Below, piece after piece: positions 1 through 64,000 of a DNA stretch of 64,000 bases (position 1 is its first letter; the number at the start of each line of letters is the position of its first letter). The notes under the pieces are model-generated. The model worked only from the letters and a program-made list of their open reading frames with translations, was not told where the DNA came from and ran no database searches. The stretch covers positions 310,001 to 374,000 of the forward strand of contig JAQJDB010000007.1 in NCBI GenBank assembly GCA_032139905.1. The letters are read 5' to 3'. This DNA comes from Nitrospira sp. MA-1 (GTDB taxonomy: Bacteria > Nitrospirota > Nitrospiria > Nitrospirales > UBA8639). The translations under genes were made by a program, and so were the position numbers.

Positions 1-179
1 TGAGCACGGGTAATCGCAACCTGGGCCACCCCGATGGGTGGGACACGGGTTTGAAGATGAAGATAATGATCCTGTGTCGTGAGTAAATAGTTCCACTATC
101 CGGGGTCGAGAATGTGGGGTACAGGGAAGGTCGGCAACGGAGGTCTAATGAGATGGAGGGGAAGACAATGCCGGATCGT

Positions 180-1094
180 TTACTCCTGCCAATCGAATCC
201 GGAGGCTCGTGCCAATTCCTGTGGGGTCTTGAGTCCGGTTAACCGTCGTTCTCCAATAATCCAGGTTGGGTATGTTTTGATGTCGGCCTTGAAGCAGGGG
301 GCGGTGAGACCGCTTCCTCTTCCGCCCGAACTGCATTCCACATATGGGAGCCGTTTAGCTGATGAGAGAAATGTGGCTTTCTGTTCCTGGCAACGAGGGC
401 ACCAATAGGCGCCATAAAACTTGGCGCCGGTGTCATTGAGATGGATGGCGAGTGCCTGCAGTTGCGGATCTTCAGGGCCTGCCGCCGGGTCAAACCAACC
501 TCCATAGTGCAGGTGGAGCCCGCCAACGATGAGTAGTCCAACCACGACTGCCTCTTTCAACGACTTCGTCCAATTGGGAGGACGTTGAATGAGAGCGAGA
601 CCCAGTATGGTCGTGATGATGGCAAATGAAGTCAGGCAATAGGGACAGGTGGCTTCGATCTCCATGACCGAGACGATGGTCAGGTAGGCGCTAACCGCGA
701 ATCCACTCATGGCCACGTAAATCAACGCCGATCCGCTACCGGACTGGCCGCGGCCGGACCACACCAACCCCGCGATTACCATATAGGTCACGAAACCCCA
801 CAAGGCCATGGGAATTCCCAGAAATGTAGCCCATCGGCTGCTCTGCACAATGTCACAGCCCGAACCCTCGCTGCAAAATGCCGGGTGAACCTCGAATGAT
901 GCCGTATAGGTCAGGTAGGCGGTTAACATCAGTCCGGCACCGGCCAGGATGATGAGGAGAAGATCGATTAGGGTTTTCGAACCTGAGTGCAGGGAAGCCG
1001 GAGTGTTCGATGTCTTTCTTGGAGCTTCGGTGTCGACTGAGTGTTTTTGTCTTTTTGATTTTGCCATAGCGCGACTCGTGAAAGAGTGTATCAT
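180..1094 (-). CDS. VKOR family protein fused to a thioredoxin-like domain
   Basis: A 304-residue membrane protein, probably a disulfide-generating quinone reductase. Vitamin K epoxide reductase homologues in bacteria reoxidise periplasmic thiol oxidases and pass electrons to quinones. Hydrophobic helices cover about residues 40-180. The VKOR loop cysteine pair is C74 and C80, and the active-site CPYC is at 150-153. The C-terminal part (about 205-304) is thioredoxin-like with a second redox pair, CPRC, at 222-225, so the electron donor and its oxidase are on one chain. The first ATG has an AGGA six bases upstream; an internal ATG at 1067 is possible but has no visible ribosome site. Family assignment is strong; the partner proteins are inferred. 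Confidence 0.9.
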   Translation of the reverse strand: MIHSFTSRAMAKSKRQKHSVDTEAPRKTSNTPASLHSGSKTLIDLLLIILAGAGLMLTAYLTYTASFEVHPAFCSEGSGCDIVQSSRWATFLGIPMALWGFVTYMVIAGLVWSGRGQSGSGSALIYVAMSGFAVSAYLTIVSVMEIEATCPYCLTSFAIITTILGLALIQRPPNWTKSLKEAVVVGLLIVGGLHLHYGGWFDPAAGPEDPQLQALAIHLNDTGAKFYGAYWCPRCQEQKATFLSSAKRLPYVECSSGGRGSGLTAPCFKADIKTYPTWIIGERRLTGLKTPQELARASGFDWQE

Positions 1095-1569
1095 GGGATT
1101 CCTGCCAATGAAATCCCGACAATCAATGTATCAGAAACTCCCGACCGTGGGTGAGACTTTTGATGAGGCCATGTCAGGCGGGTAGCCTCCAAAGATGAAT
1201 TGCTGAGCACGGGATCGAAATTTCAAACGGCTTTTGGTCCTTCAAGGTCTTGCTTGAAAAAGGGATAGGGTCGGGCCCTTGTCTGCCGTTATGTTTCAGG
1301 ATTGGATAGGGTGATAGTCTTTCGGTCATTGGTTCTGAGTGATTGGATGCCGGAGTAGGGACCTCTTAGGCTGAATATTTTTGACCCCTGATGAGCGGTG
1401 TTGAGGAGGGAAGAGGCGGGGTGCGCATAGGAGCAGGGTGAAGGTCTAGGAGGCTGCAGGAGTGCAATCCACCTTCACCCTACTCGTCCAAGGTTGGAGG
1501 CCGGTCCGTCCCTGGATGTTCTACGCTGTTCTGTTTTTCCTGGAGCCAGGAAAGGATGCATTGTTTTGG
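1095..1569. other. Intergenic gap without a recognised gene
   Basis: About 475 bases between two minus-strand genes. Open frames here are short, lack ribosome sites and show no protein-like composition. It probably holds the promoter of the VKOR gene, but no convincing -35/-10 pair stood out. Confidence 0.4.
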
Positions 1570-2121
1570 TTAATGAGTCGCATGCATTCGTTTCTCAAAA
1601 TATTCATCATACCGGTGCACAAAATCTTTGGATTCACCAAGGGGTAAATGGCACCCCCGGCAGGTCGTATAATCGACCTCCAAGCGATCGCCATTGGCAT
1701 TAAACGCTGAGTAAATCCAGTCGCCGTTTTTGAGATTCTCCGGAGCGCCTTTTCCCCATCCTGCTCCTTTTTGCATGACAAAAACCTTGGCCAATTCGGC
1801 TTTCACCAAATTTCCGTCTGCTCCTTTTTCCAAAGTTCCTTTGACATTTTTCTTGGCGTTGTAGATTGCCATCACCAATATGGATCCGTTGGTGAAGGCT
1901 TGACCTGGTTGGTTTCTGGCACTAATCGGGTTGACGTACAGGTCACGGACCGCATCGGGCTTTTGGACCCCTGATAAAAAGACGGGGAAGGATGTATAGT
2001 CTGAAGGAAATGCCAGCTCACCGTCTTTCGGCATGGCGTCAGATTGAACCGCAAGAGGCATGGTGAAAAAAGAACAGACTAGAACCACCAAGGCCGGAAA
2101 CGCGATACTCATTCTTTGCAT
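1570..2121 (-). CDS. Cytochrome P460 family c-type haem protein, exported
   Basis: A 183-residue protein with an N-terminal signal peptide (hydrophobic stretch at about residues 5-25) and one haem-binding motif CRGCH near the C-terminus (C154, C157, H158). Late placement of the haem motif in a small exported protein fits the cytochrome P460 / cytochrome c'-beta fold. Members oxidise hydroxylamine or bind NO in nitrifiers and methane oxidisers. The start at 2121 is chosen because a GGAGG lies about ten bases upstream; the open frame extends 22 codons further but without a site. A lysine cross-linked to haem defines true P460 activity and cannot be judged by reading alone. Confidence 0.82.
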   Translation of the reverse strand: MQRMSIAFPALVVLVCSFFTMPLAVQSDAMPKDGELAFPSDYTSFPVFLSGVQKPDAVRDLYVNPISARNQPGQAFTNGSILVMAIYNAKKNVKGTLEKGADGNLVKAELAKVFVMQKGAGWGKGAPENLKNGDWIYSAFNANGDRLEVDYTTCRGCHLPLGESKDFVHRYDEYFEKRMHATH

Positions 2122-2354
2122 GTTTCTTAATCCTCCTTCGCCGAACACTCGTTCGGTTGACGCAACCGGCAGATCGTGAAAAGCCAAAATTGGAAACGTC
2201 TAGACAGTGGCTCCAGCATACGATGGACCCAACAGTCCGTCTACAGATGGATACTGTCTTCTGCTACAGCGGGATGGTTTGGGATCTGTAGCCGAGTGGG
2301 TGATCGAGACGGTCTCTGTGTTATATCGATCTCTCATTTCCAGAACTTCTCGGG

Positions 2355-3101
2355 TTAGGGATATTGCGAAGGCACATGAAAATTTAATGGATTCATCGCC
2401 TGGTAGCTGACGTTCGTGCCCATTCCCGCATCGGGATCGACAAATCCATCGGCCATCCCGGTTTCGTGAAAGGTGAATGCAGACAAGGCGGTCGGGTCAC
2501 TATTGAATTGATTGACCCGTTTGGCGAATATCCGCCTGGCCGCTTCAATCCGGTCAATTTCTTCGTCCGTTCCGTATACGACAAATGGTGGATACGAACG
2601 GCAGGAATCGATTGCGGCGTAGAGGACCTGACGGAGATGCAAAAACGTATTCAGGGCGGCGTTTCCTAATTGTTGTTGTGATGCAGGGAGTGAGGCCATA
2701 AATTTGCTTCGCGCTATGCCTTCGGGGTGCTCTGCCGTAAAGATCACGGCATAATTCCGATCAAAGGCAATCGCGCCTTGGGTGACGATTCCATCGGTTA
2801 AATCCTGCAATTTGATGAAATGGACATACTGCTTGATTCTGGCTTCGCGAGATTCGGCAGGTATCCATTGTCCGGGAACCTTGCGAATGATGAGATCATG
2901 ATATTTTGCCACCTGAATCCTGATGGATCGGTCATGGCCGCTGCTTTGGCAGAGGGCAGGGCTGAAAGGGCGTGGGTCAAGTTGAAACGAAAGAATGGCT
3001 TGCTCACGGCCAAACCCCAGGCTTGGAAAGAACAAAAAGAGGACGATCAATAGGGTGAAACTGCTGGTTGGTCGGAAACATTTAAAGGAATAACTGTACA
3101 T
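2355..3101 (-). CDS. Exported protein of unknown function
   Basis: A 248-residue protein that I do not recognise. It opens with a hydrophobic stretch ending near FPSLGFG, consistent with a signal peptide. The mature part is mixed alpha/beta with no repeats and contains only scattered cysteines. The ATG at 3101 is preferred over the upstream TTG at 3131 because a GGAGG stands about ten bases before it. It lies between the P460-like cytochrome and a CSWxC small protein on the same strand and may be co-expressed with them. Confidence 0.6.
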   Translation of the reverse strand: MYSYSFKCFRPTSSFTLLIVLFLFFPSLGFGREQAILSFQLDPRPFSPALCQSSGHDRSIRIQVAKYHDLIIRKVPGQWIPAESREARIKQYVHFIKLQDLTDGIVTQGAIAFDRNYAVIFTAEHPEGIARSKFMASLPASQQQLGNAALNTFLHLRQVLYAAIDSCRSYPPFVVYGTDEEIDRIEAARRIFAKRVNQFNSDPTALSAFTFHETGMADGFVDPDAGMGTNVSYQAMNPLNFHVPSQYP

Positions 3102-3259
3102 GAGACAGTGCCTCCATTGAGTAGGTATCAAGGAATAAATTGAAAACCTGCTTGAGAGCCGGTGAGTGCTCCGGACTCTGAGGTTTGGTTCAGTTCTTCT
3201 GCGAACCCACGTCTTTCATCTTCATGAGTGAGAAAAACCAACGGGATCCAATGAGAAGC

Positions 3260-3571
3260 TTAGAAGAGGGAAAAGTGAGGCGGGGCACGAGAAGCACTGT
3301 GGTGATGTCGGAAGAGATCCGGTGCTGTAGGTTTGAAGAGGGGAAGAATGCCCAATAGAGAAAATGACCTGAGGATGTCAGCTGACAGCGTCTGAAGGCC
3401 TTGCCCGGCTTGGCACGTCCAGCTACACCAGGTGTTCCCATGAGTCTGCTGATCATGGTGCCCGTGGTGGATGTGGAGTGGAGCCGTATAGGCAAGGCCT
3501 CCAGTCACGCACAGGAAGCACATGCTGAGCATGAGAGCCGCAAACGATTGTGTGAGAGTGGTCTTCCTCAT
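3260..3571 (-). CDS. Small His-rich CSWxC/RAPP membrane protein, copy A
   Basis: A 103-residue protein, one of four divergent relatives in this window. Parts in order: an N-terminal hydrophobic segment, a His-rich stretch (IHHGHH), the motif CSWTC, a second hydrophobic segment, and a tail with SRAPP. The layout resembles small metal-associated proteins often annotated DUF2946, which commonly end in R-A/G-P-P; that link is from memory and untested. Function is unknown. Histidines followed by a cysteine pair suggest metal binding or redox sensing at the outer face of the inner membrane. An ATG at 3571 is preferred to the upstream TTG. Confidence 0.6.
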   Translation of the reverse strand: MRKTTLTQSFAALMLSMCFLCVTGGLAYTAPLHIHHGHHDQQTHGNTWCSWTCQAGQGLQTLSADILRSFSLLGILPLFKPTAPDLFRHHHSASRAPPHFSLF

Positions 3572-3682
3572 CTTGGGCCATTGCAATTGCAGCAATTTTG
3601 ATTATCTCCCCCGTCAAGCTAGCTGTTTCTTTGCAAGGTGTCTACGGACGGGTGCTCATCGATGCAACAGTTTATTCGTTGC

Positions 3683-3889
3683 TCATTGACATTCCGTGAT
3701 GGCAAAATCCCAATGGTTTTTGCGATTTTGTTGAATCAGCGCATCGATGGAATCCCGAAATATTCGTAAGCTGCCTTTTCCAATTTTCGTCGCTTTCAGA
3801 CGATCTTCTTCGACCCACCGATAGATGGTCCATCGGCTGACATTCAAGGTTTGAGCCGCTTCACCGACACGTAAAAGTTGTTTGTTCAT
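3683..3889 (-). CDS. Small helix-turn-helix DNA-binding protein (excisionase/MerR-like fold)
   Basis: A 68-residue protein whose first 50 residues match the winged helix-turn-helix of the excisionase/AlpA type (HTH_17): LLRVGEAAQTLNVSRWTIYRWVEE followed by a basic wing around KATKIGKGSLRIF is the typical layout. Such proteins act as small transcription regulators or as recombination directionality factors. No integrase is adjacent, so a regulator of the neighbouring TonB or CSWxC genes is more likely here. An AGGAG is visible just before the ATG. Confidence 0.75.
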   Translation of the reverse strand: MNKQLLRVGEAAQTLNVSRWTIYRWVEEDRLKATKIGKGSLRIFRDSIDALIQQNRKNHWDFAITECQ

Positions 3890-4125
3890 GGGTTCTCCTT
3901 CCGCAGCCTGTATGCTGTGTCATGCGATTACAGTCATGTGTTCGTGTCCGGTCACTACTATGAAAGATCCGGAACGAAATAGTTCCAACCGGGCTTCAAC
4001 ATGGTTACTTCTTGAGCGCAATACGTCGAATCAATGGAGAATGGAGATCATTGGACCATTCTGCTCACGACGAAACGATGCGCTTGGGATGTGGGTTCAG
4101 GGACGGATTCGTTGAAAATCCGAGT

Positions 4126-4488
4126 CTATCCATGAACCAAAAAACGAACGGGTGGGCCGCGAGGAGAGAATCTGTGTAAGGGCGAGGTTCGGGAAAAGAT
4201 GAATACCGGTGTCAGGGGCCAGAACATGATGGGAAAAAACAGCGCCGACCATTGAGCAATCGGACTGGCACCTGAGGCAATCTGGGCGACATGACAGGCC
4301 CACGAGCAAAGAAGAGAGAGGGATTGGGCCGGGTGGGAATGGTGAGAGGTGTTGGGATCAAGGGATCTTGAAGCACAGAACGCTCCCGCACCCAGGAGGA
4401 CGACGTGTAACCCAATGAGTAGCCCGATAAGGGCATGTGCCAATCGAGGCCCTACATTGGTGAATGGAGTTGCTGGGGTGTGGTTCAT
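4126..4488 (-). CDS. Small His-rich CSWxC/RGPP membrane protein, copy B
   Basis: A 120-residue relative of the three other CSWxC proteins in the window. It has an N-terminal transmembrane segment (about residues 15-38), a short His pair, CSWAC, a second hydrophobic segment and the tail PRGPP. The longer reading frame starting at 4530 would overlap exbD by 29 bases, so the internal ATG at 4488, just after the exbD stop, is preferred. It is immediately downstream of exbD on the same strand, which ties it to the TonB energising complex. Confidence 0.58.
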   Translation of the reverse strand: MNHTPATPFTNVGPRLAHALIGLLIGLHVVLLGAGAFCASRSLDPNTSHHSHPAQSLSLLCSWACHVAQIASGASPIAQWSALFFPIMFWPLTPVFIFSRTSPLHRFSPRGPPVRFLVHG

Positions 4489-4501
4489 GGTTTCCGGGGG
4501 A

Positions 4502-4912
4502 TTAAGATTCCGAATTGGGTTTTGTGGCAATTGCCATGTTGGAAATGCCGGCCAATCGAATGATGTCCATCACTTTTATGACCTGGCCATGGGAAACCTG
4601 TTCATCGGCGTTAATGACGACTGAAGGGTCCGAGTCGGTTTGCCGAAGGGTTGCCAGGCGGACTTCCAGTTCCGGTAGTCCAATGCGGTCCTTATTGTAG
4701 TACAGCATTCCTTCATGGGTCAGCGTGAGAGAGATTTGCTCAGGAACTTTATCCGTTGAGGAGTCGGCCGTCGGCAAATTGACCGGCATCCCATGTTGAA
4801 TGGTCATGGACAGCGTGGCGATCATAAAGAACACCAGGAGAAAGAACATCGTGTCGATCATCGGAATGATCTCGATGCGGGCCTTTTTCTGTGTGGCGGC
4901 AGGTAGTCTCAT
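4502..4912 (-). CDS. exbD: ExbD/TolR family proton-channel subunit
   Basis: A 136-residue inner-membrane protein. A single transmembrane helix follows the conserved IEIIPMIDTMFFLLVFFM stretch; its aspartate (D20) is the residue that carries protons in ExbD/TolR. The periplasmic domain shows the usual VVINADEQV segment. With ExbB it uses the proton motive force to drive TonB. It is encoded downstream of the TonB-dependent receptor and separated from exbB by about 4.5 kb, an unusual split, since exbB and exbD are normally adjacent. Confidence 0.9.
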   Translation of the reverse strand: MRLPAATQKKARIEIIPMIDTMFFLLVFFMIATLSMTIQHGMPVNLPTADSSTDKVPEQISLTLTHEGMLYYNKDRIGLPELEVRLATLRQTDSDPSVVINADEQVSHGQVIKVMDIIRLAGISNMAIATKPNSES

Positions 4913-5088
4913 GGAAATCTTAATGCCCGGTTTGTCGTTGCGAAAAGGTTAACAGATAATGTGAATGGAAATCTTTAAAATATCCGTCTTCAGTTGATAA
5001 GCCATTGGGTGTCACACCTAGAATAACGAACTAGGTGTGACAACCTCAATGTTCCGTTCCCTGAACGATTGTGTCCGGCCCGAACACA

Positions 5089-7317
5089 TTAAAACTTCCA
5101 TTCGATTCCACCAAACCCGCTGATCCCCTGACCGGGATTGAAGTATCGGCCCAGACTGTCATTGACCACGACAGCACCCGCATAAGTTTGATCGGACAGA
5201 TTTCGTCCTTCTGCGAAAAAGGACAGGTTCTTACTGTAATTATAGCCCGCCTTCAGATTGACGAGGAAATAGGCCGAGTTCTTGGCGGTATTTTCGCTGT
5301 TTACGTAATATCCGGCGAGGACCCATTCGAAATTCGGGGCGATAAAAAATCCGGCCGGATGGTCATAGCGTACCTCCCCGGCAAGCTGGTGCTCGGGCGC
5401 CCCGGGAACCCGGTTGCCGTCCTTGGCCACCAAAAATTTTTGAGTTCCATTGTCTCCTCCGCCGTACACATCATCGGTGAATTTAAATAAGGACCAGGTA
5501 TAGGCGGTACGAACGGAGATCGTGTCGCTTTGGTTTTTAGGGCCCTGAACCAGCAATCCGTTGGCTACCACCATACTGCCTCCTGCTTCAATGCCTGTGT
5601 GTCGCGTCCCTTTGGCATTTTGATAGGTCGGTTGGTTATTGATATTAAACGTCAGGATTTCCTTTTGCATTTCCAGGTTATAGAAGGTGAGGTCCCAGGT
5701 ATAGCGGTTATCCGCTGTGGAGCCTCGTGTGCCAATTTCAAACTGCCAGGCCCGTTGCGCATCCAGGTTGATGAAGGGGGTGGTGGGGACCGTGCCGTCC
5801 GGGTTGATCGATGAGGTCAATTCGACATTGATGGGGGGTTCGTACCCACGGCTGACGTTTCCGTAAATTTGCGAGGTCCCGGTGGTTTGGTACACGAACC
5901 CCATCTTTGGGATAAGAGCATTGAAATGACGTACGCCGGTATCGCTGGTATTTAAATCTCCCGTAAAGGGACTGTAGAGTTGGTTCCTGCCCTGCCGGAT
6001 GCTGTATTCCCAGCGTCCGCCTGCAATGACAAGGAAATCATCGGTTACGTTGAATTGGTCTTCCAGGTAGGTGCTGAGATTGGTCGTCTCCAACGTGAGG
6101 TTTTGGGTCTGTATTCCGCGTTTGCCCAAATTGTTGACAAAACGCCGTTGATTGGTGTCTCCGTATCGTGGTTGATTGCCGATGAGGAACTTGTTCTCAT
6201 GTCCGAAAATGGGATGTGAATTGACGTATCGAATTTCCCCTCCCACATTATAGTTATCCTGGACGATCGTTTGGAAAATAGGATGATCTACGTATTGGTA
6301 GGAATAATAGGGGATAATCTCAAAAAACTGGTGGGATGCGAATTCATTGCGATAGGCGGCCCCGACCCGGATATAACTATAGTACCGTCCCCATTTGCAG
6401 GCCTGGTTTGGCCCGCAGGAAAACGGATTGATTCCCCCCAAGGTGTTAGCCTGCCTTCGATCGGAATCCAATTGCGCTTGGGTAATCGACCCTGGGAGTG
6501 CTTCTGACACCTCGGCTCCCAGGATATAGGCGCGCACTTCCTGGTGATCGCCGATCTGAAATCCGAAGTTGGCATTTAACCGTCCGCGTGCCTGCTGGCT
6601 GTTATCCTGAAAGCCGTCCTGATGATTGCCCGAAGCGCTGATATAGTAATCGGCGGTGGTGTCCATGGTGCCGACCTTAAAGGGTTTGGTGACCTGGCCG
6701 CTGGAGACCTGTCCTGAATAGAGTCCGAAACTCCCAGCCAATCCACGCGCTTGGTAGAGGGAGGCGTTGTAGCCCGTGCGGGGCACAAAATTGATGGCTC
6801 CTCCCAGGGTATTGGCTCCATACCGGAGGGCGTTGGACCCTTTATACACCTCGATACGCTCATAGGCCATCAAGTCGATGGATTCAAAATCGGAGAATCC
6901 GTCCGCATCGCCGAAATAGATCCCGTTGATGAGAATATTAATACCACGATGATGAAAGTTGTTCCTGAGGGAAGTCCCCCGGATTTGGAATTGTCCTTCG
7001 TCGGCACCGAATCGGGATTGGAATCGCACGCCTGGAGCGAATTGAAGGACGTCGGTTAAATTGAACGCACGGGATTCCTCGATTTCTTTTTCCTCGATCA
7101 GGATGGTGCTGCTGGGCCGGCGAGCGAGTTCTTCCTTGACTACATCGATGTTTTCGATTCGTTTGGCTTCTACTGTCACAGTTGGAAGTGTTTCAATTAT
7201 TTCTTCAGCTATACCCAGAGAGGGCTCGATTAGGAGAAAGCTAATTGCCGCGCAAAACTGCAAGGCTAGTTGCATGTTTTTGATTTTCAAGTACTTTAGG
7301 TCGATCATGGATTTCAC
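5089..7317 (-). CDS. TonB-dependent outer-membrane receptor
   Basis: A 742-residue outer-membrane barrel with signal peptide, a probable TonB box around ETLPTVTVEA, a plug domain (about residues 65-170, with the characteristic QIRGTS and NTLGGAINFVPRTG segments) and a long barrel ending in an aromatic residue (GGIEWKF). Internal segments resemble the FecA/Fiu-type receptors used for metal chelates, but the ligand cannot be read from sequence. The annotated start is a GTG with AGGAAAGGA close upstream; an ATG three codons later (7308) is equally possible. Flanked by CSWxC copy C upstream and exbD downstream. Confidence 0.92.
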   Translation of the reverse strand: MKSMIDLKYLKIKNMQLALQFCAAISFLLIEPSLGIAEEIIETLPTVTVEAKRIENIDVVKEELARRPSSTILIEEKEIEESRAFNLTDVLQFAPGVRFQSRFGADEGQFQIRGTSLRNNFHHRGINILINGIYFGDADGFSDFESIDLMAYERIEVYKGSNALRYGANTLGGAINFVPRTGYNASLYQARGLAGSFGLYSGQVSSGQVTKPFKVGTMDTTADYYISASGNHQDGFQDNSQQARGRLNANFGFQIGDHQEVRAYILGAEVSEALPGSITQAQLDSDRRQANTLGGINPFSCGPNQACKWGRYYSYIRVGAAYRNEFASHQFFEIIPYYSYQYVDHPIFQTIVQDNYNVGGEIRYVNSHPIFGHENKFLIGNQPRYGDTNQRRFVNNLGKRGIQTQNLTLETTNLSTYLEDQFNVTDDFLVIAGGRWEYSIRQGRNQLYSPFTGDLNTSDTGVRHFNALIPKMGFVYQTTGTSQIYGNVSRGYEPPINVELTSSINPDGTVPTTPFINLDAQRAWQFEIGTRGSTADNRYTWDLTFYNLEMQKEILTFNINNQPTYQNAKGTRHTGIEAGGSMVVANGLLVQGPKNQSDTISVRTAYTWSLFKFTDDVYGGGDNGTQKFLVAKDGNRVPGAPEHQLAGEVRYDHPAGFFIAPNFEWVLAGYYVNSENTAKNSAYFLVNLKAGYNYSKNLSFFAEGRNLSDQTYAGAVVVNDSLGRYFNPGQGISGFGGIEWKF

Positions 7318-7416
7318 GTATCCTTTCCTGCGCGCATGAAGGGATTCAGGTCAGGCTGAACAGGGTTCTGCCCTTATGGCTGCAAAAAAATATTAAGTTG
7401 GAATCGTGGAACCTGA

Positions 7417-7761
7417 TTAAACCGGAGGGCCGCGAGCGAGAGACCGACTCAGCGTTGCCTGTGCAGGAATGACGGAAAAAAAGAAAACGAATCCGACGAT
7501 TAATAGGGTGTGGGTAAGAAGTGCGTTGTGGGTCGTGTCGGCCGAGTTCGCTTTCGAACTGACCTGACAGGCCCATGAGCAAATTGAGGAATGGGAAGTG
7601 GTGTTTTTGGAATGATGATTGATTGGAGAATGTTGGATCTCATGAGATGCCACGCAATACGTGGCTATGCTCGCCAGAGCGAGATACGCCACCGCGAAGA
7701 TGACTGAAGGGAGTGTAAGGCGGCGCGGCATCATGGGAGGGCTCGATGGCTTGTCAGGCAT
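7417..7761 (-). CDS. Small His-rich CSWxC/RGPP membrane protein, copy C
   Basis: A 114-residue member of the local CSWxC family. A hydrophobic segment (about residues 17-38) is followed by scattered histidines (SHEIQHSPINHHS), the motif CSWAC, a second hydrophobic segment and the tail ARGPPV at the very C-terminus. It stands immediately upstream of the TonB-dependent receptor and downstream of the amidohydrolase, all on one strand with short gaps. Function unknown. Confidence 0.6.
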   Translation of the reverse strand: MPDKPSSPPMMPRRLTLPSVIFAVAYLALASIATYCVASHEIQHSPINHHSKNTTSHSSICSWACQVSSKANSADTTHNALLTHTLLIVGFVFFFSVIPAQATLSRSLARGPPV

Positions 7762-7815
7762 GTTGAAGGGTTTATGGCTTGTGGTTTAAAAATCCTGTCC
7801 ATTGTAGATCGAAGA

Positions 7816-9288
7816 TTAATGCGCATGTTTGGCTGTGGCATCTGTATGGTGAGTTTCGCTCCATGACAGAGGTGACCCTTGCTTCATACGAAGGATAATG
7901 TTTTGAACCTGTTCGAAGTCTTCAAGCGGATTGCCCTGTAAAACAAGAAAACTGGCTTCATATCCCTCGTCCAATCGTCCAATTTTCCTTGAAGGAAAAA
8001 TAGTTTGAGGAGTGGTCTCACTCCACATTTTCAGTAAGGTCAGATTGTCAAAAATTCCCATGTGATGAAGGTGAAGTGCTTCCGCCAGGGAAGTTTCCGC
8101 ATGGTCGCTTCCGATGGCAATGGTGACCCCGGCCTGATGCAGTAACTTGAGGTTTTCCATCTGAATTCTCTTGGCGACCTCAAGGACATTTTTCACGGGT
8201 GGCGGTTGGTGCTCTTGGGAATTTGCAGGAGAGTGGGGATTCGCGTCCGTCTTGGTATGATGTCCTGCCGGGTGAAAGTGCTCGGCGACGGTCGTCGTGG
8301 CAATCACGGTCCGGTGTGTGGCCGCCAGTTGGGCATCTTCTTGAGTTAATCGCACGGCTGACTCTTGGTCGGGCGAAGGAAGGAACCACCCTGGGAGATG
8401 GGCGATCTCATCCACATGATTCTTGATGGCCGTTCGAAAGTCATCAACTGTTTCAATATGTGCGGAAACACGCAGGTTTTGCTGGTGCGCACGCGTGACA
8501 ATCGGCTCGATAAGCTGCGGATTCAGGCCGCTCCGAAACCCATGAGTGGCGGAGCGGGTGCCGTGTTCAAAATGTTTCGAGTCGGCAAGATAGAGCTTAA
8601 TGAAATCCGGCTTGGTCGCCATGATGGCCGGCCAGTAGGTTTCCACATCCTTCAGAGAGGAAAGAGCAAAGTAAGCTCGCCCGTTGAACCATCCTTTTTC
8701 ACGTTTGCCAATGACCGGTTCATAACGATGGGTGCGAAGTATGTCTTCGTATAGAGCAATGGGATGACCGCGTTTCCCGGTCAGACCGGCATGGGCAAAG
8801 ATCGCATCAATGGTCTCCGGTGTGTTGAGTTTTCCGTCGATTTGCTCAACAAACTCGGGAATGTCGGTGGTATTTTTTACATAAAAAATACCATCCCGGA
8901 CATAATGATTGATGACCTGATCGATGTTCCAGGCACCTTCGACGTTGTGGGTGTGGGCTTCGCCAAACGGTGGCACGACAAACCCGCCTTTCAGGTCAAT
9001 GGTCTGTTCAACAACCTTGGGCCGGAGGCGGGTAAGTGAGCCATCGACCGCATACCAGGTATCCCTGGTGAAGCCTTGTCCATCAAACCATTGGCCATTG
9101 ATAAATTCATAGGTTTTGGCAGTCTTCCGGTTGTCGAAAGATTCGATATTGGTGGTTGGTGGGGAATGAGTGGGAATGCTACATCCCATCAATCCCAGTC
9201 CACTAATGAGTAACAGGATGGTCAAAGACAACAGGGTGTATGGTGTCTGTTGACTCTGAATCCATTTTCTTTCGCCCTGAATAATCAT
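7816..9288 (-). CDS. Amidohydrolase-family lipoprotein
   Basis: A 490-residue metal-dependent hydrolase. The GEAHTHN motif supplies the first metal ligands of the amidohydrolase barrel, and a late GSDHAE segment supplies the catalytic aspartate. Before the barrel there is a hydrophobic stretch ending in LMGC, a lipobox, so it is probably lipid-anchored in the periplasm. For that reason the ATG at 9288 is chosen; longer starts would place the signal deep inside the protein and overlap exbB. A His-rich insertion (HFHPAGHH and following) is unusual. It lies between exbB and the receptor, suggesting that it processes the imported ligand. The substrate is unknown. Confidence 0.8.
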   Translation of the reverse strand: MIIQGERKWIQSQQTPYTLLSLTILLLISGLGLMGCSIPTHSPPTTNIESFDNRKTAKTYEFINGQWFDGQGFTRDTWYAVDGSLTRLRPKVVEQTIDLKGGFVVPPFGEAHTHNVEGAWNIDQVINHYVRDGIFYVKNTTDIPEFVEQIDGKLNTPETIDAIFAHAGLTGKRGHPIALYEDILRTHRYEPVIGKREKGWFNGRAYFALSSLKDVETYWPAIMATKPDFIKLYLADSKHFEHGTRSATHGFRSGLNPQLIEPIVTRAHQQNLRVSAHIETVDDFRTAIKNHVDEIAHLPGWFLPSPDQESAVRLTQEDAQLAATHRTVIATTTVAEHFHPAGHHTKTDANPHSPANSQEHQPPPVKNVLEVAKRIQMENLKLLHQAGVTIAIGSDHAETSLAEALHLHHMGIFDNLTLLKMWSETTPQTIFPSRKIGRLDEGYEASFLVLQGNPLEDFEQVQNIILRMKQGSPLSWSETHHTDATAKHAH

Positions 9289-9397
9289 GCCTGGAGGCTC
9301 CAAGCATGCTAAATGAATGAACCTTCTGAGTTTGGCTACGATTTCTCTGCTTTGTTGCTGTGGGTTGTCCATGCCGTTCGTAAGCTGAAGGTGGGAA

Positions 9398-9985
9398 TTA
9401 GGAATGTCCCAGGAACGACTGAAGTTTGGTGGCATATTGTTCAATGCGCTCGGTTTCCCGTTCGACCATGGAAAGGAAAAAGTTGTAGGGAATGAGCGTG
9501 ATGACGGCAACCCCAATTCCTGCAGCGGTGCAAATGAGTGCTTCAGCCACACCACCTGTGACCGCGTGGGGATTTCCTAGTCCTGATTCGGACATGATGT
9601 CGAAGGAATCGATCATTCCAATAATGGTTCCTAGCAGTCCCAGTAAGGGACCCAACGTAATGATCGTATCCAGAACGGATAATCCCCGCTTTAATCGGGC
9701 CAGCTCGCCGATTCCAGCTGCTTCCATGGCTTTGTCCGGTTGTTGGTCTCGATGAAATATGCCTGCCGCAAGCACGCGGAGTGTGGGGCTCTGGCGTTGT
9801 TCGGCTAATGCCAGCGCATCCGTCCATTTTCCCTGTTCAACCAGTTTGATCATCCGGTCCGCCAGGCGGCTGAAGCGCAACGATCGGAATTGGAATCCAC
9901 GTTCGATGCTGACGGTCAGAGCTAATAATGAGCAGCCCAGGATGGGGATCATCATCCATCCGCCACCCATCAGTAATTGAATCAT
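9398..9985 (-). CDS. exbB: ExbB/TolQ/MotA family proton-channel subunit
   Basis: A 195-residue membrane protein with the family layout: an N-terminal helix, a cytoplasmic loop, then two helices with the conserved glycine-rich GPLLGLLGTIIGMIDSF segment and a final VITLIPYNFFLSMVERETERIE stretch. It forms the pentameric channel around ExbD. It is 27 bases downstream of tonB on the same strand and clearly in the same operon. Confidence 0.92.
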   Translation of the reverse strand: MIQLLMGGGWMMIPILGCSLLALTVSIERGFQFRSLRFSRLADRMIKLVEQGKWTDALALAEQRQSPTLRVLAAGIFHRDQQPDKAMEAAGIGELARLKRGLSVLDTIITLGPLLGLLGTIIGMIDSFDIMSESGLGNPHAVTGGVAEALICTAAGIGVAVITLIPYNFFLSMVERETERIEQYATKLQSFLGHS

Positions 9986-10012
9986 GCCTCTACTCCCTTC
10001 TTCTCGCGTCGC

Positions 10013-10903
10013 TTAACTGTTCAGGTCAAATTTAATGGGAATGTCGACCCATTTGGCTATGGGGATGTTCCCGTCTTTCGCCGGCTGAAATTTCCAGTTT
10101 TTAATGGCTTCCTGGGCAGCCAGATCTAACGCCTCATGACCGCAGCTCTTTCGAATTTCCACCTGGCTGGGAGCGCCATCGGTGTTAATCAATGTTCGCA
10201 CAATGACCGTCCCCTCCCACCCAGACTCACGCGCCACACGAGGATAGAGTGGTTTGGTCGAGGCGACAATTCTCGGCTTGGACGTTGAGGATCCGGCTGC
10301 CATCGCCGGCGGAGTTTTTAATGCCGGACGAGCCGACGGGTTTGGCGGGGGAGGCAGTGTGTGCTGCGCTATTGGTTGACGATTGTTCATGTGCATGGGT
10401 GTCCTGGCAGGGGGTTGTTCCCGCTGCGGTGTCGCCGGTGAAAGCTGAGGTCTTTGCCGGTGTTGAGGAGGAACGGCCATTTTCATCATCTGACGACTCT
10501 GTATGGCCTGCACCGTTCGTGTGTCTTTGAGCATGGGCTTTGCCTGAGGAAGAGGCGGCGGAGCCAGGGGTTTGGAAGGTGTCGGTTTAATTGATGCCTG
10601 CATCGGTGTCGCCGGCATGGCTGGCGTAGGTTGGGTCCGGGGAGACGGTGGCGTGGGTTGTGCAAAATCCGGTTGGGGTGGTGTCAGAGGTTTCGTGGGC
10701 GGTTGTGGGGTGGGACTGATTTCCTGGAGAGCCGGAACCAATGTCACCTGGACTGTTGGGGTGAGGTCTTTAACTTCAGGGGGACTTGGATAATACGTCA
10801 GGGCGGCAAGAATTCCTGCATGAAGAATAACGCTTCCCAAGGCGCTCAGGAGAAAAATTCGATTATTGAAATTGGAAGAGGAATCTTCAAACGTGGAGTT
10901 CAC
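10013..10903 (-). CDS. tonB: TonB energy-transducing protein
   Basis: A 296-residue TonB. An N-terminal membrane anchor (about residues 15-38, with a VILHAGILAAL segment like the SxxxH anchor of TonB) leads to a very proline-rich periplasmic linker (about 50-200). The C-terminal TonB domain holds the KPLYPRVARESGWEGTVIV motif and ends in IPIKFDLNS. It transmits energy from ExbB-ExbD to the receptor. Its start overlaps the end of the TPR gene by four bases, indicating translational coupling. Confidence 0.92.
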   Translation of the reverse strand: MNSTFEDSSSNFNNRIFLLSALGSVILHAGILAALTYYPSPPEVKDLTPTVQVTLVPALQEISPTPQPPTKPLTPPQPDFAQPTPPSPRTQPTPAMPATPMQASIKPTPSKPLAPPPLPQAKPMLKDTRTVQAIQSRQMMKMAVPPQHRQRPQLSPATPQREQPPARTPMHMNNRQPIAQHTLPPPPNPSARPALKTPPAMAAGSSTSKPRIVASTKPLYPRVARESGWEGTVIVRTLINTDGAPSQVEIRKSCGHEALDLAAQEAIKNWKFQPAKDGNIPIAKWVDIPIKFDLNS

Positions 10904-11952
10904 GATTTGCTCCGTTGTAATAATGTTTGAATTCGTTCGTCCTGGCCCCCAAGCTTCAAGAATTCTTCGTAGTGCTTGAGAGCTTTTTGGGGGGCATTGC
11001 GATGAAATTCATACAACATGCCAAGATTGTAGTGGGCTTCGGCCAATTGATCATTCAAAGATAAGGCTGTTTGATATTCTTCTTCAGCTTGATCAATTTG
11101 GGACAGGGCCGCATACACGACTCCCAGATTGACATGAGCTTCCGCATTGTTTTTATCGAGAGCGGTGACGTGTTCAAATGCTTGTGCCGCTTCCTTGAAA
11201 CCTTCCTTTTGCCGGTACAGGATGCCTAAATTGAAATAGGCGCTGGCTAAATTATTGTTTAATTTTACGGCATGTTGGTAGGCCTGAATGGCGTTGTCCA
11301 CGTGATCAGATTGTTGAGCGAGTGATCCGGCCATTAACCAACCATTGACATACGTGGGATGGAGAGAGACCAGTTGGTCGACGTAACGTTGGGCTTCATC
11401 GGTCTGTTGCTCCTGGGCCAGCCAAAACGCGATGCCGTATAACGAATCGACGCGATGAGGCTCGAGTTCCAAGACGGCCTGATGGGCCTTAATGGCTTTC
11501 TGCGCTTGTTGTTGCTGATCAAACAACGCCGCCAACGCAATGCGGGCTTCCGTAAACTTGGGATAGGCCTTCAAGGCAAGATTGAATGATTGCTCGGCTT
11601 TTGGAAATTGGGACTGATGCTGGTAGATGGATCCAAGATCCACATAGGCTTGAGCAAATTTGGGATAGGCCTCCACCGCCCGTTGTAACTCCATGATGGC
11701 TTTATCCGTTTTTTCAAGATTGTTGAAGATTAACCCCAACAGATGGTGCGCCTCAGCGTATCCCGGGTACAAGGCCAGCGCACGCTCTAAGGAAGCAATG
11801 GCCGAAGTCCATTGTTGTTGTTCATAGGATGAAAAGGCTTGGGAAAGAAGGTCCTGTGCTTCTCCAGCCTGACTTGAGGGGCTGCCCAGGCCGATATGGG
11901 TGACGAGAAGGAAAAACGCGATGAGTCTGATTTTCGAGAAAGGAGGTATCAT
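10900..11952 (-). CDS. Exported TPR-repeat protein
   Basis: A 350-residue protein with a signal peptide and about nine tetratricopeptide repeats covering nearly all of the mature chain (recurring A-x-x-x-L-G-x-x-Y signatures, for example AYVDLGSIYQHQ, AYFNLGILYRQK and AHVNLGVVYAAL). TPR arrays scaffold protein complexes. Its coding sequence overlaps tonB by four bases, so it is expressed with the TonB system and may organise it in the periplasm. The partner is inferred from position only. Confidence 0.85.
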   Translation of the reverse strand: MIPPFSKIRLIAFFLLVTHIGLGSPSSQAGEAQDLLSQAFSSYEQQQWTSAIASLERALALYPGYAEAHHLLGLIFNNLEKTDKAIMELQRAVEAYPKFAQAYVDLGSIYQHQSQFPKAEQSFNLALKAYPKFTEARIALAALFDQQQQAQKAIKAHQAVLELEPHRVDSLYGIAFWLAQEQQTDEAQRYVDQLVSLHPTYVNGWLMAGSLAQQSDHVDNAIQAYQHAVKLNNNLASAYFNLGILYRQKEGFKEAAQAFEHVTALDKNNAEAHVNLGVVYAALSQIDQAEEEYQTALSLNDQLAEAHYNLGMLYEFHRNAPQKALKHYEEFLKLGGQDERIQTLLQRSKS

Positions 11953-11989
11953 GGGCTAACCTTATTGATATGGGCAATATTCCCCAGGT

Positions 11990-12631
11990 TTATTGAAGCA
12001 AATCAAATCGAATGGGCAAATCCACGGTGGACGCAACGGTAAATTCTCCATTTTTTGCTGGTTCAAAGGACCAGCCCTTTACCGATTGAACGGCACTTTC
12101 GTCCAGGAGAGAAAATCCCGAACTTTCCTTTACTGTGGCACTTGTGACCGTGCCATCGGAACTTATGTGCGTCCGCAGGACCACCTTCCCATGCCACCCC
12201 TGTTCTCTGGCCATTCTGGGATAGAGGGGGCGTTCGGTTTTCAGGGGTTTGACGCTTTTCAATCGCCCGCGTGTTGTTCCGATCCGGTCTAGGAGTATTC
12301 GGGGTATGGCGGGCTGTGGCAGATTATCCATATCAAGATCGGGAGCCCCAAGGGTATGAAATGTCGTTGGCGGCCATGGGCGGTCAATCGTGGGCAACGG
12401 AAATGAAAATGTTCTACTGGTTTTTGTCACCGTTGTCCCGGTCACTTCAATGACGTCTAAGGTTTCTATGGGCTCTGTGCTCTCACCGAGGTTTTCCGCC
12501 AAAGAAGTTTGATTGGAGGCCAAAGTGCACCATAGAGATAAAACAATGAAAAACATCAGATTGTGTTGATGTACCAAAAGACCTTTTCCCATTACGAAAT
12601 ATGACGACCGGTCGTGTTGAATTATATCCAC
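11990..12631 (-). CDS. Second protein with a TonB C-terminal domain
   Basis: A 213-residue protein ending in a TonB domain clearly related to the neighbouring TonB (ERPLYPRMAREQGWHGKVVLRT against KPLYPRVARESGWEGTVIVRT). It lacks the long proline-rich linker. Its hydrophobic N-terminus looks like a cleavable signal rather than an anchor, followed by ETLDVIEVTGT, which resembles the TonB-box region of receptors. It could be a periplasmic accessory that competes with or extends TonB. The start is uncertain: the annotated one is GTG, with ATGs at 12592 and 12556 also possible and no strong ribosome site at any. Confidence 0.75.
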   Translation of the reverse strand: MDIIQHDRSSYFVMGKGLLVHQHNLMFFIVLSLWCTLASNQTSLAENLGESTEPIETLDVIEVTGTTVTKTSRTFSFPLPTIDRPWPPTTFHTLGAPDLDMDNLPQPAIPRILLDRIGTTRGRLKSVKPLKTERPLYPRMAREQGWHGKVVLRTHISSDGTVTSATVKESSGFSLLDESAVQSVKGWSFEPAKNGEFTVASTVDLPIRFDLLQ

Positions 12632-12846
12632 TGGTTGTTTTTCTAGGTTGCGGATAACGTCAAATCAAGCCAGCTGGCATCTTTGACGTTAAGAAACTCA
12701 CTACCCCCTTAAAGAGGTTGTCCCTTGTTCGGTTTCTCCTGTCAGGAAGATGTCGGCCGTCCCCTCCTCTGACCATGCGTTGTGAGGCCGTTCCCGAACT
12801 CAACTCGTTATGGTGAAAGCGGTTTGGGAACCAGGCTTCGGATGAT

Positions 12847-13140
12847 TTATCGAGGAGGAGCTCTGGTTGGAAGAAAATGAGTGGAAATGAGAGTAGGGAC
12901 TTTAGGAATCGGATATTCCATAATGGCAAGGAGTTGGAAGCTAGGGGAAATTTCCTGGTTATCCCCGGAAATTGTTTGTGCCGCCGCGCACATCCAGGAA
13001 CAGATTGCCGTGCTATGCATGGCTGATGTGTGGTGATGGGTATGTTCCGTAATGTGCGAAGCGTAGGTCCGATGCATGCTCCCCATGATGAGGAAGAGCA
13101 TCAGAATGAGTACAACGGTGAGGCTTTTTCGATATGGCAT
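12847..13140 (-). CDS. Small His-rich CSWxC/RAPP membrane protein, copy D
   Basis: A 97-residue member of the local CSWxC family: hydrophobic N-terminus (about residues 7-25), a His-rich stretch (SHITEHTHHHTSAMH), CSWMC and the tail TRAPPR. It is the first gene of the minus-strand run, about 215 bases upstream of the second TonB-domain gene. Function unknown; a metal-responsive role is a guess from the His and Cys content. Confidence 0.58.
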   Translation of the reverse strand: MPYRKSLTVVLILMLFLIMGSMHRTYASHITEHTHHHTSAMHSTAICSWMCAAAQTISGDNQEISPSFQLLAIMEYPIPKVPTLISTHFLPTRAPPR

Positions 13141-13298
13141 GTTATCTACAGACCAGAAATGTTCAAAACCCTGAATAATAAAGGAGGCTTATGCTAGGGA
13201 AACCCGAAAGATTCTGTCAAGCAAATGCCTGTCCTTCGTTTCGTGTCGTCGTCTGTCACAGGATGGATCTTTGCGATCATGAATCCTTTTCCTGTGAG

Positions 13299-13326
13299 TT
13301 GATTCCCACCGGTAATTCGGTATACT
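13299..13326 (+). promoter_or_regulatory. Likely sigma-70 promoter of secA
   Basis: TTGATT at 13299-13304 and TATACT at 13321-13326 are separated by 16 bases, close to the housekeeping consensus, and lie about 87 bases ahead of the secA start codon in the correct direction. Confidence 0.6.
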
Positions 13327-13412
13327 AGGGCAACTGTATGGTTTGAAAGGTGTGTCTAGCCCTCATTCCCTATCCATTGTGATTTTCTCCCACCCTATTT
13401 CGTAAGGTCGAT

Positions 13413-16133
13413 ATGTTTGTTCGTCTATTAAATATTCTCTTTGGTAGCAAAAATGATCGGGAGCTCAAGCGGCTCAGACCACAAGTGATTCGAGCCAATG
13501 AATTTGAGGCTTCCTTGCAACCCCTTGATGACGAGGGATTAGCGGCAAAAACCGCAATATTTAAAAAAAGACTGGAAGCTGGCGAGTCTTTGGATGATTT
13601 GCTCCCTGAGGCGTTTGCCGTATGCCGTGAAATGTCCAAGCGCCAGCTTGGCATGCGCCATTTTGATGTACAGTTGTTAGGGGGAATGGTCTTGCACCAG
13701 GGACGTATTGCCGAAATGCGCACAGGTGAAGGAAAAACTCTTGTCGCCACTCTCCCGGTCTATTTGAATGCGTTGGAGGGAAAAGGGGTTCATTTGGTGA
13801 CAGTGAACGATTATCTGGCAAAGCGCGATGCCCAGTGGATGGGACCGCTCTACCATGGTTTAGGCTTATCCGTCGGGATCATTCAACATGACGCCTCCTT
13901 TTTATTTGATCCAACCTATGATGCCCCGGATAAACGGTTGCAATTTCTTCGGCCATGTTCTCGACGTGAGGCTTATGGGGCCGATATTACCTACGGGACC
14001 AATAATGAATTTGGGTTCGATTATTTAAGGGATAATCTCGTGGTCACGGACTTGAGCCAGGGGGTTCAGCGGGAATTGAATTTTGCCATTGTCGATGAAG
14101 TTGACAGCATTCTCATCGACGAAGCTCGGACGCCGCTGATTATTTCCGGACCCGCCGAACAAAGCACAGACCTTTATTTCCAGGTGGATCGGATCATCCC
14201 TCACCTCAAACGGGAAGAGGATTATACGATTGAAGAGAAAACAAAAACGGTATCTCTGACCGATGAAGGCAATGCGCATGTTGAGAAACTGTTGGGAGTC
14301 GATAATCTCTATGACTTGAAGCACCTGAGTTTGGTGCATCACGTTATTAAAGCTCTCCAAGCCCATGTGCTCTATCATCGGGATGTGGAGTATGTGGTGA
14401 AAGATGGCGAGGTGATGATTGTTGATGAGTTTACCGGTCGATTAATGCCGGGACGGCGATGGAGTGATGGACTCCATCAGGCTGTGGAGGCGAAAGAAGG
14501 GGTGAAGATTGCCAACGAAAATCAAACTCTGGCATCCGTGACGTTCCAGAATTATTTTCGTATGTATAACAAACTGGCGGGCATGACCGGAACCGCGGAC
14601 ACCGAAGCTGCGGAATTCGCAAAAATTTACAACCTGGAAGTGAATGTGGTGCCCACCAATAGCAAAATGATTCGAATCGATAATCCGGATGTGGTCTATC
14701 GGACCGAAAAGGAGAAATTCGAGGCCATTGCCGACGAGATCAAAGAATATCATGAGAAGGGACAACCGGTTCTTATTGGCACGATTTCTATCGAAAAATC
14801 TGAACGTCTTGCGGCCTTATTGAAGCATCGAGGCGTAAAACACCATGTCTTGAATGCCAAGTTTCATGAAAAAGAAGCAGAAATTATCGCCCAGGCCGGG
14901 CAAAAGGGTTCGGTGACCATCGCCACGAACATGGCCGGCCGCGGTACCGATATTTTGTTGGGAGGCAATGCTGAAGCGCTCTTCAAACAACAGGTTGTTT
15001 ATCGGGGGGAAGATCTGACAGAAGAGGAGCAAAACAAAGCGTATGCCACAATTAAAGCCGCCTGTGATGAGAATAAGAAAGAAGTACTGGCAGCCGGAGG
15101 GTTGCACATAGTCGGGACTGAACGTCATGAGAGCCGCCGGATCGACAATCAGCTGAGAGGACGGGCGGGACGGCAGGGAGATCCTGGCTCCTCGCGCTTT
15201 TTCCTTTCCTTGGAAGATGACTTGCTTCGCATTTTTGCGTCCGAACGGGTTTCAAACCTCATGCTCAAGCTCGGCATGGAAGAAGGTGTGCCCATTGAGC
15301 ACAGGATGGTCACCAAATCCATTGAAAATGCGCAGAAAAAGGTCGAAGGCCATAATTTTGAAATTCGCAAGCATCTTCTTGAATATGATGATGTGATGAG
15401 TAAGCAGCGAGAGGTGATATATAAACATCGGCAGAATGTATTACATGCGACCGATGTGACCGAAGACGTTCTGGGTATGATTGAGGAAGTGGGCGAACGC
15501 TTGGTCGATGTCTATTGCCCTGAGGAGCAGTACGCCGAGGAATGGAACATTGCCGGATTAGCGGAATCAGTGCAGGGACAATTTGGCGTTGATGTGATCC
15601 AAGCGGATGAGATCAAAGACGTCGGTCGAGACGCGCTCAAGGAAGAAATTCCAGAAAAGTTAAAGCAGGCTTACCGAGACAAAGTCCAAGGACTCATCCA
15701 GGAGCATGGGGCCACCGAGGATTTAGTGCATTATGTGGAACGCACGATTCTGCTTCAAATGATTGACCATCATTGGAAAGATCACTTGTGGGGAATGGAC
15801 CAGTTGAAAGATGGAATCGGCCTGCGCGGGTATGGGCAAAAGGACCCCCTCGCAGAATATAAGCGTGAAGGCTATGACATGTTTGCCGGAATGATGGAGC
15901 GGATTAAAAATGATACCTTGGAACGGCTCTTTAAATTTCAACTGGTTCGCGGTGAACGGCCTGAGCCTGAGCGGGAAGCGCCTCGCCCGACACAATTAAA
16001 TCTGAACCGGGGAGGTGAGTCCGCTTCCGCTCCCCAGCAACGCACCGTTCAACGTGCCGAAGAGAAAGTTGGTCGAAACGATCCCTGCCCATGTGGGAGC
16101 GGGAAAAAATACAAAAAATGCCATGGGACCTGA
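13413..16133 (+). CDS. secA: Preprotein translocase ATPase SecA
   Basis: A 906-residue motor that pushes unfolded proteins through SecYEG using ATP. Visible landmarks are the Walker A box MRTGEGKTL at about 102-110, the DEAD-like [17 protein letters not shown], the TWITNAGRGTD-type segment [18 protein letters not shown], the [20 protein letters not shown] motif and a C-terminal zinc-binding tail with [14 protein letters not shown]. Length is normal for the family. It is monocistronic as far as can be seen, with a good promoter upstream. Confidence 0.98.
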
Positions 16134-16369
16134 CACCTGAAAGGCCTGCCCTGCTCTTCTCATTGACGCGAGTATTGTTGTAACCTCACCCTCTTTCTGT
16201 TTGCCACTCACCTACCTTCTTCTTCCGATTAGGTTCTTGTTCATAACATGTTGAATCTATTGTTTTTTATTGCCATAAAAAGTGCGAAATTGCTTGACTT
16301 GTTTAAAGGTAGGCCGTTATCGTAACCGATTCTCAATGGGCATATTGCAGGAGGGACCATAGTCCATTC

Positions 16370-17572
16370 GTGCCATCAGATCATCAGAATACACAGGGTA
16401 ATCCAGACCTTATCGAGAAGATTCTGTTGGAAATTGACCTTAATGGGCCCATAAGTTTTGCGCGTTTCATGGAATTGGCGCTCTACGATGTTCCACACGG
16501 ATATTATATGACCAAAAAGGTTGAACCTGATCTCCCTCCCTCAGACCGAATCGGATGGGGTGGTGATTTTTATACGGCACCGGAACTTTCCCCTATTCTG
16601 GCGAAAACCTTGGTTCGCCAGGTTTTGGCTATTGATGACCAGTTAGGACATCCCGCTCAGTTTACTTTTATGGAAATTGGTGCAGGGAACGGAACTTTTG
16701 CCTTCGATTTCATTCAAGAATGCCGATCGATCAATTCTGATTTTTATCATCGCCTTTCTTATCAAATCATTGAGCGGAGTCCCCATCTCCAATCGCGTCA
16801 GGCAGCCAAGCTCAGCGAGATAGGGGAGGGCTGGGGAAACAAGCATCTGAGTTGGAAGACGTCGTTAGAGAACGTTGAAACGGATTCGGTGACCGGTGTT
16901 GTCTTTTCCAACGAATTAGTTGACGCGTTACCTGTCCATCGAGTCCGAATGGCTGACCACCGCCTTCATGAAATATGTGTGGCCTACAAAGGCGGGCATT
17001 TTGTTGAATGTCTGAATCATAGGCTCTCTCCGAACCTGATCGACTACATCGAGACTCATAAGGTGGCCTTGAGTGAAGCCCAAACTTCAGAACTCCATCT
17101 TGCCGCTGAGATTTGGATGAGGCATGTGGCTCGCCTTCTCCGTCGCGGTGTCGTGGTGACTATCGACTATGGTCATACGCATAGTGATTATTATCGATCC
17201 GACCGAAAGGACGGGACCTTCTTGTGTTATTATCGGCATGCCATTTCGACCGATCCGTATTCAAGGGTTGGAGAGCAGGATATGACGGCTCATGTCAATT
17301 TTTCCGCTTTGGCGAGTGTCGGAACGACAAACGGGTTGGACCTCATCGGATTCACAACTATGGCTAATTGGCTGATCGGGTTGGGGGTCGAAGAATTGGT
17401 GCGAGACCAGGACCAAGAGTCTGAAGATGTAAAGGCGTTGACGCAATTATTGCGTCCCCATGGGATGGGGACAACATTTAAGGTTCTCGCTCAGCGAAAG
17501 GGAATGGAGCCTTTCCCGCTTCAAGGTTTGCGTTATCGGGCTTTTTTTGATGACGCGGTGTCCTCACAATGA
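16370..17572 (+). CDS. MidA/NDUFAF7-type class I methyltransferase
   Basis: A 400-residue SAM-dependent methyltransferase of the COG1565 family. The SAM site FMEIGAGNGTFAFDF is at about 100-114, preceded by the family-typical GGDFYTAPELSP, and followed by FSNELVDALPVHRV. The eukaryotic member NDUFAF7 dimethylates an arginine of the 49-kDa (NuoD-type) subunit and is needed for complex I assembly. Here the gene lies 68 bases upstream of nuoA, which supports the same role. The start is a GTG with GGAGGG about 15 bases upstream. A weak promoter candidate (TTGACT at 16294) precedes it, so it may lead the nuo transcript. Confidence 0.87.
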   Translation: MPSDHQNTQGNPDLIEKILLEIDLNGPISFARFMELALYDVPHGYYMTKKVEPDLPPSDRIGWGGDFYTAPELSPILAKTLVRQVLAIDDQLGHPAQFTFMEIGAGNGTFAFDFIQECRSINSDFYHRLSYQIIERSPHLQSRQAAKLSEIGEGWGNKHLSWKTSLENVETDSVTGVVFSNELVDALPVHRVRMADHRLHEICVAYKGGHFVECLNHRLSPNLIDYIETHKVALSEAQTSELHLAAEIWMRHVARLLRRGVVVTIDYGHTHSDYYRSDRKDGTFLCYYRHAISTDPYSRVGEQDMTAHVNFSALASVGTTNGLDLIGFTTMANWLIGLGVEELVRDQDQESEDVKALTQLLRPHGMGTTFKVLAQRKGMEPFPLQGLRYRAFFDDAVSSQ

Positions 17573-17640
17573 AGATGGAAAAAGTTTTGAATCGGAAATG
17601 AATGTGGTGAGTATGACTCATTCTAAAATGAGAGTAATCT

Positions 17641-18012
17641 ATGGGTAGTGAACCGGTTCCTTTTAATTATCTCCCCATCATCATCTTCATGGTTCTTGGG
17701 GTACTCTTTGGAGTCGGGTCCTTTGTTGTGGGGTGGATTGTCCGTCCAAGCCGGCCTTATCGGGCGAAACTGCTTCCTTACGAAAGTGGCGCTCCGTTGT
17801 TTATGGACGCCAGGGTTCAGTTCCCGATGCGCTATTACATCATTGCCATGCTCTTTGTCATTTTTGATATTGAGGTGGTGTTCTTATTTCCTTGGGCGGT
17901 GGTGTTTAAAAAGCTTGGCCTTCTTGGCCTAGTGGAAATGGGAGTGTTCCTGGCCATTCTCATTGTGGGGTTCTGGTATGCCTGGAAAAAAGGTGCATTA
18001 GATTGGGATTAA
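17641..18012 (+). CDS. nuoA: NADH-quinone oxidoreductase subunit A
   Basis: A 123-residue subunit with three transmembrane helices. The conserved loop KLLPYESGAPLFMDARVQFPMRYY is visible, with the family E/D pair in FDIEVVFLFPWA. It forms part of the quinone-channel junction of complex I. First gene of the nuo operon. Confidence 0.97.
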   Translation: MGSEPVPFNYLPIIIFMVLGVLFGVGSFVVGWIVRPSRPYRAKLLPYESGAPLFMDARVQFPMRYYIIAMLFVIFDIEVVFLFPWAVVFKKLGLLGLVEMGVFLAILIVGFWYAWKKGALDWD

Positions 18013-18129
18013 GAAAAATAGGTCTTTATGCCTGGAAATATCCGCAGTTCACCCAGTACAATGGCACCCCCATAGTTTGGGGGTAGGCAACGAGCCACAT
18101 ACAGAACATTGAGGTAGGCAGATAATCTT

Positions 18130-18609
18130 ATGGGCATGCTTGAACGACAACTTGAACCGAATATTATTACGACCAACTTGGATTATTGTATTGCCTGGTG
18201 TCGGAAATCTGCCCTTTGGCCGATGACCTTCGGATTAGCCTGTTGTGCGATTGAAATGATCGCCTCCGTGTCATCCAAGTATGACATTGATCGGTTTGGG
18301 GCCGGGGTATTTCGTGCGTCACCACGCCAATCCGATTTGATGATTGTGGCTGGTACGGTTTGTCGGAAAATGGCACCGGTGATCCGTCGAATTTATGATC
18401 AAATGGCCGAGCCCAGATATGTGATTTCCATGGGATCCTGCGCGACATCCGGGAATCATTACAATAGTTACAGCGTCGTTCAGGGTGTGGATCAAATCGT
18501 CCCTGTGGATGTCTACATTGCGGGTTGTCCACCAAGGCCAGAGGCGCTCATGGATGGTCTTATTAAACTCCAAGAAAAAATTCAAAAAGAAAAATACTTT
18601 GTGAAGTAA
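18130..18609 (+). CDS. nuoB: NADH-quinone oxidoreductase subunit B
   Basis: A 159-residue subunit carrying the terminal iron-sulfur cluster N2. All four ligands are present: the adjacent pair C38-C39 in ACCAIEM, C104 in GSCATSG and C133 in AGCPPRPE. It passes electrons to quinone at the interface with NuoD. Confidence 0.97.
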
Positions 18610-18668
18610 CACCGGAAGTTGTGTAGAGGGTTTTTCGATAATCAACGATCCAGCAACCGATCTCATTT

Positions 18669-20420
18669 ATGCATGCTTTTCTTGAATCCCTGGTTAACCG
18701 CTTTCCTCAGGCGGTGCTGACGGCGCAGCAGGATCCCGTGCGTTTGGACCTGTGGGCTCAAGTGCAGGCCGATCATTGGCTGGAAATTGCCCAATTTCTC
18801 CATGACGATCCCTCAATGGTCCTGGATCATATCACCGATATCTGTTCGGCGGATTATCCTGATGACCTTGAGCGCTTTGAAGTCATTTATCACTTTCTCT
18901 CCCTTTCACACAGGACCCGCCTTCGAATTAAAGCTCGCGTGACAGAGGACCATCCGGAGATCGCCTCTATCAGTGGGATCTGGAAAGGGGCGAATTTCCT
19001 GGAACGCGAAGTATACGACTTGATGGGCATTCGCTTTAGCGGGCATCCCGATCTTCGACGAATTTTGATGCCTGATGATTATGATGAAGGGTATCCGTTA
19101 CGAAAAGATTTTCCGGCCGAAGGGAAAGGGTGGCGAAGCCGCTTTGATTTTCTCCCCAGGTTGGACGAACCGATTGGCGAATGGTCGGAAGCCGAGGTGC
19201 CAGATGATCAGCGGCATCAATTCATGGCGGATGACCATCCGGGTGACACCAAACGCACGACGGAAATGCTCCTCAATATGGGACCGCAGCATCCCAGTAC
19301 GCATGGTGTGCTTCGGGTCGTGTTGGAATTGGATGGTGAGCGGGTCAGCAAAGCCACCCCCGATCTTGGGTATCTGCACCGTGGAGTGGAAAAGTTGGCT
19401 GAAGGTCTGACGTATATGCAAATGGTTCCGCATACCGACCGATTAGACTATGTCTGTGCCATGACCAATAACTATGCGTATGTGAGGGCTGTGGAGAAAC
19501 TGATAGATATGGCCGTTCCGGAACGGGCGGAATATGTGAGGACCATCGTTGCCGAAATGCAACGGATCATCGGCCATTTATTCTGGCTGGGAACACAAGC
19601 CCTGGATATCGGAGCCATGACCGTGTTCTTTTGGACATTCCGGGAACGTGAAGTCTTGTTAGATATGTTTGAAAAGTTGTGTGGAGCCCGTTTGACATTG
19701 AATTACTATCGGATTGGAGGCGTGGATGCGGATCTCACGCCGGAAATTATTACGACCCTCAGGGATTTTTTGAAAACGTTTCCTGCCCATATTCGGGAAT
19801 ACGATACGCTCTTGCAAAAAAATCGAATTTGGGTAGCCCGCACAAAGGGGGTGGCACTCCTTTCTGCGGAGGATGCCATCAATTTCGGATGCACAGGGCC
19901 GGTTCTGCGTGGGTCTGGAGTGTCCTATGATATTCGAAAACTGGAGCCCTATGGCGTGTATGATCGCGTGGATTGGGAAGTCCCTCTGGGAAAAGACGGG
20001 GATACCTATGACCGGTATTGGATCAGAATGGAAGAAATGTGGCAAAGCGCTCGCATCATTGAACAATGCCTCAATCAAATGCCTGAGGGACCCGTGATGG
20101 CCGTCGATGCCCAAGCCATTCCCCCTCCCAAGCCCGAGGTGATGAGGGATATGCAAAGCCTGATTCATCATTTCATTATCTTTACGCAAGGGTTTAAGCC
20201 ACCGAAAGGCGAAACGTATTGTGCGACTGAGGTGCCTAAAGGTGAATTGGGCTTTTTTATCATTAGTGACGGGAGTTCGCGTCCCTATCGGTTGAAAATC
20301 CGATCTCCTTCCTTTATTCATATGGGCGCCTTTGATCATATGGCGCGTGGATATTTGATTTCTGATATCGTCACGATTTTCGGAACGTACGATATTGTGA
20401 TGGGGGAGTGTGATCGATAA
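18669..20420 (+). CDS. nuoC: NADH-quinone oxidoreductase fused subunits C and D
   Basis: A 583-residue fusion. The NuoC-like part (about 1-190) contains the ERFEVIYHFLS and EREVYDLMGIRFSGHPDLRRILMP segments. The NuoD part starts at about 195 with MGPQHPSTHGVLR and ends in the typical YDIVMGECDR. The fused form is common in several phyla. The conserved HRG near H237-R238 is in the region that is arginine-methylated in mitochondrial complex I, which is relevant to the MidA-like gene upstream. NuoD carries the quinone-binding cavity. Confidence 0.97.
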   Translation: MHAFLESLVNRFPQAVLTAQQDPVRLDLWAQVQADHWLEIAQFLHDDPSMVLDHITDICSADYPDDLERFEVIYHFLSLSHRTRLRIKARVTEDHPEIASISGIWKGANFLEREVYDLMGIRFSGHPDLRRILMPDDYDEGYPLRKDFPAEGKGWRSRFDFLPRLDEPIGEWSEAEVPDDQRHQFMADDHPGDTKRTTEMLLNMGPQHPSTHGVLRVVLELDGERVSKATPDLGYLHRGVEKLAEGLTYMQMVPHTDRLDYVCAMTNNYAYVRAVEKLIDMAVPERAEYVRTIVAEMQRIIGHLFWLGTQALDIGAMTVFFWTFREREVLLDMFEKLCGARLTLNYYRIGGVDADLTPEIITTLRDFLKTFPAHIREYDTLLQKNRIWVARTKGVALLSAEDAINFGCTGPVLRGSGVSYDIRKLEPYGVYDRVDWEVPLGKDGDTYDRYWIRMEEMWQSARIIEQCLNQMPEGPVMAVDAQAIPPPKPEVMRDMQSLIHHFIIFTQGFKPPKGETYCATEVPKGELGFFIISDGSSRPYRLKIRSPSFIHMGAFDHMARGYLISDIVTIFGTYDIVMGECDR

Positions 20421-20506
20421 CATGGGGAATGGTGTCAGGGAGTTAAAGGGTTACGCGCACAATGGTCATTGGGCGATGACTCCTCACTTCAACTCACGAG
20501 GCTGCC

Positions 20507-21031
20507 ATGTTATTTGAGCGATTCAAAAACGAGGTTGAGGATATTCTGTCCCGCTATCCGGTGAAGCGCTCGGCGTTGTTGCCGTTATTGAATTTTGCGC
20601 AGAGGGAAGAGGGATATGTCAGTGAATCAGCCATGAAAGAGATTGCCAAAATTTTGGATTTGACTCCCCCGCAAGTGTTTGAGACCGTCACGTTTTATAC
20701 GATGTTTAATCTCAAGCCGATCGGGAAGTTTCACCTTCAAGTGTGTAAGTCGCTCATGTGTGCTTTAGTTGGATCGGATGATCTTGTGATGTGGATTCAG
20801 AAAAAACTGAGCATTGCCCCAGGTCAGACAACGGCAGATAACATCTTTACGCTCAGCGTGGTGGAGTGTCTTGGATCCTGTGGGACCGGTCCCATGATGC
20901 AGGTGAATGATGACTATTATGAGCAATTATCTGAAGAAAAGGTCGGACGAGTCCTGGACGATTTGAAACGGGACGGGACAAGTTCGCTTAAAACAGGACC
21001 CTTCATGTATCCTCAGCCCCTTGCTAAATGA
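20507..21031 (+). CDS. nuoE: NADH-quinone oxidoreductase subunit E
   Basis: A 174-residue subunit of the NADH-oxidising module. It binds one 2Fe-2S cluster: ligands are visible as C-x4-C in VCKSLMC and C-x3-C in ECLGSC. The start ATG follows GAGG. It is followed by nuoF as usual. Confidence 0.96.
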   Translation: MLFERFKNEVEDILSRYPVKRSALLPLLNFAQREEGYVSESAMKEIAKILDLTPPQVFETVTFYTMFNLKPIGKFHLQVCKSLMCALVGSDDLVMWIQKKLSIAPGQTTADNIFTLSVVECLGSCGTGPMMQVNDDYYEQLSEEKVGRVLDDLKRDGTSSLKTGPFMYPQPLAK

Positions 21032-21111
21032 CAGGAGTCTTTGTAGAGCATAGACATGGATAAGCAATTCATGGGTTATTCAAAACCGCCCGTTCACGAA
21101 TTAATGTGTTT

Positions 21112-22419
21112 ATGACCACTTACGAAAAAATATTATTGAAGAATATGGAGCAGCCGGGATACACCGGTTCGTTGGCGGACTATGAAGGGACCGGTGGGTA
21201 TAGAGCCCTTCGGACAGTTTTGAAGGAAATGCAGCCCGATCAGGTGATTGAGGTGGTGAAAAAGTCAGGTCTTCGCGGTCGTGGTGGAGCCGGGTTTCCC
21301 ACCGGTGTGAAATGGGGATTCATTCCCAAGAATCATCCCGGTCCTAAATATTTGTGCTGCAACGCGGATGAAAGTGAACCCGGAACATTTAAAGACCGGC
21401 AACTCATGGAACGGGATCCCCATCAAATGCTGGAGGGGATGGCCATTACCTGTTTCGCCATTGGCGCACAAACGGCCTACATCTACATTCGAGGAGAGTT
21501 TCGTCTCGGTGCGAAGATTCTGGAACAGGCTCTTCAGGAAGCCAATGCGGCCGGGTATCTTGGCAAAAATGTTCTGGGGAGCGGATTGACGATCAATATT
21601 TTTGTCCATCTTGGAGCCGGAGCGTATATTTGTGGTGAGGAAACAGCTCTACTGGAATCATTAGAAGGGAAACGGGGCATGCCTCGCTTCAAGCCGCCGT
21701 TTCCGGCGACGCATGGGCTATATCAAAACCCCACTGTGGTCAATAATGTCGAAACGATGGCCAATGTTCCTCATATTATCAACCGAGGGGGAGAGTGGTT
21801 TGCCTCGATTGGCTCTCCGCCTAAAAGCTGTGGAACGCGGGTGTTTTGTTTGAGTGGACATGTAAAGCGGCCTGGCAATTATGAGGCTCCCATGGGCATT
21901 ACATTCCGCGAATTGATTTATGAGTTGGGCGGAGGGATGCGATCGGATAAGCCCCTTAAGGCCTTTATCCCTGGTGGGGCCTCGGCTCCATTTCTGACGC
22001 CTGACCATCTGGATGTGAAAATGGATTTTGAGTCAGTGGCATTAGCCGGCTCTATGCTGGGATCCGGGGGCGTGACGGTGATGGAAGAAGGCACGAATAT
22101 GGTGTGGGCCGCTCTCCGATTAATGGAATTTTTCTATCATGAATCGTGCGGAAAATGTACGCCCTGCCGGGAAGGAACTTCCTGGCTCGTTCAGACTCTT
22201 CAGCGAATCTGGAACAAACGGGGGCGTCCTGAAGATATTGGAGTTCTTGATGAACTCTGCGGAAATATCCCCGGCCGTACGGTTTGTGCGTTTGGTGATG
22301 CGGCAGTCTCTCCCATCGTGAGCACATTACTCCACTGGCGCGAGGAATATGAGGCTCTCATTCAGGAAGCTCTGGAGACGATGCCTCGCAACAAGGAAAT
22401 TCCGGTTTTCTCGCATTGA
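21112..22419 (+). CDS. nuoF: NADH-quinone oxidoreductase subunit F
   Basis: The NADH- and FMN-binding subunit, about 435 residues. The glycine-rich NADH site GLRGRGGAGFPTG, the FMN region with CNADESEPGTFKDR, and the N3 4Fe-4S motif CGKCTPCREG are all present. A GTG two codons earlier at 21106 is an alternative start; neither has a clear ribosome site. It overlaps the next open frame at its stop codon. Confidence 0.96.
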   Translation: MTTYEKILLKNMEQPGYTGSLADYEGTGGYRALRTVLKEMQPDQVIEVVKKSGLRGRGGAGFPTGVKWGFIPKNHPGPKYLCCNADESEPGTFKDRQLMERDPHQMLEGMAITCFAIGAQTAYIYIRGEFRLGAKILEQALQEANAAGYLGKNVLGSGLTINIFVHLGAGAYICGEETALLESLEGKRGMPRFKPPFPATHGLYQNPTVVNNVETMANVPHIINRGGEWFASIGSPPKSCGTRVFCLSGHVKRPGNYEAPMGITFRELIYELGGGMRSDKPLKAFIPGGASAPFLTPDHLDVKMDFESVALAGSMLGSGGVTVMEEGTNMVWAALRLMEFFYHESCGKCTPCREGTSWLVQTLQRIWNKRGRPEDIGVLDELCGNIPGRTVCAFGDAAVSPIVSTLLHWREEYEALIQEALETMPRNKEIPVFSH

Positions 22420-22430
22420 GGATATCTGAA

Positions 22431-25121
22431 ATGGCAACACCTCCAACGACCACTACAGACATGATTACCCTGACGATCGATGGAAAGGCGGCATCGGTCG
22501 CAAAGGGGACGCTGGTCATTGAGGCTGCGCGGCAGGTCGGTGTCATGGTGCCGCACTTTTGCTATCACCCGAAATTGACGCCAGACGCCAATTGCCGGAT
22601 GTGTTTAGTGGAAATTGAAAAAATGCCTCGGTTGCAAACCTCCTGTAGTACGCAAGTGGCGGAAGGCATGGTGGTGAAATCGGCGTCTTCCTCTGTGGTA
22701 CAAGAGGCACGCAAGTCTGTATTAGATTTTATTTTGGCCAATCACCCGTTGGATTGTCCGGTCTGCGACCAAGGGGGGCGGTGCGATCTTCAGGACTTTT
22801 CTCACGAATACACCGCGACGACAAGCGAATTTAAGGAACTCAAACGGGTCTTTCCCAAGGAGTATTTCAGCCCGCTGATAGAAACGCAGATGAACCGCTG
22901 TGTCCAATGTTTGCGGTGCGTGCGCTATTGTGATCAGGTCATGGATGTGAAAGCTCTGGCGCCTGCAGGACGCGGCACCATGACGGAAATCAAAGCCTTC
23001 GGGGCTCATGAATTGGATTGCGAGTTTTGTGGTGGTTGTATTCAGATTTGTCCGGTGGGAGCCATTACGAGTCGACTCTCCATGTACGAATTTCGCCCAT
23101 GGATGCTGAAGCGGACGGACTCAATTTGCGGCTATTGTGGGGATGGGTGTCAAATCACCTTTCAAACGAAGAATAATGACCTCATCGAAGTGAATTCCAC
23201 TCACGGGGCTGGCCGTAATAACGGTGATCTCTGTGCCAGAGGCTACTTTGGCTATCATGTCAGCGTTCATCCTGATCGGCTCACGGCGCCTCTCATCCGG
23301 CAAGGAGAAGCCCTTCAATCCGTGCAATGGGAAGAGGTCTTGGAACTGGTGGGGCAGCGTCTATTGGACATTAAAGCCAAGTATGGTCCCGATGCGATTG
23401 GCGGATTAATTACGGGACGATGCACCAATGAAGATATCTATGTGTTTCAGAAATTCATGCGTGGGGTGGTGGGGACCAATCGGATTGATAGCAGTGTGCG
23501 GTATGGCCATCTGAATGCGGTGCATGCCATGCAGCGGGTGCAAGGCACCCATCGTTGGGCCGTGAGCTTTGACGATATTCTATCGGCGGATACCCTTTTA
23601 CTCGTCGGGACCAATATTACCGAAACCAATCCTATTACAGGGTTGAAGGTCAAAGAGGCGGTGAAACGACGTGGGGCGAAGCTGATTACCATCGAAGCCC
23701 TGCAACCTGCCATTGGGAGCATCAGCAATATTGTGAATCTGGCCCAACATCATCTGGGCGTCAAACCGACGGGCTATGCCGGAGCGATTTTGGGCATGCT
23801 GAAAGCGGTCGTGGATCAGCAAATGGTGGATCCGGAACTTCAGACCAACGCCTCGTCCTATGTCAACGACATGACCGCTACGCTGAAAGCCCTGTCCTGG
23901 AATGTGATTCAAGCGCAAACAGGATTGGATTCGGAAACGTTTACTCAAGCCGGCCAGGTGTTTGCCAAAGGGGAGAAGGTTGTCATTCTCGTCGGACCGG
24001 GAGTCCTGCGATCCGAGGGTGGATTCGGAATGACCATGAATTTGTTGGACCTCTTGTTGATAAGTGGAAAACTCACAAAACCCGGTTGTGGTCTTGCTCC
24101 TCTGGCGGAAGAAAATAATGATCAGGGAGCCTTTGAGATGGGAGGAATCGGATCGGTATTGCCTGGTGGACAATCCCTGGGTAGCCCGGAGGAGAGGACG
24201 CGAATGGCGCAAGCATGGGGTCGGCCAATTCCCGACACGCCAGGCTCTTCACTCCCACAGATGATTGAGGATGCGCAACAAGGCAGATTGAAAGCTTTGT
24301 TTGTCGTGGGTGAAAATCCCCTGGCTTCGTTGCCTCCGTCATCGGGTATACAGTCGGCATTAGAGAAGTTGGAGTTTCTGGTATGTCAGGAACTGTTTCT
24401 CACTGAAACCGCACAGAAAGCTCATGTTGTTCTACCGGCCTGTTCCTATGCTGAAAAAGACGGAACCTTTACCAATACGGAAGGGCATATCCAGTCAGTA
24501 CGAAAAGCGATTGATTTGGTTGGTGAGAGTCGACCGGACTGGGAAGTGTTCTCTGCGCTGTCGGTGATGATGAATGATCCAATGGAATACGGAGACGTCA
24601 AGGAAATCGGCAAGGAAATCCATAATCTCCTCCCTGGAACACGCACCTTAGGGCCTGGTCCCTTACCCCCTCGCCCTAACCTGACGGTCATCGCAAAATA
24701 CCTCACGTCGGATTATCAACGGGATATGGCGACGCGGTACCAATTGCCGGCAAACGATTCAGCCGATGATGCGGATGACATGATCTTGCAGGTTTCCCAA
24801 TCCTTGTTTCATTCCGGAAAGCTTTCACGAAAGGCCAAAGGTTTGCTGCAGGTTGAGGCAACCGGCAAACTTTATCTGCATCCGAAAGACGCGGCTCGAC
24901 GCGGGATTGGTGAAGGGGACACCGTGAAGGTGAGCAATCGTTTGGGGGAGGTGGTCACTCAGGTCGGACTTCGTGAACGTATTCCCAACGGTGTTGCGGT
25001 GTACCCTGAGCATTTTGATGAAGAGATACGCCGTCTAATGCCCTATAGTGTTGATCCGGAAACGCAGGTGCCCTCTTGCAAAGTGGCTCGTGTTCGCCTT
25101 GAAAAAATGGCTGGGATATGA
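22431..25121 (+). CDS. nuoG: NADH-quinone oxidoreductase subunit G
   Basis: An 896-residue subunit. The N-terminal ferredoxin-type domains show the 2Fe-2S set (HFCYHPKL..CRMC..SCST), the His-Cys3 cluster HPLDCPVCDQGGRC, and two 4Fe-4S sets (CVQCLRCVRYC and CEFCGGCIQICP). A C-x2-C-x3-C set (CGYCGDGC) plus a later cysteine suggests that cluster N7 is retained. The rest is a molybdopterin-oxidoreductase-like domain without catalytic use in complex I. ATG at 22431 is preferred to a TTG at 22416 because GAGGA lies nine bases before it. Confidence 0.95.
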   Translation: MATPPTTTTDMITLTIDGKAASVAKGTLVIEAARQVGVMVPHFCYHPKLTPDANCRMCLVEIEKMPRLQTSCSTQVAEGMVVKSASSSVVQEARKSVLDFILANHPLDCPVCDQGGRCDLQDFSHEYTATTSEFKELKRVFPKEYFSPLIETQMNRCVQCLRCVRYCDQVMDVKALAPAGRGTMTEIKAFGAHELDCEFCGGCIQICPVGAITSRLSMYEFRPWMLKRTDSICGYCGDGCQITFQTKNNDLIEVNSTHGAGRNNGDLCARGYFGYHVSVHPDRLTAPLIRQGEALQSVQWEEVLELVGQRLLDIKAKYGPDAIGGLITGRCTNEDIYVFQKFMRGVVGTNRIDSSVRYGHLNAVHAMQRVQGTHRWAVSFDDILSADTLLLVGTNITETNPITGLKVKEAVKRRGAKLITIEALQPAIGSISNIVNLAQHHLGVKPTGYAGAILGMLKAVVDQQMVDPELQTNASSYVNDMTATLKALSWNVIQAQTGLDSETFTQAGQVFAKGEKVVILVGPGVLRSEGGFGMTMNLLDLLLISGKLTKPGCGLAPLAEENNDQGAFEMGGIGSVLPGGQSLGSPEERTRMAQAWGRPIPDTPGSSLPQMIEDAQQGRLKALFVVGENPLASLPPSSGIQSALEKLEFLVCQELFLTETAQKAHVVLPACSYAEKDGTFTNTEGHIQSVRKAIDLVGESRPDWEVFSALSVMMNDPMEYGDVKEIGKEIHNLLPGTRTLGPGPLPPRPNLTVIAKYLTSDYQRDMATRYQLPANDSADDADDMILQVSQSLFHSGKLSRKAKGLLQVEATGKLYLHPKDAARRGIGEGDTVKVSNRLGEVVTQVGLRERIPNGVAVYPEHFDEEIRRLMPYSVDPETQVPSCKVARVRLEKMAGI

Positions 25122-25172
25122 GGCGGTTCTTAGCTTGTGGTTTGATTCATAGAGGAGAGGAGTGAATCCGTC

Positions 25173-26234
25173 ATGGATACGGGAATTCGATTAGCCTTAA
25201 CGTTAAGCCAAATTGGCGCAGTGATGGTGGCAGTGCTTCTTACCGTTGCTGCGCTTACCCTGCTGGAACGCAAGGTGTTGGGTTGGATGCAGGATCGGAT
25301 GGGACCGATGGAGGTCGGGCCTTATGGCATCTTGCAACCGGTAGCCGACGGCTTAAAGCTCTTTTTTAAAGAAGATATCATTCCTGCCGGTGCCAATAAG
25401 TTCATGTTTAGCATGGCGCCAGTGTTGTCATTAGTTCCTGCCCTCATTGGATTCGCGGTGATTCCATTTGGCCCGGATTGGACGGTTGATGTCGGCGGCG
25501 TCAACTTTAAACCGTTTGTGATTACCGACATCAATATCGGCGTTCTCTATATCCTGGCGTTTGCTTCAATCGGGGCATACGGCATTATTCTGGGCGGATG
25601 GTCATCAAATAGTAAGTATTCCCTTCTGGGAGGTTTGCGGTCTGCGGCACAATTGATCAGTTACGAATTGAATGTGGGGCTTTCCATTGTCGGCGTATTA
25701 CTCCTTTCAAGCTCCTTGAGTTTGGTGGCCATTACCAATGCGCAGGCAGGAGGGTTTTGGAACTGGTACTTTTTCGGAGGAGGGGGCTTTCCCCAAGCCG
25801 TGGCATTCGTCGTGTTTATTATTTCCTCGGTGGCAGAAACGAATCGGACCCCATTTGATTTACCGGAAGCGGAAAGCGAGTTGGTGGCGGGATTCTTTAC
25901 CGAATATAGCGGAATGCGGTTTGCTTTCTTCTTTCTGGCCGAATACGGCAACATGATTTTGGTGTCGTGTGTGGCCACCGTATTGTTTTTTGGCGGATGG
26001 CATGCACCTTTTGAGTTTTTGCAAGGTCCGGAATCCATTCATTGGGCCACCGGTATATTTTGGTTTGTGTTTAAAGTTTCGAGTTTTTTATTTTTATTCT
26101 TTTGGTTGCGCGCCACGTTACCCCGCTTACGCTATGACCAGCTCATGCGGTTCGGGTGGAAGGTCCTCCTTCCCATCGCGTTGGCAAATATTGTATTGAC
26201 AGCTATCATCGCATTTCTCTTTCCGGGAAGCTGA
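25173..26234 (+). CDS. nuoH: NADH-quinone oxidoreductase subunit H
   Basis: A 353-residue membrane subunit with about eight helices that lines the quinone channel. Family landmarks are LERKVLGWMQDRMGP, the loop AETNRTPFDLPEAESELVAGFFTEYSG and LRATLPRLRYDQLM. The start follows GAGGAGAGGAG. It overlaps nothing and continues the operon. Confidence 0.97.
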   Translation: MDTGIRLALTLSQIGAVMVAVLLTVAALTLLERKVLGWMQDRMGPMEVGPYGILQPVADGLKLFFKEDIIPAGANKFMFSMAPVLSLVPALIGFAVIPFGPDWTVDVGGVNFKPFVITDINIGVLYILAFASIGAYGIILGGWSSNSKYSLLGGLRSAAQLISYELNVGLSIVGVLLLSSSLSLVAITNAQAGGFWNWYFFGGGGFPQAVAFVVFIISSVAETNRTPFDLPEAESELVAGFFTEYSGMRFAFFFLAEYGNMILVSCVATVLFFGGWHAPFEFLQGPESIHWATGIFWFVFKVSSFLFLFFWLRATLPRLRYDQLMRFGWKVLLPIALANIVLTAIIAFLFPGS

Positions 26235-26248
26235 GAAGGTTGAATGGT

Positions 26249-26785
26249 ATGAAACTCAAGGAGTGGGTTAAAACGCTTTTGTTTTATGAGATTGCGTTAG
26301 GGATGAAGGCAACCTTATCCCATTTACTCCGTTATAAGCCCATCACCTTACAATACCCGCACGAGAAGAAGCAGTTGCCGTCCAACTATCGCGGCATGTT
26401 GGCGTTACTGCGTTACGATGATGGCACGGAAAAGTGCGTGGGCTGCGATTTATGTGAGGCGGCTTGTCCCTCCCGTGTCATCCGGGTGGTGAGTGCCGAG
26501 GTGCCGGGGGAACCGACTAAGCGGTATTCCAAGGAATATTACATGGACATGACCCGATGTTTGTTTTGCGGGTTGTGTGTGAAGGCATGTCCGGTTGATG
26601 CCTTGGGAATGACACAGGAGTATGAATGGGCGGTCTATGATAAGCGGCAGCTTCAATTAAATAAGCAACAACTCCTGGCAATTGGTGATCGAAATTATCC
26701 GATTCGGGAAAAGCGCCTGGAATTTCAGCATCCCAATGTGGCCTATTTTAACGTAGGGTTTAAGGACATTCCTCAAAAAGAATAG
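26249..26785 (+). CDS. nuoI: NADH-quinone oxidoreductase subunit I
   Basis: A 178-residue ferredoxin-like subunit with two 4Fe-4S motifs, CVGCDLCEAACP and CLFCGLCVKACP, binding N6a and N6b. The ATG at 26249 is taken as the start; the longer open frame from 26156 would run through the end of nuoH and encodes nothing family-like before KLKEWVKT. Confidence 0.95.
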   Translation: MKLKEWVKTLLFYEIALGMKATLSHLLRYKPITLQYPHEKKQLPSNYRGMLALLRYDDGTEKCVGCDLCEAACPSRVIRVVSAEVPGEPTKRYSKEYYMDMTRCLFCGLCVKACPVDALGMTQEYEWAVYDKRQLQLNKQQLLAIGDRNYPIREKRLEFQHPNVAYFNVGFKDIPQKE

Positions 26786-26862
26786 TATCTGTTTTTGTCC
26801 GGCGCTACATTCGGTCTACATGCCGGTTAAGGAATATCCAAAAAGTTTTTGAAGAGCAGATA

Positions 26863-27381
26863 ATGGGAACGATAGTTTTTTTCTATTTTGCCAGTGTGAT
26901 TGTGGCGACGGCCGCTTTGGTGGTGGCCTTGAGAAGCCCGGTATATTGTGCGCTGGCGCTCCTGGTCATGTTCTTTCACGTCGCGGGCCTCTTTGTCACA
27001 TTGCACGCGGAATTCCTGGCGGTAATTCAAATCCTGGTGTATGCGGGTGCCATTCTGGTGCTCTATCTTTTTGTGGTTATGTTGCTCAATTTGAAGGCGG
27101 AAGTACGCTTTCACCACCAATTGACCGTAGGCCTCTTTCTGGGATGCATGTTGTTTGCGGAAGCGGTTCTGCTGGTGGTTAAGGGCGAAACCTCATTGGG
27201 TGCGAACCTTCCTGCTCCGGGAGAGCCTACCCATTTAACCCAGGGCAATACGGAATCGATCGGTGAGTTGCTGTATTCCACGTATCTGTTTCCATTTGAA
27301 ATCGCGTCTCTTATTCTCTTGGTGGCGATGGTGGGTGCGGTCATCCTCACCAAAAAGGGGATCTTGGAGGCGAAGAGTTAA
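26863..27381 (+). CDS. nuoJ: NADH-quinone oxidoreductase subunit J
   Basis: A 172-residue membrane subunit with five predicted helices. The [23 protein letters not shown] segment is the conserved third helix that carries the pi-bulge in complex I. Its stop codon overlaps the nuoK start by one base. Confidence 0.95.
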
Positions 27382-27686
27382 TGGACGTTCCGGTGAGTTA
27401 CTATCTTGTGCTGAGCGGGATTGTGTTCTCAATCGGATTGGTAGGAGTGCTGATCCGACGCAATATCATCATCATTTTATTATCCATTGAGTTGATGTTG
27501 AATGCCACGAACATTAATTTTGTGGCTTTCTCTTCCTATTTGGGTAATCTTTCAGGTCAGGTGTTCGTGTTTTTTGCACTTACCGTGGCTGCTGCGGAAG
27601 TTGCGGTAGGGCTGGCGATTATCATCGCGCTCTATCGGCATTCGACCAGTACTAATATTGACAACTTCCGGTTGTTGAAATGGTAA
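27381..27686 (+). CDS. nuoK: NADH-quinone oxidoreductase subunit K
   Basis: A 101-residue subunit with three helices. The conserved acidic residues of the proton path lie in [19 protein letters not shown] and in the [17 protein letters not shown] helix. Translationally coupled to nuoJ. Confidence 0.96.
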
Positions 27687-27690
27687 GGCG

Positions 27691-29592
27691 ATGCTCTACG
27701 CCTTAATTCCTTTCCTCCCACTCCTGGCCTTTGTCATCCTCGGGCTATTCGGTCACTGGATCAAAGACCGAAGCCATTGGGTGGCCGTTCCTGCCGTCCT
27801 GGGATCGTTCCTACTTTCCATCATGGCGCTTGTCGATGTGGCCGGTGGTCAAACGCTTCACATCCCTCTCTATACCTGGGCGGATTCCGGAAATCTGCAT
27901 ATTGCCATAGGGTTATTTGTCGATCAGCTCACCGTCGCGATGTTGTTACTTGTCACCATTGTGAGTTCCCTGGTCCATGTCTATACGATTGGTTACATGC
28001 ATGGAGAGCCGGGCTACGCCAGATTTTTTAGCAATATCGCGCTCTTTACCTTTTCCATGTTGATGCTGGTGATGTCCGATAATTTCCTTCAGCTTTTTGT
28101 CTTTTGGGAGGCGGTGGGTCTGTGCTCCTACTTGTTAATCGGCCATTGGTATGAGCGTGAGTCAGCCAGAGCCGCGGCCACTAAGGCCTTTCTGGTGAAT
28201 CGGGTCGGGGATTTTGGATTCATGTTGGGTATTCTGCTGGTCTTTGTCACCTTCGGCAGTCTGCATTATCAGGAGGTGTTTCCTCAGTTGGAGCAAAAGG
28301 CTGGTGATTTGGTCAATCTTCTTGGTTCAGTCGGAGGTCATTGGGAAATATCAGTGATGACCTTGATCTGCCTCTTTCTCTTTATCGGGGCAGTCGGAAA
28401 ATCTGCTCAAGTGCCTCTGCATGTGTGGTTGCCTGATGCGATGGAGGGTCCCACTCCGATTTCAGCGCTCATTCATGCGGCGACGATGGTGACGGCAGGG
28501 GTGTTTATGGTTGCCAGATTTGCTCCGTTATTTAACCTTTCTCCCGTGGCCATGGATGTGGTGGCAGTGGTCGGTGGAGTCACGATGTTTATTGGAGCGA
28601 CGATCGCGTTGACGCAAACCGATATCAAACGGGTTGTGGCGTATTCCACGCTCAGCCAACTTGGGTACATGATGATGGCCTGTGGGCTGGGTGGCTATAT
28701 TGCCGGAATGTATCATCTTCTGACCCACGGGGCGTTTAAGGCCTTGTTATTCCTCGGATGTGGGGCCGTGATCATTGCTCTTCATCATGAGCAAAATATG
28801 AAAAATATGGGTGGACTCAAAGATAAGCTCCCTGTGACGTATTGGACCTTTCTCATTGGGGCCTTGGCCCTGTCCGGTTTTCCCTTCACTGCGGGATTTT
28901 TCAGTAAAGACGAATTACTCCTGGCGGCATGGATGTCCGGCGACCTGGGGAAAGTCCTGGCCGCCTTAGGATTACTGACCGCGCTCATGACGGCCTTTTA
29001 CACTTTCCGATTGGTCTTTGTGACATTTTGGGGGGAATCGCGAGTGGATCCCCAGCATGCCAAGCATGTGCATGAACCCTCAAAAACCATGACGATTCCT
29101 CTTATGATTCTTGCCGTTCTGAGTATTCTCGCGGGATACATAGGAATTCCAGAGTTTTTGGCCCCCGCGTTTCCCGGTGCTGAGGGTGGTGGAGGTCATC
29201 ATGAAGGATCTGCGGCCATGGGCATGATGGTGACGGCCACCGCAATGGGTCTGCTGGGGATTGCCGGCGCCTATTGGGTCTACGTGAAGTCGCCGGGTTT
29301 TCCGGACCGATTGGCCAATCAGTGGCAATCGCTGTATCAGTTGTCTTTGAATAAATGGTTTGTGGATGAAGCCTATGACCGGACCGTGGTGATGCCAACA
29401 TTGAATCTCGCGGACCGGTTGTGGAAAAGAGTGGATATTGCGGTGATTGATGGTGCAGTCAATGGAGTCGCGCGAGCCGTGGCCTGGGGAGGATGGGTGA
29501 CGCGAAGACTTCAAAGCGGACAAGCACAGAATTATGCGCTGGCCATGACGGTCGGCGCTGTGGTCATTTTAGGTGCGATGATCTTTTATTAG
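27691..29592 (+). CDS. nuoL: NADH-quinone oxidoreductase subunit L
   Basis: A 633-residue antiporter-like subunit and the distal proton pump. Landmarks include LFVFWEAVGLCSYLLIGHWY, KSAQVPLHVWLPDAMEGPTPISALIHAATMV and AYSTLSQLGYMMMACGLG. The C-terminal region provides the long lateral helix. It starts four bases after nuoK, so they are coupled. Confidence 0.96.
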   Translation: MLYALIPFLPLLAFVILGLFGHWIKDRSHWVAVPAVLGSFLLSIMALVDVAGGQTLHIPLYTWADSGNLHIAIGLFVDQLTVAMLLLVTIVSSLVHVYTIGYMHGEPGYARFFSNIALFTFSMLMLVMSDNFLQLFVFWEAVGLCSYLLIGHWYERESARAAATKAFLVNRVGDFGFMLGILLVFVTFGSLHYQEVFPQLEQKAGDLVNLLGSVGGHWEISVMTLICLFLFIGAVGKSAQVPLHVWLPDAMEGPTPISALIHAATMVTAGVFMVARFAPLFNLSPVAMDVVAVVGGVTMFIGATIALTQTDIKRVVAYSTLSQLGYMMMACGLGGYIAGMYHLLTHGAFKALLFLGCGAVIIALHHEQNMKNMGGLKDKLPVTYWTFLIGALALSGFPFTAGFFSKDELLLAAWMSGDLGKVLAALGLLTALMTAFYTFRLVFVTFWGESRVDPQHAKHVHEPSKTMTIPLMILAVLSILAGYIGIPEFLAPAFPGAEGGGGHHEGSAAMGMMVTATAMGLLGIAGAYWVYVKSPGFPDRLANQWQSLYQLSLNKWFVDEAYDRTVVMPTLNLADRLWKRVDIAVIDGAVNGVARAVAWGGWVTRRLQSGQAQNYALAMTVGAVVILGAMIFY

Positions 29593-29646
29593 TTTGGGTG
29601 GCGGACCGTAGGATGGGATATTCGTGATGGTTCAACCGACAACCGT

Positions 29647-31251
29647 ATGGCAGGAGATTATTCAATCGTGACTGAGATGGTCATTCCCACAGGGGGGATC
29701 CCCTGGCTCACGATTGTGCTTATTCTCCCGCTGCTCGGAGTGGTCGCGGTCTTGCTGGCTCAGGAAGCCCTTTCACGCACTATTGCGTTGACGGCGTCCA
29801 TCCTGACATTGGTGGTCTCCCTGCCTCTGTGGTTCGCGTTCGACAATGCCAGTGCCGGCATGCAATTCGTGGAAAAGCATCTATGGATCAATTCTCCCGC
29901 GATCCATTATTCTCTGGGTGTGGATGGGATCAGCATGCCACTTGTCCTGCTCACGACCTTTCTCACTCCCCTCTGTATTCTGGTCTCCTGGACGTCGGTT
30001 CAAACCAGAATGAAAGAATTCCTGATCAGTTTATTGGTGATGGAGACGGCGACGATCGGCGTGTTTGCGGCCTTGGATTTTGTGCTGTTTTATGTGTTTT
30101 GGGAGACGATGCTGATTCCCATGTATCTTTTGATTGGGGTCTGGGGTGGGCCGAATCGTGTCTATGCGGCGATCAAGTTTTTCCTGTATACCCTGGCCGG
30201 CAGTATCCTGCTGCTAGTAGCGATTTTAGTGCTGTTTTTTGAAGGTGGGCGAACTTTTGATATTTTGGCCCTCACGCATGCGTCCTATGCCCCCGGGTTG
30301 CAATCCCTGCTCTTCTGGGCCTTTTTTGCCGCCTTTGCGGTGAAAGTGCCCATGTTTCCCTTTCATACCTGGCTTCCGGATGCTCATGTTGAAGCGCCCA
30401 CTGCAGGGAGCATCATTCTCGCGAGTGTCCTGCTCAAGATGGGGACGTATGGGTTTTTACGATTTTCATTGCCCATGTTGCCTGATGCCTCGGTTGCCTA
30501 TACCCCCGTTATCATGACCCTCTCGGTTATTGCCATTATTTATGGGGCCTATATGGCATTAGCGCAATCCGACCTCAAGAAACTTATTGCCTATTCCAGT
30601 GTCAGTCACATGGGATTTGTCACCTTGGGAATTTTTGCGTTAAATGCCCAGGGAATTGAAGGCGCGGTTCTTCAGATGATCAACCACGGGATTACGACCG
30701 GTGCCCTCTTTATGTGTGTGGGCATCATTTACGAACGGACACATAGCCGGCAAATTACGGATAATGGCGGGTTGGCGAACGCCATGCCTAAATACGCGAC
30801 ATTTTTTGTGATTTTTGCGTTGTCTTCCGTTGGTCTTCCAGGCATGAACAGTTTTGTCGGAGAGTTTTTAGTCCTACTTGGCACCTTTGCCTGGAGCAAG
30901 CTCACAGGGACTCTGGCCGCGTTGGGAATTATTTTGGCTGCCGTCTATATTTTGTATTTGGTGCAACGGATGATCTATGGGCCGGCCTCTCCGAAGATGC
31001 TCCCAAAATTAACAGATTTAAATGTTCGCGAATTTGCCATGCTGGTTCCGTTGGTGGTGCTGGTGTTTTGGATTGGGCTCTATCCAAAACCGTTGCTGGA
31101 TGTGATGCATGCAAGCGTGGCGCGGGTCATTTCGTCTCAATCCACCTCGGTCCTGGTTCAGCAGGGAGGGGATGGCCCAGGTCATACCCTTGTGATGACG
31201 GCCGATCCATCCGGGCACCCTCTTATCATGAATGGTGAGGTCGCACCATGA
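29647..31251 (+). CDS. nuoM: NADH-quinone oxidoreductase subunit M
   Basis: A 534-residue antiporter-like proton-pumping subunit, with FYVFWETMLIPMYLLIGVWGG, KVPMFPFHTWLPDAHVEAPTAGS and SSVSHMGFVTLGIF visible. A GTG at 29668 preceded by CAGGAG is an alternative start seven codons in. Its stop overlaps the nuoN start by four bases. Only one nuoM copy is present here, so this operon encodes the ordinary enzyme rather than the two-NuoM variant known from some nitrite oxidisers. Confidence 0.95.
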   Translation: MAGDYSIVTEMVIPTGGIPWLTIVLILPLLGVVAVLLAQEALSRTIALTASILTLVVSLPLWFAFDNASAGMQFVEKHLWINSPAIHYSLGVDGISMPLVLLTTFLTPLCILVSWTSVQTRMKEFLISLLVMETATIGVFAALDFVLFYVFWETMLIPMYLLIGVWGGPNRVYAAIKFFLYTLAGSILLLVAILVLFFEGGRTFDILALTHASYAPGLQSLLFWAFFAAFAVKVPMFPFHTWLPDAHVEAPTAGSIILASVLLKMGTYGFLRFSLPMLPDASVAYTPVIMTLSVIAIIYGAYMALAQSDLKKLIAYSSVSHMGFVTLGIFALNAQGIEGAVLQMINHGITTGALFMCVGIIYERTHSRQITDNGGLANAMPKYATFFVIFALSSVGLPGMNSFVGEFLVLLGTFAWSKLTGTLAALGIILAAVYILYLVQRMIYGPASPKMLPKLTDLNVREFAMLVPLVVLVFWIGLYPKPLLDVMHASVARVISSQSTSVLVQQGGDGPGHTLVMTADPSGHPLIMNGEVAP

Positions 31252-32729
31252 TGCTTCCTCTCGCCGATATTGTCCTTATTCTTCCTGAAATGCTCGTTGT
31301 GGGCATGGCATGTTTGATTCTCGTTCTTGATCCCATTACCCCTGCACACAAAAAAGAATTCCTGGCGTGGATGAGTCTCGGCATTCTCGTAGTATGCAGC
31401 GTGGTGACGGCGAGCGGTTTTGGCCAGCGAGTGATGGCGTTTAGTGATTTAGTGGTCGTGGATTCGTATGCCGTATTTTGGAAAATGTTGCTGTATCTCG
31501 TGAGTGGTCTGACCATTTTATTGTCCATGGGGTATCTAAAAGAGGAAAAGATCCAACTCGCGGAATACTATGCCTTTGTCCTATTGGCATTGACCGGCAT
31601 GATGGTGATGGTATCGGGGGCTGATTTGCTCACGATCTATCTTGGAATCGAACTGATGTCGATTACCCTCTATATCATGGCCGGATTCAAGCGTTTTGAA
31701 CTCAGGTCAATCGAGTCCTCTGCCAAATATTTTGTGTTGGGGGCCTTCTCCTCCGGGATTTTGCTCTATGGGATTTCAATTATATTCGGAGTCACGGGAA
31801 GTACGAGGCTGGTGGAAATTGCGGCCGTGGTCAATGGGCGGGGGATTGATGATCCGTTAGTGTTTATTGCGCTCATGCTGTTGATCGTGGGATTCGGGTT
31901 TAAAGTTGCGGCGGTGCCCTTTCATATGTGGACGCCCGATGTGTACGAAGGAGCCCCAACTTCGGTGACGGCCTTTATGGCGGTGGCTTCCAAGGCTGCC
32001 AGCTTTGCCGCATTCCTTCGAGTGCTCCTGGAAGCTTTCGGTGGAATTAAACCAGATTGGAATCTGTTGATCCTGGGCATTTGTATCATCACCGTGGCTC
32101 TTGGCAATCTTGTGGCTATTGTGCAGACCAACGTGAAACGGATGCTGGCCTATTCCAGTATTGCCCATGCGGGGTATGCCTTGATCGGGGTCGTCGTCGC
32201 CGGGTGGAGCGGTACGGAGTCGGCAGTTTCGGCTCAAGGCGTGTCGAGCTTGATGCTATATTTGGCGATCTATTCGTTTATGACGATAGGGGCATTTTCC
32301 ATGGTGGCTATATTGCGGAAAGGCGGCCTCGAAGGTGAAGAAATAGAAGATTTCACTGGATTGGCCAAGCGACATAAGGGTGGTGCATTTCTCATGTTGG
32401 TATTTATGGTGTCGTTGGCGGGTATTCCTCCCACGGCCGGGTTTATTGGGAAATTGTATCTCTTTATGGCTGCCGTCAATGCGGGGTTGGCATGGCTGGC
32501 GATCATTGGTCTGATCTTTGCGGCCATTTCGGCTTTTTTCTATTTGCGGATTGTCATGGTCATGTATATGCGTGAGCCATCCTCCGAACAAGAATTACAT
32601 ACCCGACTTGTTCTTTCTCCCCAGGTATCGTTTGTGTTGGCCTGCGCAGTTGCCGGCGTGGTGTTACTCGGAATCTTTCCAGGTCCGCTGGTCTCGGTTG
32701 CAGACCTTTCCTCGCTCCCCATTAAATAA
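31248..32729 (+). CDS. nuoN: NADH-quinone oxidoreductase subunit N
   Basis: A 493-residue antiporter-like subunit and the last gene of the operon. Conserved segments are YLGIELMSITLYIMAGF, KVAAVPFHMWTPDVYEGAPTSVTAFMAVASK and AYSSIAHAGYALIGVV. Starts inside the nuoM stop (ATGA overlap). Confidence 0.96.
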   Translation: MMLPLADIVLILPEMLVVGMACLILVLDPITPAHKKEFLAWMSLGILVVCSVVTASGFGQRVMAFSDLVVVDSYAVFWKMLLYLVSGLTILLSMGYLKEEKIQLAEYYAFVLLALTGMMVMVSGADLLTIYLGIELMSITLYIMAGFKRFELRSIESSAKYFVLGAFSSGILLYGISIIFGVTGSTRLVEIAAVVNGRGIDDPLVFIALMLLIVGFGFKVAAVPFHMWTPDVYEGAPTSVTAFMAVASKAASFAAFLRVLLEAFGGIKPDWNLLILGICIITVALGNLVAIVQTNVKRMLAYSSIAHAGYALIGVVVAGWSGTESAVSAQGVSSLMLYLAIYSFMTIGAFSMVAILRKGGLEGEEIEDFTGLAKRHKGGAFLMLVFMVSLAGIPPTAGFIGKLYLFMAAVNAGLAWLAIIGLIFAAISAFFYLRIVMVMYMREPSSEQELHTRLVLSPQVSFVLACAVAGVVLLGIFPGPLVSVADLSSLPIK

Positions 32730-32740
32730 ATATCGGTTGT

Positions 32741-32784
32741 CCTTTTCATGCCAGGCCTTTTGGGCTATTCATGGGCATGAAAGG
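32741..32784. terminator. Hairpin between convergent nuoN and DMT transporter genes
   Basis: CCTTTTCATGCC (32741-32752) can pair with GGGCATGAAAGG (about 32773-32784) with one bulge. It sits in the 56-base gap between two convergent genes, as expected of a shared terminator, but a strong T-run is absent. Confidence 0.4.
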
Positions 32785-32785
32785 G

Positions 32786-33664
32786 TTACGCGGCTTGTCC
32801 CAATCCTAATACTCCCACCCCGATCATCATCAGCACAGCACCGACCAACCGCTGCCCAACATATCTTTCCCTCAAAAAGAGAATGCCCCATATCACCGCA
32901 AAGAGCATGCTGGAGCGCTTGACGGCGATCACGGAGGGAACAGGACCAAGGTTGAGCGCGGTATTATGGAGGAGAAGACCGATGCCTTGAAACAGGCCGA
33001 TGAGTATAAGGATTCCGACGGTGCGCGAATGAGGCATGCCATGGTTAGGTCGTGGCAGGAAACGGAGTCCTAATATAAATCCCAATGTCATCACACTGGT
33101 AAGGGAAAGACTCCAAAAGAGAGGAGAGGAATTTTGTACGCCGATCTTGTCGAAGTTGGATGTGAGACTATAGATGAAGGCCACCGCCAGCATGCGTCTG
33201 GGGCCCGGTTGTTGGAAGATGGCGACCAAAGGACCCAATAAACCTCGGTGCACCGACTGAATGTGTAGGACATATGCTCCAGCCACAATACAGGCAATGC
33301 CCGCAATATCCTGGGTCGTTGGCATCTCTCCCACCAGGAGAGGTGAGGTGAGTAATAAAAAAAGGGGGGTTAAGGAAACGAAGGGAATGGCCAAGGAAAG
33401 ATCGGAGCTTTGTAAGGCCCTCATGAATTGGAACATGGCCAGGATATTCAAGGTCCCGCCCAACAGGAGGGCGGGAATATATTGAGGACCCAGTGGAGGA
33501 ATTGAATCCGTGAACAGCAACATACCGAGTAACAATGGAATGGGAGTGGCACAAGCAGCTAAGGCGGCCAGTTGAGGTGAGACGGATCGTAGTCCCTGCT
33601 TACTCAATAGGTCTTTCAGGGATTCTCCGAGCGCAGCCAACAGGGCAAGAGACATCCAGCTCAT
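32786..33664 (-). CDS. DMT superfamily (EamA) transporter
   Basis: A 292-residue inner-membrane protein with ten hydrophobic segments in two repeated halves, the pattern of the drug/metabolite transporter superfamily. Conserved-looking ends of the halves are SLTPLFLLLTSPLLVGEMPT and VIWGILFLRERYVGQRLVGAVLMMIGV, both with the family glutamate near the fourth or ninth helix. The substrate cannot be read. Convergent with nuoN. Confidence 0.85.
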   Translation of the reverse strand: MSWMSLALLAALGESLKDLLSKQGLRSVSPQLAALAACATPIPLLLGMLLFTDSIPPLGPQYIPALLLGGTLNILAMFQFMRALQSSDLSLAIPFVSLTPLFLLLTSPLLVGEMPTTQDIAGIACIVAGAYVLHIQSVHRGLLGPLVAIFQQPGPRRMLAVAFIYSLTSNFDKIGVQNSSPLFWSLSLTSVMTLGFILGLRFLPRPNHGMPHSRTVGILILIGLFQGIGLLLHNTALNLGPVPSVIAVKRSSMLFAVIWGILFLRERYVGQRLVGAVLMMIGVGVLGLGQAA

Positions 33665-33859
33665 GTTTTGATCCCCAATACAGAGAATCTCCAGGTGAAA
33701 GAATAGATCACTAATTTTTTCCGAATATACTTTGGCAGGGACGCATTCCCAGGATCTTACAAGGAATACCTGGATGCCACCAGTGGATTCACCTAATGTT
33801 CTTAAGAAGATGTGGAGACGAATCGGAAAGGGCGGCCGTAAGGACTTGACGGGGAAAAC

Positions 33860-34639
33860 TTAGGAGGCCAGATGGTTAGGGCAGTGGTGGAGGACTTCCT
33901 GAAGAGCCGCATACAGTCGACTGAAATTGGCAGACGAGGAACTTTGGAGTGGTTGTGAGGGAAGAGAGCAGGTGGCTCCACGAGACAACAGATAGTGGGT
34001 CAGCTCCCGTTGTCCGGAGAGGACGGCAGAATGGAGCGGCGTCAGGCCAATGGTATTGGTGGCATCGATAGGGGCCCCGGAATCCAGAAGTAGGCGAGTC
34101 ATGTCGGTATCTCCGGCCTGGGCTGCGACGTGCAGCGCAGTCCAGCCTTCTTTGAAAGACGTTTGAACGGTGGCGCCTTGAGCGAGGAGATATGACGCCA
34201 TGCGTCGGTGGTGTTCCTGGACGGCGATGTGGAGGGGTGTGATATTCCCTTTAAGGCCTTCAATAAGGGCACCGTGTTGAAGGAGAAGGTTGGCGATATC
34301 CACATGACCCCCTTTCGCGGCGAAATGCAGTGGGGTCCATTCGGATTGATAAATAGCCCCGGGGTCTGCCCCGTTTTGTAACAGGAGTTGGGCAATCGTA
34401 AATTGTCCGGACCTTGCCGCGAAATGGAGAGGTGTGGCTCCTTGTGGCGTGCGCTGATTCACATCCGATCCTTGGTCTATTAACCGGTGTGTTAAGGTCA
34501 CGTCCCGGTCTTGGATGGCTTGAATAAGGTCAGGTTGCGGGGGAGGGCTATTCCACTCTGAAGCAAATGCATAGGACAGAAGAATTCCAATGATAATCCC
34601 CACATATTTGACGATGATCAGTCCACGTGATTGGCGCAT
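33860..34639 (-). CDS. Exported ankyrin-repeat protein
   Basis: About 259 residues: a hydrophobic signal or anchor (LIIVKYVGIIIGILLSYAFA) followed by five to six ankyrin repeats with the G-x-TPLHxAAxxG signature (for example GATPLHFAARSG, EWTPLHFAAKGG, GNITPLHIAVQEH, GWTALHVAAQAG and GLTPLHSAVLSG). Ankyrin repeats bind other proteins; the partner is unknown. The ATG at 34639 is chosen because it places the hydrophobic segment at the N-terminus; the open frame continues to 34741. Confidence 0.82.
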   Translation of the reverse strand: MRQSRGLIIVKYVGIIIGILLSYAFASEWNSPPPQPDLIQAIQDRDVTLTHRLIDQGSDVNQRTPQGATPLHFAARSGQFTIAQLLLQNGADPGAIYQSEWTPLHFAAKGGHVDIANLLLQHGALIEGLKGNITPLHIAVQEHHRRMASYLLAQGATVQTSFKEGWTALHVAAQAGDTDMTRLLLDSGAPIDATNTIGLTPLHSAVLSGQRELTHYLLSRGATCSLPSQPLQSSSSANFSRLYAALQEVLHHCPNHLAS

Positions 34640-35120
34640 GAGAAAGCGTTCCTTGTTTTGGAGGTCAGAGCGTATGGAATAAGAACCGGGCTCACTGAGT
34701 ATAAAAATGTAGGGAACGTCAAAATTGGTGGCCTCCACCATTCCCCATATGAAGGGGAGGGTCGGCGTCCTATTTGGTGAGGCCCACGGGTTGCGTCAGG
34801 AATCAATCTTGCCGAAACCCCGAACGATTCATGTTTATGCTGGAATACATGGGCATAGCTGGACCGGGATTCAGTGGGGGATGGGTTCGTCGACTGTTTT
34901 CCCCCTTTCCCCCCTCTAAATCTGATAAGAGGAAAAAAGAAAACATGGCCGAATTTTTGGAAAAATAACCCGGAGTATCGTTTCGGAATGTGTGAGGAAA
35001 TGCCTGGGGCGGAGAGAAAAAAGAGGTTAGGTCTTGCCGGAGAAAAGTTTTTCTTTCCGGATGATGAATTCTTGTGAAGTCATGAGTTACTTGTCGACTA
35101 AGTCATTTGCTTTTTCCAAT
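34640..35120. other. Intergenic gap without a recognised gene
   Basis: About 480 bases between two minus-strand genes. Plus-strand frames here are short, overlap one another and read as low-quality peptide. No hairpin or promoter stood out. Confidence 0.4.
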
Positions 35121-35765
35121 TCATCTGCAACCGACGCTAATAGGACTTTCCGTTCCCCTCCCGTCGGGTTCATGCTGAACGAGGGCATGTTGATCGGCCT
35201 GATGTATCAGCCCATCCAAAACATTGTGCCAATGGGATACCGTACCCAAGGATTTTTCATAGAGAATCCCCCCTTCTTTGGTTTCCATATTGAGAAAGCT
35301 GACAACATGGAAGGGTTCGTCTTCATCGTGGATCCACACAATGAGGTCGATTCGCTGGTTATCTTTGGTGGGAGAAGGGGTTTGCCAACTTTTTATCAGT
35401 CTTTCCGCGTTCACGTGCATGAGTTTTTGAAATGAGATGAGTGCTTTTGGGCCCGTTCGTAAGGTTTCTTGAAGGACTTCTCCATTTTTCACTAAAATCG
35501 AACCGACCAGGCTTGAAATATGAAGCAATCGTGGTGGGACTGCAGGAGAATGTAATAGGCAAATGGTGAGAGATTGGTCGTTCACGGCAATGCCTCCAAG
35601 CCCATCGCTTCCCATGAACATTTGTGATGGAATGAAATTGGTGCCGAGGATCCGGTTTTCTTCTTTTTTCTTTTTCGCGTGAGGACTCAGGCTTAAGGTG
35701 AGCACAATGCCCCCGAGTGTTAGAGATACAAACAGCACCACGAATATCAGGGTGAAATCCATCAA
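35121..35765 (-). CDS. Membrane-anchored protein of unknown function
   Basis: A 214-residue protein I do not recognise. One N-terminal transmembrane segment (FTLIFVVLFVSLTLGGIVLTLSL) is followed by a basic stretch (PHAKKKKEE) and a soluble alpha/beta domain. The basic residues after the helix suggest that the soluble part is cytoplasmic. A plus-strand frame of 133 residues overlaps it but has no such features. No clear operon partner. Confidence 0.6.
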   Translation of the reverse strand: MMDFTLIFVVLFVSLTLGGIVLTLSLSPHAKKKKEENRILGTNFIPSQMFMGSDGLGGIAVNDQSLTICLLHSPAVPPRLLHISSLVGSILVKNGEVLQETLRTGPKALISFQKLMHVNAERLIKSWQTPSPTKDNQRIDLIVWIHDEDEPFHVVSFLNMETKEGGILYEKSLGTVSHWHNVLDGLIHQADQHALVQHEPDGRGTESPISVGCR

Positions 35766-36319
35766 TGAATCCTATGACTGTAAGGGGCCCTACGGTGTTA
35801 TGGAAAGTGCAAAACGGCATATGAATCGGGGATGTGGGGGAATTTTTGTTGTCATCTTAAGACCTGAGTTAACCTCCAAGGGCGTGAACCGAGCAGAATA
35901 TGCAGCAATGCCCTGATACTGATTGCTCTTCTTTCGCTTACCATGTGAATAGAAATTTTGGTTACGGAAACCAAGCCGAGAGGGGTTGTTCAAGATGTTG
36001 TATTTGGCATTATTTCGACCTGGCTCCCAATGTATTATTTCGGCAGAGTCGGATGTTTGCTTTATGGGGGGATCAGGAAATAATTTGTTGATGGAAACTT
36101 ACACGGTTACTCATACGAGTTGTGTTTGGAAGATGAGGGTGGTGAACCACAAAACTTGAATGTCCGAAAAGTAGGGCGTCGACGGGGTTGCATAAGGGAA
36201 CGAGCGGGAATAGGTGCTGGTAGCAAGAACTTCAGAATTCGTTGAAGTTCCCGAGGTCATTTGCTAAGCTGACCTTCCGTTTTTTTACCCATCAACAGAG
36301 ACGAGTGGCAGGAGAACAC
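35766..36319. other. Gap upstream of purH
   Basis: About 550 bases between a leftward gene and purH. It should contain the purH promoter. No protein-like frame, purine riboswitch core or strong promoter consensus was recognised by eye. Confidence 0.4.
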
Positions 36320-37876
36320 ATGGCAAGATTGGGGAAGGCGCTCATCAGCGTATCCGATAAAACTGGTGTAGAGAAAATGGCCAAGGGGCTGGCGGCACTT
36401 GATGCAGATATTTTGTCGACAGGTGGAACCGCCAAGATGCTCAGGGACGCGGGAGTGGCCGTGACCGAGGTGGCAGATTACACCGGGTTTCCTGAAATCC
36501 TGAACGGGCGGGTGAAAACGTTACACCCCAAAATTCATGGTGGGTTATTAGGGCGGCGTTCGGTCGATGCGCATGTGCGGCAGATGCAAGAACAGGGGAT
36601 CGAGCCCATCGATGTCGTGGTTGTGAATCTCTATCCGTTTGAAGCGACCATTACGAAGCCTGGTTGTACATTTGAAGAAGCCATTGAAAATATTGATATC
36701 GGGGGACCGTCCATGCTCCGGTCGGCGGCCAAGAATCATGAGGATGTGCTGGTGGTGGTCGATCCACAGGATTATGAGCGGGTGTTGGAGGCCTTGCAGT
36801 CCGGGACCGTCTCCTTAGGATTGCGACGGGAGTTAGCCAAAAAAGTCTTTGACCATACCGCCAGGTATGACAGCCTGATCGCCAATTATCTCACCTCCAA
36901 GTTAGCCGATACCGCAGGGCAAAAATTTCCCTCGTTATTATGCCTGTCGTATGAAAAGGTCGAAGATTTGCGGTACGGGGAGAATCCGCATCAGGCCGGT
37001 GCGGTCTATCGTGATCGGCAGACCCAAGAAGCCTCCCTTTCTCAGGCTCAACAGCTTCATGGCAAAGCCATGTCCTATAATAATTACCTGGATGCCAATG
37101 CGGCGTTGGAACTTGTGAAGGAATTTGATGAAACCGCGGTGGTCATCGTCAAACATAATAATCCCTGCGGGGTCGCGATCGGGGATATGCCGGTCGAGGC
37201 CTATGTCCGGGCGCGAGAGACAGATCCGGTCTCGGCATTTGGCGGGGTCATTGCCTGTAATCGAAATGTCGATCTGGCCATGGCCAAAGAAATCACCTCG
37301 ACGTTTGTGGAAGTATTGATTGCGCCGGCATTTTCGGATGAGGCCTTGGCGGAACTTCAACGGAAAAAGGATTTGCGGCTGTTAGCGGTGGGGGCGTTGG
37401 AGGGTGCTCAACGGGATGCGTTAGATATGAAAAAAATTGTGGGCGGGATCTTGGTTCAGGATCGGGATCTGGGATCGTTGCGTGAGATGGGAGACTTATC
37501 CATGCCGAGTGAACGTCAGCCGACCGACTACGAGTATCAAGCCTGCGATTTTGCCTGGAAAGTCTGCAAACACGTCAAGTCCAATGCCATTGTCTTTGCC
37601 ACGCAGACCCAAACCGTCGGGATAGGCGCCGGTCAAATGAGCCGGGTAGATTCAGTGAAACTGGCGCAAATGAAAGCGAAGCTTCCCATCAAAGGGTGCG
37701 TGATGGCTTCGGATGCCTTTTTCCCATTTCGTGATGGCATTGATGCTGCCGCAGACGCAGGCATTACCGCCGTGATTCAACCGGGAGGGTCTATCCGGGA
37801 TAAGGAGATCATCCAGGCCGTGGATGAGCATAAGATGGTCATGATTATGACGGGTATGCGTCACTTTCGTCATTAA
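36320..37876 (+). CDS. purH: Bifunctional AICAR formyltransferase/IMP cyclohydrolase
   Basis: A 518-residue enzyme for the last two steps of IMP synthesis. The N-terminal IMP cyclohydrolase domain (about 1-195) shows ALISVSDKTG, LSTGGTAKML and RVKTLHPKIHGG. The C-terminal transformylase domain has RYGENPHQ, the KHNNPCGVA motif and a final MTGMRHFRH. The ATG at 36320 has AGGAG seven bases upstream; the frame extends 26 codons further but without support. Followed by purD. Confidence 0.97.
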   Translation: MARLGKALISVSDKTGVEKMAKGLAALDADILSTGGTAKMLRDAGVAVTEVADYTGFPEILNGRVKTLHPKIHGGLLGRRSVDAHVRQMQEQGIEPIDVVVVNLYPFEATITKPGCTFEEAIENIDIGGPSMLRSAAKNHEDVLVVVDPQDYERVLEALQSGTVSLGLRRELAKKVFDHTARYDSLIANYLTSKLADTAGQKFPSLLCLSYEKVEDLRYGENPHQAGAVYRDRQTQEASLSQAQQLHGKAMSYNNYLDANAALELVKEFDETAVVIVKHNNPCGVAIGDMPVEAYVRARETDPVSAFGGVIACNRNVDLAMAKEITSTFVEVLIAPAFSDEALAELQRKKDLRLLAVGALEGAQRDALDMKKIVGGILVQDRDLGSLREMGDLSMPSERQPTDYEYQACDFAWKVCKHVKSNAIVFATQTQTVGIGAGQMSRVDSVKLAQMKAKLPIKGCVMASDAFFPFRDGIDAAADAGITAVIQPGGSIRDKEIIQAVDEHKMVMIMTGMRHFRH

Positions 37877-38065
37877 CCGAACTCCATCCGATTTTTTTTT
37901 CAGTCTTCCTGGATTGCGGTTGTTCAGCGTGATGCCGGGTGTGTTTTCGGATCGGAGAGTTGGAACCGGGCTTCGGGTCATCAGTAGTAGGATAGGGCAC
38001 AGGCCATGTTGGCGCATTCCCCCATCCTCGGGATGGAGCGGGAAGGGAAAGCAATCCGTGTTCCG

Positions 38066-39340
38066 ATGAACGTATTCATCATAGGCAACGGTGGACGAGA
38101 ACATGCACTCGCGTGGAAGCTTGCGCAATCCCCTCGCGTGACCAAACTCTTTTGTGCCCCCGGCAATGCGGGGATCGCACAGGTAGCCGAATGTGTGCCA
38201 CTTCAGGTGGACGACCCTGAAGGCCTCAAGCACTTCGCACAAACCCACGAAATTAATCTGACGCTGGTTGGACCGGAACTGCCGCTCTCCCTAGGTATCG
38301 TCGACGAATTCCGAAAATCCCATATGCGGATTTTTGGTCCCACCCGCAATGCGGCCCTCATTGAATCCAGTAAATCGTTTGCCAAAGAACTCATGGTGCG
38401 GGAAAAAATCCCCACCCCATCTTCCCACACGTTTGACAAACTGGAGCCGGCGTTAACCTATCTGGAATCCTGTCCGCTCCCGGTCGTCGTGAAAGCAGAT
38501 GGTCTGGCGCAAGGCAAAGGGGTCATCATCTGTGCGACCAGGGCCGAGGCCCGTGAGGCAGTTTGCAGCATGCTGGAAGAGCAGCGCTTTGGAAAGGCCG
38601 GCGCCCGGGTGGTGCTGGAAGAATTTCTTGATGGAGAAGAACTCACGGTCATGGCCTTTGCCGATGGTCGTACCGTTATTCCGATGCTGCCTGCTCAGGA
38701 TCATAAGCGAATCGGTGAGGGGGACACCGGTCTCAATACCGGAGGGATGGGGGCCTATGCACCGGCCCCGTTGGGAACACCGGAACTCCGGCAGCGGATT
38801 CTTGATGAGGTGTTGTGTCCGGCGGTCACAGGGTTGTCCCGGGTGGGGAGTCCATTTTACGGCGTGTTGTACGCGGGGATTATGGTGAAGGATGGGAACC
38901 CGTATGTGCTGGAATTTAACGCCCGCTTTGGTGATCCTGAAACGCAGGTCGTGTTGCCACTCTTAAAAACGGATTTGCTTGATGTGCTTGAAGCCGTGGT
39001 CGAACATCGTTTGGACCAACTGCAGGTAGAGTGGCATGATCAGGCGGCCGTGTGTGTAGTATTGACCTCCGGCGGATATCCAGGGTCCTATCAAACGGGT
39101 CTCCCGATCACCGGCCTGCCGGAAAAAGAGTCGAAGTCCGTCATGGTGTTTCATGCCGGGACCACTCATGCCAATGAAAAGATTGTCACGAATGGGGGGC
39201 GGGTCTTAGGGGTGACCGGGCTTGATTCAACCCTGGCGGGAGCCAGAGATCATGCCAATCAGGCCCTCGCCTCGATTCAGTTTAAAGGCCGGTACTTTCG
39301 TTCGGACATTGGCCACCGCGTGCTGCAGGTTCCATCCTGA
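38066..39340 (+). CDS. purD: Phosphoribosylamine-glycine ligase
   Basis: A 424-residue ATP-grasp enzyme that makes GAR in purine synthesis. It begins MNVFIIGNGGREHALAWKL, the family's signature start, which fixes the start codon despite a weak ribosome site. It contains the ATP-grasp lysine segment VVVKADGLAQGKGV, the GARVVLEEFLDGEE loop and EFNARFGDPETQ. It lies 189 bases after purH, the usual purHD pairing. Confidence 0.96.
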   Translation: MNVFIIGNGGREHALAWKLAQSPRVTKLFCAPGNAGIAQVAECVPLQVDDPEGLKHFAQTHEINLTLVGPELPLSLGIVDEFRKSHMRIFGPTRNAALIESSKSFAKELMVREKIPTPSSHTFDKLEPALTYLESCPLPVVVKADGLAQGKGVIICATRAEAREAVCSMLEEQRFGKAGARVVLEEFLDGEELTVMAFADGRTVIPMLPAQDHKRIGEGDTGLNTGGMGAYAPAPLGTPELRQRILDEVLCPAVTGLSRVGSPFYGVLYAGIMVKDGNPYVLEFNARFGDPETQVVLPLLKTDLLDVLEAVVEHRLDQLQVEWHDQAAVCVVLTSGGYPGSYQTGLPITGLPEKESKSVMVFHAGTTHANEKIVTNGGRVLGVTGLDSTLAGARDHANQALASIQFKGRYFRSDIGHRVLQVPS

Positions 39341-39357
39341 TTTAAGAGGCCCCTCCT

Positions 39358-40005
39358 GTGGCCACCGTTCTCCAACTCAATTCCCCACCATCGCCTCAAC
39401 TGATTCATCAGGTTGCGCAATGTCTTCAGGATGGCGGAGTCGTGGCTCTGCCGACCGACAGCTTTTACGCGCTCGCGGTGAGTCCCTTCAATGAGATGGC
39501 ATTAGAGCGGCTGATGGATATCAAAGGCGAACGCAACCACAAACCCTTTCCGGTGTTAGTGGGTGACCCATCGCAACTGGACTGGCTGACGGAAGTGATT
39601 CCCGATGTCGCTCGAACACTTATGAAAGAGTTCTGGCCCGGTTTGCTCACCTTGATCTTTCAGGCTCGTTCAACTTTGTCTCCCATTCTGACCGGCGGCC
39701 AGGGAACCATTGGTATCCGGCAGCCGAATGATCCACGAGTCTGCGAACTCATGACGCACATCGGGCCGCTTACCGGCACTAGCGCCAATCGAAGCGGGCA
39801 GCCGCCGGCAGAATCCGTGGGAGATGTAATGGAACAATTAGGGGCAATGGTTGATGTGATTGTTGATGGTGGCCCTACGCCCGGTGGTCAACCCTCTACC
39901 GTACTCCAGGTTTTGCCAGAGGCTCGTATCCTTCGTGAAGGGGCTATTTCCCGCCTGAAACTTCAAGAAGTCCTTGCCTGCAAAGGAAAATCTCTTTCCT
40001 GGTAG
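39358..40005 (+). CDS. YrdC/Sua5 family protein, probable threonylcarbamoyl-AMP synthase
   Basis: A 215-residue single-domain member of the Sua5/YciO/YrdC family. The KGERNHKPFPVLV segment is the nucleotide and bicarbonate binding motif, and SANRSGQP the second conserved loop. TsaC/Sua5 makes the threonylcarbamoyl donor for the t6A modification of tRNA; the YciO subgroup has uncertain function and cannot be excluded. The start is GTG, 17 bases after the purD stop. Confidence 0.82.
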   Translation: MATVLQLNSPPSPQLIHQVAQCLQDGGVVALPTDSFYALAVSPFNEMALERLMDIKGERNHKPFPVLVGDPSQLDWLTEVIPDVARTLMKEFWPGLLTLIFQARSTLSPILTGGQGTIGIRQPNDPRVCELMTHIGPLTGTSANRSGQPPAESVGDVMEQLGAMVDVIVDGGPTPGGQPSTVLQVLPEARILREGAISRLKLQEVLACKGKSLSW

Positions 40006-40141
40006 GTTTCTGAGAAATTCTCAAACATCATTGAATGAATGAGATTGGTCCCCTTCACCATCTGCTCTCCTGTTTTGTCTGCATGGGGCGTTGTCCTAAG
40101 GCAACCAAGGAAAATGAAATTGTTGTGTTTAAGAAAACCTC

Positions 40142-40181
40142 TTGAAGTATCTGATCTATTGGATATAATCTTACTAGTAAG
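40142..40181 (+). promoter_or_regulatory. Promoter and palindromic operator of the toxin-antitoxin pair
   Basis: TTGAAG (40142-40147) and a perfect TATAAT (40164-40169) are 16 bases apart. Directly after the -10 box lies the perfect 12-base palindrome CTTACTAGTAAG (40170-40181), followed by AAGGAGG and the antitoxin ATG at 40203. A palindrome overlapping the transcription start is where AbrB/MazE-type antitoxins are expected to bind and repress their own operon. Confidence 0.65.
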
Positions 40182-40202
40182 TTTATAGAAAAGGAGGATA
40201 AC

Positions 40203-40466
40203 ATGGCGTCTATAGCCACAACAAAACTTTCGTCCAAGGGCCAAGTCGTCATTCCGGAAGAGATACGAAAACAACTGGGCTTAAAAGAAGGCGATCAATT
40301 TGTGGTCGTGGGGCAAGATGACGCGGTCATTCTGAAAAGCATCAAAAAGCCTGTCTTGAATGAATTTGATTCGCTTATCGATAAGGCCAGGCGGCAGGCG
40401 AGGGACGCCAGGTTGAAGCGTTCGGACATTGGGAAGGCCATTGCCAAAGTCAGAACCACTTCATGA
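40203..40466 (+). CDS. AbrB/MazE-type antitoxin
   Basis: An 87-residue protein with an N-terminal swapped-hairpin AbrB/SpoVT DNA-binding domain: TKLSSKGQVVIPEEIRKQLGLKEGDQF is the signature. The C-terminal helical part would bind and neutralise the toxin. The toxin gene overlaps its end by four bases (ATGA), giving tight coupling. Excellent ribosome site AAGGAGG. Confidence 0.9.
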   Translation: MASIATTKLSSKGQVVIPEEIRKQLGLKEGDQFVVVGQDDAVILKSIKKPVLNEFDSLIDKARRQARDARLKRSDIGKAIAKVRTTS

Positions 40467-40876
40467 GGCTCGTCCTTGACACCAATGTCTTTATTTCTGG
40501 TGTGTTTTTCGCTGGACCGCCTTTTGATATTCTGAAATCTTGGAGAGTTGGCCAAATTGAAATTGTCGTCTCTGCTGAAATTCTTGACGAATACCGACGA
40601 GTTGGAGTTGAGCTGTCCGAGAAATACACAGAAGTTGACCTTACTCCGTTTCTCGAGCTTCTGATCTCCCATGCCATCGTCGTTCATGCACCCCCCTTGG
40701 ATGAACGTGTGTGCTCCGATCCTGATGATGATAAATTTATGGCTTGTGCTCTGGCAGGCCGGTCAAAATTTATTTGCAGTGGTGATAAGGCCCTCCTGAA
40801 GATATCGGGATACAAGGGGATTTCGGTCGTGACACCCAGAGTATTCGTGGATCAATACCTGCCACAAAAGAAATAA
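40463..40876 (+). CDS. PIN-domain toxin
   Basis: A 137-residue PIN nuclease of the putative toxin-antitoxin family COG1569. Acidic active-site residues are visible in LDTNVFISG (D6), the SAEILDEY segment, DPDDDKFMA and SGDKALL. Such toxins cleave RNA. Paired with the AbrB-type antitoxin and located about 720 bases before the cassette array. Confidence 0.9.
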   Translation: MRLVLDTNVFISGVFFAGPPFDILKSWRVGQIEIVVSAEILDEYRRVGVELSEKYTEVDLTPFLELLISHAIVVHAPPLDERVCSDPDDDKFMACALAGRSKFICSGDKALLKISGYKGISVVTPRVFVDQYLPQKK

Positions 40877-41596
40877 CCAATTGGTTGTTGACCTCCTTTT
40901 CCAACTAAGTCTCTTGGCAGGGGCCTGTCCTGTTGAAGTGTTTGACTATTTGACATAATTCGTGAGTTGAGCAAGGATTCGTCTGGAATACCAGCGGTTC
41001 TAATATGGTTCCGGCCTTACAGATTTAAAATGTGTTTCGGGAATTCATTTTAGCCTCTTCCATTAAAAAAGGCTGGCAGGTGAACGCATCGTATTTTGCT
41101 CACCAACTCTTGTGTCAACGTAATGTTCTATGTTGCCGGGACTCGCCCCGGCTGGCGAGGCCCTTTTGTTTCGGCAAAAGGTCCCAAAACCAGTGACGCC
41201 CCGTCTGGCCTCATTGAAAGGGGATGGACGCAAGGCTGAAGAGGGCGGACCAACTCGCTCCGCTCAAACAAGGCCCGCCAGCGGATGAGAGCGTCCATCT
41301 CTAGGGCCAGACGGCAGGCGTCGGGCTATAAGTGGTACTTTTAGAAACGCTCATACTAAGAACGAGGAGCTAAAAATTCTGCATGATTCGTTTGGAGGCT
41401 GGCGGATGGTTTCATCATCTTTCTTGATGCGGAAAGCAGGGAAGACGGACGGGACTTGCAGCCTTTTGTCTTCAAAAACGGAATGTGGGTTGGTTCTAAG
41501 GTATGAGAAACATGAAGGAATCGCAGTCAAATGGATTTGGACTTGCCCGGATAAAATGCATAAGCGAGCGAGCTTTACAGACCAATATACTCACTA
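40877..41596. other. Gene-free segment preceding the cassette array
   Basis: About 720 bases without a convincing gene. A second promoter-like pair, TTGAAG (40933) and CATAAT (40954), resembles that of the toxin-antitoxin operon. A strongly palindromic element occupies 41138-41322. A 63-codon plus-strand frame (41406-41597) ends exactly at the first cassette boundary but has no ribosome site. No integrase gene or attI site can be identified. Confidence 0.45.
41138..41322. repeat. Nested palindromic element, possible dispersed repeat or structured RNA
   Basis: Several inverted repeats are nested or adjacent. CTCGCC (41142-41147) pairs with GGCGAG (41154-41159). CCTTTTG (41162-41168) pairs with CAAAAGG (41175-41181). 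GACGCCCCGTCTGGCC (41195-41210) pairs imperfectly with the complement at 41305-41322, enclosing GATGGACGC (41223-41231), which pairs with GCGTCCATC (41291-41299). The long arms suggest a folded RNA or a small non-autonomous mobile repeat. No ORF inside. Confidence 0.5.
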
Positions 41597-41636
41597 GTTA
41601 GATTCTTGCGTGCCGAAGAGGGAAGAGAAAATATAA

Positions 41637-42689
41637 ATGATGAATAAAGAACTTGAAAAGCTGTTTAATCCTCCATGGTTAGAATCAATTAAGAGACTCC
41701 AAAAGCAGACGGATCTTGCTATTTTAGCGTTACGAGAGTCTGAAGCTTTACGCTCCATCAAAACACTAGGTGAATCTGCCAGGCTGGCTTCTTTAGCATT
41801 TTGTGAATCGGACCTAATGAAGACTGCTCGGATGGTTGCAGAAAGCAGCAAACTGGCGTCGCTCGCGTTCCGCGAGTCAGATGCCATGAGGTTAATCAAA
41901 GAGATGACAGAATCAAGTCGCTTTGCTGCACTCGCATTGCAAGAATCAGAAGCAATGAAATCTTTCAGAGCTGTTGCGGAATCAACTAGATTATCTGCTA
42001 TTGCATTCCAGCAATCTGAGACGACAAAGCAACTCAAGTGTCTCGCTGAAACCAGCCAGCTAGCTTCTATTGCGCTAAAGCAATCGAAAGCTTTTGAAAA
42101 GTTGTCACAGCTCAGCAATCTGGAGTCATTTAAAGCTCTTTCTCGCTTGATAAATTCTCCGTTCCCTGAACAGGCATCTTTAGCGTTTGTGATAGATATG
42201 GCGTATTCAGAAGCGATTGACGACTCTCTTATAGAAATAGATGCTGAAATAAGAGAAGAAATATCGTCCGTAACTGACTTTAATGCGCTACCAGAAAAAA
42301 CAAAAAGTATCTTACTTTACCTGTATCACACCTATTTTTTGCCGGTTTTATTAAGCTGTTTGTCGGCATACGTAATGACAAATGCGGTTAAAGCTAAAAT
42401 AGAAACTGTTAGAGTAACCACGCCTGGTGAGGCGAGAGCTTTTGTTAGAGAGACCAACAGAAAATTCGATCGGTCTGCGTTAAAAGCGTTTCGTATCACA
42501 ACAGCTAATGCATTGAACTTTAGAGACAATTCCAGCATGAAATCTGAAATTATCACGACTCTGCCAGTTGGAACTTTGGTCGAAGTTATAGATAAATCCA
42601 ATCGGTCTTGGCTACTCGTTGAAGTCGAAATTGATGGTGAACTTGAGCAAGGATGGATTTTTAGACGTTACACAGCGTATTTCAGATGA
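41637..42689 (+). CDS. Cassette-borne protein with six 23-residue repeats and a C-terminal SH3-like domain
   Basis: A 350-residue protein carried by cassette 1. Residues 23-160 are six tandem copies of a 23-residue unit of the form ESxxLASLAFxESxxMKxxRxxA, predicted to form amphipathic helices. A hydrophobic stretch near 225-245 (LLYLYHTYFLPVLLSCLSAYV) may be a transmembrane helix. The C-terminus (about 285-350) resembles a bacterial SH3 domain (ALNFRDNSSMKSEIITTLPVGTLVEVIDKSNRSWLLVE split over its strands). The gene is AT-richer than the core genome. Function unknown; a role at the envelope is possible. Confidence 0.72.
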   Translation: MMNKELEKLFNPPWLESIKRLQKQTDLAILALRESEALRSIKTLGESARLASLAFCESDLMKTARMVAESSKLASLAFRESDAMRLIKEMTESSRFAALALQESEAMKSFRAVAESTRLSAIAFQQSETTKQLKCLAETSQLASIALKQSKAFEKLSQLSNLESFKALSRLINSPFPEQASLAFVIDMAYSEAIDDSLIEIDAEIREEISSVTDFNALPEKTKSILLYLYHTYFLPVLLSCLSAYVMTNAVKAKIETVRVTTPGEARAFVRETNRKFDRSALKAFRITTANALNFRDNSSMKSEIITTLPVGTLVEVIDKSNRSWLLVEVEIDGELEQGWIFRRYTAYFR

Positions 42690-42761
42690 ATCTAACTAAG
42701 CGCTGCTTTCGGATAAATTTTACGCTGGGCTCTAAATTTGCCGCAGAGCGCGGCGTTCAGC
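42690..42761 (+). other. attC site 1
   Basis: 72 bases. R'' ATCTAAC at 42690-42696, L'' GCGCTGC at 42700-42706, L' as GCAG (42743-42746) plus CGC (42749-42751) separated by two extrahelical bases, R' GTTCAGC at 42755-42761. The unpaired bases give the asymmetry that selects the recombining strand. It immediately follows the stop codon of the cassette 1 gene. Confidence 0.8.
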
Positions 42762-42954
42762 CGACCGCAGGCGGCGGACGGGGTGCTGACGGAGTTGACG
42801 GGGGCCGTGGCTGCTCGACGTGAAATAGAGGGGAATTGATGAGCGGTCGGCTGAACAGAGTCGTGTCTGGCCGTGCGTTCCAGCCCCCCTGCGGCAACCG
42901 AACGCGCGGCTCGAATCGACGAGCCATCGGCCCGCCTCTCAGCCGCGCACTCTG
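42756..42954 (+). mobile_element. Cassette 2, about 199 bp with no substantial ORF
   Basis: The cassette opens with TTCAGCCGACCGC, and its complement GCGGTCGGCTGAAC at 42843-42856 starts the attC. No ORF over about 45 codons fits inside; a frame of 43 codons beginning at the ATG near 42839 runs through the attC into the next cassette. A near-copy forms cassette 4. Such cassettes may carry a promoter or a small RNA. Confidence 0.75.
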
Positions 42955-42960
42955 TTATGC
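42850..42960 (+). other. attC site 2
   Basis: 111 bases. R'' GCTGAAC at 42850-42856 and R' GTTATGC at 42954-42960. AACAGAGT (42854-42861) pairs fully with ACTCTGTT (42949-42956), and an inner arm pairs GGCCGTGCGTTC (42869-42880) with GAACGCGCGGC (42900-42910). Confidence 0.75.
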
Positions 42961-42978
42961 CGCCTCGTAGGTCCGAAA

Positions 42979-43743
42979 ATGTCCAGTTCTCCTACTGACC
43001 ATCGCCCACTCCAGGGCGGCGTACTAATCATCGGCTCGCTCCTTTGGCGTGAAGATGACATCCGGTCAAAGTGGCGGAGCCGTCTAGATATGGAGCGAAA
43101 GCAGCGTATTCATGCTCCAATACGGTATGGCCGACTGTCTGCAAAAAACACCGATAGTCCGTCGTACACCATGGTTTTCGCGCGTTCCTGCGCGCGACCT
43201 CGGCGGCGTCTCGGCACAGCGTGGGCGGTCCCGTTTCGAACACCAACGGATGGGGAGGAGGAATTGAGGGTCGAAGCCTCGGAGCTTGCGCGGGCAGAGA
43301 CAAATCGCGCGACCTATAGTCAACTGTCTAATGACTGGTTTACCGTGGGCATCATTGTCAATCCACACAGCCCAATGCGCCGCGACATTCAGAAGTGGTG
43401 GGGCCGAGTCTATGGGCAAATTCGGGATGATCACGACCTTCGACGTATCCATCTGAAGTCTGAAGGATCCATCATCACTCGTGACGGCTGTGTTCGCGTA
43501 TCGTGGCCGGACATCGTGGAAAGTGGCGGCACGCTCGATTACGATTACCTGCTCGCCACGCCAACAGTCCCGGAGATCAGCGGTGGTCGGTATCCAACCG
43601 TGCGGCAGATCGCGTCTTCTTGGGCTAGAAACGACGAGTACTTCCGACGAAACATTGATTCTTTCATAACCACGGCCCAGGACCGCGAGCTCCAGAAGCA
43701 CTTGGAGCGCGGGCGTTCAGTCGGCGGCATAACGGAGGTGTGA
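42979..43743 (+). CDS. Cassette-borne protein of unknown function
   Basis: A 254-residue soluble protein in cassette 3, unrecognised. The opening GGVLIIGSLLW followed by a PIRYGRLS segment loosely recalls the YGSL motif region of gamma-glutamylcyclotransferase-like folds, but this is not enough to assign it. Its coding sequence reaches into the attC R'' box; the stop codon follows ten bases later. It is flanked on both sides by the two related ORF-less cassettes. Confidence 0.65.
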   Translation: MSSSPTDHRPLQGGVLIIGSLLWREDDIRSKWRSRLDMERKQRIHAPIRYGRLSAKNTDSPSYTMVFARSCARPRRRLGTAWAVPFRTPTDGEEELRVEASELARAETNRATYSQLSNDWFTVGIIVNPHSPMRRDIQKWWGRVYGQIRDDHDLRRIHLKSEGSIITRDGCVRVSWPDIVESGGTLDYDYLLATPTVPEISGGRYPTVRQIASSWARNDEYFRRNIDSFITTAQDRELQKHLERGRSVGGITEV

Positions 43744-43851
43744 AGCTGACGGGCGGATTGTTCTGTCGCGGAGCTGCTGGTGAGAACTCGTATCGCAGTT
43801 CAGTTGGTGTTCCGCTGGTGTGGCCCGCAGCTTACACTAATTGCGTTCAGC
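43727..43851 (+). other. attC site 3
   Basis: 125 bases. R'' GCATAAC at 43727-43733 and R' GTTCAGC at 43845-43851. The inner arms GTGTGAAGCTGACGGGC (43738-43754) and GCCCGCAGCTTACAC (43823-43837) pair almost completely, with two extrahelical bases, as in a canonical attC hairpin. Confidence 0.82.
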
Positions 43852-44043
43852 CGACCGCAGGCGGCGGACGGGGTGCTGACAAAGTTGAAGGGGCTGTGGC
43901 TACTCGATGTGGGATAGATTGAAATTGATGAGCGGTCGGCTGAACAGAGACCTCGTCTGGCCGTGCGTACCCGCCGCCTTCGGCAGCCGAACGCGCGGCT
44001 CGAATCGACGGGCCTCCGCCCCACCACTCAATTGCGGACTCTA
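43846..44043 (+). mobile_element. Cassette 4, near-copy of ORF-less cassette 2
   Basis: About 198 bases beginning with the same TTCAGCCGACCGCAGGCGGC as cassette 2 and highly similar throughout, with differences clustered in the centre and near the 3' end. A 39-codon frame starting near 43928 (MSGRLNRDL...) shares its first seven residues with the corresponding frame of cassette 2. Confidence 0.75.
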
Positions 44044-44049
44044 TTAGCC
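43939..44049 (+). other. attC site 4 with an altered crossover base
   Basis: 111 bases. R'' GCTGAAC at 43939-43945. The R' box reads ATTAGCC at 44043-44049: the otherwise invariant G of the GTT crossover triplet is A. AACAGAG (43943-43949) pairs with CTCTATT with one mismatch. This site may recombine poorly. Confidence 0.68.
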
Positions 44050-44058
44050 CAAAAAAAC

Positions 44059-45183
44059 ATGGAACAAAAAGACAATAAATGGCCAGCTTCCAGGATAGTT
44101 CATCTGGTGGGAGGGTGTAGGGCAATAAATAATCAAGACCCAAAAGTTCAATTTGATCCACATACACTTGGGGGAAAACAAGCGCAATTTCAAATAAATC
44201 AATATGGTGCCATTTTCCACAGCCTGGAATCATTAGGGTTCGGCGTTATTGGTGTTGATTTCTATTCACATTTTTTGGAAGCAAAAGGAAGTGTACCTCC
44301 TAATTGGAGGTCATATCACCGAACAAGTCATACTTCATGGCCCACGGAAGAGGTCGCTCAAAAGTGGAGGAATATTGGCCATGCAGCATTTAAACAAAAA
44401 AATGGGAAATTATGGGACATTGCAAGTCGAATTGGATACCAATTAAGAGTGTGTGATTGGAGGCTCAGGGAAATTTCAGAAGCATACTGCAATCAACTTA
44501 TCGCACAAATTCAATTAAAGAGCTTTAAGGTCGGTCAAAAATATGAGGATGGTTTTTCTTGGTTATCTTATTTATCTATTCAGTCATTTTTAGTCGATGC
44601 CTGCATACTGAGGGATTATTTATCTGAATTCATGGCGGATTTTATTTACAACGGCACGGTTGAGTTGGGTAACCTCAGAATTACTGCTATGGGTGCCTTC
44701 AAAAAAAAGGTGTTAAATAAAATCACCGAACCTGACGGTTTTACACGAGAACTCATTTATGCAACCAGCAATGGTGGCTGGTTAACGTTACTTGGCAATT
44801 ACAGAGATATGGTCGTGCATTCTGCTCCACTTGTCCAAGCAGAAAGAAAATTATTTTCAGTATGTAATGAACTTAAAATTATTGGTGGTGGGAGCATGCC
44901 TATCATCTGTTGTCCAATTCCAGAAAACCCTGATGAAATTTCAAGCTCACGCTCAACAGGTAGCCATTTTGAAGATTTTGAAAAACAATTCAATGTTTTT
45001 GTCGAGGCTGCCAAAGGGGACATTCCAATGATTGATGGGCTGGACTATGCGAGTGCAGCTCTTGGTAATCTTGCAAAATTATCTGAAAAAGCGGCAGAAA
45101 AATCTCCAATTGTTCCGGAAATGATGGTAATTGACTCTTCTAATATTATTGGTGAAATAAAAACCACTAGACATATGGGCTAA
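44059..45183 (+). CDS. Cassette-borne protein, possibly HEPN-like
   Basis: A 374-residue protein in cassette 5. The open frame extends back to 43963 but that part is attC sequence read as protein, so the ATG at 44059 is used. It is strikingly AT-rich compared with flanking DNA, indicating foreign origin. Residues around NYRDMVVHSAPL fit the R-D-x3-H pattern of HEPN ribonuclease or HEPN-like helical bundles found in defence genes; the rest is unrecognised. The stop codon TAA lies within the attC R'' box. Confidence 0.65.
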   Translation: MEQKDNKWPASRIVHLVGGCRAINNQDPKVQFDPHTLGGKQAQFQINQYGAIFHSLESLGFGVIGVDFYSHFLEAKGSVPPNWRSYHRTSHTSWPTEEVAQKWRNIGHAAFKQKNGKLWDIASRIGYQLRVCDWRLREISEAYCNQLIAQIQLKSFKVGQKYEDGFSWLSYLSIQSFLVDACILRDYLSEFMADFIYNGTVELGNLRITAMGAFKKKVLNKITEPDGFTRELIYATSNGGWLTLLGNYRDMVVHSAPLVQAERKLFSVCNELKIIGGGSMPIICCPIPENPDEISSSRSTGSHFEDFEKQFNVFVEAAKGDIPMIDGLDYASAALGNLAKLSEKAAEKSPIVPEMMVIDSSNIIGEIKTTRHMG

Positions 45184-45254
45184 CCAGGCGCTGTACCAGA
45201 CTGGTTAAGGCTCCGTGGCGCTAAGGCCGCAAGTTCGGGGCTGGCTGGTTAGCA
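45178..45254 (+). other. attC site 5
   Basis: 77 bases. R'' GGCTAAC at 45178-45184 and R' GTTAGCA at 45248-45254. GCTAACCAG (45179-45187) pairs perfectly with CTGGTTAGC (45245-45253). Confidence 0.8.
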
Positions 45255-45272
45255 TCCGATTGGACACCGCCA

Positions 45273-45635
45273 ATGAAGATTGTCGAATTTGCTTTTATCG
45301 TATATCCAGCCTCGGATCTGGCGCGGTCCCGTGCCTTTTATGAGGGCGTTCTCGGGCTCACCAGCGCGACTTCCATGGATCTGGCCGACGGATTCTGGGT
45401 CGAGTATGAGATCGGTCCTCACACGCTGGCCATCGGCAAAGAACCATTCCTGAAGCCCTCGGGCGATGGTCCTCAGCTTGTGCTGGAAGTGGACGATTTT
45501 GACAAGACGATAGAACATCTCAGACATCACAACGTGCAGTTTGCCCTTGAGCCTTTTGACCTTCCTCATTGCAGGGCAGCAATTGTTCTGGACCCCGACG
45601 GGAACAAGCTTGGTATCCATAGACGAAAGACCTAA
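45273..45635 (+). CDS. VOC (glyoxalase/bleomycin-resistance) family protein
   Basis: A 120-residue single VOC module-pair protein: SDLARSRAFYEGVLGL near the start and AIVLDPDGNKLGIHR at the end are the family signatures. Members bind metals and act as dioxygenases, isomerases or antibiotic-binding proteins; this one cannot be placed further. It is the ORF of the last readable cassette (starting at 45249). Its stop codon lies in an R''-like box ACCTAAC (45630-45636), but no matching second half follows. Confidence 0.85.
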   Translation: MKIVEFAFIVYPASDLARSRAFYEGVLGLTSATSMDLADGFWVEYEIGPHTLAIGKEPFLKPSGDGPQLVLEVDDFDKTIEHLRHHNVQFALEPFDLPHCRAAIVLDPDGNKLGIHRRKT

Positions 45636-45702
45636 CGAATTTGGATTATGGTTTAAGTATGTTGGTGAAAGTTTGAAGGTAGGGTATCAGGAGCCTATCC
45701 CC

Positions 45703-46506
45703 TCAGTTCGACTGATCGTGCTCCGGGAATTGCAACGCCGCGCATGCGAGGCCGCCGTCGACCATTAGGACCGCCCCGGTCATGTAGCTTGAGGCATCGG
45801 AGGCCAGTAGGAGTAGTGGGCCGTTGTATTCTTCGACCTCCGCGAAACGCTTCAGTGGCACCGATCCTACCGCTGCCCTACCATCTGGGGTCTTCAGAAA
45901 CTCCCTGACCATATTGGTCATAATGCCACCGGGAGCAAGCGAATTCACTCGAATCCCGTATGGCGCTAACTCGGCGGCAAGTGCTCGAGAGAGATGGTTT
46001 ACTCCCGCCTTCGCGGTGGCGTATGGCACCAGGTTGGGTTGAGGGCGGTGTGAAGTGGCCGATGAGATGTTGATCAGACTACCAGGAATCTCGTTGGCGA
46101 TCATGTGCTTGGCCACTGCCTGACACATTAGCCATGTGCCTTTGAGATCGACGTTGAGCAGCAGGTCCCACTCTTCTTCGGAAACTTCCAGAGCCTGTCG
46201 CCACAAAGCGACTCCCGCCGAGTTTACTAACACGTGGATATCGCCGAACGCTTCGATCACTTCCGCCACGCCGGCGTCGACAGCCTTGGTCTGTGAGATA
46301 TCGACGACCTGGCTTATCGATTGACCACCCACCTCTTCAATCCTAGCGGCTGTTTCAGCCAGTCCATCCTGGTTGACGTCGAACAGTGCGACTCGGGCAC
46401 CTGCGCGCGCGAGCGTTTTGGCGCCATGTTGGCCCAAACCCGAAGCAGCCCCTGTGACGATCGCATTCTTTCCTTCAAGCGTGAACAACGATTTCAGAAA
46501 CTGCAT
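45703..46506 (-). CDS. Short-chain dehydrogenase/reductase
   Basis: A 267-residue classical SDR. The NAD(P) site is TGAASGLG at about 19-26, the structural NSAG motif follows, and the catalytic serine (INISSATS) and YATAK complete the set. FDVN after beta-2 suggests NAD preference. The substrate is unknown. It is on the strand opposite to the cassette genes and lies between the last readable cassette and an additional attC-like site, so it could be an inverted cassette cargo or an unrelated insertion. Confidence 0.9.
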   Translation of the reverse strand: MQFLKSLFTLEGKNAIVTGAASGLGQHGAKTLARAGARVALFDVNQDGLAETAARIEEVGGQSISQVVDISQTKAVDAGVAEVIEAFGDIHVLVNSAGVALWRQALEVSEEEWDLLLNVDLKGTWLMCQAVAKHMIANEIPGSLINISSATSHRPQPNLVPYATAKAGVNHLSRALAAELAPYGIRVNSLAPGGIMTNMVREFLKTPDGRAAVGSVPLKRFAEVEEYNGPLLLLASDASSYMTGAVLMVDGGLACAALQFPEHDQSN

Positions 46507-46778
46507 CCGGCACCTCGTTCCTTGTTGGATAATAGGTGTTTGAAGAAGGATTTATCTTTCACACTCGTGTGAGATCTGAGATAAGGTAAGGGCAGGCTAA
46601 TTTCCTAGAAATAAAATGTCAACGGTGCCGGGTGGGATGTAGGTCCTCAAAGACGACCAAGGGCTACTTGTTGTGGTGCGTCTTGAAGGGCCTGCCCCTT
46701 GTTTGCAGCAAGGACCCCAAATCATTTTTACCCAGGTCGGTCACATTCAATCGGGCTGACGCCGGGTACGTTGTAGCG

Positions 46779-46838
46779 GCCTAACACGCTGGGCTCAAAC
46801 AGGGGCGGTCCCTTACTTGAGCGTCAGTCCGGTTGGGC
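46779..46838 (+). other. Additional compact attC-like site (60 bp)
   Basis: R'' GCCTAAC (46779-46785) and R' GTTGGGC (46832-46838) both match the consensus boxes. GCTCAA and TTGAGC pair inside, and AGGG with CCCT form the terminal stem. At 60 bases this is the classic size. The cassette start complementary to its R'' was not found upstream. Confidence 0.6.
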
Positions 46839-47369
46839 GATCTGCAGGTGGTGGGGCAATTCGATGGAGCAGGAACAGGTATAACAAAAGGACCGTGGAT
46901 TGGCACACGGTGGTATGGATGAGTGAAGCAGAAAAAGAAATGTTTGCTTGCGAGACCAGACCTCGGATTCGTTTAAGATTTGCTCATCGTTCGCCTAATT
47001 CGAAGGTATCGGGAGTCGGTCGTCAAAGGCATGCCGCGATGCCTAGGGACAGTATATCGCGGTTTGCCAGATGTAATCGATTTACGAGTCAGAGGCCTTA
47101 GTTGGTAGTTCCTTGGAACGGTATGCTTAGTTATACCTGGGCATCCCGAAGGAACATTCCATCTCCGAATCCTGAATTAATTTCTGCCGCATTTCCCGCG
47201 TGTGTAATGAGTTGGGTCCACACTGGGTGGAAAGGTATCCACCCAGGTGGCTCATGTTGTTCGGTGTTCCCGACCCTTCGAAATTTATCTGCCTCTTGTC
47301 CATTCCCGTAAAATTCTAAATGCCTATGGCATCTCAATTTTTTGATTACACCGTTAGTGCGAGGGGCTT
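46839..47369. other. Gap without a recognised gene
   Basis: About 530 bases between the attC-like site and the next gene. Frames of up to 94 codons exist but read as arginine-rich, non-protein-like sequence. It may be a decayed cassette. Confidence 0.4.
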
Positions 47370-48209
47370 TTACTCTTTCTCTATGAAAGACACATCGGTG
47401 ACCTTATTTTCCTCATCAACAAATAATACGACTTCTTGTCCTGAAGAAAGATTTTTAAACTTATCTTGAATGATGGAACGCACTTCATACTGTTGTTCTT
47501 TTTTCCCATCCTGTTGAACGGAAACCTTATTGTCTTTCAGTGGTTCTTTCAGGATGCCTGAAACCTGTTTGAAATTTCCTTTCAGGGGAGATTTCTTTTT
47601 CTCAGGGTTTTTGATTTTTTCCACTTCTGCCGCATTCTCAAATGTGACGTCAACGATCTGATCCATTTCATCAATGAGGAATATAGCTTCCGCGCCAACC
47701 GGGATGGATGCGACTTTGCTCCTGGCCAATGGCCTGATAGGATGCGTTTCCTCTTCACCTTCCTTCGACTGAATGACAGCTTTTTCGTGTCCGGTCGCCA
47801 GTGGCTGAGTCAACACCCCATGTACGGTTCGGTGTTGGGACTCTTCACCTTCCAGATGAACGTCCACAATGAGGTTTTGATCGTTAACGGTTATGTCAAC
47901 CCGATCACCCTTCTTTAAAGCGGGAAGCCCTTTCTCCTCACGGAGATTCATGGGTAGATAGCGAGGTTGAGCTTCCCCGGTATCTACCTTGGCTTGTTCC
48001 CCTCTGATTTCTTCGACAGTTCCACTAATGACTCGTTCCCCGGACAGGGTTTCGCTTCCTTTCGCATCCTTTCCTTCATGGGCTAACGCCACACCGGAAA
48101 AAATCAGACATCCAGTCAACAAGCACATTCCATACAGTTTTAAGCGTCCGATGGCGCCCTGTGCGGTTGGAAACTTTGATGTGTGTTGAAATACCGTCGT
48201 GAAAGACAT
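47370..48209 (-). CDS. Exported protein with three beta-type repeats, unknown function
   Basis: A 279-residue protein with a signal peptide ending near FSGVALAHE. The mature part consists of three related segments of about 60-70 residues of the type VSGTVEEI...V.....LKKGDRVDITVND.N.IVDV (about 60-115, 128-190 and 215-275), resembling small beta-barrel domains. Lysine and glutamate content is high. AAAGGAG stands eight bases before the ATG. Possibly involved in envelope stress or metal tolerance, judging only from its neighbours. Confidence 0.68.
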   Translation of the reverse strand: MSFTTVFQHTSKFPTAQGAIGRLKLYGMCLLTGCLIFSGVALAHEGKDAKGSETLSGERVISGTVEEIRGEQAKVDTGEAQPRYLPMNLREEKGLPALKKGDRVDITVNDQNLIVDVHLEGEESQHRTVHGVLTQPLATGHEKAVIQSKEGEEETHPIRPLARSKVASIPVGAEAIFLIDEMDQIVDVTFENAAEVEKIKNPEKKKSPLKGNFKQVSGILKEPLKDNKVSVQQDGKKEQQYEVRSIIQDKFKNLSSGQEVVLFVDEENKVTDVSFIEKE

Positions 48210-48355
48210 GGAGCACTCCTTTGGCTAATTGAACATTGAGTGTTTTGATTCAGACATTTGAAATATATCCAATTTTTCTTCAGGGGAGACCTGAGGAAAA
48301 CCCTGGGTCTGATATTCCTAGATTTTCTATGAAGTGGGAAAAGGGCTGGAAAAAC

Positions 48356-49738
48356 TCAATGCGGGGATTCTGCGCTATGAAGTCCGTTTTCAGTTGGCGT
48401 CCGGGTGGATTTCGATAAAAGAAGTAAGCCGATACAGGCTGAGAGACAGGAGGCGATTAAAATGGCCAATTTCGCTGTTTGTAAATCGGAGGGTTCCTGG
48501 AAAGCCAACGTCGCAATGAAAATGGCCATGGTAAATCCAATTCCTCCCATAAATCCCAAACCGATGATTTGTGGCCAGCCAAGATCGGATGGAAGAACAG
48601 CACTGCCAAACTGTACGACAACCCAGGCTCCAAGACATATTCCCAATGGCTTGCCCAGCAATAATCCCAGCCCGATTCCCAGTGAGACGGAATGGCTGAG
48701 AAGGGAGGAGAAGTCCGTGGCAATCACCACGCCTGCATTGGCCAAAGCAAAAATTGGCATGATAGCGAACGTGACCCACGGGTATAAGGCATGTTCGAGT
48801 TTTTGGAGTGGGGGTTGAATTAAATCCTTAGCCGTTTCGAGAGCCTTAATCGCCTCAGACTGTTCTTCATTCCCTAACACAGGAACCCCCGAGACTTCGG
48901 CTTTTCGGAATTCTTGACTGAATTTTTCGCTTTTATGGGCAAATTCCTTTTTCGTGATAGCGGAAGTGGCCGGAATGGTGAAGGCGGCAAGCACTCCCGC
49001 AATCGTTGGGTGAAGGCCGGAAAAAAGAAAGGCCAACCACAGGCCGCCAATCCCGAATAGGCCATATATAAAGGGAGAGCGAAGGCCCATTCGGTTGGCA
49101 CCCATGAGTATGGCTAAGAATACGCAGGCGGTTCCAAGGCTGATCCAGGAGATTTCCGACGTATAAAACAACGCAATCACCAGAACGGCTCCAAGATCGT
49201 CAACGATAGCCAGGGTAGTCAGAAAAATTTTAGCGGAAAAGGGAATCCTTGAACCCAATAGGCCCAGTAGGCCAATGGCAAAAGCAATATCGGTGGCCAT
49301 GGGAATGCCCCACCCGGAACTGTAGGGCGATTGGAAATTGAACAGGAGAAATATGAATGCCGGAATCACCATTCCCCCCAAAGCAGCCGCAATGGGAAGA
49401 ATGGCTTGACGAGGTTCGGTTAATTCCCCCACCAATATTTCCCGTTTGATTTCGAGTCCGATGACGAAAAAGAAAATGGCCATCAAGCCGTCATTGATCC
49501 ACAGTATTAGGGGTTTCTCTAATAGATGGGTGCCAATGCCAATGGTAAAAGGGAGTTCCCAAAAATTCGAATAGAGATCGCCAAAGGCCGAATTGGCCCA
49601 AAGCAATCCGATAGCAGTACAGACCAAGAGAACGATTCCACCGGAAGCATTGAGTTTGGTGAAATCCTCAAAGGGCGAAATAACCCGTTCCATCGGTCGG
49701 GTTATCACGGTTTGTTTCGCTTCTTTTACAAGATCCAT
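48356..49738 (-). CDS. nhaA: Na+/H+ antiporter NhaA
   Basis: A 460-residue inner-membrane antiporter exchanging sodium for protons. The key aspartate pair of the ion site is in LAIVDDLGAVLVI, and FFFVIGLEIKRE and ATDIAFAIG are family signatures. It is about 70 residues longer than the Escherichia coli protein, with an extended N-terminus and an inserted loop (EFAHKSEKFSQEFRKAE). It supports a marine or saline habitat or sodium-stress tolerance. Confidence 0.95.
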   Translation of the reverse strand: MDLVKEAKQTVITRPMERVISPFEDFTKLNASGGIVLLVCTAIGLLWANSAFGDLYSNFWELPFTIGIGTHLLEKPLILWINDGLMAIFFFVIGLEIKREILVGELTEPRQAILPIAAALGGMVIPAFIFLLFNFQSPYSSGWGIPMATDIAFAIGLLGLLGSRIPFSAKIFLTTLAIVDDLGAVLVIALFYTSEISWISLGTACVFLAILMGANRMGLRSPFIYGLFGIGGLWLAFLFSGLHPTIAGVLAAFTIPATSAITKKEFAHKSEKFSQEFRKAEVSGVPVLGNEEQSEAIKALETAKDLIQPPLQKLEHALYPWVTFAIMPIFALANAGVVIATDFSSLLSHSVSLGIGLGLLLGKPLGICLGAWVVVQFGSAVLPSDLGWPQIIGLGFMGGIGFTMAIFIATLAFQEPSDLQTAKLAILIASCLSACIGLLLLSKSTRTPTENGLHSAESPH

Positions 49739-50150
49739 GATTTCGAAAATTTTGGATTATGACGTAAGGTTCGGGATCCACCCATGGAGGAGATGAATGC
49801 CTGTCTGCCTGCCAGTTAGTGAAGAGTTGTTAAGAGATGCTTGCATAATTTTGAGTGCGAAGGTCGAACCGATTCGGCTGTTATGGGTGGCGCCGTCCAA
49901 AAGCTGGTGGGGCCAGGAATCAACCCGGATGGCACAATCTGACGATTAAGAACTCCTAAAAACGAAGTGTTATTGATGATACATGGGAGAGAATTTGAAA
50001 TCTAAGACAAATGTTAAAGACAGGAGTCTGTTTTGTCTCTTGAGGCCCATCCACTCCCATCCATTAGGATAAAGGAAATTAGACCATAGGAGAGAAAATG
50101 AAATGAATTTTTCTTAACAACTTCCCAATTCTTATGGGAGACGAACCTTT

Positions 50151-50219
50151 TTGAAGGCAATTCAAACTTTTCTCGGCCTTGCTGTGGTGATGGGATTGTT
50201 GGTGGGTGCCAGTCTATGA
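50151..50219 (+). CDS. Possible 22-residue hydrophobic peptide
   Basis: A TTG-started frame with the sequence KAIQTFLGLAVVMGLLVGAS after the start residue, a single membrane helix or a truncated signal peptide. GGGAG lies about ten bases upstream and a good terminator lies 70 bases downstream, consistent with a very small transcript. It could also be the remnant of a lipoprotein gene. Confidence 0.3.
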   Translation: MKAIQTFLGLAVVMGLLVGASL

Positions 50220-50288
50220 CGGGTTAAACGAATTGATACTGATCTGACAGTTCATCTTCAATAGTTCAAGCCTTCATTGTTCCCGGAA

Positions 50289-50316
50289 ACTCCCGCCTTA
50301 GTGGCGGGAGATATTT
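50289..50316 (+). terminator. Rho-independent terminator
   Basis: CTCCCGCC (50289-50296) and GGCGGGAG (50302-50309) form a perfect 8-bp stem followed by ATATTTTT. It terminates a plus-strand transcript although no annotated gene lies immediately upstream. Confidence 0.7.
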
Positions 50317-50444
50317 TTGGGTGAACGGAATCGTCAGAGGATTAATCAACAGCAAAAGCCAGTATTTTTTTCATATAGATTGAAAAATATTTTCTCATTC
50401 TGCAAGTTCCCCCATGGAAGGGGTGGCCACGGCTGGAGTCACAC

Positions 50445-52052
50445 ATGGTAACCCAGGAAAACAAATCATGGATGATTCGTACCCTTATCATTTCATTAGG
50501 GACGCTGGGATTTGCCATTCTGGTGGTGTGTTTGGCGTCATTTTTTGTCGATGAACCTCTACGAAGGTATATCGAAACAAACCTCAATAAAAACCTCGAA
50601 GGATATACGGTGCAATTAGAGGCAGTGGATTTTCATCCATTGGGGTTTTCGATCGACTTTGAAAATTTAACCTTAAGGCAGGAAGCCAATCCTGATCCAC
50701 CTCTTCTCATCATTCCCTCCTGGACTGCCAGTATTCAATGGACAGAATTAATCAAAATGGGAATTGTCAGTGATCATGTCATTAGAAATGCTGAAGTAAA
50801 ATTCCTTTTTACTCAAGCCGAAAAAGAAGTGAAGGATAAAACGGGCGTTGAAGACAAAGGTTGGCAAGAAGCCTTATATGCCATGTACCCCGTCACCATC
50901 AATACTTTCCGAATTGAAGATAGTTCCTTTTCATATCGGGATCAGCCTGATCAACCTCCGCTTGAACTGACCAATCTCCTACTGGAGGTGGGAAACATAC
51001 AGAACGTCCGCTCACAAGTAGGGGAGTATCCATCCAGCATTCATTTGGAAGGATCCCTGAATCAGACCGGTTTTGTGAATATCATGGGAAAAGCCAATTT
51101 CTTAGCCGAACCGTTTCCCGGTATATCAGTAGATTTCGATTTAAAAAATCTTCAGCTGCAGCCGTTTATTCCATTTTCCTCACTTGTCAATGTGGAAATA
51201 CATTCCGGAACGCTGAACGGAAAGGGACATGTCGAATATTCCCCTTGGGCAAACATGGCTCAAATTGTTAGGTTGGAAATTGAAAATCCAGATATTAATT
51301 ATGTGGAGAAACATTCTCCCAGGAAAGCACAAAAGGCCAAGCAGGAGTCCCCGACGCAAGACACGGATGATTCAAAAAAATCCCAAGACCCCTTCAAGGT
51401 GGCGATTGACTCGGCATTAGTGAAAAATGGCGAATTTGGCTATACGAACCAGACAACAAATCCCCCCTATAAGATTTTTTTCAATCATGTGGATCTTCAG
51501 GTAACTGGAGTGGGGTCTCCAAGGATCACTCAGAAAGGAGAATTGAAACTTTCCGGGAAATTTATGGGAAAGGGGAAGACGTCAATCGAAGGCGGATTCC
51601 GGCCGGAGGTGCAACATCCTGATTTTGATGTAAAAGTGAAAATTGAAAAAACAGAAATGACAACTTTCAACGATGTATTGAAAGCCTATGGAGGTTTCGA
51701 TGTGAAGAGCGGGGAATTTTCGTTAGTTTCTGAATTGCATACTGATAGTGGCCGGGTCCAGGGGTATATTAAGCCATTTTTCGATAAACCTGAAATTTAC
51801 GATCTTTCACAAGACAAAACCGACAATATCTTTCAAAAGGCCTATGAGGGCGTTGTGAATGCGGTTGCTTCTCTATTGGAAAATGTTCCAAGAGACCAGG
51901 TGGCCACGAAAACAGAAATCAGCGGGAATTTAGAAAATATTAAGGTAGGGACATGGGAGCTTATATGGAATCTATTCAAGAATGCATTTGTTGATGCCAT
52001 GAAACCGGCCTTCGAAAATTTAAAAACCACTGGCAAGAAGAATGGTAATTAA
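50445..52052 (+). CDS. DUF748/AsmA-like membrane-anchored protein
   Basis: A 535-residue protein with one N-terminal transmembrane helix (LIISLGTLGFAILVVCLASFF) followed by a long beta-rich domain. Phrases such as GFSIDFENLTLRQEAN and ITQKGELKLSGKFMGKGKTSIEGGF match the DUF748/AsmA-like superfamily, which forms hydrophobic grooves between inner and outer membrane and is implicated in lipid transport or outer-membrane homeostasis. GGAG lies seven bases before the ATG. Confidence 0.82.
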   Translation: MVTQENKSWMIRTLIISLGTLGFAILVVCLASFFVDEPLRRYIETNLNKNLEGYTVQLEAVDFHPLGFSIDFENLTLRQEANPDPPLLIIPSWTASIQWTELIKMGIVSDHVIRNAEVKFLFTQAEKEVKDKTGVEDKGWQEALYAMYPVTINTFRIEDSSFSYRDQPDQPPLELTNLLLEVGNIQNVRSQVGEYPSSIHLEGSLNQTGFVNIMGKANFLAEPFPGISVDFDLKNLQLQPFIPFSSLVNVEIHSGTLNGKGHVEYSPWANMAQIVRLEIENPDINYVEKHSPRKAQKAKQESPTQDTDDSKKSQDPFKVAIDSALVKNGEFGYTNQTTNPPYKIFFNHVDLQVTGVGSPRITQKGELKLSGKFMGKGKTSIEGGFRPEVQHPDFDVKVKIEKTEMTTFNDVLKAYGGFDVKSGEFSLVSELHTDSGRVQGYIKPFFDKPEIYDLSQDKTDNIFQKAYEGVVNAVASLLENVPRDQVATKTEISGNLENIKVGTWELIWNLFKNAFVDAMKPAFENLKTTGKKNGN

Positions 52053-52223
52053 GCCGATTTATCTAAGCCAGGGCTGGAAACACTCATGTATGAAATTTAA
52101 ATGCGTTGGAATTGGCCATGCCAGAGGAGGCTGGGAGTCTTGTTGGTGCGAAGAACAATTCTCACGCCCGCTGTTACAAGAATATCTTTCCCATGGTTTT
52201 TTAAACACAAAGGAGGCGGAAAA

Positions 52224-52355
52224 ATGAGCGAAAAAAATTATGTGGGGGCAGTGCTTTTGATCGCATTATTAGCGATGACCGGATGTAATACTATGGAGGG
52301 AGCCGGCGAGGATGTACAAAAAGCCGGGGAAGAAATTGAGAAGGCAGCGGATTAA
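52224..52355 (+). CDS. Entericidin-like small lipoprotein
   Basis: A 43-residue lipoprotein: hydrophobic signal, lipobox MTGC, then NTMEGAGEDVQKAGEEIEKAAD, the typical entericidin A/B tail. Entericidins are stress-induced cell-envelope lipoproteins, in some species a toxin-antidote pair; only one copy is present. AAAGGAGG lies just upstream of the ATG; longer frames upstream are not supported. Confidence 0.87.
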   Translation: MSEKNYVGAVLLIALLAMTGCNTMEGAGEDVQKAGEEIEKAAD

Positions 52356-52790
52356 TCCTCTGTGTACATAACATAAGGCGGAATTCCTTTATCCGGGTTT
52401 GGGGATTCCGTCTTCCTCTCTCTGTTCATTCTTTTTCCCTCCAACGTCCAACACCCCGAGTAAATCAGGCCTGTGAATTTGTCCGGGATACCTTTACATA
52501 TTCCCTGAGCAACATTCGGGAAACGAACCGGCATGGCCCCTGTATTAAGTCTAAAGGAAAATCTGGATAAAAAAGAGTGAGTAGAAAACCAATTTATACG
52601 TTGGTGAAGCGGGGTTTGTCTTGATAATACATAGTATCGAAGTAATTAAGAAGTGGGTTATTCATCCACATGACATTTAAAAACGTTTAGGAATCCCATC
52701 AAAGGAGGTGGATAAGCAGACGAAGAAAACAAGATTTAACGGGTATTTGAAAGATTTTCATAATTACAAAAACATTTCAAGGAGAACACA
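52356..52790. other. Intergenic gap before the CsbD gene
   Basis: About 435 bases without a supported gene. An AAAGGAGG at 52701-52708 abuts a GTG-started 28-codon frame that ends at the csbD start, but the spacing between ribosome site and codon is zero, so it is not called. A weak hairpin follows the entericidin gene. Confidence 0.4.
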
Positions 52791-53000
52791 ATGAACAAAG
52801 AACAATTCAAAGGAAATTGGAACCAGTTTAAAGGCGAGGTGAAAAAAAAGTGGGGAAAGTTTACGGACGATGAATTGACCCAAATCGAGGGAGATTACGA
52901 TAAATTTAAGGGAAGAGCCCAAGAATTATATGGAGATCAAAAAGAGGAATTGAATAAGTGGACTGAGGATTGGCAGGCGAAAAACCAAACAGTTCGCTAA
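52791..53000 (+). CDS. CsbD family stress protein, cytoplasmic
   Basis: A 69-residue CsbD-like protein: MNKEQFKGNWNQFKGEVKKK, then KFTDDELTQIEGDYDKFKG, the two signature segments. CsbD proteins are abundant general-stress proteins of unknown mechanism. AAGGAG is seven bases upstream. Confidence 0.92.
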   Translation: MNKEQFKGNWNQFKGEVKKKWGKFTDDELTQIEGDYDKFKGRAQELYGDQKEELNKWTEDWQAKNQTVR

Positions 53001-53037
53001 TCCTATTTTCACTCATGGTGTAAGATCAGGATACCCT

Positions 53038-53081
53038 TTACCCCAGGAGACGGGAGATTTCACCTTCCGCTCCTGGGGTAA
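53038..53081 (+). terminator. Strong hairpin after the CsbD gene
   Basis: TTACCCCAGGAG (53038-53049) and CTCCTGGGGTAA (53070-53081) form a perfect 12-bp stem 38 bases after the csbD stop. No T-run follows. Confidence 0.5.
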
Positions 53082-53180
53082 GGTATGTCTTGGGTGATAT
53101 GAAGTGCCTCAAATATCTATCTTAACAATCTTCTGTTTCAACACGATTTAGTCAAGATGCATGGAGGAAGGAGTACAATT

Positions 53181-53558
53181 ATGAACATCACGCAACATAT
53201 ACTGAAAAACAAAATTGCCTCAACCGTGGCGGCCGTTCTTCTCATGAGTGCTCCAGCTTGGGGGGCAAACGGAATGAATTATTCTGTCTCCGCAGAAGAA
53301 GGAGTTCAAAACGGGTACATCCACAAGGTGTATAATGAGGACCAATTTAATGGCAATTGGAAGCAGTTAAAGGGGGCGCTCAAGGAAAACTGGGGAGAGT
53401 TTACTGAGGATGATTTGTTGGCGATTGAGGGCCGAACCGACCGTTTCGAAGGAAAACTTCAAGAACGATATGGAGACCGGAAAGAAGAAGTGAAGGCTTG
53501 GGTCGATGACTGGATGGAAAAACATCCTTATGAGAAGACCCAGGATCGACAACACTAA
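53181..53558 (+). CDS. Exported CsbD-domain protein
   Basis: A 125-residue protein in which a CsbD domain (about residues 55-110, with QFNGNWKQLKGALKENWGEF and RTDRFEGKLQERYGDRKEE) follows a clear signal peptide (IASTVAAVLLMSAPAWGANG). The domain is closely related to the cytoplasmic CsbD 180 bases upstream, implying duplication plus acquisition of a secretion signal. Start 53181 is preferred because GGAAGGAG lies about nine bases before it. Confidence 0.85.
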   Translation: MNITQHILKNKIASTVAAVLLMSAPAWGANGMNYSVSAEEGVQNGYIHKVYNEDQFNGNWKQLKGALKENWGEFTEDDLLAIEGRTDRFEGKLQERYGDRKEEVKAWVDDWMEKHPYEKTQDRQH

Positions 53559-53593
53559 GACAGAAGAATTTTCCTGCCTTGAAAAATTACCTC

Positions 53594-53623
53594 CGGCGAA
53601 ATGGGATATCTCCCATTTCGCCG
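53594..53623. terminator. Perfect hairpin between convergent genes
   Basis: CGGCGAAATGGGA (53594-53606) and TCCCATTTCGCCG (53611-53623) form a perfect 13-bp stem with a four-base loop, midway between the exported CsbD gene and the convergent lipoprotein gene: a bidirectional terminator. Confidence 0.65.
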
Positions 53624-53656
53624 ATATTCCAAACCGTCTATCACCATCCATAGCTC

Positions 53657-54076
53657 CTATAACGGTTTTGGCATTTTTCGTATCGCTATGGGTAGATTAT
53701 CAGCCGAATAGCGAATTTCGGCTTGATCCCCAACGGTAATTGACTCATCGACCAGCGTCATGGAGTTCACTTCAACGGAAATTTCTCTTTCATCCTGGTC
53801 TTTAATAACATAGGTTTTCTCTTCAATCGATACCACTTCACCTGTAATATTTCCTGGGATGCCGGGTGTGAGTCCCTCCTGTTGGGAAACGGTCGGCATG
53901 TCGGATTCAATCGGCGGTTCATTTGCCACGGTTCCCGGAAGATTATTTGATTGAGCAGGGGGTGTATTGACGGGTTCATGTTCTTCCTGACACGCAATAA
54001 CTCCAGAAAGTAAAAATGGTATTATCCAAACTGTTCTTATGAAAACTGATCGTTGAGTTCGTGAGTCATGTTTCAT
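53657..54076 (-). CDS. Lipoprotein with a small beta domain, unknown function
   Basis: A 139-residue protein with signal peptide and lipobox (LLSGVIAC), a proline-rich linker (about 35-70), and a C-terminal segment ITGEVVSIEEKTYVIKDQDER...LVDESITVGDQAEIRYS that resembles the repeats of the exported protein at 47.4-48.2 kb. Probably anchored in the outer or inner membrane. Confidence 0.65.
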   Translation of the reverse strand: MKHDSRTQRSVFIRTVWIIPFLLSGVIACQEEHEPVNTPPAQSNNLPGTVANEPPIESDMPTVSQQEGLTPGIPGNITGEVVSIEEKTYVIKDQDEREISVEVNSMTLVDESITVGDQAEIRYSADNLPIAIRKMPKPL

Positions 54077-54582
54077 GGGATCACCCCTATTGGAAATTAA
54101 AAAAATTACTGTTCGAGCCCGGTCCTTCCTTGAAATGATGATTTTAAAAAAAGAAAATTGAAGTGTTGTTCACAATAAATGATTCGGTGGAGCCTTCTGT
54201 CGGATCAATCGCTATGGACAGAACGCTATTATATTTCTTTTCTTCCTTTTCCTCTCAATAGAATTCATTTTAGGGCATGGGGAGATATTGGGAACTCATC
54301 AAAACCCTGGCTTGTTTTTGACGTTAAGGGCTTGGCGGGAATAATTCTATGGTTGATTCAAATTGAAAAGGTACATCCACGATTGTGGATGCCGTCGTGG
54401 GGGAGGGGGATTGTGGCGAATAAATCTTGTGAAACCTGATATAAACCGTTTGTCGGGGGATGAGGGATTGATGGACTAAAAGCACATCGGGTCCATTCCA
54501 TCGTGGTGATGAAAATGGATTCAAAACATGATGAATGATGCGTCGAGGTTTGACCGAAATATCTCTACTTGAGCTCTCGTTG
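54077..54582. other. Intergenic gap without a recognised gene
   Basis: About 500 AT-rich bases between two minus-strand genes. One plus-strand frame of 86 codons lacks a ribosome site and protein-like features. Confidence 0.4.
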
Positions 54583-55050
54583 TTATGGGGTCGACCAAGA
54601 CCTGATCGGCACCGTCGATATGGAATTTTTTGGTGAGCCTTCGATCACTTTATCGCTGTATACGAGATAAATGAAGGTTTGACGTTTCTTGTCAAAAAAT
54701 CTGACCACCTGCAATTTTTTAAAGATTAATGAGCGACTCTCGTGAAACACCTTTTCCCCCTCTTCAAGCTCAGCAACAATGTGAATGGGGCCGACCTGCC
54801 TGCAGGCAATTGACGCATCTGAAGTGTCCTCAGCGACACCAACCATACCCTTTAACCCTCCTGTTTTTGAGCGACTCAGATGGCAGGTGACTCCTTCAAT
54901 TTTTGGATCATCAAATGCTTCAATCACAATTTTGTGATCTGGGCCCAAAAAATTGAATTTGGTATCCACACTTCCAATTTCCTCAGCATAGGCACCAGAA
55001 ACCAGTGATATAGAAAAGATCAAAGACATCCATGCAACATTGGGATTCAT
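54583..55050 (-). CDS. creA: CreA family exported protein
   Basis: A 155-residue protein with a signal peptide ([13 protein letters not shown]). The mature part, with [37 protein letters not shown] and [10 protein letters not shown], matches the CreA family, whose function remains unknown. Two conserved cysteines are present. GGAG is seven bases upstream of the ATG. Confidence 0.9.
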
Positions 55051-55319
55051 TTACTATCTCCTCTGAGCGTTATTTGTATGGTTGATAGGACAACTTGTAT
55101 GAATTTGCACTCTACGCTATTTGGGACCATAAACAACACAACCAAAACATTGAAACCTTCATCGAGAAGTTCCAGTTTTTTTATTGATAAGGAGAGCTAT
55201 GGTGTGGATTTGGTTGCAGCCCTCAATGAGGCGTCTTCATCTACCCTGAAAGCCCACTCCGGCTCCTTATTCATGGCCCATGCCCGTTCCGTCTATGGAG
55301 ACGATCACTACCAGAGGTG

Positions 55320-55763
55320 TTACCGGGCCTTGGTATTATGAGGGGAAGGCTCTGGCGTTGAGTAGAATTCCCCTATCATTAATTTCCACTTTTCGTCCTT
55401 CATGTCGGGCCAATCATTTTTATTAAAGCCTGGCGCCGTTTCTAATTTTTTCGATTGAATATCCAGAGTCAAATGTTCCTGGCCTGGTGGATGTGCAAGC
55501 GATGCCCATGGGACGGCAAAGAGCTTGTCCCCCATATCTAAAAATCCTCCAAAGGATAAAACCGCATATCCGACTTTTCCGTCACTCCCTATAACCAGTT
55601 CTTCAATCAGCCCAATGTCTTCACCTTGGAGATTTTTGACGGATTTCCCAACTTGCTCACTGGCCTTGTAGGAATCCTGGTCTAAATTTGCAGCTAAAGC
55701 TTGGGAAAGGGGTGCGACGAGCAAGATAAAACCCCAAAAAATAAATAGAAGCGAAACCGGCAT
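55320..55763 (-). CDS. Exported PRC-barrel domain protein
   Basis: A 147-residue protein with a signal peptide ending near QALAANL and a PRC-barrel domain (VGKSVKNLQGEDIGLIEELVIGSDGKVGYAVLSFGGF). PRC-barrels occur in photosynthetic reaction-centre H subunits and in many small stress proteins. GGAGG stands six bases before the ATG. Confidence 0.85.
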   Translation of the reverse strand: MPVSLLFIFWGFILLVAPLSQALAANLDQDSYKASEQVGKSVKNLQGEDIGLIEELVIGSDGKVGYAVLSFGGFLDMGDKLFAVPWASLAHPPGQEHLTLDIQSKKLETAPGFNKNDWPDMKDEKWKLMIGEFYSTPEPSPHNTKAR

Positions 55764-56069
55764 TCAGACCTCCATTCTGTTTTTGTGTCGTCTGGGCCAT
55801 TGGGCATCGAAATCTTCTTATGCAGGCGGCAGCGTGCCCCCTTCAATAAAGAGCCATAAATGATTCTCTAACATAGATGAAATAGGGCGGTCTATTAGGA
55901 CGTTGTCCGCTCCTCAATCTTGAGGTATTTCCTCGGGTACGCAGGGATAGGATAAAGCCCAGGGAAGATTTAATAAGTTACCCATTCAAGGGTTTTTGAT
56001 AGTGGCCGATCCCCTAGGAATCCGCTAAAAGTTACCAGCCTGATTCTATCTATGGTGGAGGGGGCCTAC
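55764..56069. other. Divergent gap
   Basis: About 305 bases between divergent genes (PRC-barrel to the left, receiver protein to the right). It should contain promoters for both; none is clear by eye. Confidence 0.4.
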
Positions 56070-56501
56070 ATGATTTATCTTGTGATAGAAGATCAAAAAA
56101 TTTCAGAAATCATTGCAGAGCGTTTGCGGAAAATGGGTAAAAAGACGAGGGTAATTTCCCAATCGGAGGAATTGTGGATGGGCATTCGGGAAAGTTCTCC
56201 CGATATCATTATTCTGGATGGTAATAGCCCGCATATTAATGCTCTGGAAATTTTGAAGGATCTTAAAGCCCAGGAATATAAAGGCCAGACTATAGTTTTA
56301 GGAGGTGAATCTTCTGCCCCGTTTACCCCTGAAATCTCCCGTTTCGGTGCTATTCAGACAGCCGGTCGCCCTCTGGCGGCCAGTCGCATAATGGGCGCTA
56401 TCAGGATTGCCCAAGAACATTTGAATGCGGATCTATGGCGTTCCTCGTCAAGCAGATCTGAAGTGATGAGGGATTCCGGCCAAAAGGCAACCTTTTTATA
56501 G
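56070..56501 (+). CDS. Stand-alone response-regulator receiver domain
   Basis: A 143-residue protein that is little more than a receiver domain: acidic pair E7/D8, phospho-acceptor D50 in IIILDGNSP, and the usual fifth-strand region AGRPLAAS, in which the normally invariant lysine is arginine (R100). No output domain. Substitution of the lysine often marks atypical, phosphorylation-independent receivers. Start 56070 is supported by GGAGGGGG. Confidence 0.75.
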   Translation: MIYLVIEDQKISEIIAERLRKMGKKTRVISQSEELWMGIRESSPDIIILDGNSPHINALEILKDLKAQEYKGQTIVLGGESSAPFTPEISRFGAIQTAGRPLAASRIMGAIRIAQEHLNADLWRSSSSRSEVMRDSGQKATFL

Positions 56502-56571
56502 ACCCTAGGACTGAAAAGTTTGAAAATATTCATGCTGAAAAATTCGGGGTAATCCCAAGGAGGAAATTGTT

Positions 56572-56961
56572 ATGCCAAACACCAATGCATCATTTTCGGC
56601 ATTTTCCCGTGTAGATCAATTGAAACAGCAACTGGAAAAGCTAGAGAATCTCAGTCAGACCGAGGTTGATGCCAAAGAATTGGACAATTTTGATCGTGAG
56701 ACTGAAAAAATTTTGAAGCGTGTGGATGGAAGAGATACCAAAATGGCCGCCTATAGTTTTGCCACCATGGCAGAGGCAGAAGCTTTGGTCAATCTTCCTG
56801 AGTCCGCTCAAGAACCGACCTCCCGTGACCTTTTGCAAAAGTCTCTACAGCAGAGACGACAAGTGTTGTTGGGAATGGTTAGTGAAATGGAAGGCATGGA
56901 GGAAGCGGAAGCGGAAGTGTTAACGGGAGAAGATAAGGAAGATCCCCCGCTCATGGGATAA
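56572..56961 (+). CDS. Small acidic coiled-coil protein, unknown
   Basis: A 129-residue acidic, helical protein. Residues 12-50 form a likely coiled coil (VDQLKQQLEKLENLSQTEVDAKEL); the C-terminal half is rich in glutamate. Excellent ribosome site (AAGGAGG). It follows the receiver gene by 70 bases and may be its partner. Not recognised. Confidence 0.6.
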   Translation: MPNTNASFSAFSRVDQLKQQLEKLENLSQTEVDAKELDNFDRETEKILKRVDGRDTKMAAYSFATMAEAEALVNLPESAQEPTSRDLLQKSLQQRRQVLLGMVSEMEGMEEAEAEVLTGEDKEDPPLMG

Positions 56962-57055
56962 ATCCCTAGAAGAACCTGAGCCCGAAACACGTTGTTTCAT
57001 TGAGGGCGGCTGGGCCTCCGTGATGTTCCTGTCGGTCACGATTGAATAGGCTGAT

Positions 57056-58058
57056 TCACACCTGGATTTTTTTGAACACACGAAAAAGGTACAGAAGTGA
57101 GGGTAAGACCACAATCATTCCTGCCACCAATGCGAAGAGAAGCAATTCCAGCGTTGAAGCCGGGGCCGTGGTGTTGAAAATGGTTAAATCGGGTTTTATG
57201 AGATATGGATATTGACCAAATCCCCATCCCCAGATAATAGCGGTGACATACCCGACGGCTGATATCCGGGCGAGGTGAAATCGTTTGGTCCACAGCCCAA
57301 TTATACTTGCCAGCATCCCTAATAAAGCCAGAATGAGAAATACCCATCCGTTTGGACTTTGTAGCAATCCTTGGCTGATTTCTGAAGCGTAATTTTTCGT
57401 GAGGAGGAGGGTCAGGATAGCCATTATGGCTGAAGTCCGCAAGCGACCACAGAGCTTTTCGGCGATACAGACCTCTGAGAGCCGGTAACGGGGTTTCATG
57501 GATTAAGTAGGTTGATGCCAAAAATGCAAAAAGCGTGATCGTCCAGATTCCCACTGCCAACGGGAAAGGTTGAATCCATGGGAGCACAAACACGTCAACG
57601 AATCCTCCTTGAACGTTCTGCAGGTAGCTGGAGGTTAGCGTGCCAAGAATAATGCCTAAGAACATCGCCGTGATCAGACTGGAGAGCCCGAAGAGCGTTC
57701 CCCAGAATCGATGGAGCGGAGACTGCTGGACATCATAACTACGGAAGGCAAAGGCAGATCCTCGAAACACGATACCGGTGAGGAGCAAGGTCAAGGGAAT
57801 GTGGAGTACGGTCGATATTCTGGCATAGGCAAGGGGAAAGGCTGAAAAGAGAAGCGTGATGACCAGGATCAACCATACGTGGTTCGCTTCCCAAATGGGC
57901 CCTATAGCAGTAGAAATCAAGTGACGTTGCGTTTGCGCCTCCGGCCCTCTGGCTAGGAGATACCAAATGCCGGCTCCATAATCTGCTCCGCCCAACAGGG
58001 CATACAAGGTGAGCGATATGACAATGCACCCGGCGATAATTTCCTCAAGCCCTGGCAT
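57056..58058 (-). pseudogene. cydB: Cytochrome bd oxidase subunit II, apparent frameshift
   Basis: The first part (58058 to about 57440) reads EEIIAGCIVISLTLYALLGGADYGAGIWYLLARGPE and continues as a good CydB up to LYRRKALWSLAD. The remaining helices (KNYASEISQGL to the C-terminus) are in the next frame, from about 57440 to 57056. One extra base (or two missing) near 57430-57445 explains the break. Combined length is about 330 residues, normal for CydB. Either a genuine inactivating mutation or a sequencing error. The start ATG has AAGGAAG upstream and overlaps cydA by 14 bases. Confidence 0.8.
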
Positions 58059-59391
58059 GAGTCTTCCTTGAAGATGGACCATCCGGTTCTCCAATCTGTG
58101 GAAATACCGTAAGATGGCGATGTAAAAGCCACAGAACAATTCCAGCCAATCCCAGATATAGCAGGGTAAAAAAGATAAGCGAAACGGTCAGGCCGGTCAT
58201 CGGGGTAACGGCATCAGTGGTGCGCATAATTCCTACGATGATCCAAGGCTGCCGACCGACTTCCGTCACCACCCAACCGGATTCGATGGCGATTAACCCT
58301 AAAGGAGCGCAACCCACTAGGCATCGAAGAAACCAACGGGATTTCCATAGAAATTTCTGTTTCCATATCTTGCAGAATCCCCCCACACTCATGGCCATGA
58401 GGATAAATCCAGAGGCGATCATGATTTGGAATGCGAGATGGACCACTACGAGCGGAGGCCAATCCTGGCGAGGAAAATCCAACAATCCTGTGACAGTTGC
58501 CATAGGATCCCCATGAAGTAAGAGGCTGAGCGCATAAGGAATTTCAATTCCATATGAAATCGTTGCGGTGGAGCCATCGGGAATGCCTCCAATCCAAAGG
58601 GAAGCGCCGGAGGTGGTATGAAAATGTCCTTCGAGCGCCGCCAGTTTAATCGGGCTGTAGGTGGCCACTGCGCGGGCGAGCAAGTCTCCACTCAGAGGTT
58701 GAAAGATGGCCGCCACTCCCCCTGTCATCAAGGCAATTCGGAGCGCCTCCTGGTGAAAGGGATTTTCCGGTTGCCGAAGTAAGAAAAAAGCATGCACACC
58801 CGCCACAAGGAACCCGATTGCCACAAATGCCGCCAGAATCATGTGATGCGATTCATGTAGCCCGATCGGATTGGTAAAGGTGGCAAGCGGGGCAATCTGG
58901 GTAGGCTGTCCATCGAGTAGCTGAAACCCGACAGGGTGGTTCATCCAACCATTGGCCAGCACGACAAAAAAAGCGGATAGAACACCACTCACCGTCACGA
59001 TCACTCCGGACATCAAATGCAGATAAGCCGGAATCTTCTTCCACCCATAGAGATAAATTCCCAAAAAGATAGCTTCCGTGAAAAAAGCAAACCCTTCTAA
59101 GGAAAACAAGAGTCCGATAATCGGCCCGGCCCAAGCCATAAATGTCGGCCATAACAGTCCGAGTTCAAAGGAAAGCACCGTGCCGGATACGGCGCCAATG
59201 GCAAAAAGAATGGCGGTTCCCTTTGCCCATCGTGTGGCCAATTCACGAAAGATTTCATTGCCGGTGCGAATATAACGCCATTCTGCAATGACCATGAGTA
59301 GTGGCATGGCCATGCCTGCCACGGCGAATATGATATGAAAACCAAGGGAAATCGCCATTTGGAGACGCGCAGCCAGAAGGTTTTCAATCAT
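58045..59391 (-). CDS. cydA: Cytochrome bd ubiquinol oxidase subunit I
   Basis: A 448-residue subunit of the high-affinity terminal oxidase. Haem ligand H19 (SLGFHIIFAV), the helix region with HESHHMIL, the quinol motif VGRQPW (about 378-383) and TEAIFLGIYLYGW are visible. It is of the short-Q-loop type. It reduces oxygen to water without pumping protons. Nitrospira-like organisms often carry several bd-like oxidases. The start is set at 59391, since the frame upstream of MIENLLAARLQMAISLGF is unrelated. Confidence 0.93.
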   Translation of the reverse strand: MIENLLAARLQMAISLGFHIIFAVAGMAMPLLMVIAEWRYIRTGNEIFRELATRWAKGTAILFAIGAVSGTVLSFELGLLWPTFMAWAGPIIGLLFSLEGFAFFTEAIFLGIYLYGWKKIPAYLHLMSGVIVTVSGVLSAFFVVLANGWMNHPVGFQLLDGQPTQIAPLATFTNPIGLHESHHMILAAFVAIGFLVAGVHAFFLLRQPENPFHQEALRIALMTGGVAAIFQPLSGDLLARAVATYSPIKLAALEGHFHTTSGASLWIGGIPDGSTATISYGIEIPYALSLLLHGDPMATVTGLLDFPRQDWPPLVVVHLAFQIMIASGFILMAMSVGGFCKIWKQKFLWKSRWFLRCLVGCAPLGLIAIESGWVVTEVGRQPWIIVGIMRTTDAVTPMTGLTVSLIFFTLLYLGLAGIVLWLLHRHLTVFPQIGEPDGPSSRKTHARA

Positions 59392-59492
59392 CTTAGGCGC
59401 CCGCTCCTCAGTATGATACAGAGTCGTCTCTTCAATTTCGTCCTGGTTAAAAAGTTTTGAAAAATGCGATGTCCGATCAGTCCTGAAGACGG

Positions 59493-60098
59493 TCAGGTAA
59501 GGGATTGGGCTGAACTCTCCCTTCGAGGGCAATGATGGGCCCTGGCCTGTTTAAGGGCATACGCATACCATTCCAGTTCTTCAAAAAACTCCCGGGCTTT
59601 GTGATGGAATTTTTGATCAGCAGGCGTGCCATCTTCCTGAAAGGCGTCCTGAACATGGGGGATGGGGAACAGAGAGGGAATACTCGACATTCCCAGTTCA
59701 GCCAACATGGCCCTGAGGGTCATTGCCGCACGAACGCCGCCGAACCCACCTGCTGAATAACACACGATGGCGGAAGGTTTTCGAAAGTATTCCTCAAGAA
59801 AATGGTCTAATACGTTCGAGAGGACAGGAGGAATGGTATGATTATATTCGCCCGACACAATAATATAACCGTCAGCCGGAATAATCAGATCAGCCACAAG
59901 TTGGAGGAGGTGAGGCGCCTGACCCGGCTGATACTCTTTGTACATTTTATCCAACAACGGGAGAGGAAAGAGAAGAGGATCGATGAGCGACGCCGTATGC
60001 CCACGTGTTTGGCAGGTGTTCAGCATAAACCTGGCGGCCTTGATACCCTGCCGGTCGGTTCTCACTGATCCATAAATTATAGCCAAATTCAGTGGCAT
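59493..60098 (-). CDS. NAD(P)H-dependent FMN reductase
   Basis: A 201-residue flavodoxin-fold protein. The FMN phosphate loop IIYGSVRTDRQG is at the N-terminus and the GEYNHTIPPVLSNVLDHF segment is typical of the FMN_red family. The start at 60098 places the first beta strand at the N-terminus; the open frame extends 86 codons further but without family similarity. Confidence 0.88.
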   Translation of the reverse strand: MPLNLAIIYGSVRTDRQGIKAARFMLNTCQTRGHTASLIDPLLFPLPLLDKMYKEYQPGQAPHLLQLVADLIIPADGYIIVSGEYNHTIPPVLSNVLDHFLEEYFRKPSAIVCYSAGGFGGVRAAMTLRAMLAELGMSSIPSLFPIPHVQDAFQEDGTPADQKFHHKAREFFEELEWYAYALKQARAHHCPRRESSAQSLT

Positions 60099-60394
60099 GG
60101 AGAATTTTCTCTTAATCCAACCATTTATATCGAATGATTTCTGGATGAACAGATTATCCCAAAGTAGAATTTTCAGTGTTGACAGTTTAAACCGTGTGTT
60201 CGACCACAGGGTGTAGACAAATCGCAAGTGAGCCTTTAAAAAAGATCCATTGAGCGAAGGAAGGAAGTACCCATAATCTGTCAATCGTGTCATCCGATTG
60301 CCGGGTTCCGGAAAGACGTCATGGCAAAAGTTGGCCTGGCCTAAATCCCGGTTCAAAAGGAGAAGCGATTGAAAGTCGGAATGTGGAGAGGGTC

Positions 60395-61033
60395 ATGATA
60401 TCTAAATGGATCGATATCTCAATGCCTTTGTATCCGGGAATGGTTCAAAGACCCGGAGACCCACCATTTCAGATGGAACCGGTGACGGACAGAAAAAATG
60501 GGGATAAGGTTCCTGTCTCAAAAATATCAATGAGTTCCCATGCCGGAACGCATATTGGCGCTCCGGTGAAATGTGAAAAATCTTTTCAAGATAATGAACA
60601 AACAGAATTTTCAGCAACAATAGGCCTGGCCAAAGTGATTGAGATCCAAGATAGGAATTCTGTAAAAGCGGAAGAATTAAAAAAACACCGGATCTATTCG
60701 CATGATCGGATTCTTCTGAAAACACGCAATTCCGCCTCTGACTGGTACTCGGAACACCCCCCTGAAGATACAATCTTTCTTGACCGAACTGCCGCGGCAT
60801 GGCTTGCTGAACGGCGGGTGAGCACCGTCGGAATTGATGCGCTGTTTATTGGAGGGAAACACCAAAATGGGAAAGAGATTGTTCGCATGCTAATCCAAGC
60901 CGGGATTGTCATTATTGAAGGACTCGAATTTTCTCGAGTGAAACCGGGTGAGTATATGCTCATCTGTTTACCCTTAAAAATTCCGAATGGAGATGGTGCT
61001 CCGGCAAGGGCCATTCTCCAACCGGTCCGGTAG
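60395..61033 (+). CDS. Cyclase-family (kynurenine formamidase-like) protein
   Basis: A 212-residue protein of the cyclase/formamidase family, with WIDISMPLYPGM at the start and the metal motif region SSHAGTHIGAP at 47-57. The motif keeps both histidines (H49, H53) but glycine stands at 55 where aspartate normally binds the metals, so catalysis may be altered or lost. GGAGAGGG precedes the ATG at 60395. It diverges from the FMN reductase gene. Confidence 0.8.
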   Translation: MISKWIDISMPLYPGMVQRPGDPPFQMEPVTDRKNGDKVPVSKISMSSHAGTHIGAPVKCEKSFQDNEQTEFSATIGLAKVIEIQDRNSVKAEELKKHRIYSHDRILLKTRNSASDWYSEHPPEDTIFLDRTAAAWLAERRVSTVGIDALFIGGKHQNGKEIVRMLIQAGIVIIEGLEFSRVKPGEYMLICLPLKIPNGDGAPARAILQPVR

Positions 61034-61180
61034 TGGGAAGGGAAAGTAATAGGTCGCTCATGCCGATGAATAGTTATCCAATCCTCAAGAACGAAATGAT
61101 CAGGAGGTTTATTGATGGTTCCTGTGACCCATGCTTAAGTTCGGTGCCCCCACCTCTTTTGCCGAACATGGCTCCCTCCG

Positions 61181-62329
61181 ATGCCTGAAATCCATCAGAA
61201 GGAATTCTCAGAATTCGAACGTAAGGCTTCCTCTCCACTTCCTTCATCCGAAATCGAAGCTGGTTATCTCTCTCCATTATTTCAGGGACCGATCAATATC
61301 CGGTCCATTGCCCTTACAGGACTGTTTGTCTATGCCTCACTCATGGTGATGTATGTGGCCAAGGCCATCATGCTTCCTGTATTCGTGGCTTTATTTCTGA
61401 ATCTTTTGTTTGCTCCTCTTGTCCGGGGGGGTGAAAAAATACATATTCCCGCCCCGTTTGCGGCTGGGGGGATTCTTCTCGTTTTAATCAGCACCCTGAC
61501 GTTTGGAATTATTCAGCTGTCGACTCCCGCTTCTCTCTGGCTGGACCGTGCCCCGGATGCCTTACAACAGGTAGAGCATAAAATCCGGTCCATCAAAAGT
61601 TCAGTCCTGGAAATGGGGGAGGCGACCAAAGCACTGGAACATATGGCCAGTCTTTCGGAATCCCGGAAAGCCCAGAATATTCAAGTGAAAACCGAAAGTT
61701 TGGGTGGTCAATTGATCTATTGGACCACGGAATTTATTCTGGGGCTGGTTTCAACCATGATTCTACTGTATTTTTTCCTTGCGTCCGGTGATTTATTTCT
61801 GGAAAAACTCGTGAAAGTTCTTCCACGATTTTCGGATAAACGACGTGCAGTGGAAATTGTCCGAGGAATAGAGGGAAATATTTCCAGTTACCTTGTCACG
61901 GTGACCAGTGTAAATGTTGGTCTTGCGCTGGCGACAAGTCTCGCCATGTATCTGCTCGGCATGCCTAACCCGTTTTTGTGGGGAGCCATGGCGGGTATTC
62001 TGAATTTCATCCCTTATGTTGGAAGCATTATTGGTTTAGGAGCGGTGACGTTGGCAGCGATCCTCACATTTGAACATATGAATGTCGTGGCTGTGGTGTC
62101 CGGGACCTATTTATTTCTGACGGCTATTGAAGGAAGTGTTATCACACCCCATTTATTAGGACGAAAACTGACATTAAATCCTGTGATAATTTTGGTCAGT
62201 GTCTTGTTCTGGGGCTGGTTATGGGGAGTCGTCGGGGCGCTGCTTGCGGTACCATTTGTCGCATCCCTTAAAATTATTTGCGATCAAATTGAGCCGCTTC
62301 ATTCCATCGGAGAATTTTTAAGTCGTTAA
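61181..62329 (+). CDS. AI-2E family permease (PerM-type)
   Basis: A 382-residue membrane protein with about seven helices and the family's central amphipathic domain (VEHKIRSIKSSVLEMGEATKALEHMA), and the conserved NFIPYVGSIIG and LNPVIILVSVLFWGWLWGVVGALLAVP segments. Despite the family name, only some members transport autoinducer-2; others act as ion antiporters. Confidence 0.9.
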   Translation: MPEIHQKEFSEFERKASSPLPSSEIEAGYLSPLFQGPINIRSIALTGLFVYASLMVMYVAKAIMLPVFVALFLNLLFAPLVRGGEKIHIPAPFAAGGILLVLISTLTFGIIQLSTPASLWLDRAPDALQQVEHKIRSIKSSVLEMGEATKALEHMASLSESRKAQNIQVKTESLGGQLIYWTTEFILGLVSTMILLYFFLASGDLFLEKLVKVLPRFSDKRRAVEIVRGIEGNISSYLVTVTSVNVGLALATSLAMYLLGMPNPFLWGAMAGILNFIPYVGSIIGLGAVTLAAILTFEHMNVVAVVSGTYLFLTAIEGSVITPHLLGRKLTLNPVIILVSVLFWGWLWGVVGALLAVPFVASLKIICDQIEPLHSIGEFLSR

Positions 62330-62416
62330 GTTTACAATAGTTAGAGCAAACTGCTGCCTACTCGAATTATGGCGGGATGATGAATTTCATTGATCTCGCG
62401 ACAGGGTAAGGAACTC

Positions 62417-63793
62417 ATGCCGGCTTGGGTATTAAATTGGTTGAATAAACTCCGTTCGAGTCTCTGGCTCATACCCACTTGTATGACCCTTGCCGCTATT
62501 CTCCTCTCGTTGGTCGTACCGTATTTTGACAAATATTTTTCTCCCGGGAATATTGATTTTCTCCAATGGCTAAGCAACATGGGTCCTGAAGGAGCGATGA
62601 CTCTCCTTTCGACCATTGCCGGGTCCATGATCACTATAGCGGGCGTCGTGTTTTCCATTACGATTGTGGCCCTCACCCTGGCTTCGGGGCAATTCGGCCC
62701 ACGTCTGTTAGGAAATTTTTTGCGGGATCGAGGGAATCAAGTAGTTCTGGGAACGTTTGTGGCGACTTTCCTGTATTGTCTGCTCGTCTTGCGAACCATC
62801 CATGTGGATCCTGATGGCTCTACGCCATATTGGGGAACGTTGGCGGGCCTTATTTTGGCTGTGTGCAGCCTAGGGGTATTGATTTATTTCATGCATCATA
62901 TTGCTGTTTCCATACAAGCCCCCAATTTGATCGCTGCGGTATATGGGGAATTGGAAGAAGACCTGGCCAGGCTTTTTCCAGAGCGTTTGGGACTGGCCGA
63001 TGAGAATGAGGCGAACAAAACCCGTATTCCTTCTATCCTGTCCAGGATAGAAAAAGAGGGAATGGAAATTAAGGCCGACATTGGGGGTTACCTTCAGGCA
63101 ATTGAAAATGATGCCCTTATGGAAATCGCTCGTGAACAGAATTTAGTGATATTTCTTCATTATCGGCCGGGGCACTTTATCACCAAGGGAGCATCATTAG
63201 CCAAAGTACTGGCCCTTGGGCCGATGGCAGATGTCGTAACCCCACAGATTAACAAGCAAATGATCTGTGGATCCAACCGAACCCAGGAACAGGATATTGA
63301 GTTTTCCGTACTTCAACTTGTTGAAGTGGCCGTGCGGGCACTTTCACCTGGAATAAACGACCCGTTCACTTGCGTCCATTGTATTGATCATCTTAGCGCG
63401 ATTTTATGCCAGCTTGGGCAAAGAAAGTTTCCATCTCCTTTCCGGTACGACTCTGAGGGAGTTCTTCGTGTGATTGCTCCGTCTGTCACCTTTGAAGGCG
63501 TCATGAATGCGGCTTTTAATCAAATCCGACAAAACGGAAAAGGCAATGTGGCGGTGACCATCTGCTTGTTGGACGGTTTGGGACGAATAGGTGAAACCGC
63601 GGAACGAAATGAGGATCGTGTGGCAATCCTTCGTCATGTCGAAATGGTCCAAAGAGGGAGCCGGGAATCCATCCAGGAAAAAAATGACTTAGAGGCTGTG
63701 GAGGATCGGTGCCGCCAGGTCATGGCTTCTTTAAGTATGGGAGAAAGCCGGAGTTCTTTTTTGATGGACAAATTGTTGCATATCCTTCCCTAA
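62417..63793 (+). CDS. DUF2254 membrane protein
   Basis: A 458-residue membrane protein with four N-terminal helices (about 15-165) including LSTIAGSMITIAGVVFSITIVALTLASGQFGPRLLGNF, the DUF2254 hallmark, followed by a soluble domain with ALSPGINDPFTCVHCIDHL. Function unknown. Start 62417 is supported by AAGGAA six bases upstream; a TTG nine codons earlier is less likely. Confidence 0.88.
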   Translation: MPAWVLNWLNKLRSSLWLIPTCMTLAAILLSLVVPYFDKYFSPGNIDFLQWLSNMGPEGAMTLLSTIAGSMITIAGVVFSITIVALTLASGQFGPRLLGNFLRDRGNQVVLGTFVATFLYCLLVLRTIHVDPDGSTPYWGTLAGLILAVCSLGVLIYFMHHIAVSIQAPNLIAAVYGELEEDLARLFPERLGLADENEANKTRIPSILSRIEKEGMEIKADIGGYLQAIENDALMEIAREQNLVIFLHYRPGHFITKGASLAKVLALGPMADVVTPQINKQMICGSNRTQEQDIEFSVLQLVEVAVRALSPGINDPFTCVHCIDHLSAILCQLGQRKFPSPFRYDSEGVLRVIAPSVTFEGVMNAAFNQIRQNGKGNVAVTICLLDGLGRIGETAERNEDRVAILRHVEMVQRGSRESIQEKNDLEAVEDRCRQVMASLSMGESRSSFLMDKLLHILP

Positions 63794-64000
63794 CTGTGTC
63801 TTTCACTCCTGCTCCTGGGACCATTGATTTGGCCCATGTTAGCCCTCCGGTTCATAATTCGTCGCTTAAGACTTTCGGATTTCTACGCATGGTTTCCCTG
63901 TAAAGCTTGAATGATTGACCGGGAACTTCCCCGCCTTTACCCCACAGACCTTTATTTTACTGTTCATGCCCGTTCCGAGGCAGTTTTTTGACTTTTCAAG

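Follow-up and report, generated by a model that had tools for sequence, protein, structure and literature searches.

The window, i.e., the whole analyzed stretch of 64,000 nt from Nitrospira sp. MA-1, hosts a TonB system on the minus strand into which four small ORFs are woven (Table 1); these are referred to as leaders in anticipation of the interpretation given below. With the given starts, copies 1 to 4 encode 103, 120, 114, and 97 amino acids, respectively. Judged from the sequence, the TTG at 3595 may be an alternative start of copy 1, having a better Shine-Dalgarno sequence than the ATG at 3571, and copy 3 may start at 7731. The N-termini of the copies read directly as hydrophobic, and the ORFs end 5, 7, 1, and 1 residues after an RxPP motif.

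Table 1. Features of the locus by descending position in the window. Numbers within leader motifs give the residues from the last Cys to the Arg.
Feature	Positions	Strand	Remarks
Promoter-like site TTGACA-18-TAGCAT	13191..13220	-	upstream of copy 4
Putative leader, copy 4	12847..13140	-	class A, CSWMC-41-RAPP-R-stop; heads array; TonB2 next after 215 nt
C>G bubble, 3' half of copy 4	12873..12950	-	C 0.35, G 0.08; putative rut site
TonB-like protein (tonB_Cterm)	11990..12631	-	start uncertain
TPR protein	10900..11952	-	
TonB	10013..10903	-	
ExbB/TolQ-like	9398..9985	-	
Amidohydrolase ORF	7816..9555	-	as listed overlaps exbB; orthologues shorter; real start probably around 9400 or below
Putative leader, copy 3	7417..7761	-	class B, CSWAC-44-RGPP-V-stop; 99 nt ahead of TonB-dependent receptor
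C>G bubble in copy 3	7574..7651	-	C 0.33, G 0.08
TonB-dependent receptor	5089..7317	-	YncD/PqqU are nearest solved relatives
ExbD	4502..4912	-	named from sequence; orthologues in homologous loci
Putative leader, copy 2	4126..4488	-	class B, CSWAC-44-RGPP; 13 nt past exbD stop; 236 nt ahead of HTH_17
C>G bubble in copy 2	4301..4378	-	C 0.44, G 0.12; second peak near RGPP codons
HTH_17 small DNA-binding protein	3683..3889	-	mostly 63-96% identity in homologous loci
Conserved block upstream of copy 1	3610..3670	-	TGTTGCATCGATGAG ... GTAGACA-17-TAGCTT; putative promoter and operator; 18-locus alignment
Putative leader, copy 1	3260..3571	-	class A, CSWTC-41-RAPP; next gene after about 158 nt
C>G bubble, 3' end of copy 1	3264..3341	-	C 0.44, G 0.12
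p2355, secreted protein	2355..3131	-	putative target of copy 1; ATG with Shine-Dalgarno near 3101
Cytochrome P460	1570..2187	-	usually adjoins p2355

The promoter-like site upstream of copy 4 scored best within the region (10/12 matches), with the total number of such sites not being above chance, and is kept upstream of copy-4 orthologues in related as well as in more distant loci. In the block upstream of copy 1, TGTTGCATCGATGAG matches exactly at 3655-3669 and only once in the window, matches with three mismatches being found at chance level. Rfam gave no match (riboswitch or other known RNA) within positions 1-14000, and terminator-like sites between the segments, considered as candidate intrinsic terminators, were not above shuffles. 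An OprC-type model gave no match to the receptor, for which PqqU/YncD are the closest counterparts; a contig scan with this receptor returned only four loci. Conserved in 15 aligned homologues, p2355 showed no Pfam, NCBIfam, clear fold, or structural match. None of the window genes downstream of leaders is a known copper gene, which speaks against the interpretation given below. A VKOR gene adjoins the locus.

Four diverged copies of one small protein had been described in the first-pass annotation, which gave no strand for them, and this observation was confirmed: a six-frame scan of the window for C-x3-C-x(38-48)-R[AGS]PP near a stop codon delivered exactly four matches, namely copies 1-4, compared with a mean of 0.0 in 100 first-order Markov sequences of window length. 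Purifying selection on all frames, set beforehand as a test, was found for every copy (dN/dS 0.05-0.48 versus orthologues). The accompanying claim that only the His, Cys, and RPP elements are conserved is too narrow, the fixed Cys-to-Arg spacing being conserved as well. Within the set, two classes (A and B) of two copies each can be distinguished. Pfam and NCBIfam provided no family name for any of the four copies, and further homologues in the same genome are located at C7:298579 (~11 kb past the low-coordinate end of the window) and C1:115892.

Profile searches, on which all genome-wide counts are based, detected the family in all 87 sampled Nitrospirales genomes with a completeness of at least 85%, with up to ten copies each, and resulted in a set of 141 distinct homologues. 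The residue preceding [AGS]PP is Arg in 141/141 (x being A in 82, G in 58, and S in 1), given that the loci were collected by a profile including this tail and variants lacking RxPP could be under-sampled. RxPP sits 1-12 residues from the stop, and the Cys-to-Arg spacing amounts to 41, 42, 43, and 44 residues in 92, 20, 2, and 27 homologues, respectively, the spacing of 41 corresponding to class A and that of 42-44 to class B. Class A additionally carries His at -5 in 100% and at -10 in 96% of its members, defining the ligand set H-x4-H-x4-C-x-W-x-C. Mean linker identity is ~18% at spacing 41 (class A), 0.15 at 42, and 0.22 at 44; thus, the distance is kept and the sequence is not. All leaders aligned together have diverged too far to be scanned for patterns. 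Apparent in-frame stops in a number of homologues are read as the profile overrunning the leader ORF ends, since these leaders come out intact in a six-frame scan. A tblastn match of a Nitrospira leader to a plasmid was dismissed as one chance match after ORF inspection.

As to the genomic context, a same-strand gene begins within 300 nt downstream of 120 out of the 141 leaders. Class A leaders precede genes for outer-membrane channels, p2355, TonB, or ResA, and class B leaders those for TonB receptors or an HTH_17 gene. Leader lineage tracks the target gene (29 label changes versus 83.5 in shuffles), and the main TBDT cluster comprises 21 leaders, all with a spacing of 42-44. The window-type receptor, copy 3, and the amidohydrolase are jointly absent in several relatives (L041, L045, L046, and L050). 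A FapF/COG4313-like outer-membrane channel is found downstream of 48/141 leaders, while ResA-like genes follow eight leaders and unknown genes follow others. As many homologues precede non-TonB genes, the proposed specificity for this uptake system is unsupported. Homologues apart from TonB genes, which the first-pass annotation itself had named as evidence against its proposal, do occur, e.g., the C1 copy, with no TonB gene recognized among its mapped neighbors.

The leaders are furthermore distinguished by their base composition. Over the final 150 nt, C minus G amounts to 0.153 for leaders, counted regardless of shared ancestry, versus -0.007 for other genes. A synonymous C-over-G excess beyond amino acid demand was determined for 94% of the leaders (p 1e-22, shared ancestry not factored in) and for none of the controls, being highest in the last 20 codons. 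This synonymous part of the skew points to RNA. Such a skew at the 3' end would be anticipated if a Rho site of the CruR type were present, the CruR rut site having been mapped to a C>G bubble of this kind, and Rho-dependent termination may occur here.

Taken together, a conserved RxPP tail at constant distance, genes following directly downstream, and the excess of C over G argue for cis-acting arrest leaders instead of periplasmic metal-binding or redox proteins. We consider it very probable that the copies are arrest leaders, and the full explanation, with each copy being a CruR/CutF/SilD-like nascent-chain arrest leader (uORF), is likely. A putatively exported N-terminus would bear the His/Cys ligand set, and the ribosome would stall on reaching R[AG]PP, 41-44 residues further on and 1-12 codons before the stop. 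Metal bound to the emerging Cys/His set would alter the stall, and copper is probably the main ligand. Under metal scarcity, the stalled ribosome would cover the C-rich, G-poor Rho-loading region in the last codons of the leader, as in Bordetella CruR, and the downstream import gene would consequently be transcribed. With metal bound, the ribosome would complete translation and depart, allowing Rho to load and transcription to end ahead of the next gene; the balance tips slightly in favor of such a Rho-type output. The several leaders per locus would gate TonB/ExbB, the receptor, the HTH_17 regulator, and p2355/P460 separately.

The role proposed in the first-pass annotation corresponds to stand-alone periplasmic metal-binding or metallochaperone proteins for TonB-dependent uptake. 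The hydrophobic N-terminus together with the His/Cys ligand set is in line with such a function, and purifying selection is also expected of a protein with a function of its own. However, the best-conserved parts are the Cys pair and the C-terminal RxPP at a fixed distance with a divergent linker, many copies precede non-TonB genes, and the C-over-G skew is partly synonymous, making this a very improbable reading. Of the metal-binding or redox role suggested there, the link to metal (or redox) is likely and can be retained, while RxPP spacing, downstream genes, and skew favor a cis-acting leader as its carrier. Arrest leaders could also sense thiol/disulfide redox or another metal (Ni, Co, Zn) instead of copper. 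ResA-like genes behind eight leaders and the adjoining VKOR would fit this option, as would His-only CutF-like proteins accompanying HupE/UreJ (Ni/Co) genes (PMC9973294) and a Streptomyces arrest peptide that is linked to thioredoxin and has two conserved Cys as a pair (PMC12992588). The conserved His besides the Cys pair in class A, unlike a pure disulfide switch, and the mostly copper-linked occurrence of CutF-like proteins with Cys (PMC9973294) nevertheless render it unlikely.

An output as in CutF, with metal promoting the stall and the stalled ribosome opening an mRNA hairpin that hides the ribosome-binding site of the next gene, appears quite unlikely, even though the leaders share the CxxxC motif with CutF and their profile link is to SilD, within the CutF-like network. 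Predicted start-region pairing, based on crude start calls, shows no difference between genes downstream of leaders and other genes (0.57 versus 0.55, p 0.35). In addition, the window gaps of ~100-240 nt are long for the hairpin model, and an import system would be induced by its own substrate.

Metal-sensing arrest leaders have been described mainly in Proteobacteria and Bacteroidota, with surveys listing other phyla as minor or few. New is a family below the Pfam cut-off in all sampled Nitrospirales genomes with a completeness of at least 85%, with loci that hold several leaders each, frequently within arrays of genes and often preceding outer-membrane import genes. Returning to the arrest-leader reading, a genome-wide Nitrospirales metal regulon on nascent-chain sensors can tentatively be envisaged, in which two leader classes that differ in spacing and ligand set would act one after another on separate segments of a single uptake locus, several of them lying within the array, so that one transcript would pass several independent metal checkpoints. 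Should the arrest-leader reading be confirmed, nitrite oxidizers would regulate metal entry largely at the ribosome. The fixed distance of 41-44 residues combined with a free linker would then offer a natural series of examples of how a metal bound outside the tunnel acts on a stall, and four leaders of two classes in one locus make an internal comparison possible.

In respect to known families, the resemblance of the tail to DUF2946-type proteins noted in the first-pass annotation pointed in the right direction, albeit below the curated Pfam cut-off and with CxxxC instead of CXXC. The best window copy reached 13.8 bits against PF11162 (gathering cut-off 23.7 bits), this cut-off was exceeded in 0/59 genomes, and weak DUF2946 matches were obtained for 12/73 members (best E 1.3e-4). 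All collected leaders are of the CxxxC type, a CXXC scan (C..C) of the same loci giving 0. A DUF2946 profile comparison built on two sequences only aligned just the RAPP tail and is not evidence against kinship.

The SilD family profile matched over 100 columns (hhalign probability 92.5%, E 5e-7, single comparison), and a CxxxC/RAPP gene ahead of an OEP gene was the best match of the leader profile on the megaplasmid of C. metallidurans. SilD/CusD-type leaders of copper/silver efflux operons, e.g., in Cupriavidus metallidurans, resemble the Nitrospirales leaders in CxxxC, hydrophobic N-terminus, small size, and position directly before the target gene, and one C. metallidurans copy and the C. 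pauculus copy have RAPP. In contrast, SilD proteins extend further and terminate in a conserved ILHC[CS]F, several SilD relatives lack RxPP, and SilD targets are efflux genes of the TolC family and not import genes; in the window, the genes next downstream are TonB, receptor, HTH_17, and p2355, without a TolC/CusC-type efflux gene. CutF of Rhodobacter capsulatus is likewise a small exported protein directly upstream of its target with CxxxC and a proline-rich C-terminus ~45 residues off. The limits for CutF-like proteins of <150 aa, PP in the last 15 residues, and a same-strand downstream gene at <1000 nt (PMC9973294) cover the window copies (97-120 aa, PP at most 9 residues from the end, gaps 99-236 nt), and the hydrophobic N-terminus may represent the signal peptide that also belongs to these criteria. 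CutF differs in preceding a multicopper oxidase gene and being copper-induced via a hairpin, with no hairpin signal here in the pairing prediction based on crude start calls.

RAPP and RGPP are reportedly the arrest cores active in the widest range of contexts (PMC12992588). ApdA and ApdP, arrest peptides of the Sec/YidC class, share the R[AG]PP core close to the C-terminus but are encoded upstream of protein-localization genes and are not known to have a His/Cys sensor. CruR (Bordetella pertussis bp2923, DUF2946) differs by CXXC from the CxxxC and conserved class A His found here, and CruR genes are described as operon-first, whereas the Nitrospirales leaders occur several per locus, often within a gene array. 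The Cys-to-RAPP distance of about 45 residues in CruR, conserved to within 1-2, compares with 41-44 here, which is as tightly conserved but 1-4 shorter. In common are the C-terminal RAPP (here RAPP or RGPP), at which CruR arrests in vitro (PMC12992588), the position ahead of a TonB-dependent receptor, and the 3'-end C>G bubble.

All four small reading frames proposed in the first-pass annotation were recovered. Each begins with a hydrophobic stretch, contains a His cluster as well as the CSWxC motif, and has R[AG]PP shortly ahead of its stop codon. A six-frame scan of the window returned exactly leaders 1-4 and no fifth, with zero motif matches in random sequence of the same size. Measured against orthologues, dN/dS across the four ranged from 0.05 to 0.48. 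Our verdict is that leaders 1-4 and their family are most probably metal-sensing arrest leaders, for which we infer export, stalling, the ligand and the direction of control; copper is the likeliest ligand and Rho the likeliest output.

Leaders, putative regulatory features and the putative target of leader 1 in the window
Feature	Position	Strand	Description	Gap to next gene (nt)
p2355	2355-3101	minus	conserved secreted protein, putative target of leader 1	
Leader 1	3260-3571	minus	CSWxC/R[AG]PP ORF	~158
Conserved block	3610-3670	minus	possible operator plus promoter, 5' of leader 1	
HTH_17 protein	3683-3889	minus	68 aa, possibly a regulator of the locus	
Leader 2	4126-4488	minus	CSWxC/R[AG]PP ORF	236
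Leader 3	7417-7761	minus	CSWxC/R[AG]PP ORF	99
Leader 4	12847-13140	minus	CSWxC/R[AG]PP ORF	215

On the minus strand the array runs leader 4, TonB2, TPR, TonB1, ExbB, amidohydrolase, leader 3, TonB receptor, ExbD, leader 2, HTH_17, leader 1, p2355 and cytochrome P460. A conserved TTGACA-18-TAGCAT site lies 5' of leader 4. Leaders 2 and 3 appear internal to the array, since the former starts 13 nt past the exbD stop codon and the latter follows the amidohydrolase gene. Leader 1 probably has its own promoter; the block in front of it, TGT(T/A)GCA...GTAGACA-17-TAnnnT, is kept in 18 loci including those of distant genera. The four leaders may act as serial metal checkpoints along one transcript, a reading that hinges on transcript structure because of this probable additional promoter. 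Among all collected leaders, 54 of 141 have a same-strand gene less than 150 nt upstream of their start and 45 of 141 a divergent upstream gene.

The HTH_17 protein shows mostly 63-96% identity across homologous loci, which is unusually high for a small regulator, and is encoded there either after leader 2 or close to the receptor. The p2355 protein carries PFSPxxC, CRPYPP and SYQAMNPLNFYVP, is usually encoded beside cytochrome P460 and gave no Pfam, NCBIfam or clear PDB-fold match.

A profile built from leaders 1-4 identified six family members in this genome, namely the four of the window, a fifth approximately 11 kb past its low end ahead of another receptor, and a sixth on a different contig, C1, ahead of an outer-membrane channel. 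The leaders are selective, as only two of the 11 TonB receptors of this genome are preceded by one; the search revealed none belonging to the receptor that lies between its two leader loci (L038:11241-13574). Profile searches detected members in 56 of 59 relatives. In a phylum-wide sample, they occur in all 87 Nitrospirales genomes with at least 85% completeness, in nine of 13 from the same class outside this order and in none from the rest of the phylum, with a maximum of ten copies per genome. In a genome from another family of the order, one locus (L055, G043:C12:420000-439000) hosts six leaders inside 14 kb.

Together with the window, 20 + 60 fetched loci provided 141 distinct leaders. The Arg of RxPP is invariant (141/141), x being Ala or Gly with a single Ser; the distance from the last Cys to this Arg spans 41-44 residues and the tail 1-12. 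Leaders with a spacing of 41 (class A, including leaders 1 and 4) conserve His at -5 (100%) and -10 (96%) and have linkers of ~18% identity, and those with 42-44 (class B, including leaders 2 and 3) have an additional N-terminal Cys in 46 of 47 cases. On the leader tree this split requires a single change.

A same-strand ORF follows within 300 nt in 120 of the 141 leaders. The downstream clusters comprise predicted FapF/COG4313-like outer-membrane channels (48, all after class A leaders; e.g., L039:6523-7701, with homologues in L057, L114 and L116), p2355 (30, some reached beyond the small HTH_17 gene), TonB receptors (21, every leader being class B), TonB2 (10) and ResA-like proteins (8). Target type changes 29 times on the leader tree vs 83.5 times after shuffling, showing that leaders group by target, a signal to which near-copies contribute. 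The interval between ExbB and ExbD lacks the amidohydrolase together with leader 3 and the window-type receptor in four loci (L041, L045, L046 and L050). One channel subgroup has a mature N-terminus CGxxxCF, which could itself bind metal.

Regarding the output, the Rho site of CruR, a Bordetella DUF2946 leader, is a C>G bubble, and a skew of this kind marks the final 150 nt of the leaders (median C minus G 0.153 vs -0.007 in other genes). Amino-acid content accounts for part of it; synonymous choice contributes a further 0.042, with an excess in 94% of leaders and none in controls (p 1e-22, with such p-values overstating independence because the sequences are related), climbing to 0.070 in the final codons. 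CutF of Rhodobacter, with CxxxC and PP, offers a hairpin as the alternative. Predicted start-region pairing downstream of the leaders was unremarkable in a crude test, which may count against a hairpin of the CutF type.

CruR combines CXXC, a distance of 45 residues and RAPP, and in the presence of copper Rho terminates transcription ahead of a TonB receptor. RAPP and RGPP are reported to be the arrest motifs that tolerate the greatest variety of contexts, and stalling of CruR has been observed in vitro (PMC12992588). A Pandoraea DUF2946 gene ahead of a TonB-dependent copper receptor matches the order at leader 3. The Nitrospira family does not reach the DUF2946 cut-off and is not filed there; profile comparison links it to SilD of copper/silver efflux operons (E 5e-7), whose genes sit ahead of TolC-family genes. 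It probably acts like CruR, and is novel in its phylum, ligand set, number of leaders per locus and internal placement.

Follow-up and report, generated by a model that had tools for sequence, protein, structure and literature searches.

The window analyzed here, a stretch of 64,000 nucleotides from a contig of Nitrospira sp. MA-1, a bacterium of the nitrite-oxidizer order Nitrospirales, contains five linked cassettes on the + strand between 41598 and 45248, followed by a terminal glyoxalase cassette (Table 1). Each of the five begins with TT and four further bases, and the R'' box of each, located 55–125 bp ahead of the next cassette start, is the exact complement of its own beginning plus a C. 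The boxes that an earlier note on this DNA had quoted for five attC sites were all present in the sequence. Cassettes 1, 3 and 5 carry ORFs, and cassettes 2 and 4 have none of their own. The ORF of cassette 3 extends 10 nt beyond its R'' box. It was also borne out that two genes end within an R'' box, namely the cassette 5 ORF and the glyoxalase gene, the stop of which lies inside ACCTAAC (45630–45636). The sixth (glyoxalase) cassette has this R''-like box at its end, and the 3' half of its attC is not readable.

Table 1. Features of the integron locus, with positions in the window.
Feature	Position	Strand	Remarks
Deletion-junction segment, between intergenic repeat and intI stump	41325..41389	+	Homologous in G000, G030, G034, G038
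intI 3' remnant (last ~60 nt, cassette strand)	41390..41449	+	Aligned with the G196 intI tail
Conserved leader separating intI stump and attI	41450..41579	+	Kept in relatives and in intI-bearing G196
Assigned attI site GACCAATATACTCACTAGTTAG	41580..41601	+	Crossover between G41597 and T41598; motif found behind intact intI elsewhere
Cassette 1	41598..42755	+	Start TTAGAT; R'' ATCTAAC 42690
Cassette 1 ORF, 350 aa, with a bacterial SH3 domain (SH3_3) at the C-terminus	41637..42689	+	PF08239, 4.7e-09
attC of cassette 1	42690..42761	+	R''/R' boxes; no match to covariance model
Cassette 2, ORF-less, ~200 bp	42756..42954	+	Start TTCAGC; R'' GCTGAAC 42850; 14-bp terminal inverted repeat 42755–42768 / 42843–42856
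attC of cassette 2	42850..42960	+	R''/R', AGAGTC/GACTCT stem; partial model match 42909–42950
Cassette 3	42955..43845	+	Start TTATGC; R'' GCATAAC 43727
Cassette 3 ORF, 254 aa, no assigned function	42979..43743	+	Only 30–37% relatives
attC of cassette 3	43727..43851	+	Box pairs
Cassette 4, second ORF-less copy	43846..44043	+	Start TTCAGC; R'' GCTGAAC 43939; 84% identical to cassette 2
attC of cassette 4	43939..44049	+	Boundary A/TT instead of G/TT
Cassette 5	44044..45248	+	Start TTAGCC; R'' GGCTAAC 45178
Cassette 5 ORF, 374 aa, no assigned function	44059..45183	+	No Pfam match
attC of cassette 5	45178..45254	+	Model 19.4 bits, E 0.006; model's 3' end 45265
Terminal glyoxalase/VOC cassette	45249..45636	+	ORF 45273–45635, PF00903 1.8e-13; R''-like ACCTAAC 45630

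When the integron consensus boxes RRRY/RYYY were required (RRRY at the cassette start), none of 2000 first-order Markov replicates contained a chain of five (the maximum was 4, seen twice), and 28 control segments from the window gave no chain longer than 2. Without that constraint, chains of 5–6 appeared in 54 of 2000 random replicates. The claim that random sequence would not give such a series therefore holds with the consensus constraint but fails without it. The chain score on the minus strand was also 5, because attC sites are near-palindromic. A stricter test that demanded the inner arms as well returned only 3 links, and box-pair scans were rejected as an attC detector, having produced many false matches elsewhere.

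An independent attC covariance model was built from 15 attC sites located behind intact intI genes in other Nitrospirales genomes, hand-edited to shorten long loops, and run on the window without filters. A covariance search of the kind proposed in the earlier note, run with this model, found matches, but not for every site: the attC of cassette 5 was the only clear one of the five (Table 1), partial matches of 9.3 and 9.0 bits lay inside the two ORF-less attC sites, and there was nothing at 42690 or 43727 (cassettes 1 and 3). Five attC sites are accordingly counted by box pairs and chain test, and one full and two partial sites by the model. Scores in intact arrays ranged from 18 to 72 bits (training sites included), and syntenic or related arrays within the genus reached 46.7 bits; over the whole genome, no match fell below E 0.1. 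Since four of the five sites were not fully recognized, they are divergent or decayed. Grammar and comparison support the attC sites as a set, although most of them are divergent; the four may have decayed or belong to an unusual type, and may no longer recombine. DNA folding was not decisive, with z below -2 in 3 of the 10 strands tested (both strands of the cassette 2 attC and the + strand of the cassette 5 attC), and an Rfam scan of the window gave no match. A further site at 46779–46838 (GCCTAAC...GTTGGGC, 13.1 bits) was rejected as an attC: it scores on either strand, has no inner stem, and by eye resembles the intergenic repeats.

Cassettes 2 and 4 represent the same ORF-less cassette in two copies, which the earlier note had missed. 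It occurs in 13 of the 49 family genomes and in none of the intI-attached arrays examined, and in both the window and G030 its copies alternate with ORF cassettes. A 14-bp inverted repeat bounds its first ~100 bp; over 11 copies compared, pairing in the repeat is retained at 92.8%, two double changes occur, and covariation is only modestly above that of shuffles. The attC stem is 85.9% paired across copies versus 32–43% when slid, and its covariation does not go beyond shuffles. The attC stem was not recovered in an RNAalifold consensus of the cassette, which had almost no covariation. A simple promoter scan of the + strand of 41300–45900, which covered sigma-70-type sites, found none there.

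For the cassette 3 protein, neither Pfam nor PADLOC gave a match and NCBIfam gave no confident one; no relative of the cassette 5 protein turned up in viral contigs, and for both proteins the PADLOC, NCBIfam and PDB results were of no help. Distant relatives of both exist on plasmids of unrelated bacteria, including a 35% relative of the cassette 5 protein on an Acinetobacter plasmid. Among the 235 other Nitrospirales genomes, the proteins of cassettes 1 and 5 had no relative and that of cassette 3 only distant ones.

Ahead of the first cassette, a leader of ~160 bp (75–83% identity among relatives) is conserved up to the G/TT crossover, and the relatives diverge exactly there. The last bases before the first cassette form the 22-bp motif GACCAATATACTCACTAGTTRG, which served as the query for an attI search. 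With up to 3 mismatches, the motif occurred at 38 places in 29 of 236 Nitrospirales genomes, compared with one for a reversed control pattern. In four genomes it follows an intact intI on the same strand, at 155–210 bp from the 3' end of the gene: it is identical in G196, where canonical cassettes and attC sites follow intI and attI, and has 2–3 mismatches in G094, G120 and G146 (the G120 gene contains a single in-frame stop). We therefore assign 41580–41601 as the attI site by position and conservation. This would be a sequence-defined attI for the Nitrospirales, of which we found none described in the literature, and should make orphan attI sites directly searchable.

The earlier note saw no intI in the window, and the same is true of the whole genome (4.76 Mb, 7 contigs, 99.98% complete), in which a search with the integron-integrase model TIGR02249 returned nothing over the cut-off. 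The matches below the cut-off were tyrosine recombinases only, the best two being XerC, located between trmFO and hslVU, and an XerD-like protein. In the genus, all 21 genomes lacked intI, and within the family it was found only in G016 and G027, both of other genera; several relatives are incomplete assemblies in which intI could be missed. At the DNA level, the ~60 nt of the stump align with the last codons of the G196 intI, a result obtained in 0 of 2000 shuffles; tblastn for intI in the window gave nothing convincing. The stump has an identical end point in G030, G034 and G038, is slightly longer in G036, and is lacking in G029 and G033. Beyond the break, a segment of 65–75 nt shows homology among G000, G030, G034 and G038 (69–88% identity, 0–1 of 2000 shuffles). 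Because this deletion junction is common to four species, the loss of intI is placed in an ancestor. A purH-purD-sua5 tree, unrooted and built from a single locus in six taxa, pairs G000 with G034 and G030 with G029; as G000 and G030 thus stand on different branches, the deletion predates their split.

The stump places intI on the cassette strand with its 3' end towards attI, the arrangement of a reverse-oriented integron, and 13 of 14 intI-attached Nitrospirales arrays have this orientation. With attI and an intI stump upstream, the locus is an integron that lost its integrase, and not a stray attC cluster. On sequence grounds, we identify it as a decapitated, reverse-oriented chromosomal integron. 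The earlier note had called it a CALIN, and by definition it is one, a cluster of attC sites in a Nitrospirota chromosome that lacks an integrase; the label is correct but incomplete, as it passed over the attI and intI stump directly upstream.

It had also missed that this place in the chromosome is a hotspot throughout the genus, where the flanks are fixed but the contents change. In G029, G030 and G036, purH-purD-sua5 is located upstream of the array and glyoxalase downstream; in G038, sua5, the array, glyoxalase and an SDR gene are on one contig, and in G033 and G034 the left side is visible. Glyoxalase is the array-terminal gene in relatives too, and is 95–96% identical in G029, G030 and G038. 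The ORF-less cassette is directly ahead of it in G029, G030, G036 and G038, and in the window cassette 5 lies in between. Except for the ORF-less cassette, the first cassettes of the seven syntenic species are mutually unrelated at both the protein and DNA levels. The comparison with relatives suggested in the earlier note gave changed contents in seven species, and the finding that it named as counting against its reading, no attC hits together with an unchanged locus, was obtained in neither half. Precise joints between attI and cassette, with matching cassette ends, were found in G000 and G034, and the ends of the first cassettes are imperfect in G029, G030, G033, G036 and G038. In G034, which shares the deletion end point, the ends of the first cassette match exactly (TTGGGC/GCCCAAC) and its attC is canonical (41.5 bits). 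The species share the intI deletion but differ in the cassettes beside attI, and the comparison therefore indicates that these cassettes entered after the loss; the turnover is also indirect evidence for site-specific recombination of cassettes.

We consider it highly probable that the locus is the remainder of a sedentary, reverse-oriented chromosomal integron, that intI was lost in an ancestor, and that cassettes were gained later, likely through IntI supplied in trans. The integron would have occupied a fixed chromosomal site between purH-purD-sua5 and the glyoxalase gene, with intI reading towards attI. The comparison of the species shows that a deletion in the common ancestor of at least four of those sampled took intI except for the last ~20 codons, sparing attI and the cassettes. 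It also indicates that each species then gained different cassettes at the attI crossover, and that the oldest part, an ORF-less cassette beside the glyoxalase cassette, stayed at the far end. The cassettes carry accessory genes, here those for an SH3-domain protein, two proteins of no assigned function and a glyoxalase. As the agent of insertion, IntI acting in trans and encoded elsewhere than in the resident genome, e.g. on a transient plasmid, is the most likely candidate, with about an even chance of being correct. No source of such IntI was found, and for that reason this is a step that we infer. The exactly matching ends and canonical attC of the first G034 cassette are as would be expected from an insertion made by IntI.

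The main rival to IntI in trans is homologous recombination in conserved flanks (the attI leader on one side, glyoxalase or the ORF-less cassette on the other), swapping array contents from an intI-bearing donor lineage into integrase-less recipients. The identity of these flanks (95–96% for glyoxalase, 75–83% for the leader) and the extra homology of the repeated ORF-less cassettes would allow it; we nevertheless hold it to be rather unlikely, since no genome of the genus has intI, the leader of G196, which bears intI, has diverged too far from that of the window for recombination between them to be likely, and crossovers would be needed within ~200 bp, or else intI would return. If instead a long ancestral array had lost its intI and been reduced to species-specific subsets by deletions between repeats, the shortness of the arrays, the decayed look of most attC sites, and the presence of ORF-less cassettes as direct repeats able to mediate deletion would all be accounted for. 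Survival from such an array is argued against by the uniqueness of cassettes 1 and 5 among the Nitrospirales genomes and by the kin of cassettes 3 and 5 on foreign plasmids, and repeat-mediated deletion would not give the precise joints with matching ends of G000 and G034; we judge this history distinctly improbable.

A reading without any integron is highly implausible. Here, MITE-like elements of ~100 bp with 14-bp terminal inverted repeats, together with intergenic repeats, would mimic the box matches, and both the perfect inverted repeat of the ORF-less element and the poor scores of most box pairs with the attC model are in its favor. It is opposed by the chain statistics, by an attI common to intI-bearing genomes, by the intI stump, and by the canonical attC sites in the syntenic G034 array.

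Integrase-less attI sites extend beyond this locus. Among 30 attI-motif loci examined, 3 had a full-length intI, 5 an intI 3' fragment, and 22 no detectable intI, one of the latter with only 180 nt of upstream sequence. Model-supported attC sites (E below 0.02) followed on the same strand in 8 of the 22. Six of these were in genomes without intI at E 1e-50 (G050, G229, G164, G034, G132 and G030), and the other two, G188 and G161, have intI or a fragment elsewhere in the genome; in G188, the integrase-less attI with its 36.7-bit attC coexists with intI on the same chromosome. Integrase-less attI sites are thus recurrent in the Nitrospirales, where orphans make up most of the attI sites of this type. 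That an attI without a resident integrase stayed a working insertion point throughout the divergence of the genus, served by foreign IntI in trans, is a possible reading that we put forward tentatively.

CALINs are usually regarded as degraded integrons. They are approximately as numerous as complete integrons, and two were reported by IntegronFinder 2.0 in Nitrospira inopinata (PMC9024848). The window locus resembles the CALINs of IntegronFinder, which searches attI for class 1 only, in having several attC sites with intI not within reach, but it differs in keeping attI and an intI stump at a fixed, genus-wide hotspot. In Treponema, sedentary integrons are reverse-oriented, and T. phagedenis is described as having lost intI with attC sites left behind (PMC3607928). 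There, too, intI reads towards attI in the cassette direction, but the remaining Treponema array was called static, whereas here the contents vary among species with one shared deletion. The Xanthomonas ilvD integrons are likewise an ancestral platform at a fixed chromosomal locus, with the integrase often truncated or absent, and the same paper states that CALINs are mobilizable in trans by a functional IntI (PMC12444791). IntI-less X. citri pv. citri has the same cassettes throughout the group (PMC12444791), like a frozen array, which the window locus is not. ORF-less cassettes are known as promoters or small RNAs, and those of oral Treponema and the Xanthomonas sRNA-Xcc1 are also small gene-free cassettes in an array (PMC6557892); here, by contrast, one ~200-bp cassette with a 14-bp inverted repeat recurs both within arrays and across species. 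What is new relative to these systems is the retained attI, the intI stump and deletion junction common to several species, and the cassette turnover after the loss. Different species carrying unrelated genes at one surviving insertion site raise the question of which enzyme inserted them. The attI, stump and shared junction make the order of events readable, with the integrase lost first and cassettes gained afterwards, and it therefore becomes testable whether integrase-less arrays still exchange genes via the integrases of other cells.

Features flanking the cassette array
Feature	Position	Remarks
AbrB/MazE-like and PIN-domain gene pair	40203-40876	between sua5 and the array
Intergenic repeat, ~200 bp	41130-41335	pattern GCCCCGGC..GGCAAAAGG..GACGCCCC..GGCAGGCGTCGG
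attC-like box pair, GCCTAAC...GTTGGGC	46779-46838	without inner stem; scores on both strands

The AbrB/MazE-like and PIN-domain genes are likely a toxin-antitoxin pair, for which an identity of 96-99% was obtained in the relative G030; the pair was not found in the G029 locus sequence examined. The attC-like box pair is probably part of an intergenic repeat. The repeat left of the array was also present at the syntenic locus of G030, G034 and G038, and further copies lie in locus L013 of the window's own genome (about 9100-9320 and 10660-10860).

A second cassette-like cluster was observed in L013 (5680-10300; contig C7, 109.7-114.3 kb). It contains partial copies of the ORF-less cassette, which lie behind a HEAT-repeat-like gene and behind a RelBE-like toxin-antitoxin pair. 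On contig C1 of the same genome (100.8-101.5 kb), two partial matches to the attC model, spaced 600 bp apart, adjoin glyoxalase/VOC-like genes (L182:1450-1560 and L183:1450-1560), and this region is possibly another decayed array.

At the syntenic locus of G033 (C504, L062:2020-2850), a cassette-encoded protein appeared TIR-domain-like by eye.

Among the intI-attached Nitrospirales arrays (L152-L165), 13 of 14 were in reverse orientation, with the array beyond the 3' end of intI on the same strand, the sole exception being G094:C1:362847. In G188, locus L109 (C1:51258) carries an attI-like site and a canonical attC without adjoining intI, while intI is located elsewhere in the chromosome, making L109 a natural candidate for in-trans integration.

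Follow-up and report, generated by a model that had tools for sequence, protein, structure and literature searches.

The window, a 64,000-nucleotide stretch of DNA from a 4.76-Mb Nitrospira genome (G000), contained an array of five cassettes, c1 to c5, which tile without gaps between sua5-like and PIN genes on one side and a VOC/glyoxalase-like gene on the other (Table 1). Cassette boundaries were set by the crossover rule G^TT (G^TTRRRY) together with the terminal inverted repeats present in every cassette. Five attC sites lie within 42688-45248; two or more such sites with no integrase make a CALIN. Complete integrons carry intI beside the array, and a TIGR02249 scan found no integron integrase over the family cut-off in G000 or any of the 19 congeners, and because of this we class the array as a CALIN. 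The c1 protein (41637-42689) comprises degenerate repeats of ~24 residues (..ESxxLASLAFxESDAM..) followed by the SH3_3 domain, with no other family match. Searches of Pfam, NCBIfam and PADLOC gave no match for the proteins of c3 (ORF 42979-43743) and c5 (ORF 44060-45183), and the genes of c1, c3 and c5 had no homologues among the other arrays compared.

Table 1. Features of the cassette array, in positions of the window.
Feature	Position	Strand	Remarks
c1, gene cassette	41598-42755	+	350-aa ORF, C-terminal SH3_3 domain; attC 42688-42755
c2, complete gene-less cassette	42756-42954	+	199 bp, 68% GC; from crossover boundaries, terminal inverted repeat and family search
c2 left arm	42755-42768	+	GTTCAGCCGACCGC; 14-bp terminal inverted repeat, whose first G precedes the crossover
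c2 short frame	42839-42970	+	MSGRLNRVVSGR...; 43 aa, spans the c2 attC
c2 right arm	42843-42856	+	GCGGTCGGCTGAAC; holds the attC R'' box; partner of the left arm in the circle
c2 attC (R''...R')	42849-42961	+	lineage-type, ~110 bp; R2 model 109.9 bits; long bottom-strand hairpin
c3, gene cassette	42955-43845	+	254-aa ORF, no family match; attC from 43723
c4, complete gene-less cassette	43846-44043	+	198 bp, 63% GC; from boundaries and identity to c2
c4 left arm	43845-43858	+	14-bp terminal inverted repeat
c4 short frame	43928-44047	+	MSGRLNRDLVWPC...; 39 aa, stop is the R' TAG of c4
c4 right arm	43932-43945	+	with R''
c4 attC	43938-44050	+	R2 model 114.1 bits; DNA fold
c5, gene cassette	44044-45248	+	374-aa ORF from ATG 44060, no family match; attC 45176-45248
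VOC/glyoxalase-like gene	45273-45635	+	array end

Both c2 and c4 consist of a GC-rich payload of ~90 bp followed by an attC of ~110 bp, and neither contains an ORF longer than 46 codons. A first-pass annotation of this DNA had described them as ORF-less cassettes on either side of a single gene cassette, c3, and had drawn their limits exactly where the crossover rule and the inverted repeats place them; it had also noted that both keep a short frame beginning MSGRLNR, and both do. Its claim of about 35 exactly shared starting bases was borne out, with 38 found when the GCG before the crossover is counted, but its term "near-identical" was too strong for a pair with an overall identity of 84% (E about 1e-54). 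By their crossover ends and their attC sites, whose bottom strands fold with R'' paired to R', c2 and c4 are integron cassettes, as had been proposed, and their recombination by an integrase is predicted. Both start with TTCAGC, which puts a C where the R' box would have its first of three purines (R). The final base of c4 is A, giving the core ATT instead of GTT at the border of c4 and c5, a change expected to disable the site, given the GTT core of such sites.

Every cassette starts with the reverse complement of its own R'' arm, over 9, 14, 11, 14 and 9 bp from c1 to c5, so that the longest arms in the array belong to the two gene-less cassettes. When the cassettes were folded as DNA in circular form, the bottom strand of c2 reached -49.2 kcal/mol against -27.1 kcal/mol for shuffled sequences, and that of c4 reached -43.4 kcal/mol against about -25; the consensus of the family described below reached -56.8 kcal/mol, the shuffles for all three lying between -25 and -30. 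Across the family, the 14-bp arms had accumulated 56 one-sided changes and 4 compensated ones, and the arms of resident copies thus decay without compensation. Lineage-type attC sites were also found on gene cassettes with other contents (L104 2170-2283, L020 569-680, L101 5521-5634 and L102 4377-4498), the likeness being strongest in the right half of the site and resembling the species-typical attC repeats of Vibrio.

The first-pass annotation had suggested looking for the 200-bp sequence in other integron arrays, and copies were found there, in other arrays and other species. With the 199-bp c2 sequence as query, 13 of 59 relatives gave a match. A profile built from sequence alone over the 120-nt payload region detected the family in 12 of the 20 genus genomes and in 16 of 48 genomes of the bacterial family, including a few other genera; under strict filters, a scan of 295 genomes of the phylum picked out G000, one congener and G272, a genome from a different Nitrospirales family, and no others. 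Eighteen full-length copies could be placed in one alignment over their whole length. At the left boundary, identity between copies was 0.23-0.30 up to the base before G^TT and 0.6-0.7 from there on, and at the right it fell back to about 0.3 past the R' box. These sharp edges at the crossover points mean that the repeat unit is exactly the cassette, which rules out the larger non-integron repeat that the first reading had named as the alternative. As a gene-less family we count one with no ORF over 150-210 bp, no codon signature and similarity over the full length; the 18 copies had frames of at most 46 aa, no codon signature and full-length homologues. The purD-sua5...VOC site is common to several congeners, and the gene-less cassette recurs there in seven genomes (G010, G018, G003, G012, G015, G017 and G016), and in five of them a copy lies immediately before the VOC gene. 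Further copies occur in other arrays of the same genomes, some of them beside toxin-antitoxin-like cassettes. Collections of plasmid, phage and viral sequences yielded no family match, the viral scan covering one exact 23-mer only, and spread by plasmids, phages or viruses was set aside.

The phylogeny of the 18 full copies is an almost perfect star centred on a single consensus. Distance to this consensus was 4.8% for the closest copy (H41), 9.2% for c2, 10.6% for c4 and 35% at most; the mean pairwise distance was 0.304 against the 0.319 expected under a pure star, and 12 of 15 inner branches of the tree were unresolved. Mutation was biased from GC to AT (C>T 12.6%, G>A 10.8%; A>G 6.9%, T>C 5.7%), and the mismatch rate in the payload core, 0.174, was close to the 0.175 that base composition predicts. 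Differences in the payload were no rarer than in the attC, change being slightly lower in the R'' arm and the right attC half and higher in the left attC half. Invariant columns numbered 14 against 5.8 +- 2.4 under a model of no constraint, and since the columns are more uneven than this null, the family was under some constraint, at least while it was mobile. It had been suggested that c2 and c4 arose by repeated capture of one circular cassette. Duplication from a single circle was not favoured, as c4 shares 7 non-consensus states with a copy in another species (G016a) and only 4 with c2, and the best tree does not join c2 and c4 in a clade; an AU test did not reject such a clade (p = 0.365). 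To judge from these comparisons, local duplication need not explain the pair. Two more partial payload copies lie in the same genome, ~240 kb away.

An ORF-less cassette may supply a promoter or an RNA, as the first-pass annotation had supposed, and neither proposal gained support here. In the first case, the payload would provide a transcription start or a ribosome-binding site to the downstream cassette. Precedents exist in Vibrionaceae superintegrons, where promoters were measured in gene-less cassettes and most of 29 had sense promoters (NAR 2024; PMC11014356), and in Treponema, whose ORF-less cassettes from an oral metagenome showed promoter activity (Sci Rep 2019; PMC6557892). The Nitrospira cassettes are like the former in being gene-less, with a normal attC and a place between gene cassettes, and like the latter in joining an ORF-less cassette to an attC, with an unrelated host and sequence. 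The family consensus also has GGAGGG six to seven bases 5' of an ATG, and five species carry a copy directly before the same VOC gene. Unlike the tested Vibrionaceae cassettes, which are AT-rich and 491-666 bp long, c2 and c4 are ~200 bp long with 63-68% GC. No sigma-70-like site was found in 42600-44150 (0 against 0.7 expected, other promoter types being possible), which is weak evidence because the authors of the Vibrionaceae study state that promoters of such cassettes cannot be predicted in silico; a terminator scan of the same interval found none. The stretch from the Shine-Dalgarno motif to the ATG is lost in several copies, and the copies before the VOC gene are no more conserved than neutral sites, with an identity of 64-74% (pairs G010-G018, G018-G015 and G010-G015) against 79-85% at four-fold sites, a comparison that is weakened if these copies are independent insertions, as is possible. 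Separate insertions and unconstrained drift both speak against a conserved role at that position, and on our analysis a promoter or leader cassette appears unlikely.

Gene-less cassettes encoding regulatory RNAs are likewise known (PMC8876359, PMC6557892), and sRNA-Xcc1 of Xanthomonas (RF02221), a non-coding element of ~90 nt that numerous species have on their integron cassettes, is the parallel for an RNA gene in the payload. The parallel does not extend to the sequence, as RF02221 had no match in G000 and none over the gathering cut-off in any of the 20 genus genomes; an Rfam search returned no match at E <= 1. Neither RNAalifold, run on 17 payloads, nor a scan for pairwise covariation revealed a helix: the RNAalifold covariation term was positive and the covarying pairs do not stack as helices, and a conserved RNA fold was ruled out for lack of a coherent covarying helix. 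An RNA gene is a very improbable account. We think only slightly better of the idea that the family is the remnant of a gene cassette, a leader and attC left after deletion of the gene and then spread. Partial copies, copies joined to other DNA and gene cassettes with similar attC sites would suit such an origin, but the partial copies end at differing points, at least one of them beside a transposase-like ORF, which fits later damage; a deletion, if there was one, must predate the spread, since a single 200-bp form is common to most full copies; and no codon signal is left.

That the MSGRLNR frame encodes a small protein, or acts as a leader whose translation is coupled over the attC to that of the next cassette, we find scarcely credible. 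The consensus start region, GGAGGGAAATTGATGAG, invites this reading, c4 is one of several full copies with the frame open to the attC end, and its stop in c4 lies 12 nt upstream of the next ATG. Yet when intact frames were counted from the sequences themselves, only 6 of the 18 full copies (c2, c4, H41, G016a, G016b and G010a) retained an ATG and stayed open across the attC. Neither this frame nor the payload had three-base periodicity across the family (p = 0.61), and indels were mostly of 1-2 nt. A second frame (-1) of the GC-rich consensus is open as well, which shows how cheaply such frames arise. Absent periodicity, short indels and loss of the frame rule out a coding payload, and the short frames of c2 and c4 are probably no genes.

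We consider it rather probable that c2 and c4 are resident copies of a dispersed family of gene-less cassettes that was spread by an integrase, needed no benefit to the host and has since drifted. Comparison of the copies establishes the gene-less cassettes, their dispersal as a family and its star-like decay; for the spread itself we infer an integron integrase since lost or acting elsewhere, and little or no host benefit. The integrase has to be inferred because no integrase-bearing genome with a copy of the family was found. Integron integrases are present in two other genera of the family (G024 and G026) and in one genome of another family (G043); the payload had no match on contigs bearing integrases, nor the lineage attC near those of G024, G026 and G043, and an origin of the payload in the attI/intI region of relatives was set aside for want of a match. 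In the proposed mechanism, an integrase of the kind that other genera of the family and order possess and this genus now lacks would fold the bottom-strand attC, excise or capture the circle and place the cassette repeatedly in arrays. The attC stem, lengthened by the 14-bp arms, may make the site a good substrate. The cassette would then be a minimal recombination substrate from a master pool, travelling with the integron pool, and its resident copies would drift. In support of this reading, gene cassettes at the same site are without homologues in the arrays compared, whereas the gene-less cassette recurs. Taken together, the star phylogeny, mutation-biased drift and uncompensated arms point to hitch-hiking, the behaviour of a passenger repeat rather than of a regulated part. 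Absent constraint on resident copies could be compatible with a function in source hosts, and a promoter or RNA function is possible. More tentatively, and at somewhat less than even chances, the family may be a selfish minimal cassette, comparable in integrons to a MITE. It would have little in it beyond a recombination site whose arms are lengthened, and would have multiplied from a small number of master copies into many Nitrospirota arrays and then decayed there, with no host benefit.

Gene-less cassettes are a known kind. Paralogous families of non-coding cassettes were described in chromosomal integrons of Vibrio (BMC Evol Biol 2006; PMC1382264), with an example pair 84-88% identical, and the authors offered selfishness and a promoter or RNA function as alternatives. 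The Nitrospirales family resembles those in being non-coding, similar over the full length and without a codon signature, and in having multiple copies per array, also between species, within one bacterial group. It differs in its Nitrospirota host, its small integrase-less arrays and its GC-rich ~90 bp payload, and star-like decay is measurable here on 18 full copies. Two CALINs have been reported in Candidatus Nitrospira inopinata (PMC9024848), so that attC-bounded cassette arrays without intI were already known in Nitrospirota; that study counts arrays and does not describe a repeated gene-less cassette. We found no description of this Nitrospirota gene-less cassette family in the literature searched, and the family looks new. 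Ever since the 2006 Vibrio families, it has been open whether a non-coding cassette is of use or selfish, and the Vibrio and Treponema studies favour promoters. The Nitrospirales family is a contrasting case from another phylum, with copies enough for measuring decay, and its cassette is a ready marker of past integrase activity in a genus in which no integrase was found.

Several smaller features accompany the family in other arrays. Shortened payload copies were seen at L098 14452-14867 and L113 11225-11300, the cut copy in L098 being followed by an ORF whose N-terminus resembles, by eye, a REP-associated tyrosine transposase, which suggests that such transposase-like elements inserted in or near attC sites. 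A cassette gene of 105 aa (MCxKPSKKALxIAGQAxQRMCQKLG) occurs in three arrays (L098, L104 and L113), in L098 and L113 directly before a gene-less copy. In two species (L099 1410-1899 and L105 3963-4563), a small addiction-module-like cassette, the same in both (MKITSADALELTV / MKNTAADALELSV), follows the gene-less one, and the two cassettes are possibly a linked pair moving together. Within the window, a solitary attC-like site of ~60 bp (46780-46838, GCCTAAC...GTTGGGC) lies downstream of an SDR gene and has an attC hairpin fold on its bottom strand (z = -1.7).
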